From a virus: a stretch of DNA of 59,705 bases. This document shows positions 1-59,705 of the stretch, in pieces. The stretch is taken from positions 1 through 59,705 of IMG/VR virus record IMGVR_UViG_3300008262_000209, one strand, 5' to 3'. Each line of letters begins with the position of its first letter. Position 1 is the first letter of the stretch. The position numbers were made by a program, and so were the translations under genes. The notes under the pieces are model-generated. The model saw nothing but the letters and a program-made list of their open reading frames with translations. It had not been told where the DNA came from and did no database searches.

Positions 1-657
1 CGGACCTGAATTACTTCCTTGCCCTCCAGGATTGCCTTGACTAGGTGAAACCGGAGGGGAATTTCCTGAACCAGCCGGTGATCCTCTAGCAGATCCTCCA
101 CCAGAACCTCCAGAACCTCCAGGTTGAATACTGTCTCCGCCTCCACCACCGCCGCCCTCTGAAAGAATGGTAGAAAAGCTTGATACAGAACCATTTGATC
201 CTTGGCCCCTTGGTCCAGATGGCGACCCTGCGCCACCTGCGCCGACCGTTACAGTATAGGATGTAGGAATGCTTGGTGAGTTTGAAACTGCAGTGATATT
301 GCCGGTTCTAAAACCGCCTGCGCCACCGCCGCCACCTCGTAAAGATCCACCGCCACCGCCGCCCCCTACAACCAAATATTCTAAATTAAACGAATAACTA
401 TATGCTAAATTAAACCATTGAGTTCCATTATATGCCTCAAAGGAATTACCATCAGTATTGAAACGAAGCATACCGGCACTAGTTGCAGTTGGCCTGGTCG
501 CAGTATTTCCTACAGGTACTCGTATATAATTATTGGCAACAACTAAGGAAGTCACACCATTGTTCTGTATTTCAAGAATACCATCTGAATTACCATGAAT
601 TTTTAAACCAGCGGAACCTGTTATTACTCCGCTATCAGAATTAATTATTGCTGGCAT
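1..657 (-). CDS. Glycine-rich tail fibre/adhesin, 3' end outside window
   Basis: Open from an ATG at 657 to the window edge, so the C-terminus is missing. The first ~100 residues carry the attachment-like module shared with its neighbours (IPxGNTxxRP, GMLRFNT, FEAYNGTxW), followed by poly-glycine blocks (G6-G8) separated by short hydrophobic strands. Poly-glycine sandwiches of this type form the host-binding tips of T-even gp38-like adhesins; the adhesin role is inferred from that resemblance and from its place in a late unit of four related genes. It follows the 354-residue homologue after a 15-base gap. Confidence 0.75.
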   Translation of the reverse strand, partial: MPAIINSDSGVITGSAGLKIHGNSDGILEIQNNGVTSLVVANNYIRVPVGNTATRPTATSAGMLRFNTDGNSFEAYNGTQWFNLAYSYSFNLEYLVVGGGGGGGSLRGGGGGAGGFRTGNITAVSNSPSIPTSYTVTVGAGGAGSPSGPRGQGSNGSVSSFSTILSEGGGGGGGDSIQPGGSGGSGGGSARGSPAGSGNSPPVSPSQGNPGGQGSNSGP

Positions 658-672
658 ATATTTTTCTTTTAG

Positions 673-1737
673 TTATACCCAACTTAATGAGCCTGTACCT
701 GCAGTGATTTCGTATACAAAGGATCCAGGAATTACAGTCGTATTTACCGTAACCGTCAATCCCTCAGAAATAACAGCGTTTGAAATAATGTTAGAATGAG
801 AAAGAAGTATTATTCCGGATCCTCCAGCGCCAACACCACCTGGTCCAGGTGAACCGGCACCTCCACCTCCTCCAGTAAATGCAGTAGCAGATGTTCCGTT
901 GCCATATCCACCGCCACCCAATCCTCCAATTGCGCCGGTGCGCCCACCACCGCCGGAATAATATTTACCATTTAACCAAAGATAACCATTACCTCCCCAA
1001 CCTCCTACTGATGCGTTACCTCCTCTTTGACCTGCGCCACCGCCGCCTGCGCCGAGGGCCCCTGGGGCTTGTATAGATGCGCCACCAGAAAATCCTTGTA
1101 CACCGGAACCAATTGCACTTGGCCCAGTAATCGCATTACCCCCAAAACCTTCTACGCCATTATTAGATGCAGGGGGGGAATATCCTCCTCTTCCGCCACC
1201 GCAACCACCATCACTATCAGGGTTAAATTGACCTGCAGGACCTGCAACTGCGCCGCCAATGCCCCCACCAAAAGAAGTCATACGAATTGAATTATTTTTT
1301 CCAACTAAGGTTATAACAGTATTAGACCCTCGAGTACTTGCGCTTAACGACGGTGCACCATTTAACCCGCCTGCACCTATAGAAAATACTGAAATAGATG
1401 TTATAACTCCAAGACTAATATTTCCAACAATTGCTCCTCCACCTCCACCCCCAGCTTGTCTTGGCATATCCGACACCTGAGAAGGTCCACCCCCACCGCC
1501 ACCTGCAACTACTAATAAGTTTAAAGTAACGTTTGCGGGCTGAGTAACGTTTAGCCAACTATTACCTGAGTATAATTCAAAAACTCTAGTTTCTTCATTA
1601 AATCTGATCATACCAGTGACTGGTACAGATGGTCTATCTGCGGTATTGCCCTTAGGAATTATAATTGAACTTCCGGATAATTTTAAGGAAGTTTCCTCAG
1701 TTACTATTTCTCCACCGCCTAAAATAGAAATTGTCAT
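673..1737 (-). CDS. Glycine-rich tail fibre/adhesin
   Basis: 354 residues. Residues ~1-65 hold the shared module (IPKGNTADRP, GMIRFNEE, FELYSGNSW); residues ~75-310 are glycine-rich with many GGGGG runs, and the last ~40 residues are an ordinary beta-rich tail. The start overlaps the stop of the upstream 74-residue gene by ATGA (1734-1737), so translation is probably coupled. It resembles the partial gene at 1-657 and the 356-residue gene at 15757-16827. It is probably a distal receptor-binding fibre component; no enzyme motif is seen. Confidence 0.75.
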   Translation of the reverse strand: MTISILGGGEIVTEETSLKLSGSSIIIPKGNTADRPSVPVTGMIRFNEETRVFELYSGNSWLNVTQPANVTLNLLVVAGGGGGGPSQVSDMPRQAGGGGGGAIVGNISLGVITSISVFSIGAGGLNGAPSLSASTRGSNTVITLVGKNNSIRMTSFGGGIGGAVAGPAGQFNPDSDGGCGGGRGGYSPPASNNGVEGFGGNAITGPSAIGSGVQGFSGGASIQAPGALGAGGGGAGQRGGNASVGGWGGNGYLWLNGKYYSGGGGRTGAIGGLGGGGYGNGTSATAFTGGGGGAGSPGPGGVGAGGSGIILLSHSNIISNAVISEGLTVTVNTTVIPGSFVYEITAGTGSLSWV

Positions 1738-1958
1738 ATTAAGTTGACCCTTATGTTACTCCATGTATTACCGTTATATCCTTCAAGTTCAAGTATTTGT
1801 GTATTAAATCTAAGCATGCCCTGAACTGGTGTTTGTGGTCTTTGTAATGTGTTACCAGAAGGTATAGTTATAGATCTCGAGGAAAATGACAATACCGTAC
1901 CATTTGCTGAAATTGTATTTAAATCGCCGTCAATGGTAATACTCATAGTATCAGCCAC
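1734..1958 (-). CDS. Short tail-fibre module protein
   Basis: 74 residues consisting almost only of the module found at the N-terminus of the neighbouring glycine-rich adhesins (IPSGNTLQRP, GMLRFNTQ, GYNGNTWSN) with no glycine-rich region behind it. It overlaps the genes on both sides (16 bases upstream, ATGA downstream). It may be a stand-alone connector subunit or the remnant of an adhesin that lost its distal part. Function is inferred only from similarity to its neighbours. Confidence 0.6.
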   Translation of the reverse strand: MADTMSITIDGDLNTISANGTVLSFSSRSITIPSGNTLQRPQTPVQGMLRFNTQILELEGYNGNTWSNIRVNLI

Positions 1959-2257
1959 CTTTGTCCAGTTGTAATAGTTACGTTTGAACCATCAGTAATT
2001 GTAACTGGACCTACAGATAATCCATTTTGCCCCGCAGGAATTGTGATATTTGAACTTATCGTCGTATTGGAAAAAAGAATTACTCCAGATCCGCCACCGC
2101 CACCGCCACCAGTAGCTGTAGATGATATTCTACCATTTGCAGCAATGGAAATGTTATCTCCAGCAATTAAGATGCTTGCTAATGTATTACCAGTAAGCTG
2201 AGAACTGGTAATAGAATTCGGAGCAAGACCTGAAGATTTAATTCGTGTTAAAGCCAT
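1943..2257 (-). CDS. Small virion fibre protein, first gene of left late unit
   Basis: 104 residues, beginning with an ALTRIKSSGLAPNSI segment of the kind seen at the start of phage tail-fibre proteins, then a GGGGGGGSG linker and a beta-rich C-terminus. An AAGGAA ribosome-binding site precedes the ATG and an exact T4-type late promoter lies at 2281-2288, about 24 bases upstream. It is the promoter-proximal gene of the unit running left through the glycine-rich adhesins. Probably a fibre or baseplate-proximal structural protein. Confidence 0.65.
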   Translation of the reverse strand: MALTRIKSSGLAPNSITSSQLTGNTLASILIAGDNISIAANGRISSTATGGGGGGGSGVILFSNTTISSNITIPAGQNGLSVGPVTITDGSNVTITTGQRWLIL

Positions 2258-2280
2258 TGTAGATTCCTTATGAACTCTAT

Positions 2281-2288
2281 TATTTATA
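2281..2288 (-). promoter_or_regulatory. T4-type late promoter
   Basis: The minus strand reads TATAAATA followed by ATAGAG, the exact T4 late -10 octamer recognised by gp55/gp33-modified RNA polymerase. It lies just upstream of the fibre gene starting at 2257 and just inside the end of the membrane-protein operon. Confidence 0.8.
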
Positions 2289-3047
2289 TTATCCTAAGTC
2301 TTTATTTTTGATGCTAAAAACCGCATCTTTTTCGATTTCTATCGAATATTTGGACTTTTTAACCTTAGGTTTTTGCCCGAGAAGCATATTTGCTGCAACG
2401 ACCAACAGAATAGCCAGCGGATCAAATACAAATACCAGTATAACAATGATCATTCTGACAGCTTTATCTATTGTCTCCAGATCGTTCTTACTATAGAACA
2501 ACTCTGTAATATATCGTATCGGTCCTATTTCAGAATTCTGTTTGTTTTTCTCTTTCTGATACTCGCCAATCTCTCGTGTCAACTGAGATATTTTATCCTG
2601 CGTTTGCTTGATATCTTTCTCTATACGAGAATTACCTTTGTCTCTTTTCTCAAGCTGAACCAGCAGATTATCCAATCTTCTTCTTTCGACTTCCAGTATG
2701 TCTTTGTTCGTTGCTATTTTGGTTTCGTTATCATATAAAACCGCTGAGTCAGATGTATATGATTTAGACAGATATCCAAAGATACCTAAAGAAGTAATTG
2801 CGGATAGAATAATAACACTGATAATGAAATAGAACTTCATTAACCAATTTACCTTTGTCCACATTCTGTAGATAAAGGAGGCGGTAACAAGTTTACCTAG
2901 TTCAAGTACCACACCCATCGTTACGATAGGCCAAAATGCCGCGGAGAAGATTAGAGTCAGACCAACGATTGAGAAATATCCTGCTACTGCAGAAATACTC
3001 AATGCGGTTAAAAGAAGAAGGTATGTGAACAATCTATCATTATTCAT
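2289..3047 (-). CDS. Membrane protein with central coiled coil
   Basis: 252 residues: three predicted transmembrane segments in the first ~100 residues, a charged coiled-coil stretch (~105-175, rich in E, K, R, Q), a further hydrophobic segment (~195-220) and a basic C-terminal tail. The start overlaps the upstream 90-residue gene by 8 bases. Similar membrane/coiled-coil proteins are common hypothetical genes in marine T4-like phages. No catalytic motif is visible and no function can be assigned. Confidence 0.7.
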   Translation of the reverse strand: MNNDRLFTYLLLLTALSISAVAGYFSIVGLTLIFSAAFWPIVTMGVVLELGKLVTASFIYRMWTKVNWLMKFYFIISVIILSAITSLGIFGYLSKSYTSDSAVLYDNETKIATNKDILEVERRRLDNLLVQLEKRDKGNSRIEKDIKQTQDKISQLTREIGEYQKEKNKQNSEIGPIRYITELFYSKNDLETIDKAVRMIIVILVFVFDPLAILLVVAANMLLGQKPKVKKSKYSIEIEKDAVFSIKNKDLG

Positions 3048-3312
3048 ACATTACTGTTGTTGAATCCCCCAACGACCATTTAGGATTTTGCTCTACAATA
3101 TATTTCTTAGTACACACTTTAAAGTCTGGGAATTTTAATTCTTTTGGATTGCTTGCTGCATCGAAGAATAAACAACGATTATTAGGTTGTGCTGCGTATT
3201 GACCATTATCCAATTCAATAAAGTTAAAGCTTTTATGATCCTCTGGCCATTCGATGTGCATTGTCGACGGTAAACAGATAGTTACCTGTGTAGAAATTTT
3301 TATCTTTCGCAT
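3040..3312 (-). CDS. Conserved phage protein, unknown function
   Basis: 90 residues with no recognised motif; it has a central FNFIELDNGQYAAQP segment. The start at 3312 lies inside the 3' end of the upstream gene (80-base overlap); an internal ATG at 3261 would shorten the overlap to 29 bases. Neither start has a convincing Shine-Dalgarno sequence, so the start is uncertain. Its place in a tight minus-strand operon supports it being a real gene. Confidence 0.6.
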   Translation of the reverse strand: MRKIKISTQVTICLPSTMHIEWPEDHKSFNFIELDNGQYAAQPNNRCLFFDAASNPKELKFPDFKVCTKKYIVEQNPKWSLGDSTTVMYE

Positions 3313-3640
3313 AGAATTTGCAACTTAAATTACTTAGAAATGCCTTTTGTATGATCGCAATATCATAATCAAAGCAATCCCAAATTTGCAGAGTGTCTAG
3401 CGGTAAAAATTCTCCAGGTAGATTTTCTGTTCTACTAACGAAAGCGTGTAAAGGTAATTTATCATATAAAGCTCCGTAATTAGGTAAATATGCTTCTATT
3501 CTAAATGCTTGTCCTCGTATACTTTTTATTGATACCCAGACACAAGGTTCAAATTCCCCGTGTCCTTTTTCAAAATCATAGAGAAATTCTTTACGAATAT
3601 AACAATGAACAGGTGGCGTGTTCGCAACTAAAAATGACAT
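3233..3640 (-). CDS. Conserved phage protein, unknown function
   Basis: 135 residues, soluble, rich in aromatic residues (WVSIKSIRGQAFRIEAYLP; LQIWDCFDYD). No catalytic motif is recognised. It lies 4 bases after the GIY-YIG gene and overlaps the next gene, consistent with co-translation in the nucleotide-metabolism operon. Confidence 0.65.
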   Translation of the reverse strand: MSFLVANTPPVHCYIRKEFLYDFEKGHGEFEPCVWVSIKSIRGQAFRIEAYLPNYGALYDKLPLHAFVSRTENLPGEFLPLDTLQIWDCFDYDIAIIQKAFLSNLSCKFYAKDKNFYTGNYLFTVDNAHRMARGS

Positions 3641-3644
3641 AATA

Positions 3645-4040
3645 TTATTTTACCTTAATATGTGTTCTATGTACTCTGCATTGAATCTGACCATTATAAT
3701 ATTCATCCGTTTCAAGAACTCTTCTATCCATTTGTTCTCGTGCTTCTAAATAATTACATGATCCTTTATTAGGGCAGATATGAAGAATTTCTCGAATGAA
3801 ATTATCTTTACCGTAGGTCTCTACATCTTTCTTTACATCATCAGATGAAGACCAATATTCTCTCCAATCAGATTCTGCTTTTAATCTTTTCTTTTTGCCT
3901 TTAACCGTTTTAGTTTTTTTAAACCAAAACAATTTTTTACCTATGTATTTTTTACCCGTAACATTGTTTGTTATCAAATAAACATATCCATATGCATTTT
4001 CAGGAATTTCCTCTAAGGGAACATCTTTATATAACCACAT
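3645..4040 (-). CDS. GIY-YIG family endonuclease
   Basis: 131 residues. A GIY-YIG signature appears at residues ~17-36 (YGYVYLITN followed by GKKYIGKK), with a conserved aromatic/charged helix (WREYW), an asparagine-phenylalanine (DNFIREIL) and a LEAREQ glutamate helix typical of the family's catalytic Glu. The compact size suggests a nuclease domain without a large DNA-binding tail, either a Seg-like homing endonuclease or a host-DNA nuclease like T4 EndoII. Those two roles cannot be separated from sequence alone. Confidence 0.75.
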   Translation of the reverse strand: MWLYKDVPLEEIPENAYGYVYLITNNVTGKKYIGKKLFWFKKTKTVKGKKKRLKAESDWREYWSSSDDVKKDVETYGKDNFIREILHICPNKGSCNYLEAREQMDRRVLETDEYYNGQIQCRVHRTHIKVK

Positions 4041-4058
4041 AATAATACCATATCTAAA

Positions 4059-4412
4059 TCAGTATTTATTATGGTCATCTACCACCTCCCAGTAATCCCC
4101 ATCCTCGACAAAATGATTTATGTCCTGTGAAGGCGGGACAAGAAAATAGTCATCTGGGTCGGTCATCACATCTTCAATTCTTTCAGTTGCAATACCCCTA
4201 CCCATTTGACCAGTTTTATGTAGCATTGTAGTCTGAATAGACTTTTTATACCTATGACCTTCGGACTCATCCTTGGCCATATATTCTTTTTGCTTCTTTG
4301 AAAATACCTGCTTCTGTTCTTCTGTCCATTGACGAGAGTTAGCACAAGGTCTGCTGCAAAATGCCCCGCGTTTCTTGTGCTCAGTTCCGCATTTAGGACA
4401 AGTCTTCGTCAT
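4059..4412 (-). CDS. Zinc-finger protein, possibly DNA-binding
   Basis: 117 residues from the chosen ATG at 4412. An N-terminal zinc knuckle (CPKCG ... FCSRPC) is followed by a basic helix (QWTEEQKQVFSKKQKEY) like those in phage HNH/NUMOD-type DNA-binding proteins, and an acidic C-terminus. An AAGAAGG site sits 4 bases before this ATG. A longer in-frame start at 4460 exists but would run deep into the upstream zinc-ribbon gene, so the shorter start is preferred. It overlaps that gene by 20 bases. Confidence 0.65.
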   Translation of the reverse strand: MTKTCPKCGTEHKKRGAFCSRPCANSRQWTEEQKQVFSKKQKEYMAKDESEGHRYKKSIQTTMLHKTGQMGRGIATERIEDVMTDPDDYFLVPPSQDINHFVEDGDYWEVVDDHNKY

Positions 4413-4560
4413 ACCCTTCTTCTTCGTAACGATCATCCTCTCCATCCATCTCCGTACCACAGAAAGGACAGTGTATTACTTTATAGTAATTTTCGTCTAG
4501 GTCATGATTTATCTTGAAGACTGCGTCACATTCGAAGCACTCGTAGTGTTTTCTTGCCAT
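4393..4560 (-). CDS. Small zinc-ribbon protein
   Basis: 55 residues. Two CxxC knuckles (CFECD at residues 8-12 and CPFCG at 31-35) separated by 19 residues form a zinc ribbon; the C-terminus is very acidic. An AAAGGGAA site precedes the ATG. It overlaps the end of the cytidylyltransferase gene by 52 bases in another frame and the next zinc-finger gene by 20 bases. Proteins of this design are common in phages and often bind RNA polymerase or nucleic acid; the role here is unknown. Confidence 0.7.
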   Translation of the reverse strand: MARKHYECFECDAVFKINHDLDENYYKVIHCPFCGTEMDGEDDRYEEEGYDEDLS

Positions 4561-4988
4561 GAAATTCCCTTTCTTTTTGCCTCAGCCTCAAACACCCGCT
4601 TACGAAGGTCTGTAGAGCTAAAATAATGATCTCTCTTATTATAGTGCAGTTTAATCCCTCGCTTCAGACAAATATCTTTTCCTGTAAATTCTTTGTCCAT
4701 ATACTCCTCACCTAAGATTCTAACATTAATAGGTAAGGTCATCAGTATATCTTCTAGTTCTTTTTCTGTACTATATAGAATAACCTCATCTACATATTTA
4801 CAGGCTTTTACTTGAAGTTGTCTTTCAATTATAGATTGCACCGGTTTGTTTTTTGTTGATCTATCTAGAGTAGGATCAATTTGAATACCTACAATTAAAT
4901 AATCACACTGTCGTTTCGCCTCCTCAAGCATAACAATATGCCCGGCATGGAAGAGATCGAACGTAGAACACGTAAATCCTGTTTTCAT
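4509..4988 (-). CDS. Cytidylyltransferase-family nucleotidyltransferase (TagD-like)
   Basis: 159 residues. The HxGH motif (FDLFHAGH at residues 10-17) and the SSTDLRKRV motif near residue ~132 are signatures of the glycerol-3-phosphate/ethanolamine-phosphate cytidylyltransferase superfamily, which transfers CMP or AMP from an NTP to a phosphorylated alcohol. The start at 4988 forms ATGA with the stop of the dCMP deaminase and has a GGAG site; a longer start at 5012 is unlikely. The substrate is unknown: it could make a CDP-linked precursor for surface sugar or lipid modification. Confidence 0.85.
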   Translation of the reverse strand: MKTGFTCSTFDLFHAGHIVMLEEAKRQCDYLIVGIQIDPTLDRSTKNKPVQSIIERQLQVKACKYVDEVILYSTEKELEDILMTLPINVRILGEEYMDKEFTGKDICLKRGIKLHYNKRDHYFSSTDLRKRVFEAEAKRKGISWQENTTSASNVTQSSR

Positions 4989-5416
4989 ATTTTCTCCACT
5001 TCTATTCCACATTTATGTAAAAATTTTATACCTTGCTCACTTCTATAGTGTTCACGATAAAAAACTTTCTTAATGCCTGCAGTATATATAAGCTTTGCAC
5101 AATCGAAGCAAGGAGCATGGGTAATGTACATCGACGCATTTTCTCCAGATTCCTTACTTCTTGCTAGTTTTGCGATAGCATTGGCTTCTGCATGTATTAC
5201 TTCAGGTTTGGTTTTTAGTTGTTTTTCTAAGAATGATGGTGTGCGAATCTCATCCTCGCAATTATTGTCCCATCCTTTCGGTGTGCCATTATAACCAATA
5301 GATATTACTCTATCATCTTTGGTTACGATTGCACCTACCTTCAATCTTCTTGCATATGATAGTTCGGCATAGTTCTCTGCCGTTTTCATATGTGCATAAT
5401 CAATCCTGTTCGGCAT
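4985..5416 (-). CDS. dCMP deaminase
   Basis: 143 residues from the ATG at 5416. It contains the zinc-dependent deaminase motifs HAE (within VIHAEANAIA) and PCFDC, and the N-terminal SYARRLKVGAI segment typical of deoxycytidylate deaminases. It converts dCMP to dUMP, the substrate of the ThyX encoded at 10313-10981, so the two form a dTMP supply path with NrdA/NrdB. The start overlaps the upstream gene by 17 bases; a start at 5503 would lie inside that gene. Confidence 0.9.
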   Translation of the reverse strand: MPNRIDYAHMKTAENYAELSYARRLKVGAIVTKDDRVISIGYNGTPKGWDNNCEDEIRTPSFLEKQLKTKPEVIHAEANAIAKLARSKESGENASMYITHAPCFDCAKLIYTAGIKKVFYREHYRSEQGIKFLHKCGIEVEKI

Positions 5417-5594
5417 TCCATTTTCCTTCTGGGCAAGATGTGCCCCTGAGCATAGTTTTAGCCCAGATAGCACATCCGCATACATTACAACTTTTAACTC
5501 CAATAATGGTAGTCAAATGCTCACATGAAGTACAAATTTGTCTGCGCCTATCCACAAAATGAATAGGCACTTCCTTCACGCCGCCTTGCCCCAT
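5400..5594 (-). CDS. Small zinc-binding protein
   Basis: 64 residues with paired cysteine knuckles (CTSCEH ... CNVCGC ... SCPEGKW), a conserved small protein of T4-like phages next to ribonucleotide reductase genes. The ATG at 5594 lies inside the end of nrdB; GTG at 5579 overlaps the nrdB stop as GTGA and is an equally plausible start. It is probably a metal-binding or redox accessory protein; function unproven. Confidence 0.65.
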   Translation of the reverse strand: MGQGGVKEVPIHFVDRRRQICTSCEHLTTIIGVKSCNVCGCAIWAKTMLRGTSCPEGKWNAEQD

Positions 5595-6067
5595 ACATCA
5601 TTCCAATTTCCACTTAGTGCACCTTTAGCATAATCTGTCGCTCTGTTTTCAAAGAAGTTAGTATGCGTTGGTGCGTTGATCATTTCCTCAACCCAGGGTA
5701 AAGGATTCTTTTTACGTTTAAAGATACCTTTTAATCCTAAACTAATAAGACGTCTATCCGCAATATAACGAATATATTCTTTTACTTCATTTTCAGTTAA
5801 ACCTTCGATTGCGCCAGATCGAAAAGCAAGTTCAATAAACTTATCTTCAAGATCCACCATCTTCTCCGCAATCGTGTAAATCTTCCCTTTAAGCTCATCG
5901 TTCCAGATCTCCTTGTTTTCTTCTATATATGTTCGGAATAGCTTAATCATTGCCTCGGCGTGCTGTGTTTCATCCACAATAGACCAGGTAACAATCTGCC
6001 CCATGCCCTTCATCTTTCCATGTCTAGGAAAGTTAAGTAACATGATAAAGGAACTGAATAATTGCAT
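5576..6067 (-). pseudogene. nrdB: Ribonucleotide reductase small subunit, C-terminal part (frame-broken)
   Basis: 163 residues matching the C-terminal half of NrdB: QLFSSF, MLLNFPR, MKGMGQIVTWS and the iron-ligand motif DETQH (E238/H241 equivalents). The same frame stays open upstream to about 6125 and encodes HIAVFSAFTEG, containing the E204-equivalent ligand. The first ATG (6067) falls after that glutamate, so independent translation from it would give a protein lacking a metal ligand. The N-terminal half is in the other frame at 6111-6536. A frame change near 6111-6125 is needed for a functional enzyme. Confidence 0.75.
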
Positions 6068-6110
6068 CCCTTCGGTGAAAGCACTGAATACTGCAATATG
6101 AGTAGCAGTA

Positions 6111-6536
6111 CTAGCAGCATCGCCATTCTGTGATCTCCTGATATTCTAAAAAATCATTATACGTAGACTCGGGCATGCCAAGTGTTTCAATTAAATGAGA
6201 ATATGCGGCAATATGTAATGCTTCTCTTGCTGCAAATCCTGCTAACATCATTCTTACTTCAGGTTGTGGGAAGTGAGGAAGATAGTTCTTTACATATCCT
6301 CCGGCAACATCAACATCGCCCTGAGTAAAAAATCTAAAAATATTAGTTAAAAATTGTTTTTCTGCATCTGTTAATTTTTTCTTCCAATCCTTTACATCTT
6401 CTAACATAGGGACTTCTGTATGCAGCCAATGGCTTTGTTCATGTTTTAGCCAGGCATCATAGAATTGAGGATATTTAAAGGGCTTAAAATATGATCTTTC
6501 ATCTGTAAGTTTTAATTTTTTGTGAGCTTCATTCAT
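6111..6536 (-). CDS. nrdB: Ribonucleotide reductase small subunit, N-terminal part (frame-broken)
   Basis: 141 residues matching the N-terminal half of class Ia NrdB. The radical site is visible: E105, H108 and Y112 (REALHIAAY) have the same spacing as E. coli E115/H118/Y122, and the first Asp ligand lies near residue 74 (QGDVDV). The frame ends at TAG 6111-6113, and the rest of the protein continues in the +1 frame (GDAASTATHIAVF). The homologous region in related proteins is usually longer here, so a small deletion may accompany the shift. An AAAGG site precedes the ATG. Confidence 0.75.
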   Translation of the reverse strand: MNEAHKKLKLTDERSYFKPFKYPQFYDAWLKHEQSHWLHTEVPMLEDVKDWKKKLTDAEKQFLTNIFRFFTQGDVDVAGGYVKNYLPHFPQPEVRMMLAGFAAREALHIAAYSHLIETLGMPESTYNDFLEYQEITEWRCC

Positions 6537-6555
6537 TTTACGGTTTTGCCTTTCT

Positions 6556-6583
6556 ATTATAATTCCAGTGAGGGTTAAGTCTA
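6556..6583 (-). promoter_or_regulatory. nrdB: Candidate sigma70-type promoter upstream of nrdB
   Basis: The minus strand has -10 TATAAT (6556-6561) and a TAGACT -35-like hexamer (6578-6583) with 16-base spacing. It lies in the 86-base gap between the Fe-S carrier gene and nrdB. The same TAGACT/TATAAT pair occurs upstream of the winged-helix gene near 51345. Confidence 0.5.
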
Positions 6584-6622
6584 CCTTTAGATTATGGTTC
6601 TAACATGAGATTTTTCCGTTTC

Positions 6623-6949
6623 TTAATCTATAGTGAAACTTGACCCGCAACCGCAGGTTGCCTTTACGTTTGGATTTTTAATTTTAAATTCTGCAGAAGT
6701 CAAAGTCTTTTCATAATCTATTTCCGCTTCATTCAAATACTGCATACTTATAGAATCTACTAACACTTGTACTCCGTTTTTCTCAAAAGAAAAATCATCC
6801 TCTTCAGTTTTTTCATCTAAGGTAAACCCATATTGAAATCCTGAGCAACCGCCACCCTGCACAAATATTCTTAATTTTAAATCCGGGTTGCTCTCTTCGT
6901 CAATTATTTCTTTAATTTTTTTGGTAGCTGATTCTGAAATACTAAGCAT
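6623..6949 (-). CDS. A-type iron-sulfur cluster carrier (HesB/IscA/ErpA family)
   Basis: 108 residues, the full length of the family. The three cluster-binding cysteines are present: one in [11 protein letters not shown] and two in the C-terminal CGCGSSF. A-type carriers pass Fe-S clusters to apo-proteins. In the phage it lies directly between nrdA-side genes and nrdB, so help with iron cofactor assembly during infection is a reasonable inference, but the client is unknown. Confidence 0.9.
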
Positions 6950-6954
6950 TCATG

Positions 6955-7143
6955 CTACTCCTTTAAAAAATTGCAGGTTCTTGATCTTGTTCTTGTACCA
7001 TCACCATTATCTTTTTCCTCCCAGGCAGTACAAACTTGAACCTCCTGCTTAGGTTTTTCTGGTATAATTTTATCAGCTGTCCAATTTGCCGCCATCCAAC
7101 CAAAAGCAGAAAAGAATCCCCATACTAAAATTTCACCCACCAT
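6955..7143 (-). CDS. Small single-pass membrane protein
   Basis: 62 residues with one N-terminal hydrophobic helix (~residues 3-22) and a polar tail containing two cysteines (VCTAWEE, RTCNF). It lies between the amidotransferase-like gene and the Fe-S carrier with 1- and 5-base gaps. No known family recognised. Confidence 0.55.
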   Translation of the reverse strand: MVGEILVWGFFSAFGWMAANWTADKIIPEKPKQEVQVCTAWEEKDNGDGTRTRSRTCNFLKE

Positions 7144-7144
7144 T

Positions 7145-7783
7145 CTAACTCCTGTATAGTGTATCTACAAAATCAACTAATAATTTTTGATGTCTGTAAT
7201 TATGCCAGTGTTTCGGCATCCAAGAATAATCATCATACCAATATTTTTCACTTTCAAGATGACATGCTATTAGACCAACATTGTTTTGTATAATAGCCAT
7301 TGGGTGGCCTGTTTCATACTTAGCAATGGTTTTAAACTTATTTCCTACGTAGGTACAACCATCAAAAAAGAATATTTTATCTTCAACACCTCGCCATGTT
7401 ACCGGCATTGCCTTTGCATGAGGTCTCCTGGTATTTACATTGGGTTGTTTAATATATTGTACCACTCTCACATCATCAAGAATATTAAAAAACTTTGAAT
7501 CTGCCCAATAGGCACCCATGCAAATACCAAGATACTTTCCGCCTCGTCTAACATAGTTTCTAACTAGTTTCTTTGTCTCAGGATGCATAGACGAGAAGGA
7601 AGTCATGTCACCGACTCCCCCAGGAAAGCAAACCATATCCACATCATCAAAGAATTTACTTTCTATATCATGCTTTGTAAAAATCTTAAAATGATAATAA
7701 GGATCTAATGCCTTGATAATACCATTGCCTGATTGTACAGAACACTTTGGATGATTTAAAAATAAGGCTATGGTGCCTTTCAT
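7145..7783 (-). CDS. Class I glutamine amidotransferase-like / biotin-ligase N-terminal-like protein
   Basis: 212 residues. It has a CFPGG strand-turn and a nucleophile elbow GKYLGICMGAYW with the candidate catalytic Cys, and later GLIACHLESEKYWYDD with candidate His/Glu. This pattern fits the BPL_N family, which has a class I amidotransferase fold. It sits between nrdA and the Fe-S/nrdB genes with 1-2-base gaps. The substrate is unknown; no biotin-ligase catalytic domain follows. Confidence 0.7.
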   Translation of the reverse strand: MKGTIALFLNHPKCSVQSGNGIIKALDPYYHFKIFTKHDIESKFFDDVDMVCFPGGVGDMTSFSSMHPETKKLVRNYVRRGGKYLGICMGAYWADSKFFNILDDVRVVQYIKQPNVNTRRPHAKAMPVTWRGVEDKIFFFDGCTYVGNKFKTIAKYETGHPMAIIQNNVGLIACHLESEKYWYDDYSWMPKHWHNYRHQKLLVDFVDTLYRS

Positions 7784-7784
7784 T

Positions 7785-9584
7785 TTATCCCTCGCAGGCT
7801 AAACAAGCATCTCCTTCGATCATAGCTTTCATATCAATTTCTTTAATGACTTCTCTTTCAATTCTCTTTGATACTTTATCCGCTTTACCAATCTTTTCGG
7901 AGCGGCAATAGTAAAGAGTTTTTAGACCTAACTTCCATGCCATAAAATGTACTGCATGTAGATATTTTACGTTTGCATCTGGTCTGAAGAAAAGATTAAT
8001 AGATTGTGCTTGATCTATATATTCCTGTCTATTTGCAGCGTGTTCAATGATCCAGCGCTGATCTATTTCCATAGATGTTTTGAATACATCTTTTGTCCAT
8101 CCATCCATCCATTCTAGATGTTGCACCGAACCATCATTTGCGATAATACTTGACCAGACTTCCTCATACCAACCATCCTTATGAGATTCTGCTTCTTTGC
8201 GAATAATTGAATCTAAATACTTGTTTTTATTTAAAGATGATCCGCTGAGCGTATCTTGTCTATATGCATTTGCTCGATAAGGTTCAACGCTAGGGCTAGT
8301 GTTGCCCATGATGATAGAAGAGCTAGCATTGGGTGCAATAGCCATGAGATGGCTGAAGCGGTTACCAGTACCTGTAGCATCCGGAGCTTCACCTCGTTCT
8401 TTCGCCAAGGCAATATTCGCTTCATTTAATTTTCCCCTGATGTGTTTGAAGATTTGTTTATTTCTTCCTATCGCCATCGGGCTTTCGAAGGCAATATTAT
8501 TCTTCTGTAAATAAGCATGGAAGCCAAGAGCCCCCACACCAATGCTGCGCTCTTGCTCAGCAGAGAACCTGGCTCTAGAAATAGCATCAGGAGCATTGTC
8601 AATAAAATACTGAAGTACGTTATCCAGCATCTCCGCGACGTCCCGAAGAAAAAGTTTGTTATCTTTCCACTCATCATAATACTCCAAATTAACAGACGAA
8701 AGGCAACAAACTGCAGTACGTTTCTTATCTGTAGGTAAAATAATTTCAGAACACAAATTAGATTGTCTAATACTAAGTCCCAGTTCTTTTTGGAACTTTG
8801 GCATGTGCCTGTTACTTGTATCAATAAAATGTAGATATGGTTCACCCGTCATCATTCTAATTTCGAGAATGCGCTGCCAAAGTTCTCTGGCAGAAATTGT
8901 ATCTCGAACCTCTCCAGAATGAGGATCTCTCAATTCCCAGGTATCATCTGCCTGAGAATCAATCATACACTTCTCTACCAAATTCATGAAATCATCTGTA
9001 ATGTTGATTCCGTGATGTAAATTCAACGCCCGCATATTAGGATCGCCTGTGGGCTTTCTCATCTCTAGATAAAGTAATATGTCAGGATGGTTAATGTCAA
9101 GATATGTAGCATAACTGCCGCGACGAGTGCGACCTTGTCTATACGCAAGCGAGGATGCATCATACGTTCGAAGATGAGGCATAATGCCAACTGACTTGTC
9201 ATCAGCAGAACGAATACCCAGTCCAATTCCAACTCCTCCACCTAGCATCGAAAGCCAGTTGACTTCCGAAAGTGTGTTGACAAGACCTTCTGCGCTATCA
9301 TCCAGATAGGGAAGAAAGCAACTAATAGGAAGGCCACGCTTACTACGCCCAAAAGAAAGAATAGGAGTAGAATAAGAAAGCCAGTGCCTAGAGCTGTAAT
9401 CGTAAAGGCGCTGAGCATGGTCTTTGTTAGATCCGAAAGCTTTTGAAACATAGGCAAACCTTTCTTGAGGAGATTGTTCTTCTTCCTTCATGTAACTATC
9501 TTTTAGTCTTTTAATACCCAACTCATCGAATAGTGTGTCTCTAGAATAATCGACAACAATCCCATGTACCATATTTTCTGCCAT
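7785..9584 (-). CDS. nrdA: Ribonucleotide reductase large subunit
   Basis: 599 residues, shorter than E. coli NrdA (761), because it begins directly at the catalytic barrel without the N-terminal ATP-cone. The class I catalytic residues are visible: C89 (LPISCF), N/C/E in SNLCSEIILP, the partner Cys in AVCCLSS, the radical-transfer tyrosine pair in TLYYCRS, and a C-terminal redox pair CLACEG. It reduces ribonucleoside diphosphates together with the NrdB at 5576-6536. Loss of the ATP-cone suggests insensitivity to dATP inhibition (inference). Confidence 0.95.
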   Translation of the reverse strand: MAENMVHGIVVDYSRDTLFDELGIKRLKDSYMKEEEQSPQERFAYVSKAFGSNKDHAQRLYDYSSRHWLSYSTPILSFGRSKRGLPISCFLPYLDDSAEGLVNTLSEVNWLSMLGGGVGIGLGIRSADDKSVGIMPHLRTYDASSLAYRQGRTRRGSYATYLDINHPDILLYLEMRKPTGDPNMRALNLHHGINITDDFMNLVEKCMIDSQADDTWELRDPHSGEVRDTISARELWQRILEIRMMTGEPYLHFIDTSNRHMPKFQKELGLSIRQSNLCSEIILPTDKKRTAVCCLSSVNLEYYDEWKDNKLFLRDVAEMLDNVLQYFIDNAPDAISRARFSAEQERSIGVGALGFHAYLQKNNIAFESPMAIGRNKQIFKHIRGKLNEANIALAKERGEAPDATGTGNRFSHLMAIAPNASSSIIMGNTSPSVEPYRANAYRQDTLSGSSLNKNKYLDSIIRKEAESHKDGWYEEVWSSIIANDGSVQHLEWMDGWTKDVFKTSMEIDQRWIIEHAANRQEYIDQAQSINLFFRPDANVKYLHAVHFMAWKLGLKTLYYCRSEKIGKADKVSKRIEREVIKEIDMKAMIEGDACLACEG

Positions 9585-9602
9585 TCTTTACTCCGGTTAT
9601 TA

Positions 9603-9848
9603 TTATTTTAAAGATTCGAAATTTTTCTTTTGTTCAGTATACCATTCATTCCATAGATGATAAAGTGTATAATTTGAAGAAACTGATTTCGCTACATCAC
9701 TAAGTTTTGCTTCCTCATTCAAGACAGATAAATCCTGACACGGTTGTCTTAGTTCTTCGGGTGCTGCGGGGAACTTCATAACTACAGGTACTGTGGTTGA
9801 GCAACCAACCAGAAACAGAGAAGTTAAAAATAGAAAAATTTTGTTCAT
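9603..9848 (-). CDS. Outer-membrane spanin-like lipoprotein (Rz1-like)
   Basis: 81 residues with a lipoprotein signal peptide ending in the lipobox LVGC (Cys ~16), then a short periplasmic segment rich in proline at its start. Its ATG overlaps the stop of the upstream membrane/coiled-coil protein by ATGA (9845-9848). The pair has the architecture of a two-component spanin that disrupts the outer membrane at lysis. The assignment rests on architecture, not on a conserved motif. Confidence 0.6.
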   Translation of the reverse strand: MNKIFLFLTSLFLVGCSTTVPVVMKFPAAPEELRQPCQDLSVLNEEAKLSDVAKSVSSNYTLYHLWNEWYTEQKKNFESLK

Positions 9849-10306
9849 TGTCCTTCTCCTTCTTTTACGTCTACTTTTGCTGCAGCGTCATTAACAGCTC
9901 TTACAAATTCTTTTGGAATGACGCAACTGTTATCATACTTTACAACTTCTCTATCGATATATTCTACAGTCTTTTGTCCCTTTTTCTCAATAAGTTTATT
10001 GACTGTTACAATTTTAGTTTTAATTTTAGTGTTTGTTACTTCGACTTTCTTTTCTACAACTTTAACTTTTTCTTCCATCTCAGCAACACGTTGTCTCCAT
10101 TCCATTTCAGTATCAAGACCCCCTTGCAGATAAACACCTGCTAGAAGAATAACCGTGCTTGCGATTTTAATTGTTTTAGAATATGTTCTGATTAATGGTA
10201 TAAACCCTAGGAAAAATCCGACGGTAAGACCAATAATACCTAACAGCGTGATTGCATGTACTACAAGTACCAGAAAAGAATCGGGTAAGAAATTAAGTAT
10301 CCACAT
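9845..10306 (-). CDS. Inner-membrane spanin-like protein (Rz-like)
   Basis: 153 residues: two hydrophobic segments (~10-35 and ~45-62), then a long charged coiled coil (~68-115, EEKVKVVEKKVEV), and a C-terminal SCVIPKEFVRAVNDAA segment like the ends of Rz-type proteins. It is followed by the lipoprotein with an ATGA overlap. Most i-spanins have one membrane segment, so the second is unusual; an alternative is a holin-like membrane protein. Confidence 0.55.
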   Translation of the reverse strand: MWILNFLPDSFLVLVVHAITLLGIIGLTVGFFLGFIPLIRTYSKTIKIASTVILLAGVYLQGGLDTEMEWRQRVAEMEEKVKVVEKKVEVTNTKIKTKIVTVNKLIEKKGQKTVEYIDREVVKYDNSCVIPKEFVRAVNDAAAKVDVKEGEGQ

Positions 10307-10312
10307 AATAGT

Positions 10313-10981
10313 TTACTCTTTAATCATTGGGAAAATAGAGGAAATGACTTCGGCACAAGCCTTTGCTATTTCCGCGTGTTCTTTTTGTGTTCCGTTTTCC
10401 GACCTAAGTTGTATATAATGTATCCAGCTCCGTAGAGTTCCGGACATATACAGTCGGCTAGTAGTAAGGCCTTCGGGCAGAACAGCCCTGGCCTGTTCTT
10501 TAGCTATACCATTATTTATGGCCCAAACGTAATTTTCCTTGGCCAATCTGATAATTTCTTGTTGTTTTTCTTGCCAGAGCCTTGAGATTTCTCTATGTTC
10601 AGTATTAGAAAAATTCATCTCTATGCTGTTCTGACGATTTTTCGTATCCTGCAATCTTGCTTCACGAGTTACAAATTCTAACTCCTGTACGGGGTCTGCA
10701 TATCTTTGGCTAAACTCTTGAAAACTAAAACTTCTGTGTCTAAGCATTTGTCTAGCAATATCTCGTGTGGTTATTATCTCAAGACAAACACTCACCATTT
10801 CCAATGGAGACCAGTGCTGATTTTTAATTAGATATCTGATTAATTTTTCAGAAGTTTCCGTATTAAGTTGGTTTGATGGATTTGAAACTCTTGCACAATA
10901 TGCCACCAAGTCTTGCATGTTATCAATATCCGCCGGCATTGTTCCTGCAGGTTCGGAATAGCTAATCAAATTTACTTTCAT
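10313..10981 (-). CDS. thyX: FAD-dependent thymidylate synthase
   Basis: 222 residues, normal for ThyX. The signature RHRSFSFQEFSQR occupies residues 81-93 (RHRxxSxxxxSxR). It methylates dUMP to dTMP using CH2-folate and NADPH/FAD, and so uses the product of the phage dCMP deaminase. The start overlaps the stop of the upstream 55-residue gene by ATGA (10978-10981). The N-terminal segment of ~20 residues is a little longer than minimal ThyX. Confidence 0.95.
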   Translation of the reverse strand: MKVNLISYSEPAGTMPADIDNMQDLVAYCARVSNPSNQLNTETSEKLIRYLIKNQHWSPLEMVSVCLEIITTRDIARQMLRHRSFSFQEFSQRYADPVQELEFVTREARLQDTKNRQNSIEMNFSNTEHREISRLWQEKQQEIIRLAKENYVWAINNGIAKEQARAVLPEGLTTSRLYMSGTLRSWIHYIQLRSENGTQKEHAEIAKACAEVISSIFPMIKE

Positions 10982-11145
10982 TTAATAATACCATCCCATC
11001 TAAAATTTCTATCACTTTTATTTTCTGAGTATTCTACTGCCGCAATCCAAGCTTCTTTTGCAGCTTCTTTTATTTGTATATCGCTGGAAGATTTATAGTA
11101 CTTATTCCACCAATCGTTAAACGCTCTTTCTTGTTCTATCGTCAT
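10978..11145 (-). CDS. Small conserved phage protein
   Basis: 55 residues, acidic and aromatic (AFNDWWNKYYKSS; AAKEAWIAAVEY), resembling small T4-like phage proteins with a WW...AAKEAW pattern. It lies between the 235-residue gene (2-base gap) and thyX (ATGA overlap), which supports it being translated. No function known. Confidence 0.7.
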   Translation of the reverse strand: MTIEQERAFNDWWNKYYKSSSDIQIKEAAKEAWIAAVEYSENKSDRNFRWDGIIK

Positions 11146-11147
11146 TT

Positions 11148-11855
11148 CTAGTCCCACAATCCTTGATAGTATTTTCCGAAAAGTCTAAAACCATTCTGCA
11201 TACGATCTTCGATCGCCTTTATTCCATCATAGTCACAAACATATGTGTGCTTAGGTCCATCTTTCATCGTATAAAATTTATGCTCTCCCTTTGGTACTTC
11301 TTTACCATCCGCATCAACGGGTGTCCAGATCATATCAATTTCCCCGGAACGGAAATTATCTTGCCAATCATCACTAACTTTATGCTCAAAGGCAAAGATC
11401 ATCTCATCAAGAACATAATCCCAACGCTTAAAATGATTATCATCTGTATCCCATTCATTTTTTCTAGGAGGAGCAGACGTTGATCTTAATTCTTCTGGTA
11501 CGTCATCATCGTCTACATAGGGAGAACCATGCTTAGTTTCTTTTAGTTGTTTTAGCATAGGTAGAACAATATGACTTAAAGTATTGTCCATACTCCAAGT
11601 ATCCCAACGATCAATTTTAACATAATCAATCTTGCGATCAATTTTATCTAACACCGATTGAATAGCTACAGAAATTGGATTTAAAAAGTCTGCTAGTTTA
11701 TCTACCCATTCAGGATGCTCGACATATTTGGCATCATCAATAATAGCACTACGATCACGACTGCACTTGGACCATTCAGTCCAGAAGAAAATGCGATCAA
11801 TTACTGTATATGGACTTATCCAATGATCTTTGTATTTGTTAATGTAAACCTTCAT
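11148..11855 (-). CDS. Conserved T4-like phage protein, unknown function
   Basis: 235 residues, soluble, tryptophan-rich and acidic (WISPYTVIDRIFFWTEW; EWDTDDNHFKRWDYVLDEM). It directly follows the primase gene with no gap. Similar proteins occur next to replication genes in marine T4-like phages, but no motif points to a function. Confidence 0.7.
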   Translation of the reverse strand: MKVYINKYKDHWISPYTVIDRIFFWTEWSKCSRDRSAIIDDAKYVEHPEWVDKLADFLNPISVAIQSVLDKIDRKIDYVKIDRWDTWSMDNTLSHIVLPMLKQLKETKHGSPYVDDDDVPEELRSTSAPPRKNEWDTDDNHFKRWDYVLDEMIFAFEHKVSDDWQDNFRSGEIDMIWTPVDADGKEVPKGEHKFYTMKDGPKHTYVCDYDGIKAIEDRMQNGFRLFGKYYQGLWD

Positions 11856-12878
11856 TTAGCACCTCTTCCATTCAGTGAATTTAATTTTTGCTTCAAGTCC
11901 CTGATATGTACTCTTTTTAATTATATCTAATGGTTTCTTACCAGCAAGCACCATGTCATTAATATCTTTTTCCACCAATGACTGAGGCCAGATAACTACT
12001 TTATATCCGCCGTCGATCATTTTATCTATTATTTTACAAACATCTTTATTGCGAGGTTGATTATCTAAAATAACTGTTAATTTATCTTTAGGCAAATCAA
12101 GTGTGTTAAGTTTAACAAATGCTGTTCCTGCTACTGCAATAGCGTTAGGCAAAAACAAACTATCAATAGGACCTTCAACTACAAAAATATCTTTTTCAGT
12201 ATTTACCTTATCTAAATTAAATGCGAGTATTTCATCTTCTTTAACTTTAATAGTCAAATATCTTAGAGTTTCTTTTCCTAATGCCCTGCAAGTAACTCCC
12301 GTCATTTGCCCATCTCTGTCATAAAAAGGAAGTACGAGTCTAGGCTCACTTGTTTCTATTTTGTTTTTATATTTTTCACTTAGTTGTTCTATGTTTTTAA
12401 CATTATCAATGAAGTATATATCCTCATACTTTTCTACAGGAATTTTTCTTTTTTCGCAAAACTTTACTGCAATATGATCCTCGGGTAAGGTATCTACTCT
12501 ATCTAAAATTTTATCAATAAGTCTTTCGGTTTTCTTTTCAAAAACAGGTTCAGCCATTTTAAATTTTTCCTCAACACTTTGATGAGGTTTATTTTTTGGA
12601 ATTCCTTGACCATATCTTTCTAAAGCATAATGATTATATTGTACATTAAAAAACTGTTTTAGAAATGAACCAAAGTGCATAGAAGCGCTGCAATTGTGAC
12701 ACTTATAATACAGTTCGTTCTTCGATGAGTAAAAGTATCCCCTTGCTCTATTTTTCTTTTTGGAAGAATCACCACAGATGATACATCTGCAATTATATAG
12801 ATGATCGCCCTTTTGTTTAAAAAGGGGCAGTTGTGAACTAACTAATTTTAAATATTTTAGATCGACAAATAAAGACAT
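11856..12878 (-). CDS. DNA primase (T4 gp61-like / DnaG-type)
   Basis: 340 residues. An N-terminal zinc-binding region (CRCIICGDSS ... YYKCHNCSAS) is followed by a Toprim-like catalytic core with the acidic motif IFVVEGPIDSLF and a DNQPRNKD segment matching the DxD-type metal site. It makes RNA primers for lagging-strand synthesis with the phage helicase. It is preceded by a consensus sigma70 promoter and a leader hairpin that includes its ribosome-binding site, suggesting early expression with translational control. Confidence 0.9.
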   Translation of the reverse strand: MSLFVDLKYLKLVSSQLPLFKQKGDHLYNCRCIICGDSSKKKNRARGYFYSSKNELYYKCHNCSASMHFGSFLKQFFNVQYNHYALERYGQGIPKNKPHQSVEEKFKMAEPVFEKKTERLIDKILDRVDTLPEDHIAVKFCEKRKIPVEKYEDIYFIDNVKNIEQLSEKYKNKIETSEPRLVLPFYDRDGQMTGVTCRALGKETLRYLTIKVKEDEILAFNLDKVNTEKDIFVVEGPIDSLFLPNAIAVAGTAFVKLNTLDLPKDKLTVILDNQPRNKDVCKIIDKMIDGGYKVVIWPQSLVEKDINDMVLAGKKPLDIIKKSTYQGLEAKIKFTEWKRC

Positions 12879-12900
12879 TTAGGCTCCTATATAAGCCTAA
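12879..12900 (-). promoter_or_regulatory. Leader hairpin over the primase ribosome-binding site
   Basis: A perfect 7-bp inverted repeat (TTAGGCT ... AGCCTAA) with an 8-base loop directly abuts the primase ATG. The GGAG Shine-Dalgarno (12884-12887) lies half in the loop and half in the stem, so the hairpin could limit ribosome access or serve as a protein-binding operator. Confidence 0.6.
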
Positions 12901-12929
12901 ATTATATTATATCACAGGTAGAATGTCAA
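12901..12929 (-). promoter_or_regulatory. Consensus sigma70 promoter for primase operon
   Basis: TTGACA (12924-12929), 17-base spacer, TATAAT (12901-12906) on the minus strand: a perfect host-type early promoter, placed between the end of the coiled-coil membrane gene and the primase leader. Confidence 0.85.
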
Positions 12930-12932
12930 GTG

Positions 12933-13232
12933 TTAAAATAGATTTTCCATTCTAATATGTGCCAGAACATAACCAGCAACCAAGGCCCCGCCCATAATCA
13001 TCCATCTCCATTTTTCGATTTTATTAATCTTATCCAAAAGTTCTCTGGTGTGTTGGGTGCTTGCCAAACTATGGTCATCTATCTTTTTCAATATCTTTTC
13101 ATTTTTTATTTCAAACGCCTCATCCAATTCATTTATTCTGGTGTGGAGAACTGAATAGTTATCATCAATTTTCTTTTCTATTTTCTCAAGATCATGAGTT
13201 AACGAATTAACCTGAGTTTCTAAAACAGACAC
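12933..13232 (-). CDS. Tail-anchored coiled-coil membrane protein
   Basis: 99 residues: a long N-terminal coiled coil (~residues 1-70, heptads with KIEKKIDDN) and one C-terminal transmembrane helix (MIMGGALVAGYVLA). The layout resembles XhlA-like haemolysin or lysis-accessory proteins. Function not established. Confidence 0.65.
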   Translation of the reverse strand: MSVLETQVNSLTHDLEKIEKKIDDNYSVLHTRINELDEAFEIKNEKILKKIDDHSLASTQHTRELLDKINKIEKWRWMIMGGALVAGYVLAHIRMENLF

Positions 13233-13254
13233 TCTAATATCTGTATCTAGATCT

Positions 13255-13782
13255 CTAAGAGGTATATCTTTTTTGCGCTTTTACACTAACAGGTACATCT
13301 TTTCCTAAACCTGCAATGCCAGGTGTAGCTGCTGCGTTATTTGCGGGAGCTGCTGCGACTGGACCATTTTCCTCAGTAAATTGCTTAAACGTAAACATCT
13401 TGTTCTTTTCCATAAGTGTTTCTAAATAAGCAACTTCTTCGTTAAGATTAGTATCTAGTCTTTTAAGATATTGTTCTTCTAAATTTATTGGTTCTTTATT
13501 ATTATTCAGATGTTCTTTAATTAGAGAATATGCCGCAGCTAAAGATACAATCTTTTTATTATCAATGGGCACTTTCTCTATTATTCTTTTTATTCTATAT
13601 ACTAATCTATGTAATAAAGTATAAGCGTCTCTATCTTCAACAGATTTAAGATCGCTCATCTTTTTTAATTCTTTGCCTTTGGTATCAATTATTCCGCGAC
13701 GAAATGCCTCAGTATTTTCAAAAGGAGTAACTAATAATGTTAAAATTCTATAAGCAATAATTGAATCTACAAATCGTCCCAT
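13255..13782 (-). CDS. Conserved virion-associated protein, unknown function
   Basis: 175 residues, helical (residues 1-125), then a FTFKQFTEENG segment at ~130-140 and a flexible Ala/Asn/Pro tail (APANNAAATPGIAGLGKD). An ANN/TPGIAGLG-type tail after a FxxFxEE segment is common in T4-like structural or scaffold-associated proteins. It starts 1 base after the end of the 129-residue gene. A structural role is plausible but unproven. Confidence 0.65.
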   Translation of the reverse strand: MGRFVDSIIAYRILTLLVTPFENTEAFRRGIIDTKGKELKKMSDLKSVEDRDAYTLLHRLVYRIKRIIEKVPIDNKKIVSLAAAYSLIKEHLNNNKEPINLEEQYLKRLDTNLNEEVAYLETLMEKNKMFTFKQFTEENGPVAAAPANNAAATPGIAGLGKDVPVSVKAQKRYTS

Positions 13783-13783
13783 A

Positions 13784-14173
13784 TTAGATTGTCTTTAAAG
13801 TTTCAAAAATTTTTTCGTCGATCGGTATGTCTATATCTAAAATTTCCACACCCGGTGATACTATAACTTTTAATGGCATATAATTTAGAAATACTAAAAA
13901 GGTTTTTATCTGAGGCCAAAACTTTTTCTCAAGTTTAAAAAATAACATTTTAGTTGTGGCTTCAACCCCAAACAAATTACCAAGAACTATAATGTGATTT
14001 AAAATTAATCTTTCTTTTAAATCTTTACCAACATTATGTTTTCTAAGTAATCTTTTTATATACTTAAATCTTTTTAAGTCATCATAAAATTCATCCATCC
14101 CCACACAACCAGGATTATCGTAATTTTTTACCGCAAACATAATAAAATTATCTTCAGTCAATTCAAATTGCAT
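13784..14173 (-). CDS. Conserved T4-like phage protein (DUF7207-like)
   Basis: 129 residues beginning with a LTEDNFIMFAVKNYDNPGC motif followed by DLKRFKYIKRLLRK, a pattern I recognise from widely conserved small proteins of T4-like phages. It lies 1 base after the subtilisin-like protease gene, at the end of the tail-fibre operon. Function unknown; the exact family name is from memory. Confidence 0.7.
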   Translation of the reverse strand: MQFELTEDNFIMFAVKNYDNPGCVGMDEFYDDLKRFKYIKRLLRKHNVGKDLKERLILNHIIVLGNLFGVEATTKMLFFKLEKKFWPQIKTFLVFLNYMPLKVIVSPGVEILDIDIPIDEKIFETLKTI

Positions 14174-14174
14174 A

Positions 14175-15764
14175 TTATTTTTCTAAAGTAAATGCTCCAT
14201 TGGTAATGGTTACAGGACCAACTAAATTACAATCTGATTCTATACCAAATGGATTATATAAAAATCTATTATTTCCGCCTAACAACGATCTTGTATTAGT
14301 GTAATCATTGTTGACATTCGAAGTATATATAACCGAATTACTTACTGCTTTTGTAACAAACCAGTTCTTTAAATTTGCAGGGGTTAATCCTGGATTTAAT
14401 TGTAAAACAAGTGCGCCTACTCCGCATACCTGCGGGGCTGCCATAGATGTACCGCTTAAATTAATTTGCTTAAAACCTGAATCTAAATTATATGAAACAT
14501 TGCTATATTCATTAATGTTACTTGTTGCACTTACTACGTTTGCACCCGGTGCCCAAATATCTATACCTGGCCCTGTTTCACTTGAATGTGCTTTTTGGTC
14601 TTGTACTGCGTTAAAAGTGATGGTATCAATATTTCCAACCTTTAATGCCTCATCATCATACGGACTAGACCCCCTATGATATTCATATGTGGAACCACCA
14701 GTTACAAAACTATTATTATAATCTACTCCTGATGGTACATCTATTTTATGATAATTATTTCCACCCGCAATTACAACATGTATTCCCTCATCTATTAATT
14801 CTTGTATATCTGTATCAACAGAACCCAATCTAAAATTAGTTACAAAGTTTCCTCCACTGGTCAAATTAACTAAGCCATAATTTGTCCAGCGGTATGCAGC
14901 ATCTCCTGTAGTACTTCCGTCAGTGTAAGTTGTTCCTCTATAGGTTACAGATGATACACTTGAATATGTTAAACTATATCCCCAACTCATATTAACAATG
15001 GTTGGTCTTCTAAATCCTGTTTTAGGATCTATTGGTTTTCTTCTATGCCAAAGTTTAATTACATCAAAGCAATCTGTAATGGAAATACCTGTGTTAGTAT
15101 CGCCTGCTCCCTCAAGACCATTAACCTTCAGGGAATATATTCTTGCATTTTTTGCCCAACCAAAAGTTTTGCCTGCAACAATTCCTGCTACGTGAGTTCC
15201 ATGGCCATCAAAATCTCTGTAATGATTTGCATTCTGTGTTCCACCTAAGCCACTTTCAGTATACCAATTTATTTGTTGTACTCTTGAGCTGCCCGCATCA
15301 TCTTTAAATTCAGGATGAGCAACTTCAATACCGCTATCTTGTATAACTACATCTACGCCTGTGCCATCTAAGATATACTTGTAAATATCATTTGCAGTAT
15401 TACCTGTGCCATAGACATTTGTTGCTTCGTTTATCCTTTTTAATCCCCAGTTTCTTCTGTCACCCGAAGAAGAATTTCCTTTTGAAAAGTCTCCTACCTG
15501 AAAAGCTCTTAGACCAATTTTTACATCGTCTCTTTGATCAGGGGGAATTTCAACCGAATAAACTCTAGAATCATTTTTTAAGTTTGCCGCTTCTTCATCT
15601 GTTAAAGAATAATGGCAACTACGTGAGCTACCATCTCTATTATTAATTATTTCTACTCGTCTAGATGGTACAAAGGAATCGTTTTCGCTCTCGTTTTCTA
15701 TTTGATTCCAGAAAGCGTCGTAATCCACACCTCGATTTAAGCTAACAATATATTCTTTATACAT
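14175..15764 (-). CDS. Subtilisin-like serine protease (S8 family)
   Basis: 529 residues. The S8 triad is complete: D143 (VIQDSGIEVAHPEF), H188 (FDGHGTHVAGIVAG) and S440 (NLSGTSMAAPQVCG), with an oxyanion Asn in the AGGNN segment near 336. Residues ~1-100 resemble an I9-type prodomain (IVSLNRGVDYDAFW; DEEAANLKNDSRVYSVE), and there is no signal peptide. Being inside the tail-fibre operon and overlapping the glycine-rich adhesin by 8 bases, it may be a virion-borne protease for processing fibres or degrading host surface proteins. Confidence 0.9.
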   Translation of the reverse strand: MYKEYIVSLNRGVDYDAFWNQIENESENDSFVPSRRVEIINNRDGSSRSCHYSLTDEEAANLKNDSRVYSVEIPPDQRDDVKIGLRAFQVGDFSKGNSSSGDRRNWGLKRINEATNVYGTGNTANDIYKYILDGTGVDVVIQDSGIEVAHPEFKDDAGSSRVQQINWYTESGLGGTQNANHYRDFDGHGTHVAGIVAGKTFGWAKNARIYSLKVNGLEGAGDTNTGISITDCFDVIKLWHRRKPIDPKTGFRRPTIVNMSWGYSLTYSSVSSVTYRGTTYTDGSTTGDAAYRWTNYGLVNLTSGGNFVTNFRLGSVDTDIQELIDEGIHVVIAGGNNYHKIDVPSGVDYNNSFVTGGSTYEYHRGSSPYDDEALKVGNIDTITFNAVQDQKAHSSETGPGIDIWAPGANVVSATSNINEYSNVSYNLDSGFKQINLSGTSMAAPQVCGVGALVLQLNPGLTPANLKNWFVTKAVSNSVIYTSNVNNDYTNTRSLLGGNNRFLYNPFGIESDCNLVGPVTITNGAFTLEK

Positions 15765-16826
15765 TTTCTGTAATTGTTTGTGGGAATGCTCTTAATTGAC
15801 CAGGCCAAATAATTCTTACCGCACCGTTTTTTCCGTCCTGTGCTGATCTAGAATCTCCACCTACTCCTCCACCTCCACCTGCACCATAATAGCCAAAAGA
15901 ACCACTTGAACCATCACCACCATCCACCGCAGCTACGGTTGAGGAACCACCCGTGCCACCTGCGCCATTGGGACCTGCGCCATAAATTCCTACACCACCT
16001 CCACCTGCTCCGGTGGCTACTCTAACAACATCGCTTCTAAAAGCTGAGCCTCCACCGCCTGCGCCGCCACCTGCTCCTGGTCCTCCAGCAAATCCTGCAG
16101 CAGAAGTTGGTGTGCCAGATGCCCTTTGACCACGTGCGCCATAGCCTCCTGTGCCAGTATAACCTGCAGCTCCGCCACCCCCAGGTCCTCTAAATCCTAA
16201 AACGGAAGTGTCGATTGAACCACCTACTCCGCCTGATGCCCCACCATTAAATACTCCCGATCTTCCCCCACCATCGCCATCCGCGGTTGAACCAATTACG
16301 ACTGTGGCAGCAGTTCTGGCACCTTTTGCCCCGCCCGTCGCAATGCAGGAAAATGCGCTAGATTGTCCACCATCTGTACTTACTTGTGTAGTTACTCTAT
16401 TCACTGTAATCTGACCGAATCCGCCTGCACCTACAACTATGGTATAGCTTTGTCCTGGTATAACGGAAATATTATTTCTGTAGGCAAGACCGCCGCCACC
16501 GCCGCCTCCACCTACGCCAATAAGATCAGAACCTGCATCACCGCCGCCGCCACCGCCTATGCATAAAACAGATACTGCGGTAACTCCTTCTGGACAAACC
16601 CAGGTGTAGGTTCCAGCCGAGGTAAATTCTTCCTGCCCATATATGTAGACAGATTTACCGTAAAAATTTTCTAGGGAAATAGTGCCGGATAGAATGCCGG
16701 CTAGACTTCGTACATCCGAATCATTAAGACTAACTATGGCTGCGGGTAATTTGCTTAATTCTAAATTTATAGATCTACCTGTAGAACTACCACCTAGACT
16801 AATTTCTCCGTCATTTAAAAGAGCCA

Positions 16827-16827
<1 letters not shown>
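15757..16827 (-). CDS. Glycine-rich tail fibre/adhesin
   Basis: 356 residues. An N-terminal ~70-residue segment (NDGEISLGGSSTGRSI; ISLENFYGKSV) is followed by a TSAGTYTWVCPEGVTAVSV strand leading into poly-glycine blocks (~90-345). It lies between the collagen-like fibre (1-base ATG/stop overlap) and the protease (8-base overlap). It is similar in design to the adhesins at 1-1737 but has a different N-terminal attachment module, so it may sit at a different point on the tail. Confidence 0.75.
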
Positions 16828-20069
<3,242 letters not shown>

Positions 20070-20088
20070 TTGATTCTTTATCTAATTC

Positions 20089-20499
20089 TTAGACGTTTGC
20101 CCAAACTGTACCATTATAAAATTGGAGAGTTTTAGTTGTATTATTGTAAACTAGATCTCCCTCAACTGCAGTAAGAGAGGATAAATTTCCAGTAGAATAT
20201 GATCTTAATCTTAAGGCTGAATTTTGTACTACTACTGCGCCACCATTTGCACCATTAGCACTTAGATTAATACTTGTTTCAGAACTTACTGTGGGAGTAC
20301 CCGTGCCTGCAGAAGCAAAAGAATTAGCAGTTACCGAACCGGTAAATCTAATATTACCTTCCACATTTGAATTTGGACTAATGCCAGCGTAGACATTGGC
20401 AAGATTCTTAAAAACAAAGTCGCCAGCCTCCACAACCAGTATGTCATTGTTACTAGCTGCACTTGTTTCTATTTGTAATCTGCTTATTCTTCTTGCCAT
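20089..20499 (-). CDS. Small tail-fibre protein
   Basis: 136 residues: an N-terminal ISRLQIETSAASNNDILVVEAG segment similar to the attachment segments of the larger fibres, and a C-terminal LVYNNTTKTLQFYNGTVWANV module shared with the glycine-rich adhesins. It lies between two long fibres with 15-19-base gaps. Probably a short fibre subunit. Confidence 0.65.
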   Translation of the reverse strand: MARRISRLQIETSAASNNDILVVEAGDFVFKNLANVYAGISPNSNVEGNIRFTGSVTANSFASAGTGTPTVSSETSINLSANGANGGAVVVQNSALRLRSYSTGNLSSLTAVEGDLVYNNTTKTLQFYNGTVWANV

Positions 20500-20514
20500 A
20501 TAAATTATTTATGT

Positions 20515-23500
20515 TTAATAACCTGCGGTGTATAGTCTAGCTGCTAATTGATTTAATGCTGCAGAAACTGTTGTAATAGTTTCGCCTTGCCAATGTAATG
20601 AATTTGCCATAACAAAAACTAAATTATTAGATTGTTGACTTACGTTCGGAACCACTCCTAATTCCCTAATTTGAACAATTACATTTGGTGCGGGTGCTGT
20701 TGTAAATTGTAATGTGGTTCCTGAAACATTATAATCGGTAACAGGTACCTGCGCAACACCATTCTCAAATACAAGTATAGTATCGTTGGAAAACCCTGAA
20801 GTAATTGTAAAATTAGTATTGGCACCGTCGCCATTAAATGTTCTGGTGTTGAATGCACCTGTACCAACACCGGTTATAATTCTTACATCAATATTTGCAG
20901 AATTATCTGGTGCTTCATCTAAAATTAAAGTTGTACCTACTATTTCATATGCTTCAGCTAATTGCGTAACACCGTCAATAACTACGGTAACATATGATTT
21001 ACTTGGAGGACTAACTGTTAAATTGAAACTAGAATTTGCTCCGTTACCAACAAATGTATTAACTGTAGCAAGTGTTGATGGTGTAGTAGATCTAAATGCC
21101 TCAGTACCAAAGAATCTTATTTCAATACTAGTACCAACCGGAGGCTGCGAGGTTAATGTTAAACTAGAACCACTAACAGTATAATCTGTTGTAGGTATCT
21201 GCAATAAACCTTCGATAATAACTAATACGTTTCTTGGATCAGTTATATTTCTACCCATTGAATAGGTTAAAGTATTTGCTGCAGCCACAACTGTTGTGCT
21301 ATCATTAACTACAACTGTAGATCCTAATTGTGCTGAAATTTCACCATCAGTAATCGTAACATTTTCGCCAGCAGTAAAGGATGCTCTTGCCCTTGCAGTT
21401 GTGAAATATAAATTACCTGCAGTTTCAATTACATTTGCAGTATATAATCTATTCCAAATATTAGCTGTTACACTATCAGCTAATAAATTTGCTCCAGTAA
21501 CAGCCGTACCTGTTACGTTACCTGCAAGAACAGTATCAGATACGTTAATGTTTCTGATTATTAAGCCATTCGCAATTAAGTTTGCGGTTGCAATTATATT
21601 GCCGGTAACTCTAATATCTTTATTAAAGCCCCAAACATCACCTGCGACTTCATAAATGATATTGGCGCCGGCGCCGGCGACATGAATACCTGCACCATCT
21701 GCTACCGCAGCAGAAGTAGATCCATTTGCCAGCGTAATGTTTTTATCTTCAACAGTAAGAATACCGGTATTTAGAGTAACGGTATTCCCAAGTACTTCTA
21801 AATCACCGATAACTGTTAGATTGTTTAATCCTAAATTTGCATATGATAAGGTATCAAATACTCGTTGAATTGTAAAATATAGGTTATCCTTTTCTACCAC
21901 ATTTGCAGTCGTCATCATCGGACGAACTGCTACATTTACTCTTGCATTTGAGAAGAATAGATTTGTGGATTCAATTATGTTGCCGGAATATAAATTCTGC
22001 CAAACTTGTGAAGAAATAACATTCGCAATAATTACATTACCATTTGTAATATTAGTAACGGTAAGATTGCCTGTTAGTACAGCATCAGTAACATTAATAC
22101 CGCGAATAATTAAACCATTTGCTACTAAATTACCTGCTGCTGTTAAATCTGCAACTAGAACATTTGCATTAACAAGAGAAGCTAAAACTCTCGCATTTGT
22201 AAAATATAGATTTGCACCTGTTTCATTTACGTTTGCTGTAGTTAATAGAGGCGTTACTGTTTGAACTACTCTTGTAGGGGTAAAATATAGATTTGCACCT
22301 GTTTCATTTACGTTTGCTGTAGTTAATAAAGGCGTTACTGTCTGAACTACTCTTTCAGGTGTAAAGTAAAGATTCGATCCAAATTCATTTACATTCGCCG
22401 TAGTTAATAAAGGCGTTACTACAGAAATTGCTCTGGTATTAGTAAAGTATAAATTTGTTGGCGATTCAATTACATTGGCAGTATAAATTCCTTGCCATTG
22501 CTGCGCAGAAATAATATTTGCATTAATTACATTTGCTGCGGCAATATTCGTAATGTTAATATTGCCCGTCAGAAAATTATCATTAACATTAATACCGCGG
22601 ATGATTAGACCATTTGCAACAAGATTACCTGCTGCTGTTAAATCCGCAACTAAAACATTTGCAAAAACTAATGCTGATAAAACTCTACTATTTGTATAAT
22701 ATAAGTTAGTACCTTCAGCAAGATTCGAAGTATTATGATTACTTAACGAAGATACTAAATTAGCTAAGTCTGCAAGTAGGGCAACATTAGATGATCCTGC
22801 AATGTTAGCAAAAGTTGCAGCATTTGCGAAGTTAGATCTTAAAGACGTATCTGTAGAACCTGGAACAAACTTCGTACCATCCCAAACTAATGTTGCATTT
22901 ACAGCAACACCTGAAATATCAACATCAGCAAACACATTAACACTCATTTGTTCTACATTAGCTAGAACACGAGCATTGGTAAAATATAGATTATCTAGTT
23001 CTGTTACATTAGCAGTAGTTAATCTTGGTTCTACTGCTTGTAGAACTCTAACGTTAGTAAAATATTGATTAGTTAATTCTACTACATTTGCAGTAGTTAA
23101 TAATGGTGTTACTGTTTGGACAGTTCTTGCATTGGTATAGTAAAGGTTATTTACGCCTTCAGCAAGAGCATCAGTATTATGATTGGCGATACTGCTTACA
23201 GTACCAATTACATTACCTTCAAATGTCTCTGCAACAACTGAAGCTAATCTAAATGAATCTTCAGTAGTATCGATATAATTTACATTACTAGGATCTACAG
23301 TTGTATTGCTGAAAAATTTAAATTTCTTATCAGTTGCATCTCTAAAGAGACCTGTGTGTCTGTCCCCGGCGTCTACATAATGCCCAACGAATCCAATATC
23401 CCACTGATCACCTGGATTACCTAAACCAAGATGTATAATCGGATCATTAATTTCTAAGGTATTGGCTGCAATAATTGCGACATTACCTAATATGAATAAA

Positions 23501-24762
23501 TTACCTGATAGTGTTAAATCTCTAAATTGAACATCGGATGTTATTGCAACATCTTGTCCAATTGAGAACACCCCATTGTCTGAACTATAATAAACACCTG
23601 TACTGTTTGAAACGGAACTTCTAGCTCTTTGTGTGGTAAAATATAAATTACCTGCAGTTTCAATTACATTTGCCGTATATATTCTGTTCCAAATATTTGC
23701 AGTAATACTATCTACAACAATATTATTTGCGTTAATATTATTTGGATTAATAGTTGCAAGTGAAATCGCATCTAATACTCTAGTATTTGTAAAGTATAGA
23801 TTGGATGCTGCTTCACGGACATTGGCAGTAGTTTGATTTTCTAAATTTAGAACCTTAACAGCAAGATCTGCTACGTTTGCAACTTCACTATTAACGAATA
23901 CTGGAATAAATACATTACCATCCCAAACTAAAGCTTGTCCTTCCTGTATACCTACATAAGCTCCGCCATTGTGGGTATAGATATTTGCAACATCTACAAG
24001 GTCACCTATAGACATTCCTGTTACAAATGAGAATACTCTATCATTTGTATAGTACAGGTTGCCCGAAGTTTCTAGTACGTTGGCAGTATAAATGCCATAC
24101 CATTCTTTTGAAGTTACTACATTTGCAGTGATTATATTACCAGTTAAGGTTTCGGATACAACAATTGTATTAGATGTAAACCCTTGACCTAAAATATTTC
24201 CTGTTAATATTTCATCAGTAACAGCAATGTTTCTAATTATTAAGCCATTGCCAACAAACGAACCATCGATCGTTAAATTGCCTTGAACATTAACCGGTTT
24301 GTTGAAATTAATTCTATCGCCGGTATTTTGATATGTTATTTCAGCATTAGCACCCGCAATAGTGATTCCTGCGCCATCTGCTGCGGCTGAATTAGTGGCA
24401 CCATTTGCCAGTAATAAATTCTTATCTTCAATTGAAACGGAAACCACATTTAAAGTTACAAGATTGCCTTGTACTTCTAGATCACCGGATACAATTAAAT
24501 TATTTAAAGATACATTTGCACCAACAAGAGCACTTATAACTCTAGTATTGGTAAAATATAGATTATTAAGTTCTGTTACGTTTGCAGTATCTAAACGAAC
24601 CCAATATCTGTTACCGGATAAGTCTGAGGTGAATATTTGACCTAACTCAGAAGGTAGGCCTAAATCTGGTTCTGTTTCTGAAAGCTCTATGAATTGATAA
24701 CGATCAGCACTGACATTAGCGCTGTCTACTTTAGCAATTCTTCCCGATATTAGTTTAGTCAT
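20515..24762 (-). CDS. Giant repeat tail-fibre protein
   Basis: 1415 residues. The N-terminal module (SGRIAKVDSANV ... EPDLGLPSELGQ ... GNRYW) is shared with the collagen fibre at 34380. The middle holds 15 copies of an LYFTNxRV-type repeat separated by beta-strand modules (NLTVSGDLEVQGN, IIRNINVSD). The C-terminus has tandem ~65-residue domains (GDGANTNFTIT..., GNGANSSFNLT...). No enzymatic or S74 domain is visible. It overlaps the next small gene by 8 bases. Likely a long tail-fibre shaft. Confidence 0.8.
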   Translation of the reverse strand: MTKLISGRIAKVDSANVSADRYQFIELSETEPDLGLPSELGQIFTSDLSGNRYWVRLDTANVTELNNLYFTNTRVISALVGANVSLNNLIVSGDLEVQGNLVTLNVVSVSIEDKNLLLANGATNSAAADGAGITIAGANAEITYQNTGDRINFNKPVNVQGNLTIDGSFVGNGLIIRNIAVTDEILTGNILGQGFTSNTIVVSETLTGNIITANVVTSKEWYGIYTANVLETSGNLYYTNDRVFSFVTGMSIGDLVDVANIYTHNGGAYVGIQEGQALVWDGNVFIPVFVNSEVANVADLAVKVLNLENQTTANVREAASNLYFTNTRVLDAISLATINPNNINANNIVVDSITANIWNRIYTANVIETAGNLYFTTQRARSSVSNSTGVYYSSDNGVFSIGQDVAITSDVQFRDLTLSGNLFILGNVAIIAANTLEINDPIIHLGLGNPGDQWDIGFVGHYVDAGDRHTGLFRDATDKKFKFFSNTTVDPSNVNYIDTTEDSFRLASVVAETFEGNVIGTVSSIANHNTDALAEGVNNLYYTNARTVQTVTPLLTTANVVELTNQYFTNVRVLQAVEPRLTTANVTELDNLYFTNARVLANVEQMSVNVFADVDISGVAVNATLVWDGTKFVPGSTDTSLRSNFANAATFANIAGSSNVALLADLANLVSSLSNHNTSNLAEGTNLYYTNSRVLSALVFANVLVADLTAAGNLVANGLIIRGINVNDNFLTGNINITNIAAANVINANIISAQQWQGIYTANVIESPTNLYFTNTRAISVVTPLLTTANVNEFGSNLYFTPERVVQTVTPLLTTANVNETGANLYFTPTRVVQTVTPLLTTANVNETGANLYFTNARVLASLVNANVLVADLTAAGNLVANGLIIRGINVTDAVLTGNLTVTNITNGNVIIANVISSQVWQNLYSGNIIESTNLFFSNARVNVAVRPMMTTANVVEKDNLYFTIQRVFDTLSYANLGLNNLTVIGDLEVLGNTVTLNTGILTVEDKNITLANGSTSAAVADGAGIHVAGAGANIIYEVAGDVWGFNKDIRVTGNIIATANLIANGLIIRNINVSDTVLAGNVTGTAVTGANLLADSVTANIWNRLYTANVIETAGNLYFTTARARASFTAGENVTITDGEISAQLGSTVVVNDSTTVVAAANTLTYSMGRNITDPRNVLVIIEGLLQIPTTDYTVSGSSLTLTSQPPVGTSIEIRFFGTEAFRSTTPSTLATVNTFVGNGANSSFNLTVSPPSKSYVTVVIDGVTQLAEAYEIVGTTLILDEAPDNSANIDVRIITGVGTGAFNTRTFNGDGANTNFTITSGFSNDTILVFENGVAQVPVTDYNVSGTTLQFTTAPAPNVIVQIRELGVVPNVSQQSNNLVFVMANSLHWQGETITTVSAALNQLAARLYTAGY

Positions 24763-25096
24763 TTGCTGATTCTAGTACGCTCATTACTAATTGAACTGAA
24801 TTGTTTGCGCTTGCGCTTGAATATACTTTTTGTCCTGTTTCTAACACCAACTTAGCACCCGCGCTGATAACTGCCATAGAATCGCCTGTTGGAATTTTGA
24901 AGTTTTTAGCAAGAGCAGTCTTTACATTTGCAGTTGATCCATGATAAAAAGATACTTGAACAGTATTATTAGTTAGATTAGTAGCCTGAACCGAAAGGAA
25001 AATAGATGTTTTTCTGCTTGGTGCAGTATATAACAACTTATCTTCGGTTGTAAGGTCTGCTGTAACTGTTCTGAATACGTTTAATGCGGTTGCCAT
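24755..25096 (-). CDS. Small virion protein, paralogue of 36046-36408
   Basis: 113 residues (ALNVFRTVTADLTTEDKLLY; VSFYHGSTANVKTALAKNFKIP). It is homologous to the 120-residue protein at 36046-36408 ([20 protein letters not shown]) and occupies the same place in a duplicated three-gene cassette between a repeat fibre and a large tail protein. Probably a connector or trimer-cap subunit; role inferred from position. Confidence 0.7.
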   Translation of the reverse strand: MATALNVFRTVTADLTTEDKLLYTAPSRKTSIFLSVQATNLTNNTVQVSFYHGSTANVKTALAKNFKIPTGDSMAVISAGAKLVLETGQKVYSSASANNSVQLVMSVLESAND

Positions 25097-25102
25097 TTGA
25101 TT

Positions 25103-26629
25103 TTATCCTTCGACTGCTAATATATATGGTGTCATAACTGAGAACAATGCCTTGGTAAATGTTCTACCTGAAATTGTTCCATCTACTCTATTGAAAACTA
25201 GTTCTGTACCAATTCTAAAGTCGCCCTGTTGGTCTGTACTTGTGAAATAAACTCTTCCGCCTTTTTCTTCAGTAACTTCATTTTCTTGAATCGGGAATCC
25301 GCCATTATACGGTAATGCCGTTTGTAAATTAGTGCCCGAACCAATATATTCAAATGTGTAACCCAACGCAGAAATATAACTTGGTTGATGGAAACTCACT
25401 GTAGAATTTGCTATCGGAGTAATATCTTCTATCGCACCCTCAAGGAAAGTAACTAACGAAGTATTTCCTACAAGCGGTGTGCTGTTAGCTACTGTATAGA
25501 AAGCAACTGTTCCATTACTAATATTTGCCCAATTTCTATTAATGTATCCATTTACTTCTGCAACAATAAAGTCTCTATTAGATAGAATAATTTTAGCTGC
25601 ATTAATTACATTTGAGTCATTACTTAACGTACTATAAGATATTGGTCTTCTAGCAGGAGCAGCATTTGCACCATTCTCAATAATATTTGTAATTAGATCT
25701 ATATTATTTAATACTAAGTTTGCTTCGGTTAAACTTGCCGCAGGGAAAGCTGTAGTATTTTGTCTATAAACAGACTGATACGGAGGATCGAACAATGTAG
25801 CATTTACAAATTCAATTGTCTCTGCTCTAATAAAATCTTTGTTTGCTAAAATTAATTTAACTGCATTTGACACATTTGTGGAGATTGTAATAACATTTCC
25901 GCTTAATGATGTTTTGGCCAGAGCAACATTTGGCCCACTAGTAATAATATTATTAATTAAACTAATTTTCTGCAGAACAATGTTTGCTTCTTCAAAGGTT
26001 GCGGCAGTCGCTGCTGTAGTATTTTGAGTATAGACATTTTGCCTTACATTTGCTACAGGAACTCCTCTTACAACCTCATCTATGATACTACCAATAAAAT
26101 TATATGCTGCGCCGGTCTGTACAATCTGATCATTAATTTGAGTTGTGTTTGCACTGAAGTTATAGTAGAACACACCCGATTGAATCGATTGTCTATTACC
26201 ATCATGTCTTAAATCAAAAGCTACGCTATCTAAAATGAATCCAACGTCTCTTGAACATTTTGCTTCTGCATTTACAGGATCAATAAAGTTATTAGCGTTA
26301 GCAAAGAATCCTGGGTATGTTTGATTTATATACGCAATTGTTTCTGCCTGGATAAATGATCTATTCAAAAGAATTAAATTCGCAGCATTATTAACATTTA
26401 CATCAGAATTAGCGGGGAATCTGTTAGGAACAATTCTATCAGTTACACCAACAGTTCCATTATTAATAATATCAATAATTAAGTTATAATTATTAGTAAT
26501 TGTATTTGACTCTAGTGCGCTACCACCTGTACCAGATACTTGCAGAATATTAGCTTGCTTTGGAGAAGCAATAGTAATATTTTGTGCAACATTTGCAGCT
26601 AATACTTTGGCATGATTAATTGCTGCCAC
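25103..26629 (-). CDS. Large tail protein, C-terminal part (frame-broken)
   Basis: 508 residues from a GTG at 26629, but the frame is open upstream to about 26897 and continues the protein interrupted at 26818-28938. It contains SRDVGFILDSVAFDLRHDGNR, repeated NFILSNRDFI-like helices and a C-terminal DQQGDFRIGTELVFNR ... LFSVMTPYILAVEG block, all matching the C-terminal half of the intact paralogue at 36419-39322. The GTG is only the first start codon after the break and has no good ribosome-binding site, so the natural product is probably a single ~1280-residue protein. Confidence 0.75.
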   Translation of the reverse strand: MAAINHAKVLAANVAQNITIASPKQANILQVSGTGGSALESNTITNNYNLIIDIINNGTVGVTDRIVPNRFPANSDVNVNNAANLILLNRSFIQAETIAYINQTYPGFFANANNFIDPVNAEAKCSRDVGFILDSVAFDLRHDGNRQSIQSGVFYYNFSANTTQINDQIVQTGAAYNFIGSIIDEVVRGVPVANVRQNVYTQNTTAATAATFEEANIVLQKISLINNIITSGPNVALAKTSLSGNVITISTNVSNAVKLILANKDFIRAETIEFVNATLFDPPYQSVYRQNTTAFPAASLTEANLVLNNIDLITNIIENGANAAPARRPISYSTLSNDSNVINAAKIILSNRDFIVAEVNGYINRNWANISNGTVAFYTVANSTPLVGNTSLVTFLEGAIEDITPIANSTVSFHQPSYISALGYTFEYIGSGTNLQTALPYNGGFPIQENEVTEEKGGRVYFTSTDQQGDFRIGTELVFNRVDGTISGRTFTKALFSVMTPYILAVEG

Positions 26630-26817
26630 AGTTTCTTCAGACTGGTTAGGGATTGCCGAAGATGTCTGAGACCAGTATTGTAAACCTGCGAAGTTGGATT
26701 GCGTATTACTATTATAAGCTAAATCAAATGCTAGAGAATCTACGATTAGACCAGTATCTCTTTCACATTTTTCTTGATTATATGCCGCAACCTTTTTATT
26801 TCTTACAATATCATCAA

Positions 26818-28938
26818 CTATGGATCCAATAAAATCATATGCCGCAGTTGTTTGCGGAATTTGATTGGCAATTTGTGTAGTATTGAAATCATTATTTTTG
26901 CAACTAAATCAAATCCGTCAGAAATTCTCGATACCCATGCCCCAGCAGTGCCAGATGTTTGGGTAACATTTGCTTGTCTTGGAGATGTAATGGTAATATT
27001 TAATGCAACATTCGTTGCTAAATCTTTAGCATAATTAAATGCGGCAATTGTTTCCTCTGCCTGGTTTGGAATAGCAGATTCTGCTTGTGCCCAATATTGT
27101 AAACCAGAGAAAGCAGATTGTGTATTTGACTGATATGCCAAATCAAATGCCAATGAATCTACAATTAAACCTGTGTCTCTAGAACATTTTTCTTGATTGT
27201 AATTGGCAAACAGAACTGCGTCACCATAGTTCGGTCTTGAATTCAAATCCTTAATTAAATATTTGGTTCCTTCATCCGTATCTACGATTGAATCGAACTT
27301 TCCGAAGTTTAGCGGCTGGCTAACACCTCTTGCTAATAGACCCAATCTACCAAACGATGCGTTGGAGTTTGTGATAGAACAGAAACCTCCATCCTCGCAA
27401 AGTACAGCAATATCACAGCAAATAGTAAATACAGAAACTAACTGAGTATAGCCTCTGTTCAACATATGAATTCCTATACCACCTTCATTAGTATTGGTAT
27501 AAGAATCACAAACCATTGAACGTAATCCGCTTACATAATTACCATTTACACGCATACCTGTACCGGTAGTTGTAATGGATGAGCAATTTTGGATGTACGG
27601 GCTTGTTACAATAGTTCCAGCGGAACCATCTGGATTATATGAGAATACTGCAGCAGGTGCAATATGATCTCTAAATGTAATTCCTGTTACATATGATGCG
27701 TTTTCAACGTAGAACATATCTACGTTTGCTTGACTTGGTCTAACAGTTGTTGTTCTTAAGTTATCACCAACCAAACCAACTCTTTGCTTAATTGTTACTG
27801 GCTGATTATAAAGTACATAATCGCCGCTCTTAACAAAAACTGTTGTCCAAGGTTGTGCGCGATTTAATGCAGTGTGAATATTAGCAAGAGCGTTTGCATA
27901 TGAGAAACCATCGTTTGCATCATCACCGTTGCCATTTACATATAATACGTTACTTGAAGGTGCGAGAACTTGCGATCTTAATACCGCCAAGCTCTGATTC
28001 ATTGCACTTAAATTAATTACCGGCTCTGCTTCTGAGAATATTGCACCAGCAACATTCAAATTACCAGCAATATATGCGCCACCTGTAACTGTTAGTGCGC
28101 CAGTAGTCGATCCATTTGCTGCTTCAGTTGCTGCGGCAATATTTACATTACCTTGTACTTCTAAATCTTTATTAGTTTCAAATTGATCGTTGGCTGAATC
28201 ATATGTAATGGATGCATTTGCACCCGCAATGGTAATACCTGCACCGTTAGCTTGGCCGGCATTAATTGCACCGTTCGCAAGAAGAATATTTTTATCTTCT
28301 ACAACTAGTGTTGCAGTATTAATAGTTACAATATTTCCTTGTACTTCTAAATCACCAGATACAGTTAAATTATTAACTGTAACATTATTGCCTTCTAAGG
28401 CATCTAGCACTCTTTCAGAAGTAAAGTAAAGATTAGTACCTTCTGCTAAGTTTGCAGTAGTGAAATTCGCTAAAGTTCTAACAACATTAGCAACGTTTGC
28501 TTCTTCCGATACGAGAGCAGCATTTGCTTGGAATGATGAAATAGATTGTTGTACAATACCAAGAACACTATTAGCAACATTCGCTAATTCTGTATCTGAA
28601 ACTGTGATTACGTTTGGCGCCCATTTTGAACCGTCCCAAAGTAATCCATATCCTAATAGCGGAGAAACATTAACAGTATCAACATCCGCCAGAGCATTGA
28701 TACTGGCTAAAGTTAAATTAGCGTATGCTCTGGCATTTGTATAATATAGATTGTTACCCTCTGCAAGATTTGATGTAGTATGATTGGCTAAGCTACTAAC
28801 TGTGCCAACAACATTACCTACAATATCTCCGGTAACTCTAATATTACCAAAGGAACCGCTATAGGTAACGGTTAAATTGGTAACGCCATATACATTACCA
28901 TCGACTCTTAGTCCGGATTTTACTCTAAAATCTTGCAT
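26818..28938 (-). CDS. Large tail protein, N-terminal part (frame-broken)
   Basis: 706 residues. N-terminal LRVDGNVYGVTNLTVTYSG fibre modules with two LYYTNAR-type repeats, then a VNGNGDDANDGFSYANALANIH pectate-lyase-like beta-helix region (~330-560) shared with the paralogue at 36419-39322. The last ~27 residues (from AKIMISILHK) do not fit the family; the next frame instead encodes NNDFNTTQIANQIP and continues the homology. A one-base shift at the A5 run at 26895-26899 restores the reading frame. Confidence 0.75.
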   Translation of the reverse strand: MQDFRVKSGLRVDGNVYGVTNLTVTYSGSFGNIRVTGDIVGNVVGTVSSLANHTTSNLAEGNNLYYTNARAYANLTLASINALADVDTVNVSPLLGYGLLWDGSKWAPNVITVSDTELANVANSVLGIVQQSISSFQANAALVSEEANVANVVRTLANFTTANLAEGTNLYFTSERVLDALEGNNVTVNNLTVSGDLEVQGNIVTINTATLVVEDKNILLANGAINAGQANGAGITIAGANASITYDSANDQFETNKDLEVQGNVNIAAATEAANGSTTGALTVTGGAYIAGNLNVAGAIFSEAEPVINLSAMNQSLAVLRSQVLAPSSNVLYVNGNGDDANDGFSYANALANIHTALNRAQPWTTVFVKSGDYVLYNQPVTIKQRVGLVGDNLRTTTVRPSQANVDMFYVENASYVTGITFRDHIAPAAVFSYNPDGSAGTIVTSPYIQNCSSITTTGTGMRVNGNYVSGLRSMVCDSYTNTNEGGIGIHMLNRGYTQLVSVFTICCDIAVLCEDGGFCSITNSNASFGRLGLLARGVSQPLNFGKFDSIVDTDEGTKYLIKDLNSRPNYGDAVLFANYNQEKCSRDTGLIVDSLAFDLAYQSNTQSAFSGLQYWAQAESAIPNQAEETIAAFNYAKDLATNVALNITITSPRQANVTQTSGTAGAWVSRISDGFDLVAKIMISILHKLPIKFRKQLRHMILLDP

Positions 28939-28941
28939 TTA

Positions 28942-31900
28942 TTATATTTCAGTATAAGTTATACCAGTTAATTTTAAGGTAACCAAATGACCACCCGACG
29001 TTGCAGTTGCTAACAATCTTAGGTTCCCACTATTTATGTCGGCGTCCAAATTAATTACATCATCGTCTGTAGACGTCAACATTGCATACTGAGTAATATA
29101 CGCATTTGCACCATCATGCAATACTAAAATTTCTCCTGTTGCGTGATGTGGGCCGCCAGAAATATATGATGTCGTTAAAGCACTATAAACGTACTTTGCT
29201 GATCTATAGGTTCCTAGCGGAAATTGATCTAGAACATAATTTCCGGCATTATCAATATTTGTTACTGTAATTGTACCAACGCCTGCTGCAATATTTAACT
29301 TGTCATCATTTGTTCTTGTTACTTTTACTAAACCAGAACCAACAATTTCAATTCTATCTGTAGAAATTACATTACCAGATTTTCTTCCATTTAGAATTAA
29401 ATTAGCACTTAGAGCAGGAGTGGTTCCACTCTGTATTGAAACATCATATATTACATTGTCATATTCTTCTGGTCTGGGTAAAACAAAATAGTTTGTGCCG
29501 TCGTTAGTAAATTCCCAACGATCAGTAGATTCATTCCATTTTAAATCTACATCTGGACTGGATCCTCTATTTACTACTAAGCTTGCATTGGAAGTTGGTG
29601 ATCCTGCAACCGATGAAAGAAGAATTACTTTATCGCCAGTAACATTAACTTGTTCTGCGGTAACAGAATACGAACCTAAAGTTAAATTGCCTTGTACTTC
29701 TAATGCTTTATTTACTACAAACTTGTCGCCGCCACTTGCGTAATTAATTGTAGCATTGGCACCATTAATTGTAATGCCCGCACCATCCGCTTGCGATGCA
29801 TCGATCGCATTATTCGCAAGTACTAAATTCTTATCATCAATTACTACTGTGGTAGAATTAATTGTAGTAATATTACCACGAATTGTCAAATTACCTTGAA
29901 CAATTAAATCTGTTCTTGCGGTAATAACTGCCGCAGTAATGTCATCGCTGTTTAATTGTCCATTAACAGTAACGTTACTAAATATAACTGATGCAGTAGG
30001 ATGTACGTTCTGACCAATAGCAATAGTTGGACTACCATTCTGTGCATCACCATCCGTTACATAAACACCTGTACCTGCAACAATAGATGTTGCTACAAGT
30101 GTATTTGTTGCTCCGCCAATCTTAGCTACAAGGCCGCCCGAGAAATCTGAGAATAGATTTCTTCTTGCATTTGGTCGGGTGTTAGCGCCGGTGCCGCCTT
30201 TTTCTATTGCTACGTCTGTAGTACCTAAGAATGCGTTACCTACAAAATTACCAAATCTATCAATTAAATTAATGTTATTGAATATAACAAGATTACTTGT
30301 TAAACCAATATTACCATCACCATATAATCCCAATCTAATTGTAGAATTATTTCTATTTTCATAATCATTGTAGAATAGAACATCACTTCTTACATTACCA
30401 TCAATATTGGCTTCAATAACTCGCATACCTGCGAATTCGTTAACAGTTCCATCCTTTAAAATACCAAAGTAAATATTACCCGTCTTGCCGGATGTGAATT
30501 GCTTAACATTACCGCCGATATAGGCTTGATTTTCTATTTCGGGGTTTGTATTACCTATTAATCTGTTAATCGAAACATATTCGGTACCAACAATATTAGA
30601 TAAATCAATTCCTGCAGGATTACCAAACTGATCTTGAACGATTAATCCGCCCGTTGGATTTTCACCAATAGAGGTATTGCCTAAGAAGATGGTTTGGGCG
30701 CCAATATAAACGCCTCTCCATAACTTTCCGGGTTGACCTAAGTTATATTGTCCATTTACTGCAGGTAATAGGTTACCATTGATGGTTAGATTTTTATCTA
30801 AACCCCAACCATCATTTGTCTGACTATATGCGAATGCTACATTGGCACCTTCAATATAGATGCCAGCGCCTTCTGCCTGGGATACTCCAGATGCCTGTGA
30901 AGCTAAAGTTATTCTTCTGGCTTTAACTAAAACATTATCGCTATTTAGTAATGTTAAATTTCCCCTAACATTAAGATTACCATTAACAATTGCATCGCCT
31001 ATCTCAATATCTTTATTGAGAATAGCATTTTGAATATCATCTCGTACTCTTTGAGATGTGTAATAAAGATTGCTAAAAGATTCGCGTAAATCCGCAGTTG
31101 TAAAATTACTTAGCGTTAAAACAGTATTTGCTACATTAGCTCTTTCTGTAGATACTGCGGACAACGCTACGTTAGCTACATTGGATCTTTCTGCAAAACC
31201 TGAAGTATCGCTTGCACCGGGCAAGGCATTAGGCGCCCATTCTGAACCTGTCCAAGTTAAAACATAGCCAATGCCTGTACCAACGGAAACATTTGTTGTA
31301 TTGACATCTGCCAATACATTAATACTCATTTGTTCTACATTAGATAGAACTCTTGCATTTGTATAGTAAAGATTTACACCTTCTGCTAAATTAGCAGTAG
31401 TAAAATTATTTAAATTCTGAACCTGTGTTGCCGCATTTGTTGTTAAAGCAGTCAATGCTACTAACGCAAGGTTCGCAACGTTTGCAGTAAATGCGAAGGT
31501 CGCAGAATTAGCTAATTGGGTATTAAGGGCTAAGTTTGCAACACTAGCTACTAAAGCTAAATTTGCAGTATTGGCTATTAGAGCAACATTAGCTAACCCT
31601 GCGGTGTTTGCGAAGTTTGTGGATACTACAATATCAATATTTGAGATATTACCTAGAGATCTTGCAACCCAAGTAGATCCAATGTAAGTAAGTATGTAAC
31701 CTTCTTGACTATCTGAAGTATTGACATCTGCCAATACGTTGATACTCATTCTTTCTACATTGGCTAAAACACGAGCATTGGTAAAATAGAAATTTACATT
31801 GCCTTCAGCTAAATCATTTGTTGTAAGATTACCAAGACTTAATACAGTATTGGCTTCTATTGCAGAATTAGCAACATTTGATTCTTCAGATACTACTCTG

Positions 31901-32556
31901 CCGGCAATCCATGAATTAGATTCTTCATGCCAAACTAAAGTATATCCGGTATTTACTTGAGTTAAGGGAGTTCCTGCCCCAGGATGACCTGTTGGTAGGA
32001 TATCACCTTTTGTATATACATCACTTAAATCAGAAAGTCTAGCTAATTTTAAATTAGCGTGCGCTCTCGAGTCTCTATAGTAAAGATTAACAGCGCCTTC
32101 TGGTAATGTATCAGTTGTATTTGCAGACGCAGCAACTGCTTCTAGGTTAGCCGAAATGGTACCTAGATTCCAGTCGATTACAATTGAAGGGGTTCCTGCA
32201 GTAAATGCTCGTCTAGCCAGAGCATTAGAGAAGTAAAAATTGGTATTGCCCTGAGGTAAATCGTCAGTAGTAAATAGACTTAAATTTGCAGAAATGTTAC
32301 CAAATGTCCAAACATTTCCATTCCAAACTAGCCCTTGTCCTGCGACCTTACCAGTAGTATTTCCTACATCAAACAGATCATCTAGACTTGCAAGATTAAT
32401 ATTTGCAAATACTCTAGCATTACTGTAGTAAACATTTGGGAAAATCTCAATTACATTAGCAGTAGTAAGAAGAGGTAGGACATCTGCTAAATTTATATTA
32501 GCATTTGCTCCGCCTCCGCCACCCAAACCTTTTGAAAATACTCGTGCTCTTGTCAT
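28942..32556 (-). CDS. Giant repeat tail-fibre protein, promoter-proximal
   Basis: 1204 residues. The N-terminus has a GLGGGGGANANINLADVLP linker, then LYYTNARV-type repeats (six copies) alternating with GDLEVQGN-like beta modules and alanine-rich ANLALVASVANLA heptads that probably form a coiled-coil shaft (~270-400). The C-terminal ~150 residues form a globular beta domain (IDNAGNYVLDQF; TATSGGHLVTLKLTGI). An exact late promoter lies 25 bases upstream. Structural fibre, with no catalytic motif. Confidence 0.8.
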   Translation of the reverse strand: MTRARVFSKGLGGGGGANANINLADVLPLLTTANVIEIFPNVYYSNARVFANINLASLDDLFDVGNTTGKVAGQGLVWNGNVWTFGNISANLSLFTTDDLPQGNTNFYFSNALARRAFTAGTPSIVIDWNLGTISANLEAVAASANTTDTLPEGAVNLYYRDSRAHANLKLARLSDLSDVYTKGDILPTGHPGAGTPLTQVNTGYTLVWHEESNSWIAGRVVSEESNVANSAIEANTVLSLGNLTTNDLAEGNVNFYFTNARVLANVERMSINVLADVNTSDSQEGYILTYIGSTWVARSLGNISNIDIVVSTNFANTAGLANVALIANTANLALVASVANLALNTQLANSATFAFTANVANLALVALTALTTNAATQVQNLNNFTTANLAEGVNLYYTNARVLSNVEQMSINVLADVNTTNVSVGTGIGYVLTWTGSEWAPNALPGASDTSGFAERSNVANVALSAVSTERANVANTVLTLSNFTTADLRESFSNLYYTSQRVRDDIQNAILNKDIEIGDAIVNGNLNVRGNLTLLNSDNVLVKARRITLASQASGVSQAEGAGIYIEGANVAFAYSQTNDGWGLDKNLTINGNLLPAVNGQYNLGQPGKLWRGVYIGAQTIFLGNTSIGENPTGGLIVQDQFGNPAGIDLSNIVGTEYVSINRLIGNTNPEIENQAYIGGNVKQFTSGKTGNIYFGILKDGTVNEFAGMRVIEANIDGNVRSDVLFYNDYENRNNSTIRLGLYGDGNIGLTSNLVIFNNINLIDRFGNFVGNAFLGTTDVAIEKGGTGANTRPNARRNLFSDFSGGLVAKIGGATNTLVATSIVAGTGVYVTDGDAQNGSPTIAIGQNVHPTASVIFSNVTVNGQLNSDDITAAVITARTDLIVQGNLTIRGNITTINSTTVVIDDKNLVLANNAIDASQADGAGITINGANATINYASGGDKFVVNKALEVQGNLTLGSYSVTAEQVNVTGDKVILLSSVAGSPTSNASLVVNRGSSPDVDLKWNESTDRWEFTNDGTNYFVLPRPEEYDNVIYDVSIQSGTTPALSANLILNGRKSGNVISTDRIEIVGSGLVKVTRTNDDKLNIAAGVGTITVTNIDNAGNYVLDQFPLGTYRSAKYVYSALTTSYISGGPHHATGEILVLHDGANAYITQYAMLTSTDDDVINLDADINSGNLRLLATATSGGHLVTLKLTGITYTEI

Positions 32557-32580
32557 TCTTTTTCCAAGACTTTTCTCTAT

Positions 32581-32588
32581 TATTTATA
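32581..32588 (-). promoter_or_regulatory. T4-type late promoter
   Basis: TATAAATA on the minus strand followed by ATAGAG, identical over 14 bases to the promoter at 2281-2288. It starts the fibre operon running left from 32556 and restarts late transcription after the glycosyltransferase gene. Confidence 0.8.
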
Positions 32589-32675
32589 TTAATCCAAAAT
32601 TGGATAGTAGATAGCATTTCATGAAAAAAAGAATTCAATTACTATAGGTTACTCGCCAAAATTATATCTCAATTG

Positions 32676-34361
32676 TTATCCATCTTCCCTTAGAATTATA
32701 TTATTTTCTTTAAAAAATTCTTTATACTTTAGAATTTTTTGTTCATAAAAAGAGGGATTATCAAAAAATCTTTGATGAAATTCTATATAAACCTCTTTGA
32801 ATAATTTAATAGCGCCCGTTAATATCATATGATCCAAAACCTCAAATTCCGAACCCTCAATATCCATTTTTAAAATTGAATAATCTTCGTCATCACATAT
32901 GTTTTTAACAAAGTCTGAAAAATTAATTTCATGTATTCTTTTTTCCACATAATCAAAATTCTCACCAAAAACTGTATCAACTGCTGGAGGATTTTTTAAC
33001 GTGTTGGATCCAACGTGCAAAAACCCTCCCAAATATCCTGCCCAAGCACAATTAACTGTGGATGATTTAGTTTTAGTTCCTACCGCTAGATTATGATGAT
33101 TAAAATTTAAACCTTCAGATATGTAATTTTTTCTTAAATCTTTTGCTGCTTCGTAAACATATGGATTAGCTTCAAACCCATGTATTACCCATTTATTATC
33201 TATGTTTAAATTTAATCTGTGTTTCTCAAATCCTTGGAACATATGTGTTCCGCAGTCTATAAAAATTTTTTTTGGTTCCTTTTTCTTTTTAATTTCATAC
33301 CAGCCTTTTCCGGTATATACATTTAGCACATCTTGAAAATACTTCTCATACATTGGGGCAACATTCTGAAGTAAAAATCTTTCCCCTTGTTTTCTACAAT
33401 CCGATGATTTGATTTTGTCCACATTTTTCATTGCGTTTACAAAATCTGCAAATGTTCTGCATCTATATCCAGTAACACCTTGTATATTATTTTCTGTAAA
33501 TGCGCCCCAATCTGTAGTAATAGTCGGTGTTCCGGATAATAAACTTTCTATTTGCACACCACCAAATGGTTCCATATACAACGATGCTACAATTAATCCT
33601 TTGGCTTTTGCCATCAATCTTTTTCTTGTTTCTACATCTGCATAACCAACGTAAGTAACATTATCAGGGAATTGAAGATTGTCTGGATTTTGACCTGCAA
33701 CAATTAACTTAACTCCCGCTGCTTGTGCTGCTTGTACTGCAATATGAATACCCTTGCCTTCGTACACCCTGCTCAAAAACAAAATATAATCTTCTTTTTC
33801 CTCAGAATAAATAAAATCTTCTTCGTCAAAGTAATTTGGTATAACTACATCATACCAATCAGACTGACAATGCCCGACTCCCTGCATTCCATAAAATGCG
33901 TGCATTATAGAATAGGATTCAAATACTTTCCATCTTGCCCAATGTCCGCCGGCGTATCCTATACCTGGCTCAACTACAATCATATCATGCTGATGAGCGT
34001 CGCAAATAGGTCTTACACCATGCCCCCAAAAAGGTAAAATAAAATCATTCTTTTGCTTTCTTTTACCTACTTCAGCAATTGCATTTTTGTAGAATGTTTG
34101 ATAAGCATGATCATTTACGTCAAACTTAAAAAAGTTTTTTCTCCAATCATAATTACCATATGCAATTTCTAAATCTTTGTTTGTAATTACACTAACGTGT
34201 TCAGAACAAATAAGATCAGAATCTTCATGCCCATAATGAATAACAGTATGCCCTCTCTGTGTCATCATCTTACCAAATTTAACAACCTTTTGCGTATATG
34301 CGCAGGCATTATATTCTTTAGATGTTACCGTATGAGGTATTCCCAAAATATGAAATCTCAT
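32676..34361 (-). CDS. Glycosyltransferase (GT4-like) fused to FkbM-type methyltransferase
   Basis: 561 residues. Residues ~1-345 form a two-Rossmann-domain glycosyltransferase: FLSRVYEGKGIHIAVQAA, LIVAGQNPDN and ASLYMEPFGGVQIESLLSG match the GT4 donor-binding site with the E-x7-E element. Residues ~365-561 are an FkbM-family methyltransferase (FIDCGTHMFQGFEK; HGFEANPYVYEAA; ILKMDIEGSEFEVLD). No membrane segment is seen. Lying between collagen-like and repeat-fibre genes, it may glycosylate and methylate virion fibres or host surface sugars; the target is inferred. Confidence 0.85.
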   Translation of the reverse strand: MRFHILGIPHTVTSKEYNACAYTQKVVKFGKMMTQRGHTVIHYGHEDSDLICSEHVSVITNKDLEIAYGNYDWRKNFFKFDVNDHAYQTFYKNAIAEVGKRKQKNDFILPFWGHGVRPICDAHQHDMIVVEPGIGYAGGHWARWKVFESYSIMHAFYGMQGVGHCQSDWYDVVIPNYFDEEDFIYSEEKEDYILFLSRVYEGKGIHIAVQAAQAAGVKLIVAGQNPDNLQFPDNVTYVGYADVETRKRLMAKAKGLIVASLYMEPFGGVQIESLLSGTPTITTDWGAFTENNIQGVTGYRCRTFADFVNAMKNVDKIKSSDCRKQGERFLLQNVAPMYEKYFQDVLNVYTGKGWYEIKKKKEPKKIFIDCGTHMFQGFEKHRLNLNIDNKWVIHGFEANPYVYEAAKDLRKNYISEGLNFNHHNLAVGTKTKSSTVNCAWAGYLGGFLHVGSNTLKNPPAVDTVFGENFDYVEKRIHEINFSDFVKNICDDEDYSILKMDIEGSEFEVLDHMILTGAIKLFKEVYIEFHQRFFDNPSFYEQKILKYKEFFKENNIILREDG

Positions 34362-34379
34362 AATATACTTTCAATAAAA

Positions 34380-36041
34380 TTAACGATTTTTAAGTTCTTC
34401 TACTTCTTCCTTCAACTCCTTAATTGCTTGAACTAAAAGAGGTATTAGTTTTTCGTAACGTACTCCTAAATAACCATCTGCTCTTTCAGAAACAGCCTCA
34501 GGCAAAACTTCTTTAACTTGTTGTGCAATAATACCAGATTCTCTTTCTGTTGTAGATTTTTCTATTTTTTCAGCAGCAATATTGTTCCAATTATAAGTTA
34601 TACCTTCTAGCTGTAATACTTTATTTAACGCCTTGTCTATAACCTTAATATTATTCTTTAGTCTAATATCAGATACACCATACGCAATAACGTCACCCGC
34701 CGCAGTTACGTCTCCGTTGTTTGCGATTCGGAATTTTTGCCCACTTGCAATATCAAAAGAAATCCAAGTCGATGCGACGTTATAATATATCGTCGTGCCG
34801 GAAGAATTGAAATTAAAGAATCTAGAAACTATTCCATGATTTGCTGTGCCATCTGATCCACCAACTATTAAATTTCTACCTGATCCGCTAGCCGTCCATG
34901 TTAAGTTTGAATCTCCGGATAGGGATCCGTTGTTATTGTACTGTATATGCGTAGTCGATCCGCCTATTGCGGGAGTAAGCCCAGTGGGCCCAGTAGGTCC
35001 TGTTGGCCCTTGAATACCTTGGGAGCCAGGATTTCCTTGCAATCCTTGTATTCCTTGTATTCCTTGAAGTCCTTGAAGTCCTCTTGCTCCACTAGGTCCG
35101 GAAGGCCCTGAAGGGCCACTAGGCCCCGAGACTCCCGTAGGTCCGCTTGGTCCGGTTGGTCCCGAAGGCCCTGTTGGTCCCGTAGGTCCGGTGGCTCCGG
35201 TCGAACCTGTAGATCCTGTAGGACCCGAAGGCCCAGATGGTCCTATAAATCCCGATGGGCCGCTAGGACCTGTCGCACCCGTGGCACCTGTTGGACCTGT
35301 TGCACCAATTCCCGTAGCACCGGTTGGGCCTGTGGCTCCGGTCGAACCTTCTGCACCTGTCGCTGCTGCGGGGCCTGTAGGCCCCGTAGGTCCCGTCGGA
35401 CCGGTTGGCCCTGTTGCGCCTGTGGCACCTAATCCTGTAGAGCCTTGCGGTCCCGTAGGTCCTGTTGCACCAGTGGCACCTGTTGCTCCTCGAACTCCGG
35501 TTGCACCTGTAGGTCCACCAACTAAAAGAGTTGCACCCGTAGCACCCTGCGGGCCTGTTGGTCCAGCTGGTCCTCGATCTCCACTAGACCCACCAAGAAC
35601 AGGCATAATTGTAACAATATCGCCTGCGGATGCAGCTTCGGACAATGTTATAGAACTATCGCCCAAGGTGTAGTCAGGTATCTGTTCTGCACCTAAAAGA
35701 ACATTACCAGTTGGAGAAAGTAATACCCCGTTGATATGAACTAAAACTACATCTGTATTTGCAAAGAATAAAGATCTACCTGTTAAACTTACGGTAGTAT
35801 TACTAAAAACATTTTGCCCTTCGCTTGCAATGTAGTCATATCTAAGAGAAGGTCTTACGTTGGCAGCACCTGCAGTCCAATATCGTCTTCCGTTTACATC
35901 ACCCTTTAAAATGTAGCCATCTGCATCCGGTAACCCTAAATTAGGTTCCGCATTTTCTACGTTTAAATAGCTATATCGTGCCGGATCCGCACTTGCCGGG
36001 TTTTTTACCCTTACTCTTCCGCTTAGACTTTTTAAGGACAT
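34380..36041 (-). CDS. Collagen-like tail fibre with S74 autoprocessing chaperone
   Basis: 553 residues. The N-terminal module ([38 protein letters not shown]) is shared with the 1415-residue fibre. Residues ~155-345 are collagen-like ([20 protein letters not shown] and GIQGLQG tracts). The C-terminal domain has DIRLKNNI with the S74 Ser/Lys neighbourhood, [17 protein letters not shown] and a terminal coiled coil LKEEVEELK. It is the distal gene of the first copy of the duplicated cassette. Confidence 0.85.
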
Positions 36042-36045
36042 TTTT

Positions 36046-36408
36046 TTATACTAATGAAGTTTCTAACAAGCTTAAAAGAATTTTTAGAGTAGCATTTGCG
36101 CTACCTCTAACCAGAACTGCCTGATTTTCTTCTAAAACAATTTTACCTACAATAACTGATGATGCATCTTTTGTAGGGATGTCAAAATCTTTAACCAATT
36201 CTGTATCAGTAATTACTCTAGTGCCACCTACTAATACATTGGATCTATGAATAAATGTAACATTAGCGTCGGCGCTTCCCGTATTACTTACCTGAGCTGT
36301 AAGAATAATTGTTGCGACTTCTTCAGGAGTAGTATAGAGTAATGTTTGATTCGTAGTAATATTTGCCGCAATTGTTTTAAAAGTATTTAAGGGAACTAAC
36401 GTTGCCAT
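36046..36408 (-). CDS. Small virion protein, paralogue of 24755-25096
   Basis: 120 residues ([49 protein letters not shown]). It is homologous along its length to the 113-residue protein at 24755-25096, and lies between the collagen fibre (4-base gap) and the 967-residue tail protein (10-base gap) exactly as the other copy does. Probably a structural connector. Confidence 0.7.
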
Positions 36409-36418
36409 TTTTAATCCT

Positions 36419-39322
36419 TTATTGTAATGCCAAAATGTACGGGGTCATAACCGCGAACAAGCTCTTATTAAATGTTCTACCGTTGATCGTACCAGTTGCT
36501 CTATTAATTAGTAGTTCGTTACCAATTCTAAAATCACCCTTATGGTCTGTACTTGTATAGTATACTGAACCTCCACGAGTTTCAACAACTTCATGGTCTT
36601 GTACAGGTATGCCGCCATTCATTGGTAAGGCAGGCAATAATTGAGTTCCCGCACCTACATATTCAAAAGTATGACTAGAACCTGATATGTAACTTCCCTG
36701 ATAAAAACTAATTCTATTATTTGCCAAAGGTCTATCTACGGCAAGAATTTTCTCATCAAAAGTAACAATGCAAAGGTTAGAAGATACGTCAGTTGATTCG
36801 TTTACTGTATAGAAGTTTCTTGTACCATTACTTAAATCTTTCCAATTTTGATTTACATACTCAAGTACTTCTGCTCTAATAAAATCTCTGTTTGCCAGAA
36901 TAATCTGAGTGGCGAGAACTACATTGGGGTTAGTATTTGCGGTAAGCGAGATCGGTTCAATATTATATTGAACATTTTCATAATCAGGACCGTTATCAAT
37001 AATATTTGTTATGTCATCAATCCTATTTCTTACATATAAAACTTCGCTACTGGTTACTGCATTACCTATAGTAGTATTTTGAGTATAAGTAGTTTGATAA
37101 GTATTTGCAATAGGCGTTAGAGTTAGAATATCGTCTATAAAGGTTTTAATAAAGGAGAAAGCTCCGCTGGTTTGAACCCTTTGATTTCTAAGTGCGGTTG
37201 AATCCTGTATATAATCATAATATAATATTGCCCTGGTAATAGTTTGTCTATTACCGCCATGTAAAACATCAAAAGTTATAGCATCTATAAGTTTACCCGC
37301 ATCTAGGAACATACTTGTTCCGGGAATATATGTCGCGTATGGAAAATTTGTTGTCAAAAATGCCTGCGCTTCAGACTGCATGAAGTTCTTATTTGCAATA
37401 AGTAAATTTGCAGTATTTTGAATGACTGGATTTGAATTTGCGGGATATGAATTAGGTATTATCCTGTCAGTAACGCCAAATAAACCATTTTCATAAACAT
37501 CTAAAAATAAATCAAACGCACCTGCAACCAAATTAGAAGTGTTGCCATCGCCGGGAGCGGCGCCCAAAATAACTTGTGTATTTGTTCCCTGAAAAGGTAC
37601 ATTGGCAGCATTATCCCAGTTAGTACTGTTAATTACTACGTTCGTAGCTAAGGTCTTTAGATATCTAAGTGTAGATGAAACTTCATTTTTTTGATCTAAT
37701 ACTTTAGATACGCTCTGTGCCCAGTACTGTAATCCTGCGAATCTTGACTGAGTATTTGATTGATATGCTAAATCTAACGCTAAGGAATCTACAATTAGAC
37801 CAGTGTCTCTAAAACATTTTTCTTGATTATAGTTAGCCATTAATAATCTATCTTGAATATTTGGCTTAACTGTTGTTTCTATTTCAACTGCTCTACTTGA
37901 AATTTGCCTAATTATTTTTGCAGAATATAAAGTTTCACTTGCACCATCTGCAACTAAACCAAAATTACCAAATGAGCTATTAGAGTTAGTAATGGAACCA
38001 AAACCACCATGTTCTGCAAGAACGGAATATTCGCAGCAAATTGTGAATAGAGATACTAACTGCATATATCCCTTGTTCAACAGGTGTACACCTATGCCAC
38101 CCTGATTAAACTGCGTATAGGCATCAAGAACCATTGAACGTAGTCCGCCCACGTAATTACCATTTACTCTTACGCCAGTGCCGGTAGTGGTAATAGACGA
38201 ACAATTCTGAATATATGGACTGGTTGTAATATTTCCTGCAGACCCATCGGGATTGTAGGAGAATACTGCAGATCCGTTTTTAATATCATTCGGATTTGCT
38301 GCTCTATGCCCTCTGAATGTAAACCCATTGACATATGCTCCGTTGTTCATATAGAACATGTCTTCGGTTTGATTCTCAGGATAGATATCACAAGTTCTTA
38401 AATCATTACCGATCAAAGAAACTTTTCTTGGAATAGTAACAGGATTTCCATATAACGTATAAACGCCTGGGAAAACTTTAACAGTCCAATATGCGTTAAC
38501 TCTACTTAATGCAACATGAATATTTGCAATAGCATTCGGCATTGTTAAACCGTCTAAACGGTCATCACCATTTACTGAAACGTATATTACATTTGCGTTA
38601 GGTTTTCTAAGTTGATTTAAATCCGGAATTAGAGCAGTTACTGCTCTATTATTTGTGAAGTATAAGTTGATGTTACCTTCACGTAAATCGTCAGTTGTTA
38701 CATTGGCTAAACTAATTTGCGCTACAGTATTAGAAAGATCGCCTATGCGAATTTTACCGTTAGCTTCATCATAAATTATAGTTTCGTTGCCCGCACTAAT
38801 AGCTCTACGAATTCTTTGATCACTAATATTTGCTTCAGGTAATTCTAAACTTGTTTTCAGACCAGGTGTTGTTCCTAAGATAACCCAGCCATTAGAATAA
38901 GAATTACTACTATAGATAAGCATAAGGCTCTCGCCACGCTTATCCATAGTAATTGAGACATTAGGAAATATTCTAGAATTTGCTGTAGTTATTTCAACTC
39001 TGCCACCTTGCGTATTTGCCAAGGTTAGAATTTTAATAACGCCATCAATAGAAGGTTCTGGCAGACTAGGGTACATCACAAGAGAACCTGTACTAAATTC
39101 AGTTCTTGATTTAGTTACACTAATAGTTTGATTAGTATCGGTTCCCTTAATTAATTGCACACCATCTAAAACGACCCTACCTTTAAGAATAGGGTCGGTT
39201 AGATTTTGGAATAAAACATTTGAACCAATCTTTTTACTTATGCCGTTTTGAATACCATAAATGAAGGTATCTTCAGATATAGCGGTCGCGGCAAGTAAAT
39301 CAGATAATTTTAGATCTGCCAT
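36419..39322 (-). CDS. Large tail protein with beta-helix region
   Basis: 967 residues, intact paralogue of the broken gene at 25103-28938. N-terminal LKLSDLLAATAISEDTFIYG attachment-like segment (compare the 1080-residue fibre), one LYFTNNRA repeat, then a right-handed beta-helix-like region (VSVNGDDRLDGLTMPNAIANIH; SLIGNDLRTCDIYPENQ; IQNCSSITTTGTGVRVNGNY), and helical repeats ending in DHKGDFRIGNELLINR ... LFAVMTPYILALQ. The beta-helix may bind or cleave polysaccharide, but no catalytic residues can be assigned. Confidence 0.8.
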   Translation of the reverse strand: MADLKLSDLLAATAISEDTFIYGIQNGISKKIGSNVLFQNLTDPILKGRVVLDGVQLIKGTDTNQTISVTKSRTEFSTGSLVMYPSLPEPSIDGVIKILTLANTQGGRVEITTANSRIFPNVSITMDKRGESLMLIYSSNSYSNGWVILGTTPGLKTSLELPEANISDQRIRRAISAGNETIIYDEANGKIRIGDLSNTVAQISLANVTTDDLREGNINLYFTNNRAVTALIPDLNQLRKPNANVIYVSVNGDDRLDGLTMPNAIANIHVALSRVNAYWTVKVFPGVYTLYGNPVTIPRKVSLIGNDLRTCDIYPENQTEDMFYMNNGAYVNGFTFRGHRAANPNDIKNGSAVFSYNPDGSAGNITTSPYIQNCSSITTTGTGVRVNGNYVGGLRSMVLDAYTQFNQGGIGVHLLNKGYMQLVSLFTICCEYSVLAEHGGFGSITNSNSSFGNFGLVADGASETLYSAKIIRQISSRAVEIETTVKPNIQDRLLMANYNQEKCFRDTGLIVDSLALDLAYQSNTQSRFAGLQYWAQSVSKVLDQKNEVSSTLRYLKTLATNVVINSTNWDNAANVPFQGTNTQVILGAAPGDGNTSNLVAGAFDLFLDVYENGLFGVTDRIIPNSYPANSNPVIQNTANLLIANKNFMQSEAQAFLTTNFPYATYIPGTSMFLDAGKLIDAITFDVLHGGNRQTITRAILYYDYIQDSTALRNQRVQTSGAFSFIKTFIDDILTLTPIANTYQTTYTQNTTIGNAVTSSEVLYVRNRIDDITNIIDNGPDYENVQYNIEPISLTANTNPNVVLATQIILANRDFIRAEVLEYVNQNWKDLSNGTRNFYTVNESTDVSSNLCIVTFDEKILAVDRPLANNRISFYQGSYISGSSHTFEYVGAGTQLLPALPMNGGIPVQDHEVVETRGGSVYYTSTDHKGDFRIGNELLINRATGTINGRTFNKSLFAVMTPYILALQ

Positions 39323-39348
39323 TATTTTCTTTTAATTTATTTCACTAA

Positions 39349-40203
39349 TTAGGAACCTGCTACAATCTGGAATGCTGCAGATGTTGCTGTATCAGTTGTT
39401 CCTGCTGCACCAACTACAACTCTTACATAACCACTAATAACATTAGGTGTTGCGTAGATATTAGATAGAGTTATTGACGATGTAGCATTTCCTGTGTTTA
39501 CCGGACCATCGTTGTTCAATAGACCTACCCAAACGATATTATTTGGCGAGAACTGCCATGTATATGTTGGGGTCGGACCTGAAGGAATAACTGTTCCTGT
39601 TGCCGCATAAATTGCACTTGGTGATGCCGCAGTACCTGTCTTAGTTGCACTAACTGTTGAAACGGTTACACCATAATCAGGAATTGTTGCATCATCTGGT
39701 GCATCAAGTTGCAGTGAAGGAATAGCATTACTATTAAAGTTCTTCGACATTGCAACTAAAGTTTCTGCTCTGTGACGAGTAGAGCCCTGAGTGTTTGTCC
39801 AAGTCTTATAATGCACCCAGCCTGGTGAGTTAATACCTTTGGCTTTTACATCAGGATTTTGAACTTCTAATTTATCTACACCAAATACATTACGCTTACC
39901 TACTAGGTTATCGTAATTAACGTTTGACGTCCAACCATAGGTTAGAAGATCTTTAGGCGATTGTTGTATAGCCATTGCCCTGCCTGCACCTGTTGCTGCA
40001 GTATAGGCATTACTTAGTGTTAAAGTTGTATTAGAAGTAATAGCTGCTACTCTATACTTAACGTTCGAAATCAGAAGAGCGTCTCCTGGTCTTACGTTAG
40101 CTGTAGTAAAGCTACCGATTGTTGTTGTTACGTTAGTTGCGCCCTCAACTACTGCCGCGGTTCCCAACAATTCTTTGTAATCTAAATTGCCCCATTGAGA
40201 CAT
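39349..40203 (-). CDS. Virion structural protein with Ig-like C-terminal domain
   Basis: 284 residues. The N-terminal ~160 residues include PKDLLTYGWTSNVNYDNLVG and GWVHYKTWTNTQGSTRHRAE, a block I recognise from T4-like marine phage virion proteins; the C-terminal ~100 residues are an Ig-like domain (TPTYTWQFSPNNIVWV; YVRVVVGAAGTTDTATSA). Such domains often decorate phage surfaces and bind carbohydrate weakly. A strong AAGGAGAGC site precedes the ATG. Confidence 0.7.
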   Translation of the reverse strand: MSQWGNLDYKELLGTAAVVEGATNVTTTIGSFTTANVRPGDALLISNVKYRVAAITSNTTLTLSNAYTAATGAGRAMAIQQSPKDLLTYGWTSNVNYDNLVGKRNVFGVDKLEVQNPDVKAKGINSPGWVHYKTWTNTQGSTRHRAETLVAMSKNFNSNAIPSLQLDAPDDATIPDYGVTVSTVSATKTGTAASPSAIYAATGTVIPSGPTPTYTWQFSPNNIVWVGLLNNDGPVNTGNATSSITLSNIYATPNVISGYVRVVVGAAGTTDTATSAAFQIVAGS

Positions 40204-40240
40204 TTTGCTCTCCTTATTATTTTTTGATCGGGCTAACGAC

Positions 40241-40254
40241 CCCGACCTGTCGGG
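40241..40254 (-). other. Short intercistronic hairpin
   Basis: CCCGAC-AG-GTCGGG, a 6-bp perfect stem in the 60-base gap between two late structural genes. There is no U-run directly after it, so it is more likely an mRNA-stabilising or attenuating element than a full terminator. Confidence 0.5.
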
Positions 40255-40263
40255 CTTACGCCA

Positions 40264-41568
40264 TTACTTACGGAAGATAATTCTATCTTTGTCATCTACA
40301 GTAGTTTGCTGAGGACCAGCAGTAGGTCCCTTGTACTGTAGTCTACCCTTAGAATCAACTGAAGAATACTGAGGAGTAGGATTATTTGGATCTCTCATAT
40401 ACTGAATACGACCTTGATCATCTACGGAAGAAGAATTTGGTCTGTCTGTATCCTTATATTGTAGTCTACCTTTATCATCTACAGATGATTTTTGTGGACT
40501 AGGATTCTTTGGATCTTTCATATAACGAATACGACCCTGAGAATCTACAGAAGTCTGAATCTCATCTTCTTCACTAACTTGCATAGCAACACCGGTATGT
40601 ACATACTTCGTTACTTCGCCGTTCTTTTCTACAGTATATTCTACGTATGGATCGCCAGAATTCACTACATACTTTTCATTATATACTTCATAGCCTGCTT
40701 TTCTATAATTATTTATCCTATCAGTAAATGCCTGTTTTGCCATTGATTCTAAGATTACGTCAATGTAACCTTCTTTGTAGGCTTCAGTCGCAATTGTAAT
40801 CATTTCTTGTTGTACGTTCTCGTCAAGAGAAGGAACAATTGCTTGCATTGCTGCAAAATAATCTTTAAACGTAGGATTGTCTGTGACTTCTAATACGAAG
40901 TCATTATGGTTAATAACTGTTTGCATGGTTCCCTCTTTCATGGATTTTTGTTTTCTTACTTCACCTTTACCGAGAACTGCTGCAGAATCTCTAGCTCTTC
41001 TTGAAGGTGATTTTAAATCATCATCATCCTTTTCCTCTTTATACTTTTTAGTATAAATGGTTCCGGAAGCAGTTTTCTTAGCCGAAAATTTACTTTCAGG
41101 TGCCTTAGATTTACTCTTCCAATCGAAAGCGCTTACATCTTTAGCTTCCTTCATTGCATTCTTTTTAGCAGCAGTGATGACATCGCCTCTGGTAATGCGA
41201 TTTGGATCGCCATAATGCGATGCTAATTTTTTATGTCTGTCGGTCTTTGGAATTCCGCCTTCAGCTTCCTCGATGGCTTCGGTATCTTCAGCCATCTTCT
41301 TAGAATGCATATGAGATTTGCCTTCTACAACTCTAAGTTGGTTTGTAGAAATTTTATGAGTTCCCGTTGGGAATTGAACAGTATACCATGCAATATCGCC
41401 ATTCTCATCTGGTTCAGCATGTTGTTCTGAAATACATTGTCCATAGCCCAAAAGAGCGTGTTCTACGTGTGTAGCGCAGTAATGAGCTTTATCTACCGAA
41501 CTTTCTACGACTTCGCCGGCAGTCACTTTTTGAATTGATTCAAATAAGTTGTTTGTTATACGTGCCAT
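40264..41568 (-). CDS. Late protein with C-terminal SSVDxxGRxxY repeats
   Basis: 434 residues. Residues ~1-85 form a folded N-terminal domain (HYCATHVEHALLGYGQCI; WYTVQFPTGTHKI), the middle is lysine-rich and disordered (KSKSKAPESKFSAKK), and a helical domain follows (~225-300). The C-terminal ~105 residues contain about six tandem copies of a ~20-residue repeat (SSVDDKGRLQYKD... / TSVDSQGRIRYMKDP...). It is in the late operon with head-internal proteins, so a virion or scaffold role is likely, but no family is recognised. Confidence 0.65.
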   Translation of the reverse strand: MARITNNLFESIQKVTAGEVVESSVDKAHYCATHVEHALLGYGQCISEQHAEPDENGDIAWYTVQFPTGTHKISTNQLRVVEGKSHMHSKKMAEDTEAIEEAEGGIPKTDRHKKLASHYGDPNRITRGDVITAAKKNAMKEAKDVSAFDWKSKSKAPESKFSAKKTASGTIYTKKYKEEKDDDDLKSPSRRARDSAAVLGKGEVRKQKSMKEGTMQTVINHNDFVLEVTDNPTFKDYFAAMQAIVPSLDENVQQEMITIATEAYKEGYIDVILESMAKQAFTDRINNYRKAGYEVYNEKYVVNSGDPYVEYTVEKNGEVTKYVHTGVAMQVSEEDEIQTSVDSQGRIRYMKDPKNPSPQKSSVDDKGRLQYKDTDRPNSSSVDDQGRIQYMRDPNNPTPQYSSVDSKGRLQYKGPTAGPQQTTVDDKDRIIFRK

Positions 41569-41622
41569 TTTTATTTCCTTTTAATGTTACTTAAATTATT
41601 TATTATTAAAAAATGATGCCTA

Positions 41623-42447
41623 TTACCAAGCTTTACACGACCAATACCTTGCTTTGTGTTTTGGTCCAGGGGTTTCGCATTTGTGCCTTGCTCTAAAAGA
41701 TTTTCTTCTGGCAGGAATATGCTTTTTAATACTAAGATTTTTATCACCGAAATTTACTTTCACTACTCTTCCGCTGGGCCCCTTAACATAAACTTTTGAT
41801 TTAGCTACATCGCCCGCCATTGGTTTATTTAATGAAACATCCCGACCCTGATACTCTGCTTCATTAACATTTTTTCCTGTAGGATTGTTTAATCTTTTAC
41901 TCCAAAAATCTGCAGCAGCTGCAGTTTTCTTCATAGGATCCTGATTTTCACGATCCCTATCTTTAATTCTTTTCAAAGAATCAACAGTATCTTTCCCAAA
42001 AATAAACTCAGGAATTTTTGATACTAAAGTTTCACTTTGCTCATCCATGTAAATAATAAAACCATCTTCGGTTTCATCTATAATTTCTGTTTCAATTAAA
42101 ACATCATCTAATTCTAGATAAATTCCATCTCCTATTTGCGGATATTCCTCTTTTACTACAGGAGGAGTAGCCGGGCCTTTATCCATATAAGTTTTCTTTA
42201 CAGTACCGCTAGCAGGGCCTTTATCCATATATTTGTCAGCACCATTAAAGTTCTTTGGTACCGCCGCACCGCCATCATTATCCATATAAGATTTGGACTT
42301 AAACTTGTCTTTATCCGATTTAGCTAAAGAATCCTCTGCCTCACCTTCTTTCACCATGGATTTTTTCTTTGGTGTAGTATGTTTCACCGCCATGGATATC
42401 ATTCTAGAGGTAATACTTTCTCTGAGTTCTTTAAACTTCATGCTCAT
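41623..42447 (-). CDS. Head-associated late protein with CTS-like N-terminus
   Basis: 274 residues. It opens with MSMKFKELRES, similar to the T4 capsid-targeting segment and containing an LxE protease-like site. Two YMDKGPA repeats lie in a disordered region, then a beta domain (DGIYLELDDVLIETEII). The basic C-terminal domain (SIKKHIPARRKSFRARHKC ... HKARYWSCKAW) carries the HKC/YWSC pattern found at the end of many phage virion proteins (DUF5872-like). It overlaps the upstream gene by ATGA. Confidence 0.65.
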   Translation of the reverse strand: MSMKFKELRESITSRMISMAVKHTTPKKKSMVKEGEAEDSLAKSDKDKFKSKSYMDNDGGAAVPKNFNGADKYMDKGPASGTVKKTYMDKGPATPPVVKEEYPQIGDGIYLELDDVLIETEIIDETEDGFIIYMDEQSETLVSKIPEFIFGKDTVDSLKRIKDRDRENQDPMKKTAAAADFWSKRLNNPTGKNVNEAEYQGRDVSLNKPMAGDVAKSKVYVKGPSGRVVKVNFGDKNLSIKKHIPARRKSFRARHKCETPGPKHKARYWSCKAW

Positions 42448-42887
42448 TTTCCCCTACTATGCAAACGTTTTCTTTCAATATCTCTAACCTTTGGCATTAA
42501 TCTATCTGGAAGATTTTTCGCCATTTTTAGCGCTGCAGAAATTCTAGCTTCCAACGCACTTTTTTCTCCTGCGGAAAGATCAGACTTGCTTCTTCCCTTC
42601 AGAAACTTTCTCATAAGAAGTTTTCTTGCAGACACTTTAGATCTTCTTTTTAAAACATCTGTATTTGCAGCTCTTTTTAACTTAATATTTCTTGCAATCT
42701 TAAGCATCTCTTTTCTTGAGCGCATCTTTTGCCCACGCTTAAGTCTTTCAGTTGCGGAGATAGCCTCGTCTAATATAAAATTTTCCTCATCAAAAAGCTC
42801 AATGACATCTTCCCATTCTAAAGATTCGATTAGATTATCGATATCTTCTTCTGAAATTTCCTGAGTAAAATTTTTAAATGTAATCAT
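42444..42887 (-). CDS. Basic helical late protein with CTS-like N-terminus
   Basis: 147 residues: an acidic N-terminus starting MITFKNFTQEISEED, which resembles the CTS-like starts of its neighbours, and a strongly basic helical C-terminus (KLKRAANTDVLKRRSKVSARK; LPDRLMPKVRDIERKRL). ATGA overlaps at both ends link it to Dps and to the 274-residue protein. The charge and operon suggest a DNA-condensing or head-internal protein; no family assigned. Confidence 0.65.
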   Translation of the reverse strand: MITFKNFTQEISEEDIDNLIESLEWEDVIELFDEENFILDEAISATERLKRGQKMRSRKEMLKIARNIKLKRAANTDVLKRRSKVSARKLLMRKFLKGRSKSDLSAGEKSALEARISAALKMAKNLPDRLMPKVRDIERKRLHSRGK

Positions 42888-43318
42888 TTTGCACTAGCCT
42901 TTAGCATCCAACCATGTTTTTGATGAATGTCGATTCTGTCTTGTAGGAAATTTGCCAACCCTATTTCCGAAACCTTTTCTGCTTCCTGATACGCTTGCAT
43001 TAAAGAAATAATAACTAAATTATTATCAGAAATTAAATTACTAATCATTTGTTTAGGTTCTGTTATGAGCATACTTTCTGCTATCACAGAAGCAGACTTT
43101 ATATCTGATAAGGATGCTGGAGCGTAACCGTCAATTGCTCTAATGTGTTCAGCAATAGGATCGACTGCACCGTGTAGTTCTTCGTATAGGTTTCCGAAAA
43201 ATTCATGGAACTGGGGGAAAAACATTCCCTCTACATTCCAATGATATGCATGTGCTTTAAAGTACATAACGAAAGTATTTGCTAAAACTTTAGTTAACGC
43301 TGTTTTCAATTCATCCAT
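42884..43318 (-). CDS. Dps-like ferritin-fold protein
   Basis: 144 residues, near the size of Dps subunits. It has the helix motif AHAYHWNVEGMFFPQFHEFF ending in EELHGAVDPIAEHIRAIDG, containing the His/Asp/Glu residues of the Dps inter-subunit ferroxidase site. Dps dodecamers oxidise and store iron and protect DNA. The gene is in the late operon with ATGA coupling to the next gene, so the product may act on packaged or replicating phage DNA late in infection (inference). Confidence 0.85.
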   Translation of the reverse strand: MDELKTALTKVLANTFVMYFKAHAYHWNVEGMFFPQFHEFFGNLYEELHGAVDPIAEHIRAIDGYAPASLSDIKSASVIAESMLITEPKQMISNLISDNNLVIISLMQAYQEAEKVSEIGLANFLQDRIDIHQKHGWMLKASAK

Positions 43319-43319
43319 T

Positions 43320-45155
43320 CTATGGCTCCAGTTGTTTTACTTTTTTCATCTGCTTATATGCAGGGCTTGGATTCAATCCTAATTGAGTTTGAGCTCTATG
43401 CACATCTTGTCTATCTTTCTCGTGCTCTGCTGCCACCCTTTGATTAACAGGATCATTCATAAAAGATTTAAAAGATACCATTCCAACAGCTTTTCCATCT
43501 ACGTGTTGGTCAGCAATTGGGTGATCTATACCATGGAACACATCTTTTTCGTTTGAGAAATTAATGTCTCGGTTATGGGTAGGAGCATCTGGTTCGTAAA
43601 GTTCTTGAATTCTTTTACGAAGATTAGAATATTTGTTATTCATAGTTATTGTCTTTCTTTGTTCTTTAAACATACGAACTTTACGTTTTCTACCGCCGGG
43701 TTCGATAACAATTTTATAATCAGCGCTGTCTGAACTTTCTTCCATACTTGTACCTTGTACAGTTACTGTACCTAAAGGTTCATTCGCAAAGGTTCCGTCT
43801 CTATGCATACTTAAATCAGACATAATCTTAAGATGATCTTGCATGAATTCTAAATCTTTATCTTCAACGTATAACATATTTAAGGTGTCATGTGCAATAG
43901 CAAATTTCATATTAAAGTCATGTACCATTTGTTCGTTAGCGAATCCTTTCGCCTGTGCATTTTTTTCTATACCCAAATAGTGATCTGTTGCCTGCATTGC
44001 TTGAAGAATGTACTTAGGATTTAATTTATCTAAAGTCATTAATTTGGTGAATAAAGCATGTGCAGAGGGGCACATATCAAAATGCTCTGTCTTATATCCC
44101 ATGTAGGTAATTTGAGAATTTTCTTTATTCATTTCTACAAGTTGTTCCTTAGTCATTAATAAGGCAGGTATTCTCTTTTCGCTAAATCTTTTCTTATAAG
44201 TTACAACAGGCTCAGTAGTTTTCTTTTCAACAAGTTTGCCGGTTGACTCTTTAATATCTTTAAGCCAGTGCTTAACAGTAACACCTTCGTTTAATTTTAT
44301 AGTAACATAGGTTGATCCTCGAAATACGATAGGACCTTTGTCACCATTTTTTGCTTCAACGATTTCATCCAATTTAAAAATTTCATTATTAATATATGCT
44401 TCTCTAATAGGAACACACATTCCCATCTTTTCGCTCCAGACCTCATTGGGCGTTACGCACTCAATAGGTTTATTCGGAGTCATTTTCTGCATATACTTAG
44501 TACCGCCAGGAGTGCCCCAATCAAAGCGATTTGGATTTTCATAATCCTCGGTAACTTTTTTCTTTGGTGTCAGCCCAGTCTTTACATCATTAAACACTTC
44601 TCTGGCATGCTGTTCATTTGCAGATAATTTAGAAGGAAGATTTTCTCTGAACTTTTTAAAATTATTATTAGTAACATGATTTCTCATGTCTGTTCCTGAG
44701 ATACCTTCTTGTCTTTCTCCGGTGCTGGCAGTTGTAATTGTCTTAAAGTTATAGTAACCATGTTTGCCATGCTTACCATTATATTCTTTTATTCTATCAT
44801 AATCCTCAGTGCGGTCGGAACCGGAGGGCAATACCACATGGGAATACCCCTGAGAATGTACCTGAGATAGCTGATGAAATATTGTAGGATGTTCTTTAGA
44901 TGACGTTTTTATATTAACCCCGGGAAAAGCTCTTTTAAGATGCTTTAATTTTTGTTCTGGAGTTAATGGATTTTTCTTACTATCATGAGAATGGGAAGCG
45001 ATTACCAAATGATCAGCTTTGTGATTTTTGGCAAATTTTAGCATACCATTTATATTTTCCTCGTGGCCACGAGTCATTGGATTCATGCGGCCATTAAGGA
45101 CTACTATGGTATCAGGTTTGCTGGCTTCTTCTCGGATGTAATCTTTAAATTTCAT
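43320..45155 (-). CDS. Nucleotidyltransferase-domain head-internal protein
   Basis: 611 residues. The start MKFKDYIREEASK resembles the T4 capsid-targeting segment. Residues ~17-160 form a nucleotidyltransferase of the HxGH superfamily (VVLNGRMNPMTRGHEENI at the N-terminus; GISGTDMRNHV near 150), related to NMN/cytidylyl transferases. The long remainder has no recognised enzymatic motif. It is the first gene after a late promoter. AMP or CMP transfer is likely, but the substrate is unknown. Confidence 0.75.
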   Translation of the reverse strand: MKFKDYIREEASKPDTIVVLNGRMNPMTRGHEENINGMLKFAKNHKADHLVIASHSHDSKKNPLTPEQKLKHLKRAFPGVNIKTSSKEHPTIFHQLSQVHSQGYSHVVLPSGSDRTEDYDRIKEYNGKHGKHGYYNFKTITTASTGERQEGISGTDMRNHVTNNNFKKFRENLPSKLSANEQHAREVFNDVKTGLTPKKKVTEDYENPNRFDWGTPGGTKYMQKMTPNKPIECVTPNEVWSEKMGMCVPIREAYINNEIFKLDEIVEAKNGDKGPIVFRGSTYVTIKLNEGVTVKHWLKDIKESTGKLVEKKTTEPVVTYKKRFSEKRIPALLMTKEQLVEMNKENSQITYMGYKTEHFDMCPSAHALFTKLMTLDKLNPKYILQAMQATDHYLGIEKNAQAKGFANEQMVHDFNMKFAIAHDTLNMLYVEDKDLEFMQDHLKIMSDLSMHRDGTFANEPLGTVTVQGTSMEESSDSADYKIVIEPGGRKRKVRMFKEQRKTITMNNKYSNLRKRIQELYEPDAPTHNRDINFSNEKDVFHGIDHPIADQHVDGKAVGMVSFKSFMNDPVNQRVAAEHEKDRQDVHRAQTQLGLNPSPAYKQMKKVKQLEP

Positions 45156-45181
45156 GAGCTCTATCAGAATATAATTCTTAT

Positions 45182-45189
45182 TATTTATA
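45182..45189 (-). promoter_or_regulatory. T4-type late promoter
   Basis: TATAAATA on the minus strand, 26 bases upstream of the nucleotidyltransferase gene and inside the gap after the 453-residue structural gene. Confidence 0.8.
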
Positions 45190-45205
45190 TGTTTTGATAT
45201 TTGGA

Positions 45206-46567
45206 TCAGTAAATCTCACGCCATTGCACCCCAGCTTCCACAGTTGTTGGATCTGGCCCAATATTGGTAACGACTACTACAAAAACTTCGCTATTAGAAT
45301 TGAAGTAATTCTGCGTAATGAAATTTTTCTTAGCAACACTTGGGGCATTTGGTGTTGCAGTTCCCGCAGTCGCTTTACCCGATGACCCCGAACCAGCAGT
45401 TGCGGTTATGAACCCATTATCAATTTCTTCGCCATCAATAGACAGAGTCGCATTTGAGTTATATAAAACTCCGCTTTCTATATTAACATTTGCCCAGTCG
45501 CCACCTATTAAAAAACCTTCGTTTGGAAGCTTTATCAGTTTATATTTAATTGTACTAGCAGAACTGTATAAACTTATTTGCCCCATTCTTACGGTTTCTC
45601 GATTCGGATATCCTCGCAGAGTTGGTGCTAGTTTAATTGCCATAATTGGTAAAGTATTACCAGAATTTAGCGAACGGGAACTAGGACTAGTTACCCCCCA
45701 ATCCTGTCCCGATTCCACATAACCGCCTTCACTAATTACAGTAGAACAAATTTGATCTAGATTCGCTCCGGTGGTAGCACCAACATTTCTAATCTCACAT
45801 CTAACTGGTAGATTAGGATTACTCATATAAACTACATCTAAGTTATTACTGTTATAAAATTCATGGGCGGATATAAAAATACCATCATGCACAAATCCAC
45901 AGCGTACTCTACCAACGCCTAACCACTGAAAATCTATAAAAAGAATTTGTGTCTTTGTGATATCTAGGTTAAACTTTGAAGGTCCCGTACCATCACATTT
46001 GTCTACATTCCATTGACTTTGTGGTATCTTTCTAGCATCACTTGCTGAACCAGATACATCTGTTCTTATACAAAAACTTAGAACTCCATTGCCATCTTGT
46101 TCAAAATAAATACCATTATACTCGTCAAAATATCCGGTACGTTTAATTACGTTTGTGGTGTTAGAATAAAAATTAAAGGTGCTTTTTATTAACTGACTCT
46201 TGCCCGGCATATAATGATGATACATTTTAGTTTGATGTATAACATTACTATGGGGGTGTGCATTTGTGGCTAGCTTTGCGCATGCTTGATTTCTAACGAA
46301 CGCAATGGTTCCGCCGTTATCAAGTTTATCTATAAAATTGGGATCGATGCCATATAAGTGTTTGTAATCTCCCAATGTGTAAGGATTACTAATTCTCAAT
46401 CTACCAAATGCGTCAGATGCACCTGCTGACAATGTTACAGGAAGCTCATTATAATGATTTACAACATTTCCCTCATGTATTATACTTATAGGTAAAGTGT
46501 TAGCTGCATCATTTTTTATTTCCACTTCATTAGCAACAATGACGGTATTACTAAAAAGATATGTCAT
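45206..46567 (-). CDS. Virion structural protein
   Basis: 453 residues from the ATG at 46567, which forms ATGA with the upstream stop and has GGAG 6 bases before it; an ATG at 46579 is less likely. Beta-rich protein (SAGASDAFGRLRISNPYTLG; VRCGFVHDGIFISAHEFYN; GYPNRETVRMGQISLYSS) of a type I recognise as a conserved structural protein in T4-like marine phages. No enzymatic motif. The C-terminus carries a glycine/alanine-rich linker and a small beta domain. Confidence 0.7.
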   Translation of the reverse strand: MTYLFSNTVIVANEVEIKNDAANTLPISIIHEGNVVNHYNELPVTLSAGASDAFGRLRISNPYTLGDYKHLYGIDPNFIDKLDNGGTIAFVRNQACAKLATNAHPHSNVIHQTKMYHHYMPGKSQLIKSTFNFYSNTTNVIKRTGYFDEYNGIYFEQDGNGVLSFCIRTDVSGSASDARKIPQSQWNVDKCDGTGPSKFNLDITKTQILFIDFQWLGVGRVRCGFVHDGIFISAHEFYNSNNLDVVYMSNPNLPVRCEIRNVGATTGANLDQICSTVISEGGYVESGQDWGVTSPSSRSLNSGNTLPIMAIKLAPTLRGYPNRETVRMGQISLYSSASTIKYKLIKLPNEGFLIGGDWANVNIESGVLYNSNATLSIDGEEIDNGFITATAGSGSSGKATAGTATPNAPSVAKKNFITQNYFNSNSEVFVVVVTNIGPDPTTVEAGVQWREIY

Positions 46568-47364
46568 ATTATTCTCCAACCATTTCTATAAATTAATTGT
46601 ATTCCGCCATTGTTTATTTTTATAATAAATCCATTCGGATCATTGTCTACATTACCCAAAACAGTAATTGGATTTAAACTTGCATTACCAGATTCATCTT
46701 TAATTACCAACTGTCTACCATTCTCCACATTTATAGAAGGTAGAGTTATAGTAGTAGCACCCGAGTAATTTATTCCTACATAGTAATCTTTTCTACTAAC
46801 CACATAAGTAGAAGAGGTTACTAACTTCGTATACGATGTAATTGATGTTGTATCGCCCGCACCGCCGCCTGGTCCATATGCTGCAATTTTACCAATAGCT
46901 TGTTCTAAGAATTTTAATTTTAATTGTACATCTCTAAAATTCTTTTCTACTGGATCAGGATCAGGTTGTTGAAAGCTATCTTTTTTCGGAGCTTCGCTAA
47001 TTACCTTTGCGGCTCTTTCGGCGAGGGTTGGTTCGGGGTCGGTTGTTTCTGATTCTCGGATGGGTGCTTCTTCGGTTTGTGGTTGTACCAGCTCATTTGT
47101 GTTATCCTCTTCTTTTAAAGTTTGTAACACCTCATCTAAAGTTGGAGGAACAGGATATTCGATAACCTGTTGTATTTCTTTTTCCAAATCTACTTTTTTA
47201 AATGCCTCCGTCAGATCTTTCAACGCAGTTTTTTTAATTGATGCATGAGCGTCTTGCTTAATGGCATTGAAAGCAGCAAGTTCTTTAACCAAAGTAGGGT
47301 CAGCATTCTGACCCAATGCTTTAGCCAAGTTGACCAAATTTTGCTTTTCTTTAATACTTTTCAT
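46564..47364 (-). CDS. Late structural protein with beta-rich C-terminal module
   Basis: 266 residues. The N-terminal ~75 residues are helical (QNLVNLAKALGQNADPTLVKEL), residues ~75-145 are acidic and proline-rich, a coiled-coil helix (NFRDVQLKLKFLEQAIGKIA) follows, and the C-terminal ~90 residues resemble a fibre tip module (YYVGINYSGATTITLPS; GRQLVIKDESGNAS). Coupled to the next gene by ATGA. Probably a virion component. Confidence 0.65.
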   Translation of the reverse strand: MKSIKEKQNLVNLAKALGQNADPTLVKELAAFNAIKQDAHASIKKTALKDLTEAFKKVDLEKEIQQVIEYPVPPTLDEVLQTLKEEDNTNELVQPQTEEAPIRESETTDPEPTLAERAAKVISEAPKKDSFQQPDPDPVEKNFRDVQLKLKFLEQAIGKIAAYGPGGGAGDTTSITSYTKLVTSSTYVVSRKDYYVGINYSGATTITLPSINVENGRQLVIKDESGNASLNPITVLGNVDNDPNGFIIKINNGGIQLIYRNGWRII

Positions 47365-47416
47365 TGACTTTCCATTGACACGAAATTATACTTTGCTATG
47401 TACCCTATTAATAATG

Positions 47417-48190
47417 CTAGGCTTTACGTTTACCGCTCTTCATATTAGCCATCCAATGCGCTAATTGTCCTCTACGTCCTCCTTCTTTAGCAACACGACG
47501 CAAGGTTGTAATACTAGCTTTAGTAGGTACTTTGTAGCGTTTGCTGTCACCCTTGTCTTCTGGGTTACGACCATCAGCAAAGTTTTCATTCACAAAGCGT
47601 TTAGCATCCGAACCAACAATGTGATGTGCATGGAAGTTTGTATTCGGATGTTTATTTCTTAAAGATAGAAACGATCTTAAATTCGTTTTGCTATCGTCAT
47701 ACATGTGTACATCATTGTACTTATGTTTCTTTATATAGCCATGAATAACTACGGCTTTCTTTTCCGCGGGAGGGCCTTCCATATTAATGTTGCCTGCTCT
47801 GATAACATGGATTTTATGCATAGGTATGCCGTGATCTTTGAAGGCACCTAAGAAGGTATTCTTATCATCAAAGTTTGCTCTTGCGGTATTGAATATAACA
47901 TGGTGACCGGGTTTGCTTGCTACGGACTTAACTTTGTTAATCATAGAATGAATAGGTTTAGATTCTTTTCTAAACTTTGCAGCATTTCTAAATTCACTAA
48001 AGTCATAACTATGTCCTGCAGGCAATTTGTGATCGTTGAACTGTTGGTTGGTAAGAGTGTCTACTACTTTACCTTCTTTATTTCTTACGTGTATTTTGGC
48101 AGTCGTATGTAACAGCGTGTCGTCTATATCAAAGACATGAAGTGTATGCTTGGTAGTATCTTCAGCTAAGTAGGATTTGAAACTTATCAT
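47417..48190 (-). CDS. HAD-superfamily phosphatase with CTS-like N-terminus
   Basis: 257 residues. HAD motif I is VFDIDDTLLHT (residues ~19-29, DxDxT type), and motif III/IV is seen in HMYDDSKTNLRSF; IFNTARANFDDK resembles motif II. It opens with MISFKSYLAEDTTK, closely matching the T4 IPIII-type targeting segment with an LAE cleavage-like site. ATGA overlap with the ligase-like gene suggests they work together. A nucleic-acid or nucleotide phosphatase is possible; substrate unknown. Confidence 0.75.
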   Translation of the reverse strand: MISFKSYLAEDTTKHTLHVFDIDDTLLHTTAKIHVRNKEGKVVDTLTNQQFNDHKLPAGHSYDFSEFRNAAKFRKESKPIHSMINKVKSVASKPGHHVIFNTARANFDDKNTFLGAFKDHGIPMHKIHVIRAGNINMEGPPAEKKAVVIHGYIKKHKYNDVHMYDDSKTNLRSFLSLRNKHPNTNFHAHHIVGSDAKRFVNENFADGRNPEDKGDSKRYKVPTKASITTLRRVAKEGGRRGQLAHWMANMKSGKRKA

Positions 48191-49362
48191 TTATTTAAAT
48201 TCTTTCCTGAAAATCCTTCTTTACTTCTATTTACCACCTTTGCTACAGAGCCATCTTTATATGCAACAACAAATCCTTCTGGGTTAGTATGTTGGCCATC
48301 AATAGTATGTTTTTGATTTTGCCCAGAGTTTTCTAAAGTCTTTAACAAAATATTTTTTGCTCTATCAAGACTTCTGTGAGCATTAAACAGTTCGCCGAAT
48401 TGTTGTTTATTGGTTTCCACATGATGCATCATTGCTAATTTATCGTTGAACTTTTTCATCTTAGTCTCAGGCTTCTTTACTTTTTCTACTTCTTTTTGTA
48501 GCACAGTATCTAAATGTTTCTTATAGCCTGCAGGCGAAGGTGCGGTTCCCGTTCTAACTGTTTTATTAATATATGTGTGTAGATGCTGACTGTGACCTTG
48601 TATTAACTCATCATGGTTATCTATGTTGGCAAAATGCTGCATCGCCTTGGTGTAATGCTTTTCGAAATCTTTTCTATCATCTAAATTATAGTTAAGATTT
48701 CTTTTGTTCAATTTGTTATTGAAGATATGAACATCAGGATGAGAATAAAATTTAGATGTGTCTACTTCATATTCAGGCTGTTCTTTATCTATACGAGTGT
48801 GTAAAGATAGACTAATTTTTGCTCGCTTTACTGCCTTACCTTCTTCTGAATTTGCAGGGTAATGATACTTAATTAAATTCTCTTTATGAGTAATCTCATC
48901 GCCTTCTTTTTTAATCGTACCATCCTTAGAACTGCCCATGAAGTCGCCTTGATAGACTCCATGTAATGGACTTAAAACTTTTTTGCCGTGTTCTAATAGC
49001 TGAGACATCTTAGAATGTAAACCTTCAGAGTGTCCAAACTTCTCATCTATGTCTTTCTGATTGAAGGCATATCCTTTAGAAGCACCTTTATATGCTACAC
49101 CAAATTCTCTTTGTCCTGTTTCAGGATTTTTGACATGCCCCATTTCAAATGAAGGTGAACCGTCTGCTTTAATCACCACACTTTTAGTTGTAGATTGGTC
49201 GCCCTTTAGATATTTGTGCAGATCTTCTAATCGTTTTAGATCAGCTTCAGATTCTTCTTTACTATTGAAATGAGCTTCACCTCCCAAATGCGAAAGGTGT
49301 TTAACCGCTTTAGACTTTTCGGGTGCAACTTGTTCTGCTAGGAAGGATAAAAAGTTTTTCAT
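48187..49362 (-). CDS. Ligase-like nucleotidyltransferase (KxDG protein, DUF6267-like)
   Basis: 391 residues. Motif I KADGSPSF has the adenylated-Lys pattern K65-x-D-G68; VYQGDFMG fits ligase motif III; NPEGFVVAYKDG fits motif IV (EGxVV), followed by AKVVNRSKEGF fitting motif V. This pattern is that of ATP-dependent DNA/RNA ligase and mRNA-capping folds, with no OB domain recognised. It begins MKNFLSFLAEQ, a CTS-like segment with an LAE site. Coupled by ATGA to the HAD phosphatase and to the upstream late gene. Ligase activity is an inference from motifs. Confidence 0.65.
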   Translation of the reverse strand: MKNFLSFLAEQVAPEKSKAVKHLSHLGGEAHFNSKEESEADLKRLEDLHKYLKGDQSTTKSVVIKADGSPSFEMGHVKNPETGQREFGVAYKGASKGYAFNQKDIDEKFGHSEGLHSKMSQLLEHGKKVLSPLHGVYQGDFMGSSKDGTIKKEGDEITHKENLIKYHYPANSEEGKAVKRAKISLSLHTRIDKEQPEYEVDTSKFYSHPDVHIFNNKLNKRNLNYNLDDRKDFEKHYTKAMQHFANIDNHDELIQGHSQHLHTYINKTVRTGTAPSPAGYKKHLDTVLQKEVEKVKKPETKMKKFNDKLAMMHHVETNKQQFGELFNAHRSLDRAKNILLKTLENSGQNQKHTIDGQHTNPEGFVVAYKDGSVAKVVNRSKEGFSGKNLNK

Positions 49363-50384
49363 ACTGAGGTTTTCATTAGAGCTGCACCAGGTTTAGCAAT
49401 AAACTCAGGTGTCTTAGTTGGTCTGCCTTTATTAACAGCTTGGAAATTTAGTAATGGCTTACCTTCTTTTCCGATAATAGACATCGTTGTACCTGTACCC
49501 TTTTTAACAGATAAACTATCTTTATGTTCTGCTAATATTTTTTTGTAGTGCTCTCTGGTATCAAGAATATGATGTTTACCTTCGCTTGAGGTACTTGCCA
49601 TAATAACAGTAGAGTTGGTTGGTCCTGCAATATGATTCAATATATGATCGTGCAATTCTTGCGGATTCATTTTAGCAAGGTGATCATGAAGTCTACCGAT
49701 CATCTCAATACGAGAAGAGTTAGAAGTTTTTTCTATCGCATTACCTTTATCTGTACCTTTTAATTCTTTAAACTTCTTATGCATTTCTGCCGCAGAAGTT
49801 TTTTCGCCTGCACGAAGATGAACTCTAACATTTTTCATATGTTCTTCGTGAGGTTCAGCTAAGGTTTTATGATCCATGTTATAGCTTTCAGCCATTGTCT
49901 TTGGAGTTTTATTTTTTAATGTTGGAGCATTATCTGCATATTTCATACTAAAGCCAATATGCTCAGTGGTGCCTTCAGGTTTAGTAGAGCCTTTTCCGTG
50001 AACCAAAGTAGTCATCAGATCTGATTCATTATTCGGATCTTTCTTTCCCGTAAAATGCTCAATGTCCGATGTCTGAGATGTCCAGGCTGTTTTACCTACT
50101 TTACCTTTAAAGCCCGATGCTTTAATAAAGTTATGTAGATGATTAGCCATTTCATTAGCATGCTTATGAATTCTATCATAAGTTGCAGCACTAACTTCGG
50201 ACTTTAATCTATCGTGAACTTCTTGAGGTGTTTGACCTTCTTCACGATATGATTCTACGTGTTTCTTTTTATTGAAATGAAAACCGGTTAGAAGTTCATG
50301 CAATTTGCCCTCTGCGTCTGAGGCTTTGCCGGTTTCTCTGGCTTCTGTGAGGAATTCTTTAAATGCTTGAATCATAAGTTCCAT
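49359..50384 (-). CDS. CTS-bearing late protein, unknown function
   Basis: 341 residues. The N-terminus contains MIQAFKEFLTEARET, very similar to the T4 internal-protein targeting segment; the in-frame ATG at 50375 would start exactly at this segment. The rest is histidine- and lysine-rich (HKHANEMANHLHNFIKASGF; HIGFSMKYADNAPTLKNKTP) with a C-terminal GTTMSIIGKEGKPLLNF strand. No catalytic motif is recognised. First gene of the late operon, ATGA-coupled to the ligase-like protein. Confidence 0.65.
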   Translation of the reverse strand: MELMIQAFKEFLTEARETGKASDAEGKLHELLTGFHFNKKKHVESYREEGQTPQEVHDRLKSEVSAATYDRIHKHANEMANHLHNFIKASGFKGKVGKTAWTSQTSDIEHFTGKKDPNNESDLMTTLVHGKGSTKPEGTTEHIGFSMKYADNAPTLKNKTPKTMAESYNMDHKTLAEPHEEHMKNVRVHLRAGEKTSAAEMHKKFKELKGTDKGNAIEKTSNSSRIEMIGRLHDHLAKMNPQELHDHILNHIAGPTNSTVIMASTSSEGKHHILDTREHYKKILAEHKDSLSVKKGTGTTMSIIGKEGKPLLNFQAVNKGRPTKTPEFIAKPGAALMKTSV

Positions 50385-50403
50385 CCAAATATTAATTTAA
50401 TAA

Positions 50404-50411
50404 TATTTATA
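50404..50411 (-). promoter_or_regulatory. T4-type late promoter
   Basis: TATAAATA on the minus strand, 19 bases before the first gene of the head-internal protein operon and 18 bases after a strong terminator. Confidence 0.8.
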
Positions 50412-50428
50412 TCTAGAAAATACGAGAC

Positions 50429-50454
50429 AAAAAAAGGGCGACTTTCGTCGCCCC
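50429..50454 (-). terminator. Rho-independent terminator
   Basis: On the minus strand GGGCGAC-GAAA-GTCGCCC (7-bp stem with a GAAA tetraloop; 8 bp if the flanking G-T pair is counted) is followed by seven Ts. It closes the early transcript carrying the omega-like, winged-helix and HNH genes and separates it from the late operon. Confidence 0.92.
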
Positions 50455-50468
50455 AAGGGGATCTAACT

Positions 50469-51017
50469 CTAAATTTTTTCAGCCCAGGCCTTAATTACCA
50501 GATTTACTACGTCATCTGAAAAATCAGCTTTCGCAATATTTACCAGTGTAAGGACTACTCGCACATTGTCCTGAGTATATCCGCCATCTGAGGATATACG
50601 ATCAATGCTAGGCCGCAACGGGTTTCTATTCTTTTTAGTGCCTAAAGTCATATCAAAAGGAATACCTGTTTGTTGACAAACACCGTTTGTCGTATCAAAG
50701 AGATCCTGCAAAAAGCTTGGAGTTAGATCAAATGGCAGATTCTTTTCTTTCGCTCTGGTCTTTAGAGCGGTGTATTCGGTCTTTCCGAATTTAGATGGGT
50801 CTGCTTTTTTAGCTCTGTGAGCTGCACGAGTCTTTTTGCGAAGAGCTGCTTTCTTTTGAGGAGATAAAGAAGCCTTCTTCTCTTCATATTTCCACTTAGA
50901 GTATTGGGCGATACTCTCAAGCTGATCTTGCGTCAACTTGACTAGACCACTGCGCTTGGCAGCGACTAGTTTGTTCATCTCTTTCTTAACTGAAGGATCG
51001 GAAAAATTGATATTCAT
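50469..51017 (-). CDS. HNH-like endonuclease domain protein
   Basis: 182 residues: basic helical N-terminus (KKAALRKKTRAAHRAKK), then a compact domain with GVCQQTGIPF, RPSIDRISSDGGYTQDNVRVV and a following NIAKADF. The SIDRI...GYT..NV arrangement is typical of HNH-like phage proteins, although a second zinc CxxC is not obvious and the catalytic His is not clear, so activity is uncertain. It lies directly before the terminator. Confidence 0.65.
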   Translation of the reverse strand: MNINFSDPSVKKEMNKLVAAKRSGLVKLTQDQLESIAQYSKWKYEEKKASLSPQKKAALRKKTRAAHRAKKADPSKFGKTEYTALKTRAKEKNLPFDLTPSFLQDLFDTTNGVCQQTGIPFDMTLGTKKNRNPLRPSIDRISSDGGYTQDNVRVVLTLVNIAKADFSDDVVNLVIKAWAEKI

Positions 51018-51045
51018 AATATAAGTTTAGGCAATAAGGATTAGA

Positions 51046-51297
51046 TTATACCCGAGCAAATGCCTCGCTGCCATAAAGATGATAAGCAGCAGCAACCATC
51101 TTACGACTAGGAGTGCCTAGGCGATATGCAGTCTTGCCATTCTTGGTGCTGTTAGTGTAGATTGCGAAGCCTTCAGAACGAAGCTCGCTGATACGAGGAC
51201 GAATAGAATCCTCAGAAGTGCCAGTCAAACCTGCGAGTTGAGCAGGAGTGTATTGGCGACCAGACTTAAGTACTTTCAAAATACGTTCTTTCAACAT
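51046..51297 (-). CDS. Winged helix-turn-helix protein
   Basis: 83 residues from the ATG at 51297, which has a GGAG site 7 bases upstream; a longer start at 51330 overlaps the leader. The protein is a winged helix: LKVLKSGRQYTPAQLAGLTG, SEDSIRPRISELRSEGF as recognition helix, and YRLG as wing. It is probably a DNA-binding regulator of phage or host transcription. A TAGACT/TATAAT promoter drives it. Confidence 0.75.
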   Translation of the reverse strand: MLKERILKVLKSGRQYTPAQLAGLTGTSEDSIRPRISELRSEGFAIYTNSTKNGKTAYRLGTPSRKMVAAAYHLYGSEAFARV

Positions 51298-51344
51298 ATT
51301 GATCTCCATTAAAATAAAAAAATGTAGCATTTAACTACAGTACA

Positions 51345-51373
51345 ATTATAATATACTTTTCGGAAAAAGTCTA
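51345..51373 (-). promoter_or_regulatory. Sigma70-type promoter for winged-helix gene
   Basis: -10 TATAAT (51345-51350), 17-base spacer, -35-like TAGACT (51368-51373) on the minus strand, in the gap between the omega-like and winged-helix genes. Confidence 0.65.
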
Positions 51374-51384
51374 TCACAAGTTGT

Positions 51385-51645
51385 TCATTTGCTTTTGCGA
51401 TATTGTTTGTCAATATCTTTTTGATGCCTACGCAGATAATCTGCACCTACCTTACCATCTTCAACATCTGCGAGTGCCGCAACAATCATAGTTCTTGCAG
51501 TATCTGCGGATTGATGTTTTTTTAGTTCTCGTGCTCTGGCACTTGCAATTAAAACCAAATTATAAATGCCACCTACTTTATTTGCTGCTTCTTGCGAGGT
51601 ATATCTACCTTTATCTACACGATCATTTTCTATAATACCTAGCAT
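51385..51645 (-). CDS. RNA polymerase omega-subunit-like protein
   Basis: 86 residues, the size of bacterial RpoZ. Residues ~16-42 (SQEAANKVGGIYNLVLIASARARELKK) align with the omega core (EKIGNRFDLVLVAARRARQ in E. coli), and TARTMIVAALADVEDGKV aligns with the second conserved helix before the C-terminus. Omega helps assemble beta-prime and modulates promoter choice. A phage copy could replace or alter the host subunit; this is inferred. Confidence 0.75.
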   Translation of the reverse strand: MLGIIENDRVDKGRYTSQEAANKVGGIYNLVLIASARARELKKHQSADTARTMIVAALADVEDGKVGADYLRRHQKDIDKQYRKSK

Positions 51646-51659
51646 AACTTCTCCTTAAA

Positions 51660-51736
51660 TGGTGGGCCGGGTGAGACTCGAACTCACTGTCCCCCGATTA
51701 TGAGTCGGACGCTTATACCAATTAAGCTTCCGGCCC
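51660..51736 (-). tRNA. tRNA with CAT anticodon (Ile2 or Met)
   Basis: Cloverleaf with GGGCCGG acceptor paired to CCGGCCC, discriminator A and encoded CCA; anticodon loop CTCATAA. The CCGA-loop-TCGG anticodon stem resembles lysidine tRNA-Ile2 more than elongator Met, but the two cannot be separated by eye. Confidence 0.9.
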
Positions 51737-51743
51737 TTGTGCT

Positions 51744-52262
51744 TTAATTAGCTAAAACACTTGCAACACTTTTCATTACTGCAGCAATACGACCAATGTC
51801 TCGTAATTGTTCTACAGTATAACCTTCTTGCTTCAAAGTTTCGTAATGCGCTTTTACACAAAAATGACACTTGCCCACAATACTTGCTGCAAGACTATAT
51901 GCTTCAAACCTTGCCTTTGTTGTACCACCATGGCTTGCAATTGCATTCATACGAAGTTGAGCAGGAAGACCTTTTAGGTTCGCATCATCTGCCATTTCAA
52001 CATATGGATACCATACATTATTTTGTGCCATGATTGCGCCTGCGGTAAGAGCGGCATCTGCCTCTTTACGATCTGTAAGTTGATCGTGAAGCCATGTCCA
52101 TAGTTTACTATTACCTGTAGCAAAGGCAGCTGCAAGAGCAATTGCCTCCGCCTCTTCTGCGGGTAGTGAACTACGTTTGATAACCGCATCTAAATTAAGT
52201 TTAGTATCCTTGGCATACTCAGGAATACTTACTTCTTTTAGTGTATCTACCCAAGCAGTCAT
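51744..52262 (-). CDS. ahpD: Alkylhydroperoxidase AhpD-like
   Basis: 172 residues from the ATG at 52262, which overlaps the ahpC stop as TAATG. The AhpD core is present: FEAYSLAASIVGKCHFCVKAHYETL, with the CxxC pair, a histidine within the pair and another after it, and an upstream glutamate as in the mycobacterial proton-relay site. AhpD reduces AhpC, in mycobacteria using lipoylated SucB/Lpd as electron source. Operon coupling to ahpC supports this pairing. Confidence 0.9.
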   Translation of the reverse strand: MTAWVDTLKEVSIPEYAKDTKLNLDAVIKRSSLPAEEAEAIALAAAFATGNSKLWTWLHDQLTDRKEADAALTAGAIMAQNNVWYPYVEMADDANLKGLPAQLRMNAIASHGGTTKARFEAYSLAASIVGKCHFCVKAHYETLKQEGYTVEQLRDIGRIAAVMKSVASVLAN

Positions 52263-52798
52263 TATAGAGTCTCTCCGCCGATTGTGCGATTGCATGCACA
52301 TAGTTCACCAGTTTGTAGCGCATCAAGAATACGAAGTGTTTCTTCTGGGCTACGACCAACGTTCAAGTTGTTTACGGTAACGTGCTGAATGGTGTTCTCT
52401 GGATCAACGATAAAGGTTGCACGAAGTGCTGCGCCTGCCGGTGCGTAGAACACACCCAATTGCTCGATCAAAGATACGCCCCATTCACGTGCGGTGTCAG
52501 CAAATTGAATATGCTTGATCTTTGAAAGATCTTCATGACTACGTTGCCATGCTAGTTTGCAGAATTCATTATCTGTTGAACCTGTCAACAATACTGCATC
52601 ACGATCTGCAAAGTCTTGGAACAATTTATCATATGCTACGATTTCTGTTGGGCATACGAATGTAAAATCTTTTGGATAGTAAACAATTACTTTCCACTTA
52701 CCTTCAAAAGATTTTTCTGTAATAGTAAAGAAATCATCCTTACCGGGATTAACACCGGTAACTGAAAATGATTCAAGTTTATCACCTACTGTTTTCAT
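52262..52798 (-). CDS. ahpC: Peroxiredoxin AhpC
   Basis: 178 residues. The peroxidatic cysteine is C49 in DFTFVCPTEI, and the C-terminal LCACN pair gives the three-cysteine form known from mycobacterial AhpC that is recycled by AhpD. It detoxifies H2O2, organic peroxides and peroxynitrite. The start has a SD-like AAGGAGATTG and the gene is coupled to ahpD by TAATG. Presence in a phage early region suggests protection of the infected cell from oxidative stress. Confidence 0.93.
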   Translation of the reverse strand: MKTVGDKLESFSVTGVNPGKDDFFTITEKSFEGKWKVIVYYPKDFTFVCPTEIVAYDKLFQDFADRDAVLLTGSTDNEFCKLAWQRSHEDLSKIKHIQFADTAREWGVSLIEQLGVFYAPAGAALRATFIVDPENTIQHVTVNNLNVGRSPEETLRILDALQTGELCACNRTIGGETL

Positions 52799-52829
52799 TC
52801 AATCTCCTTAAAATAAAAATATAAAACAC

Positions 52830-52915
52830 TGGTACGAGTGGAGGGATTTGAACCCTCAATCCCTTACGGGCGTTGGATTTTAAGTCCAAAGTGTATACCG
52901 TTCCACCACACTCGC
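52830..52915 (-). tRNA. tRNA-Leu(TAA)
   Basis: Type II tRNA with a long variable arm (ACGCCCGTAAGGGA), anticodon loop CTTAAAA, acceptor GCGAGTG/CACTCGT, discriminator A and encoded CCA. Confidence 0.93.
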
Positions 52916-52925
52916 ATTAAATACA

Positions 52926-53354
52926 TCACATCTTATTATAATTGCTTTTAATAGACTTTGCTATCTTTTTTTTATGTTCTTCAGTTTTAGATTTACCTTT
53001 ATTGCCCGAACCATTTTTGTTTCCAATTTGCTTACGAGAATTTATCCTGCAGGCTTCCTCATATCCATATTTTTCAATGGTTCTTTCCCAAACAGATTTC
53101 CATTTTTTATTATCTTCAGTAATATTTTCTTTGTCTGTACCCCAATATAAATGTTTTGGATTACTACATTTTTCATTGTTGCACGCATGGCATAAAAGTA
53201 TTCTACCCGAAGGGATAGAGGTATTCAAATACTGAGCTAATACCCCCTTGTGATTGGTCGAATTTCCCCCACGTTCAATACATTTTTCAGATAATAATAA
53301 ATGAGATTGCCGTTCTTGTTTACTAGTTTTAATGAATTCATTAATATCTATCAT
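52926..53354 (-). CDS. HNH homing endonuclease
   Basis: 142 residues. The HNH_3-like core ILLCHACNNEKCSNPKHLYWGT holds the metal-binding Cys pairs and the catalytic His/Asn region, followed by TDKENI. The C-terminus (NKGKSKTEEHKKKIAKS) resembles NUMOD3 DNA-binding repeats of phage homing endonucleases. It is free-standing between two tRNA genes, with its own late promoter and a hairpin over the ribosome-binding site. Its target is probably a nearby tRNA or gene in related phages (inference). Confidence 0.85.
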   Translation of the reverse strand: MIDINEFIKTSKQERQSHLLLSEKCIERGGNSTNHKGVLAQYLNTSIPSGRILLCHACNNEKCSNPKHLYWGTDKENITEDNKKWKSVWERTIEKYGYEEACRINSRKQIGNKNGSGNKGKSKTEEHKKKIAKSIKSNYNKM

Positions 53355-53404
53355 AGACCCTCCTTTATATCTATTTATATAGACACAAAGTTTAAGGGGG
53401 TCTT
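53355..53404 (-). promoter_or_regulatory. Ribosome-site hairpin enclosing a late promoter
   Basis: Imperfect inverted repeat (AGACCCCCTT upstream, AAGGAGGGTCT downstream) that would sequester the AAGGAGG site of the HNH gene in transcripts started further upstream. The T4-type late promoter TATAAATA (53372-53379) lies in the loop, so late transcripts would lack the upstream arm and be translatable. Confidence 0.75.
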
Positions 53405-53409
53405 TGTGA

Positions 53410-53697
53410 TTAATAGAAGTCTACATCATTCATATGATCTGCTACAGGATTTGCTTTTCCTAAGTAATTTTCTTCGTAATTTTTTCTTGCGATCAAAGGA
53501 TCATAATCTATTTGACATGATTGTTTGATGCTTTCGATCAAAGGATGCAAAAGTTTTTGATTAATTTTTTTCGACATAGACTCCAAAACAATATCTATAT
53601 CGTCGCCTTTAGCAATTCTTTGCAGTGCAACTCCATATTCAAAAAGACGAACCTTTTCTGACCATTGCTCGTAAGTCTCATCTTTTTGAATACGCAT
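53410..53697 (-). CDS. Conserved T4-like phage protein, unknown function
   Basis: 95 residues, helical (YEQWSEKVRLFEYGVALQRI; IVLESMSKKINQKLLHPLI). The RLFEYGxALxRI...MSxxIxxKxLHP pattern is familiar from small cyanophage proteins sometimes labelled HemA-like; I see no basis for enzymatic activity. Lies between the HNH gene and tRNA-Gly. Confidence 0.65.
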   Translation of the reverse strand: MRIQKDETYEQWSEKVRLFEYGVALQRIAKGDDIDIVLESMSKKINQKLLHPLIESIKQSCQIDYDPLIARKNYEENYLGKANPVADHMNDVDFY

Positions 53698-53701
53698 ATT
53701 A

Positions 53702-53775
53702 TGGAGCGGGATATCGGAATCGAACCGATGATTAGAGCTTGGAAGGCTTTCGTTTTACCATTAAACTAATCCCGC
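53702..53775 (-). tRNA. tRNA-Gly(TCC)
   Basis: Acceptor GCGGGAT/ATCCCGC, D-arm GTTTAATGGTAAAAC, anticodon loop CTTCCAA, discriminator T and encoded CCA. Confidence 0.93.
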
Positions 53776-53785
53776 ATGTAACTAT

Positions 53786-53938
53786 TTATTTGTCGTTCTC
53801 GCCTAGATCTTGCTTGTATTGTTCCAAACGCTCTTTATATTCCGATTCAGAAAGTCCATGCCAACCAATGCAATACCCACTTGGGCTACGACCACAACCA
53901 CACTTAGGTCCATTTTCTTTTAGTAATTCCTTTTGCAT
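53786..53938 (-). CDS. Small cysteine-rich CDGSH-like protein
   Basis: 50 residues: PKCGCGRSPSGYCIGWH in the middle gives C-x-C-x2-S-x4-C-x-G-x-H, one residue shorter than the CDGSH [2Fe-2S] motif but with all three Cys and the His ligand in order. The C-terminus is an acidic helix. It has an AAGGAG-type site before the ATG and lies between tRNA-Gly and a membrane-protein gene. An Fe-S or zinc site is possible; not proven. Confidence 0.65.
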   Translation of the reverse strand: MQKELLKENGPKCGCGRSPSGYCIGWHGLSESEYKERLEQYKQDLGENDK

Positions 53939-53947
53939 ACAAACTCC

Positions 53948-54148
53948 TTATAATGAAGGTTTAGTTTTTGGAGGCTCAGGGTTGGTTGGCTCGTTAAAGT
54001 TAAAATACTTTCCGAACCAGTTTAACGGCTTCCAAAATCTATGAATCATGTTATTAAGAAAAATCACAACCATTCCAATAAATGCTATACCAAAGCCAAT
54101 AAGAATTGTTGCTCCTAAAAATACACCTGCCTGTTCCAATCCTAACAT
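53948..54148 (-). CDS. Small membrane protein
   Basis: 66 residues with a long N-terminal hydrophobic region (~8-33, probably one or two helices), an aromatic/basic interface (HRFWKPLNWFGKYF) and a proline-rich tail. Resembles small membrane proteins of marine T4-like phages. Function unknown. Confidence 0.6.
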   Translation of the reverse strand: MLGLEQAGVFLGATILIGFGIAFIGMVVIFLNNMIHRFWKPLNWFGKYFNFNEPTNPEPPKTKPSL

Positions 54149-54164
54149 ACCGACCTTTCTAAAA

Positions 54165-54238
54165 TGGTGCCCTCTGACAGAATCGAACTGCCAATAGATG
54201 ATTACAAATCAACTGTTATACCATTTAACTAAGAGGGC
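54165..54238 (-). tRNA. tRNA-Thr(TGT)
   Basis: Acceptor GCCCTCT/AGAGGGC, anticodon loop TTTGTAA, discriminator A and encoded CCA. Confidence 0.92.
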
Positions 54239-54243
54239 GAATT

Positions 54244-54717
54244 TCATGCTGCAAGCAATTCTTTAAGTCTATCTGCTGCATAACTTGCGGCAAATGCTTT
54301 TGGTTTAACCATAGGTACCACATTACACATACCTTTGATATAACCAACTGCTTGCTGAATCACAATACTACTGTTATGTTTTTCATCTGGGTTAATATCC
54401 AAATGTATTTCTACGTGTCTGTCCTCGACGACATCCACAATCTTTTGATACAATTCTGCAACCTTGTAGACCTCATTCATCAAACGCATAGATGGTTTGC
54501 TGTTTTTTGCATCATAATCTAGTTCAGTTTGAACCTCACCAAAAATTTTACACCCATGGCGACCATCAATATGAACTACAACTGCAATAGTATAATCCGC
54601 ATACCATTTACCATTATGTTTATATCGTTCAGAGTCCGCTCCAAGATAAATTTTAGTTTCCGGGCTTTGCGATTCAATGAAACTTTTGATTTCTTGAATG
54701 TCCAACTTTTTTCTCAT
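54244..54717 (-). CDS. RNase H-like fold protein (YkuK/DUF458-like)
   Basis: 157 residues. KIYLGADSERYKHNGKWYADY followed by TIAVVVHIDGRHGCKIFGEV and later HLDINPDEKHNSS give the beta-strand/Asp pattern of the YkuK RNase H-like family (candidate acidic residues in GADSE and LDINPDE). Nuclease activity is inferred from fold only. A perfect sigma70 promoter precedes it. Confidence 0.7.
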   Translation of the reverse strand: MRKKLDIQEIKSFIESQSPETKIYLGADSERYKHNGKWYADYTIAVVVHIDGRHGCKIFGEVQTELDYDAKNSKPSMRLMNEVYKVAELYQKIVDVVEDRHVEIHLDINPDEKHNSSIVIQQAVGYIKGMCNVVPMVKPKAFAASYAADRLKELLAA

Positions 54718-54740
54718 AACTTCCCCTTTGAACTAGTCTA

Positions 54741-54769
54741 ATTATATATTCTTTCTTAATTAGTGTCAA
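54741..54769 (-). promoter_or_regulatory. Consensus sigma70 promoter
   Basis: TTGACA (54764-54769), 17-base spacer, TATAAT (54741-54746) on the minus strand. The -35 overlaps the end of the peptidase gene and the promoter drives the RNase H-like gene and genes beyond it. Confidence 0.85.
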
Positions 54770-55655
54770 TATCTTTGTATGCAATATGATTATACAAAAT
54801 GTCCTCGGCTTTATGAATTCTAGCTTGCTTATTTCTAGAACCCAAAATAACTACAGAATATCTTTGATTGTTTCGTTCAACTGCCAAAGCCAAACAATAT
54901 CCTGCTCTGGAGGTAAAGCCTGTTTTACTAACGACAATATCATCAAAGTTAAAAAGAACAGGTTTGTTTGTATTGTTTAAAACAAGTTTTCTAATTTTTC
55001 TCTTATATTGAGTATCAATTTCAACCTGCTTCTTTGTACTAGTTTCTCGAATCAAAGTATATTGTGCTGCATGTGCAACCATCGCCGCAACATCTGTGGC
55101 TGTCGAAGTATTTGCAGCGCTCAGTCCTGTTGGATCATCGAAGTTTGTATCTCGCATACCGATATAGTTTGCAAATTTATTCATCTCACGAATAAAGGCT
55201 TCTCTACCTCCAGGAAAATCACTAGCCAAAGTTTCTGCCGCGGAGTTATCACTTCGAACAAGCATTGCTCCAAACAATTCTTGCCTAGTATAACTTTTGT
55301 TTCTCGGTAAAGTCCCACCTACCTTAGATTGAATTTTAAGTTCTCGATTTAAATTCAAATCATAATTTAGAGCAACCATTGCCGTCATTAGCTTAGTGAC
55401 ACTTGCTATTGGGCGAACCTTTTCTTTTTCTCTAATATACTCGTAAGCATCTTTTGTATTGTTGTACACCACATAGCTTGCAGTTTCCGCAGTAACTACT
55501 TTCTTTTTCTTTTTCTTTTTAGGCTCATGCGCAGACGCAAAGCAAGTTACGAATGCAAGTAGTAGAGCAATATATTTGGCACCCCGCCAGGGATTCGAAC
55601 CCCGTCCTTCGGTTTTGGAGACCGCTATGCTGCCGTTAACACCAGCGAGATTCAT
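54756..55655 (-). CDS. D-alanyl-D-alanine carboxypeptidase/endopeptidase (S11 family)
   Basis: The frame is 299 residues from the ATG at 55655. The S11 motifs are SVTK (nucleophile Ser), SDN and KTG (in VVSKTGFTSRAGYC). A hydrophobic signal peptide (YIALLLAFVTCFASA) ends near an Ala cleavage site, followed by a KPKKKKKKK-type stretch. The first ~25 codons are the sense strand of tRNA-Trp (55577-55651). The ATG has an AAAGGAAG site and an ATGA overlap with the upstream gene. After the tRNA no ATG remains before the signal peptide; an ATT is the only weak candidate. It probably edits host peptidoglycan. Confidence 0.8.
   Translation of the reverse strand: MNLAGVNGSIAVSKTEGRGSNPWRGAKYIALLLAFVTCFASAHEPKKKKKKKVVTAETASYVVYNNTKDAYEYIREKEKVRPIASVTKLMTAMVALNYDLNLNRELKIQSKVGGTLPRNKSYTRQELFGAMLVRSDNSAAETLASDFPGGREAFIREMNKFANYIGMRDTNFDDPTGLSAANTSTATDVAAMVAHAAQYTLIRETSTKKQVEIDTQYKRKIRKLVLNNTNKPVLFNFDDIVVSKTGFTSRAGYCLALAVERNNQRYSVVILGSRNKQARIHKAEDILYNHIAYKDIDTN
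55577..55651 (-). tRNA. tRNA-Trp(CCA), inside a coding frame
   Basis: Anticodon loop CTCCAAA, acceptor ATCTCGC/GCGGGGT (two G-U pairs), discriminator G and encoded CCA. It lies wholly within the open reading frame of the S11 peptidase, between that frame's ATG and its signal peptide. Confidence 0.9.
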
Positions 55656-55834
55656 TTTACTTCCTTTAAGTTTTCGAAAGCTGATAATACTGCTTCCTCG
55701 GTTGAAAGAATGTCTTGATACTCATTTTTATCTGTACCAGTATTGTTTTCTTTGTTAAAAATCATATCCCAGTTTTCTACAAAGTGTTCCCTGGTTATTG
55801 CAAATGGTCTTGGTTTAGATCCTTTTCCTGACAT
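55652..55834 (-). CDS. Small conserved phage protein
   Basis: 60 residues starting MSGKGSKPRPF, a start I recognise from many short phage proteins, followed by an acidic helix (NWDMIFNKEN; STEEAVLSAFENLKE). Its stop overlaps the peptidase ATG as ATGA. Function unknown. Confidence 0.7.
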   Translation of the reverse strand: MSGKGSKPRPFAITREHFVENWDMIFNKENNTGTDKNEYQDILSTEEAVLSAFENLKEVK

Positions 55835-55856
55835 ACTATCTCCTAATAAATACTAT
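55828..55856 (+). promoter_or_regulatory. Weak candidate promoter for the plus-strand J-domain gene
   Basis: CTGACA (55828-55833), 17-base spacer, TACTAT (55851-55856), ending 16 bases before the ATG. Five of six and four of six matches to sigma70 consensus. Confidence 0.35.
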
Positions 55857-55872
55857 AAAATAATTTATAGCC

Positions 55873-56463
55873 ATGAATCCTTACATCGAATTAGATATTC
55901 CGATTGATGCAACAGATGAAGAAATTAAAATAAAATTTCGTTCATTGGCTCAAGTGCATCATCCCGACAAGGGTGGGGATGAACAAATATTCGTTCGTAT
56001 TAAACTTGCATATGAAATTCTAATCGATCCTATTCGAAGAAAAGAATTTGATCTGTTAGGTGAGTCCTCAGAAGATCTAACTCTTCGCAATGCTGCATTA
56101 GAACATATTTCTCAGATGGTGTCAAGACTTGTTCCTAACTTAAACCCAGAAACAGATGATCTAATTGTCCTAATGCAGGATGAGGTTATAAAAATACGAA
56201 CAGATATGCACCACAATATTAATGTATGTAATGTTCATCTCGAACATTTAAAACAAGTACTACGTCGAGTAAATTCTAAAACCAAAAGAAAAAATTTAAT
56301 ACTTGAACTTGTTGAAAAGCAAATAGAAGGTAGAAAAAATGATCTTGCTGGTTTTGAAAAAAATATAAAAATATGCGATCTAATGTCAGAAATTCTTAAA
56401 GACTATTACTTTGGTATTGAAGAATTAATAGCAATTCCACCTTCAGAAACTGGCCCGCCATAA
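55873..56463 (+). CDS. J-domain (DnaJ-like) protein
   Basis: 196 residues and the only convincing plus-strand gene. Residues 2-63 form a J domain (NPYIELDIPIDATDEEIKIKF; VHHPDKGG with the HPD tripeptide; LAYEILIDPIRRKEFD). There is no G/F or zinc region; the remainder is a helical region (residues 75-190) of unknown role. J domains stimulate Hsp70 ATPase, so it could recruit host DnaK. Its last codons overlap the 3' end of tRNA-Arg on the other strand. Confidence 0.85.
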   Translation: MNPYIELDIPIDATDEEIKIKFRSLAQVHHPDKGGDEQIFVRIKLAYEILIDPIRRKEFDLLGESSEDLTLRNAALEHISQMVSRLVPNLNPETDDLIVLMQDEVIKIRTDMHHNINVCNVHLEHLKQVLRRVNSKTKRKNLILELVEKQIEGRKNDLAGFEKNIKICDLMSEILKDYYFGIEELIAIPPSETGPP

Positions 56464-56528
56464 AGGACTCGAACCCCTAACCTCAACGTCCGTAGCGTTG
56501 CGCTCTATTCCAATTGAGCTAATGGCGG
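56451..56528 (-). tRNA. tRNA-Arg(ACG)
   Basis: Acceptor CCGCCAT/ATGGCGG, anticodon loop CTACGGA, discriminator G, encoded CCA. Its 3' end overlaps by 13 bases the end of the plus-strand J-domain gene. Confidence 0.92.
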
Positions 56529-56530
56529 TA

Positions 56531-57118
56531 TCATACAAAATTAAAATTTAATGCTACTCTCCTAGGTACATCGGTAGGAGTAGTACTTGAATGATAATAC
56601 ATACCATCAAAAATAACTAATCTATTTTCAGTGCATTCTACTTTGGACTGAATAGAAAGATTTCTATTTAGAACCGATCTATAATATTCTGTTGGATCCA
56701 TCTTTGTAGAAGGATCGTACTTTTCATTATATACTGTTGTTGCGCCATCTGTAGTATTTAAATAGAATAAACCCACCTTGTGTTTTTCTTGACTATCCAC
56801 GTGCGGATCATTACTATGATTTTCTCTAGACACTGGTTGTAGTAATCCAAGTCTAATACTTAATAACATATTTAGTTTTATATTACAATTATCTAACATG
56901 GTTAAGATGCAACTATTAATTGTGTCAAATATTATAGAATTTGGCACACCGTGATTCATAACCGCATGAGAAAAACTATAGGTTAAAATATTATCCTCTA
57001 TAGGATTTTCTACAGAAGTTCTACTAAAAAACCAAGGGAAATTGGAATCAAAAATTCTATTTTTTAAATTAGAAAAAGTTTGATTCGGTAAAACATTATC
57101 ATAAATTTTCATATTCAT
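56531..57118 (-). CDS. 2OG-Fe(II) oxygenase
   Basis: 195 residues. The iron site is SNDPHVDSQ (HxD) with distal His in MYYHSSTTPTDVPRR, and the following Arg would bind 2-oxoglutarate; GLFYLNTTDGATTVY is the usual jelly-roll strand pair. Small enzymes of this type are frequent in marine T4-like phages and may hydroxylate proteins or nucleic acid bases. The substrate is unknown. An ATG at 57112 (third codon) is an alternative start. Confidence 0.85.
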   Translation of the reverse strand: MNMKIYDNVLPNQTFSNLKNRIFDSNFPWFFSRTSVENPIEDNILTYSFSHAVMNHGVPNSIIFDTINSCILTMLDNCNIKLNMLLSIRLGLLQPVSRENHSNDPHVDSQEKHKVGLFYLNTTDGATTVYNEKYDPSTKMDPTEYYRSVLNRNLSIQSKVECTENRLVIFDGMYYHSSTTPTDVPRRVALNFNFV

Positions 57119-57126
57119 TTATAAAC

Positions 57127-57202
57127 TGGTTGCGGATGCCGGATTCGAACCAGCGATCTCCAGGTTATGAGCCTAGCGGGATGACCTCTTCCCTAATCCG
57201 CG
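57127..57202 (-). tRNA. Probable initiator tRNA-fMet(CAT)
   Basis: Anticodon loop CTCATAA. Acceptor CGCGGAT pairs with ATCCGCA in six positions while C1 and A72 are unpaired, the hallmark of bacterial initiator tRNA. The anticodon stem has two (not three) G-C pairs next to the loop. Discriminator A, encoded CCA. Confidence 0.8.
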
Positions 57203-57212
57203 TCTGAAACTA

Positions 57213-57287
57213 TGGTGGTAATGATAGGATTTGAACCTATACCTTGCGCCGTATGAAGGCGGTGCACTACCGTTATGCTACATTACC
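57213..57287 (-). tRNA. tRNA-Met(CAT) or Ile2
   Basis: Acceptor GGTAATG/CATTACC, anticodon loop TTCATAC, discriminator A and encoded CCA. All acceptor positions pair, so it is not the initiator type. Confidence 0.85.
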
Positions 57288-57289
57288 TC

Positions 57290-57423
57290 TGGTCCTACCG
57301 TGCGGAATCGAACCACAACCTGGGACTTATCTGGTCGAAGTGCTTATAATTGCATAATAGCATAAGATTTCTCCTTTACTATTATTTATACAATCCGCTG
57401 TTTTACCATTAAACTACGGGGGC
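57290..57423 (-). other. Composite tRNA-like sequence with embedded late promoter
   Basis: The 5' part (57423 to ~57392) is a tRNA 5' half with acceptor-like GCCCCCG, D-arm GTTTAATGGTAAAAC and anticodon 5' stem GCGGATTGT. The 3' part (57317-57290) is a T-arm (TGTGG-TTCGATT-CCGCA), acceptor CGGTAGG, A and CCA. The halves pair at only 4 of 7 acceptor positions, and the anticodon 3' strand is missing. Between them lie TATAAATA (57383-57390), AAAGGAG and an ATG opening a 22-codon frame (57295-57363). It may be a fused remnant of two tRNAs or an interrupted tRNA. Confidence 0.6.
57383..57390 (-). promoter_or_regulatory. T4-type late promoter inside tRNA-like element
   Basis: TATAAATA on the minus strand, followed 6 bases later by AAAGGAG and an ATG. 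It would give late transcription of two CAT tRNAs and the 2OG-Fe(II) oxygenase gene downstream. Confidence 0.65.
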
Positions 57424-57428
57424 ATTGC

Positions 57429-57523
57429 TGGCGGAGCGTATTGGATTCGAACCAATGATCCAGGTTTTTGCCCAGATGCTTTCTTAGCAGGAAAGTGCCT
57501 TCGACCAACTCGGCCAACGCTCC
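57429..57523 (-). tRNA. tRNA-Ser(GCT)
   Basis: Type II tRNA with long variable arm; acceptor GGAGCGT/ACGCTCC, anticodon loop CTGCTAA, discriminator G, encoded CCA. Confidence 0.93.
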
Positions 57524-57529
57524 AAATAC

Positions 57530-57736
57530 TTACTCCTTATTTTTAAACTTTTCCTCAAATTCTATAAATGCTAGATTTACAGAATACATAATGTATATAA
57601 AAAATGCTACCATACCTATGATAAAAATATAAGATGCTATCTCGGAAGTAAACAAAAACGTTAGAATCATAGGAATAAGACATATGATAACTACCATCAT
57701 AGCTGTCTGTTTAATTGCTTTCAACTTAGTATTCAA
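57530..57736 (-). CDS. Small two-helix membrane protein
   Basis: 68 residues with two hydrophobic helices (~12-30 and ~36-55) and charged ends. It lies 10 bases downstream of the metallophosphoesterase gene. Function unknown. Confidence 0.55.
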   Translation of the reverse strand: MNTKLKAIKQTAMMVVIICLIPMILTFLFTSEIASYIFIIGMVAFFIYIMYSVNLAFIEFEEKFKNKE

Positions 57737-57746
57737 TTCAAACTCC

Positions 57747-58298
57747 TCAATCTATAATAGGTCCATTGCCATTTTTAAATCCAATATGCCCACCCTCTTC
57801 TTGAATCTTTTTAATGACATCCTCAAAAAGAATTGGGCGGTAGTCGGTATGCTCTACACATACGCAGTGATAACGAGGATCAATGACTTCATTTTTCTTT
57901 ACACGATTGTAATGTAGATGTCCATGAATATTAGTCCCGAACCTCGCAAGGCTTTCTTCATGAATAGGAATGTGGCTTAGAATCATTCCATTCAGTACAT
58001 GATAACCTCGAACATCTTTAAAATACTCAGTGTATTCTTCAAGTTTAAAGATGTCGTGATTACCTTTGATTAAGACCTTTTCACCGTTTAATCTACTAAG
58101 CGTTTTTAAAGCCTTTCGATTAATAACTACATCTCCTAAATGATAAACTTTATCTTTTGGTCTAACAGTTTCATTCCACCGCTTGACCATTTCTTCATCC
58201 ATGTCCTCGGGGTTATCCCATGGACGTAATTTAGTGCCATCGTCACGTAGAAATTTACAAACGCCTGCATGGCCGAAATGAGTATCACTAACTAAAAT
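57747..58298 (-). CDS. Metallophosphoesterase (calcineurin-like), probable ATT start
   Basis: From the first ATG (58202) the frame is 151 residues with HLGDVV, KGNHD, LSHIP and IHGHLH, four of the five metal motifs. The frame stays open upstream for 32 codons and supplies the missing first motif, SDTHFGH, so the ATG would give an inactive protein. No ATG, GTG or TTG occurs in that extension; the best start is ATT at 58298, overlapping the stop of the upstream 27-residue gene. The substrate may be nucleotides or phosphoproteins. Confidence 0.75.
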   Translation of the reverse strand: MLVSDTHFGHAGVCKFLRDDGTKLRPWDNPEDMDEEMVKRWNETVRPKDKVYHLGDVVINRKALKTLSRLNGEKVLIKGNHDIFKLEEYTEYFKDVRGYHVLNGMILSHIPIHEESLARFGTNIHGHLHYNRVKKNEVIDPRYHCVCVEHTDYRPILFEDVIKKIQEEGGHIGFKNGNGPIID

Positions 58299-58375
58299 TC
58301 TTGTAAATCTTTTGCAAACACTCTATCTTTTACTTCACCCTGTGGCGTTCTTACTGTTGTTTCATACATTGGCAT
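58292..58375 (-). CDS. Very small conserved-type protein (27 residues)
   Basis: Begins MPMYETTVRTPQGEV and ends with DLQEF; it has a strong AAGGAG site 6 bases before the ATG. The YETTVRT...R.FA pattern resembles short phage proteins. It overlaps the 5' end of the metallophosphoesterase and may couple translation to its unusual start. Confidence 0.6.
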   Translation of the reverse strand: MPMYETTVRTPQGEVKDRVFAKDLQEF

Positions 58376-58388
58376 AATTACTCCTTAG

Positions 58389-58478
58389 TGGCGGAAGCGG
58401 TGAGATTCGAACTCACGGAACATTTCTGTTCGACAGTTTTCAAGACTGTTGCAATAAACCGGACTCTGCCACACTTCC
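58389..58478 (-). tRNA. tRNA-Ser(TGA)
   Basis: Type II tRNA with long variable arm; acceptor GGAAGTG/CGCTTCC, anticodon loop CTTGAAA, discriminator G, encoded CCA. Confidence 0.93.
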
Positions 58479-58496
58479 ACAAGTACAAATAGGTTA

Positions 58497-58510
58497 GGGG
58501 CCGAAGCCCC
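58497..58510 (-). other. UUCG-tetraloop hairpin between tRNAs
   Basis: The minus strand reads GGGGC-TTCG-GCCCC, an exceptionally stable C(UUCG)G hairpin between tRNA-His and tRNA-Ser. No U-run follows, so a processing or stability role is more likely than termination. Confidence 0.6.
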
Positions 58511-58532
58511 ACGCCTCACACGCGATTAACTT

Positions 58533-58608
58533 TGGGGTGTCTAATGAGGATTGAACTCATACTGCCAGGCCCACAATCTGGCGTGCAGACCACTACACTA
58601 TAGACACC
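58533..58608 (-). tRNA. tRNA-His(GTG)
   Basis: Anticodon loop TTGTGGG; the extra G-1 opposite C73 (identity pair of tRNA-His) is present, acceptor GTGTCTA/TAGACAC, encoded CCA. Confidence 0.92.
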
Positions 58609-59043
58609 ATCGTATTCTTGCTTAGGCCACGTCTTTCCACAGATCGCCCCTATGCTGGAGTTGTTGCCCTGTCCAAACACTAATAGCGGTTTGCTGCGTA
58701 GTGTCCACGTTGCTATGTTGTCTGAGACACCGGAGACACCGCATCGAAATACAGAGTCTATGTCTCGCTAACGGTGCCATAGCCACCGGGACTTTCTCGT
58801 TTACCATACGCTACTTTCAGGAAAGTAGTAACCGGAACTTTATGATGATTGGTCGCCACGCCAACTTTCTGCTTACCGCAAGGATGCCTTTCGGCTTCGC
58901 ATTACTGGGTTTTTTCAGCGCACCGTCATTATCTGACGAAATCCCAACCTTGCTTCTTCACCATATTAAAACACACTACCCTAGACATCTACTTTGGGGC
59001 GGGCTGGCCGATATCGGAACACCGCTCGAAATGTGTTTTAATA
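58609..59043 (-). ncRNA. Candidate structured non-coding RNA between tRNA-Lys and tRNA-His
   Basis: 435 bases without a credible gene, richer in G+C than the surroundings and full of helices: a 16-bp perfect stem (58960-58975 with 59032-59047), an 8-bp stem CTACTTTC/GAAAGTAG (58811-58828), GCC-GAAA-GGC (58886-58895) and CGTCA/TGACG (58924-58938). It lies in the tRNA transcript started at 59260, so tRNA processing would release it with ends near the flanking tRNAs. GOLLD-type phage RNAs also occur beside tRNAs, but are longer (~800 nt) and I cannot confirm membership. Confidence 0.6.
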
Positions 59044-59119
59044 TGGTACGGGCAGAGGGATTCGAACCCACGACACATAGATTAAAAGTCTACTGCTCTA
59101 CCAACTGAGCTATGCCCGC
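59044..59119 (-). tRNA. tRNA-Lys(TTT)
   Basis: Acceptor GCGGGCA/TGCCCGT (G1-U72), anticodon loop CTTTTAA, discriminator A, encoded CCA. Its 3' ACCA is also the first four bases of the long helix in the adjacent RNA candidate. Confidence 0.93.
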
Positions 59120-59230
59120 TCTATATTCCCTACGTAATGCTTTGTTTGTTTTTTGATGCTTACCCGCTTTCTTAAACAATGCCAAAGCCACCAGCGGGTT
59201 ACGGGGCTTGGCGATACGTTTTCGTTGCAT
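59090..59230 (-). CDS. Small basic protein overlapping tRNA-Lys
   Basis: 46 residues. MQRKRIAKPRNPLVALALF followed by KKAGKHQKTNKALRREY is a strongly basic helical protein resembling small phage proteins of the RNPxVxxxLFxKAGxHxKxxKAxRR type. AAGGAGA lies before the ATG. The last ~9 codons and the stop are inside tRNA-Lys, so processing of that tRNA would cut the message. First gene after a perfect sigma70 promoter. Confidence 0.65.
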   Translation of the reverse strand: MQRKRIAKPRNPLVALALFKKAGKHQKTNKALRREYRAGIAQLVEQ

Positions 59231-59259
59231 TTGTATCTCCTTATTTACATTATATCATA

Positions 59260-59288
59260 ATTATAACACCGAATCAATTTCTTGTCAA
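59260..59288 (-). promoter_or_regulatory. Consensus sigma70 promoter for tRNA/RNA operon
   Basis: TTGACA (59283-59288), 17-base spacer, TATAAT (59260-59265), minus strand. It drives the small basic protein, tRNA-Lys, the RNA candidate and the tRNAs beyond. Confidence 0.88.
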
Positions 59289-59320
59289 GCATTTGTTTTA
59301 TTAACACTTTAATAACGATT

Positions 59321-59394
59321 TGGCAGGGGATGTAAGAATCGAACTTACGACCTCGGAATCAAAATCCGGTGTGATACCATTTCACTAATCCCCA
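59321..59394 (-). tRNA. tRNA-Gln(TTG)
   Basis: Anticodon loop TTTTGAT; acceptor TGGGGAT against ATCCCCT with a weak U1-U72 end, as tRNA-Gln normally has a weak first pair; discriminator G, encoded CCA. Confidence 0.9.
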
Positions 59395-59400
59395 ATTGTA

Positions 59401-59477
59401 TGGCCTGGCGTGAGGGATTCGAACCCCCGACCCACAGCTTAGAAGGCTGTTGCTCTATCCAACTGAGCTAACGCCAG
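59401..59477 (-). tRNA. tRNA-Arg(TCT)
   Basis: Acceptor CTGGCGT/ACGCCAG, anticodon loop CTTCTAA, discriminator G, encoded CCA. Confidence 0.93.
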
Positions 59478-59485
59478 ATAAAATC

Positions 59486-59560
59486 TGGTAGGAGATAACG
59501 GGGTCGAACCATTGACCTTCGCCTTGTAAGGGCGCTGCTCTACCACTGAGCTAATCTCCC
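59486..59560 (-). tRNA. tRNA-Val(TAC)
   Basis: Acceptor GGGAGAT/ATCTCCT, anticodon loop CTTACAA, discriminator A, encoded CCA. Confidence 0.93.
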
Positions 59561-59563
59561 GTA

Positions 59564-59648
59564 TGGTGGATGACCAGGGAATCGAACCCCGTATGCCTGA
59601 GGCGACAGATTTACAGTCTGCTGCAGTCACCAATGCTGCTCGTCATCC
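59564..59648 (-). tRNA. tRNA-Tyr(GTA)
   Basis: Type II tRNA with bacterial long variable arm; acceptor GGATGAC/GTCATCC, anticodon loop CTGTAAA, discriminator A, encoded CCA. Confidence 0.93.
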
Positions 59649-59654
59649 TAAAAC

Positions 59655-59705
59655 TGGCTCCAGAGGTTGGGATCGAACCAACGACCAACGGATTAACAGT
59701 CCGCG
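59655..59705 (-). tRNA. tRNA-Asn(GTT), 5' end outside window
   Basis: Anticodon loop CTGTTAA, T-arm GTTGG-TTCGATC-CCAAC, 3' acceptor CTCTGGA, discriminator G and encoded CCA; the D-arm side is cut by the window edge. Confidence 0.88.

Follow-up and report, generated by a model that had tools for sequence, protein, structure and literature searches.

Three noncoding RNA modules between two phage tRNA genes, one of them a member of a new and widespread RNA family

The window, which is the whole stretch of DNA that we analyzed, is a virus record of 59,705 bases. Several of the ten window proteins that we scanned match phage families (tail fibers, virion structure, and ribonucleotide reductase), and its glycosyltransferase is 71 to 75% identical over 355 residues to those of Synechococcus phages S-CAM7 (Kyanoviridae) and ACG-2014f. 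Because ARAGORN puts tRNA-Lys at 59044-59119 and tRNA-His at 58533-58607, the gap between them is 58608-59043 (436 nt), on the minus strand like the tRNAs; the gene-free block of 435 bases described in the original prediction is real but sits in a gap one base longer than reported. The features of the region are as follows.

59260-59288, minus strand: σ70-type promoter match, TTGACA-17-TATAAT, 12/12, with TG before the −10
59044-59119, minus strand: tRNA-Lys(TTT) (ARAGORN, Rfam), 5′ neighbor of the block, CCA encoded
58963-59043, minus strand: module H, a hairpin whose long stem starts directly after the tRNA CCA, with a variable loop
58840-58965, minus strand: module A, a branched RNA of about 125 nt that has 3 bases in common with H
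58608-58839, minus strand: module B, an RNA of about 200 nt with two pseudoknots
58533-58607, minus strand: tRNA-His(GTG) (ARAGORN, Rfam), 3′ neighbor, whose tRNA 5′ end is the block's 3′ limit

As predicted, the block is richer in G+C (48.5%) than the window (37.6%); the 16 window tRNAs stand at 52.0%. The hairpins reported earlier are also present, as perfect inverted repeats of 16 nt (58960-58975/59032-59047) and 8 nt (58811-58818/58821-58828). Fold energy was dropped as proof of structure because it was not significant against shuffles: the minus strand gave a z of −0.84, with 18 of 100 shuffles folding equally well, and the plus strand a z of −0.01 (47 of 100 as good). What is above chance in the block is conservation with compensatory changes in relatives. 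Two ORFs cross it (58701-59108, plus strand; 58622-58807, minus strand) and are not conserved: whichever of the six frames is taken, no more than 4 of 84 copies of module B are open in it, and the lengths of these copies spread over all three classes modulo 3 (25, 24, and 35). A conserved protein frame, which the original prediction had named as evidence against its RNA, is therefore not found across B. An ORF of 46 amino acids with many basic residues (59090-59230, minus strand) lies between the promoter match and tRNA-Lys, overlapping the latter.

The block is three noncoding RNA modules laid end to end (H, A, and B), not one RNA of 435 nt, because relatives carry its pieces apart. Using the metallophosphatase gene at 57747-58202, we fetched the best 80 of 422 related loci. 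Two of them, L002 and L003, contain the block in full with 100% identity and appear to be the window virus itself. The block's two halves sit in different tRNA gaps in L009, L010, L029, and L030, and reading of the spacers brought out the third unit, H, at the block's 5′ side. Module A adjoins B in two of the eight distinct viruses aligned for A (the window virus and L186) and lies apart from it in the other six (L163, L010, L009, L030, L150, and L082); we therefore rejected the earlier reading of the block as one large RNA. Several relatives have a fourth unit, C, after B (as at L030 5266-5388); the block lacks it. C is a candidate spacer RNA of about 123 nt with a long closing stem, recurring in many loci by tRNA-Glu, tRNA-Lys, or tRNA-Tyr.

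Pairing in module A (32 pairs, 8 sequences) shows 7 pairs with double changes, versus 3.2 in shuffles, and 13 cells changed on both sides, versus 3.7; its further pair types are not clearly above shuffles (78 of 500 reach the count). Of 607 distinct tRNA spacers of 45 to 400 nt, 29 are closed by H-type terminal stems of at least 10 pairs; none of their shuffles is. Across 23 distinct H arm pairs, exchanges between A-U and U-A, C-G and U-A, or A-U and G-C are seen at several positions, and position 5 is unpaired in 10, in a comparison that is circular to the extent that the 3′ arm was picked for complementarity. The variable part of some H hairpins holds T-arm-like pieces (GGTTCGAATCC and similar; spacers starting at L118 5681, L083 2189 [minus strand], L199 5335 [minus strand], L009 4413, and L153 3273 [minus strand]), as if H might be an extended, degenerate tRNA; T4 rnaC likewise ends in a T-arm-like hairpin.

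For module B, we aligned 84 distinct strings, leaving aside copies truncated at contig ends and those whose GGACAG core is not exact, and thinned them to 52 (A1), 46 (A2), and 17 (A3) rows. The 84 copies fall into 67 of type 1 (GGCAG loop) and 17 of type 2 (GGCU loop, the window's type), which were aligned separately. RNAalifold gave a poor structure on an automatic alignment, and we therefore drew the helices from covarying columns. In the window, the elements of B are the following.

58811-58828, minus strand: helix P1 (58828-58822 with 58817-58811), whose loop pairs back to 58833-58832
58712-58783, minus strand: pseudoknot PK1, 58783-58778 (GCUAUG) with 58717-58712 (CAUAGC)
58675-58706, minus strand: pseudoknot PK2, 58706-58700 with 58681-58675
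58623-58674, minus strand: 3′ domain, with the GGACAG motif and P7 (58652-58649 with 58626-58623), common to diverged copies

In type 1 (46 rows, 44 pairs), 96.4% of cells are paired and 136 are changed on both sides; shuffles give 39.4 ± 4.5 such cells, and slid versions of the structure no more than 27. Further pair types are not clearly above shuffles, 55 of 500 reaching the count. Type 2 (17 rows, 38 pairs) has 98.8% of cells paired and 23 changed on both sides, versus 3.6 ± 1.6 for shuffles and at most 3 for slid versions. These cells are not independent events because the rows are related, and the structure was drawn from the same sequences on which pairs were counted. First-drawn pairs that failed are omitted from the counts: 54-115 (3/46), 123-162 (19/46), 195-203 (17/46), and 74-102 (25/34) in type 1, and 34-47 (2/16) in type 2. 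Among the type 2 rows other than the window's, PK1 has two pairs with double changes, while its pairs hardly vary in type 1; PK2 shows such changes at five of seven pairs in type 2 and four of five in type 1. The base 5′ of the first hairpin pairs with the hairpin loop in every row, as C-G, G-C, A-U, or U-G in type 1. The search pattern itself imposed P1, but copies found without the pattern keep this helix with other bases (CUGUUUU/AAAACAG in L206, GCACUUU/AAAGUGC in L218, and CCAUUUU/AAAAUGG in L230). The helices and pseudoknots proposed for B are supported by compensatory changes beyond controls, and the covariation test on homologues that the original prediction called for comes out in favor of structure in both B and A. 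Our model R1 matches the window at 58616-58836 with 150 bits, the window copy being among the model's own sequences.

The 5′ hairpin pattern of B occurs in at least 119 stretches of viral contigs, and its 3′ domain pattern in at least 120. Bacterial and archaeal genomes yielded no stretch with the 5′ pattern and one with the 3′ pattern, a 3-kb contig from a cyanobacterial bin with four tRNAs. Five blastn queries against GenBank phages gave no match in three cases and only stretches of up to 36 nt at E values of 8 to 9 in the other two; R1 had no match in six whole phage records, a set with no positive control.

We read 92 B copies (distinct by 400 nt) among the matches listed. In the fetched locus, 91 are accompanied by tRNAs, always on the strand of B and never on the opposite one, and the remaining copy, L139, has no tRNA. 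Likewise among the matches listed, 52 of 89 copies have their hairpin motif within 12 nt of the upstream tRNA's end (the start is not flush in the other 37), 53 of 82 have the next tRNA starting no more than 15 nt from the aligned B end, and 31 copies are flush on both sides, so B often exactly fills the space separating two tRNAs. In all 32 flush B spacers (192 to 219 nt) among the matches listed, the upstream tRNA has a terminal CCA. The identity of the neighbors varies, again among the matches listed: Glu (36), Tyr (16), Cys (12), and others upstream, and Asp (43), Tyr (21), and others downstream. In 28 large records, hand-picked (16 of them for holding B) and so informative about copy number rather than prevalence, R1 matches once in 17, twice in 9, and not at all in 2. 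The conserved fold, strand, position, and noncoding nature of B are supported.

The modules change neighbors and order, and H has terminal inverted repeats around a variable inside, as would small mobile DNA cassettes inserted in tRNA arrays, whose RNA would have no role. B and A nevertheless maintain their pairing through compensatory change and hold one strand relative to the tRNAs, and we consider the cassette explanation extremely unlikely.

The place of B in phage genomes, and its pseudoknots, raise the alternative that it is a far-diverged GOLLD, ROOL, tmRNA, RNase P RNA, or group I intron. At gathering thresholds, Rfam 15 finds only tRNAs in the window; around the block, a search at E ≤ 10 adds matches far below gathering to the tRNAs, and the window block and L077 themselves have no match at gathering or E ≤ 10. 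The same search recognized GOLLD, tmRNA, and a group I intron in neighboring loci, which serve as positive controls. GOLLD (RF02032), like B, is a phage RNA often found near tRNA islands and with no assigned function; its 3′ region is conserved and its 5′ region variable (PMC12286853). Many of its members exceed 800 nt (PMC12286853), in contrast to the flush B spacers of 192 to 219 nt and the block of 436 nt. A GOLLD-like identity, which the original prediction had raised, was not borne out: the GOLLD covariance model, which covers the conserved 3′ region, has no block match at gathering or E ≤ 10 and finds its control in L009 (7894-8357, 205.7 bits), where GOLLD and B are separate elements. 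L009 also has tRNAs whose anticodons, CTA and TTA, would read stop codons (2812-2886 and 7957-8030; called Pyl and Stop), the TTA one inside the GOLLD match, and another tRNA called Pyl lies at L215 2361-2451. ROOL, also a phage or prophage RNA with multiple pseudoknots, often near tRNA islands and with no known function, measures 659 nt in the example solved in PMC12286853, compared with about 200 nt for B; Rfam gives no ROOL match to the block at gathering or E ≤ 10, in loci that hold no positive control for it.

No tmRNA (tRNA-like domain and tag frame) was found in the window by ARAGORN or Rfam, both of which detect the tmRNA of L007, where it is separate from B. Rfam has no match in the block to RNase P RNA (no positive control in these loci) or to Intron_gpI (control found at L009 10256-10450), and both flanking tRNAs are whole, i.e., not interrupted. 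This agrees with the earlier failure to recognize a tmRNA, RNase P RNA, or group I intron by eye. Possible likenesses of A to the 16S rRNA 3′ end and of B to RNase P motifs, checked through the Rfam searches, were considered and dropped. Given the Rfam result and the separateness of GOLLD and tmRNA from B, membership in one of these classes is very unlikely, and the B family is new in that it matches no Rfam 15 family.

T4 offers another parallel in kind. Its rnaC (139 nt) and rnaD (119 nt; NC_000866.4) lie in line and nearly flush with the phage tRNA cluster, rnaD beginning 1 nt after tRNA-Arg and rnaC 6 nt after rnaD, and are termed RNAs of yet unknown function (PMC9697503). They are stable phage RNAs, and they differ from B in being placed at the end of the cluster. 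R1, run unfiltered on the 3.7-kb T4 region, scored 2.1 bits at best (E 0.91), and profiles of B, A, and the 3′ domain had no match to rnaC or rnaD at E ≤ 100. B resembles T4 rnaC/rnaD and GOLLD/ROOL by anatomy, with no homology found to the T4 RNAs or to Rfam families. Among the open-licence papers that our literature searches listed, titles and opening abstract lines describe no such RNA; the tRNAs and Rfam-known RNAs of a cyanophage are treated in PMC9964418.

The promoter match lies 216 nt upstream, ahead of the block and of tRNA-Lys. The region contains 6 promoter-like sites, versus 6.2 expected, and 59288-59260 alone reaches 12/12; in the window, matches with at most one mismatch number 5, versus 0.92 expected, and 3 are perfect. 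Together with covariation, strand, and position, this match supports the original view of the block as a structured noncoding region of the tRNA transcript. The 6-kb L139 locus contains a lone B copy, from about 4700, and no tRNA; the single tRNA of its 36.8-kb contig lies beyond the locus. Two sites accompany this copy.

4750-4722, minus strand: near-consensus promoter match, TTGACA-17-TACAAT, just upstream of B
4501-4473: second promoter-like site, ahead of the next ORF

We think it likely that H, A, and B are read with the tRNAs and that B represents a new family of phage RNAs, freed by tRNA processing and acting in trans; co-transcription, release at tRNA ends, and trans action are what we infer from sequence. 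Transcription with the tRNAs would start at the promoter match at 59288-59260. RNase P cutting at the tRNA-His 5′ end and 3′ maturation of tRNA-Lys would free H-A-B, a step suggested by the flush ends in relatives, from which the excision proposed in the original prediction can fairly be inferred. The H stem might then be cut, more speculatively, parting H from A and B. B would fold as drawn, a step that its covariation supports, and would act in trans, probably with a partner that recognizes the conserved 3′ domain; its low copy number, conserved unpaired motifs, and stand-alone copy point to such action. The flush position against tRNA ends could instead mean that B, A, and H are cis-acting parts of tRNA precursors, guiding the folding, cutting, or protection of neighboring tRNAs, with the freed pieces as waste, and H does recur in many spacers, its stem conserved and its loop variable, a pattern that a processing signal could show. 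For B, this is unlikely to be the explanation, as it occurs once or twice per large record rather than once per tRNA, its neighbors differ between viruses, and the L139 copy has a promoter match and no nearby tRNA; a cis-acting processing role is the reading we prefer for H alone.

Codon supply is the usual explanation for phage tRNA clusters. GOLLD, ROOL, and T4 rnaC/rnaD are unexplained structured RNAs that live in such clusters, and B adds to them a compact, widespread, and strongly covarying family. B is small enough for chemical probing and structure work and its stand-alone copy can be cloned, so the role of such RNAs becomes testable; the spacers of phage tRNA arrays merit annotation.

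More distant relatives of B are also apparent. In the best 80 of the 422 protein-selected loci, several of which are copies of one virus, R1 found 39 matches, spread over 34 loci and always on the tRNA-bearing strand wherever tRNAs are listed; 16 loci exceed 140 bits, and the remainder match mainly through the 3′ domain. The diverged copies that we read have GGACAG-N-GUAAC-NN-CUCA and P7 in common, differ in their 5′ domains, and mostly fill a tRNA gap of about 210 to 220 nt or the first part of a longer one. Among the matches listed, 106 distinct copies of the 3′ domain lack the B 5′ pattern (those with less than 120 nt upstream were skipped). Some of these, including L218 and L230, are copies of B whose P1 differs. 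Of the 106, 104 share their locus with tRNAs on the same strand, and the other 2 have no tRNA there. The 106 copies reduce to 84 distinct strings and 55 rows. In these rows, P7 has 143 cells changed on both sides (shuffles, 39.2) and a covariation score of 0.698 (shuffles, 0.193). Seven pairs of the 3′ domain have double changes, a number that 187 of 500 shuffles also reach. The window virus itself seems to have a second B-type member, in the tRNA-Asp/tRNA-Leu gap of L003 (2839-3037, 35 bits).

We tentatively suggest, at slightly less than an even chance, a modular superfamily of trans-acting phage RNAs that combine a shared 3′ domain of about 55 nt with exchangeable 5′ pseudoknot domains for one common job; its members would sit in the tRNA arrays of large phages like additional beads on a string, with some viruses carrying two. 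If so, the common job would answer a need of tRNA-rich phages, for example on ribosomes, tRNAs, or tRNA-directed defense.

Two diverged copies have unusual neighbors or parts. A core resembling that of a type III hammerhead lies at L284 650-704 and overlaps a diverged B-type RNA at the latter's 3′ end; the core scores 28 bits, below the Rfam gathering threshold of 48.5, with mismatches in the outer helix. In L240, upstream of 1090-1142 (minus strand), an apparent tRNA-like insert with a lengthened acceptor stem replaces the usual 5′ domain of a diverged B-type copy.
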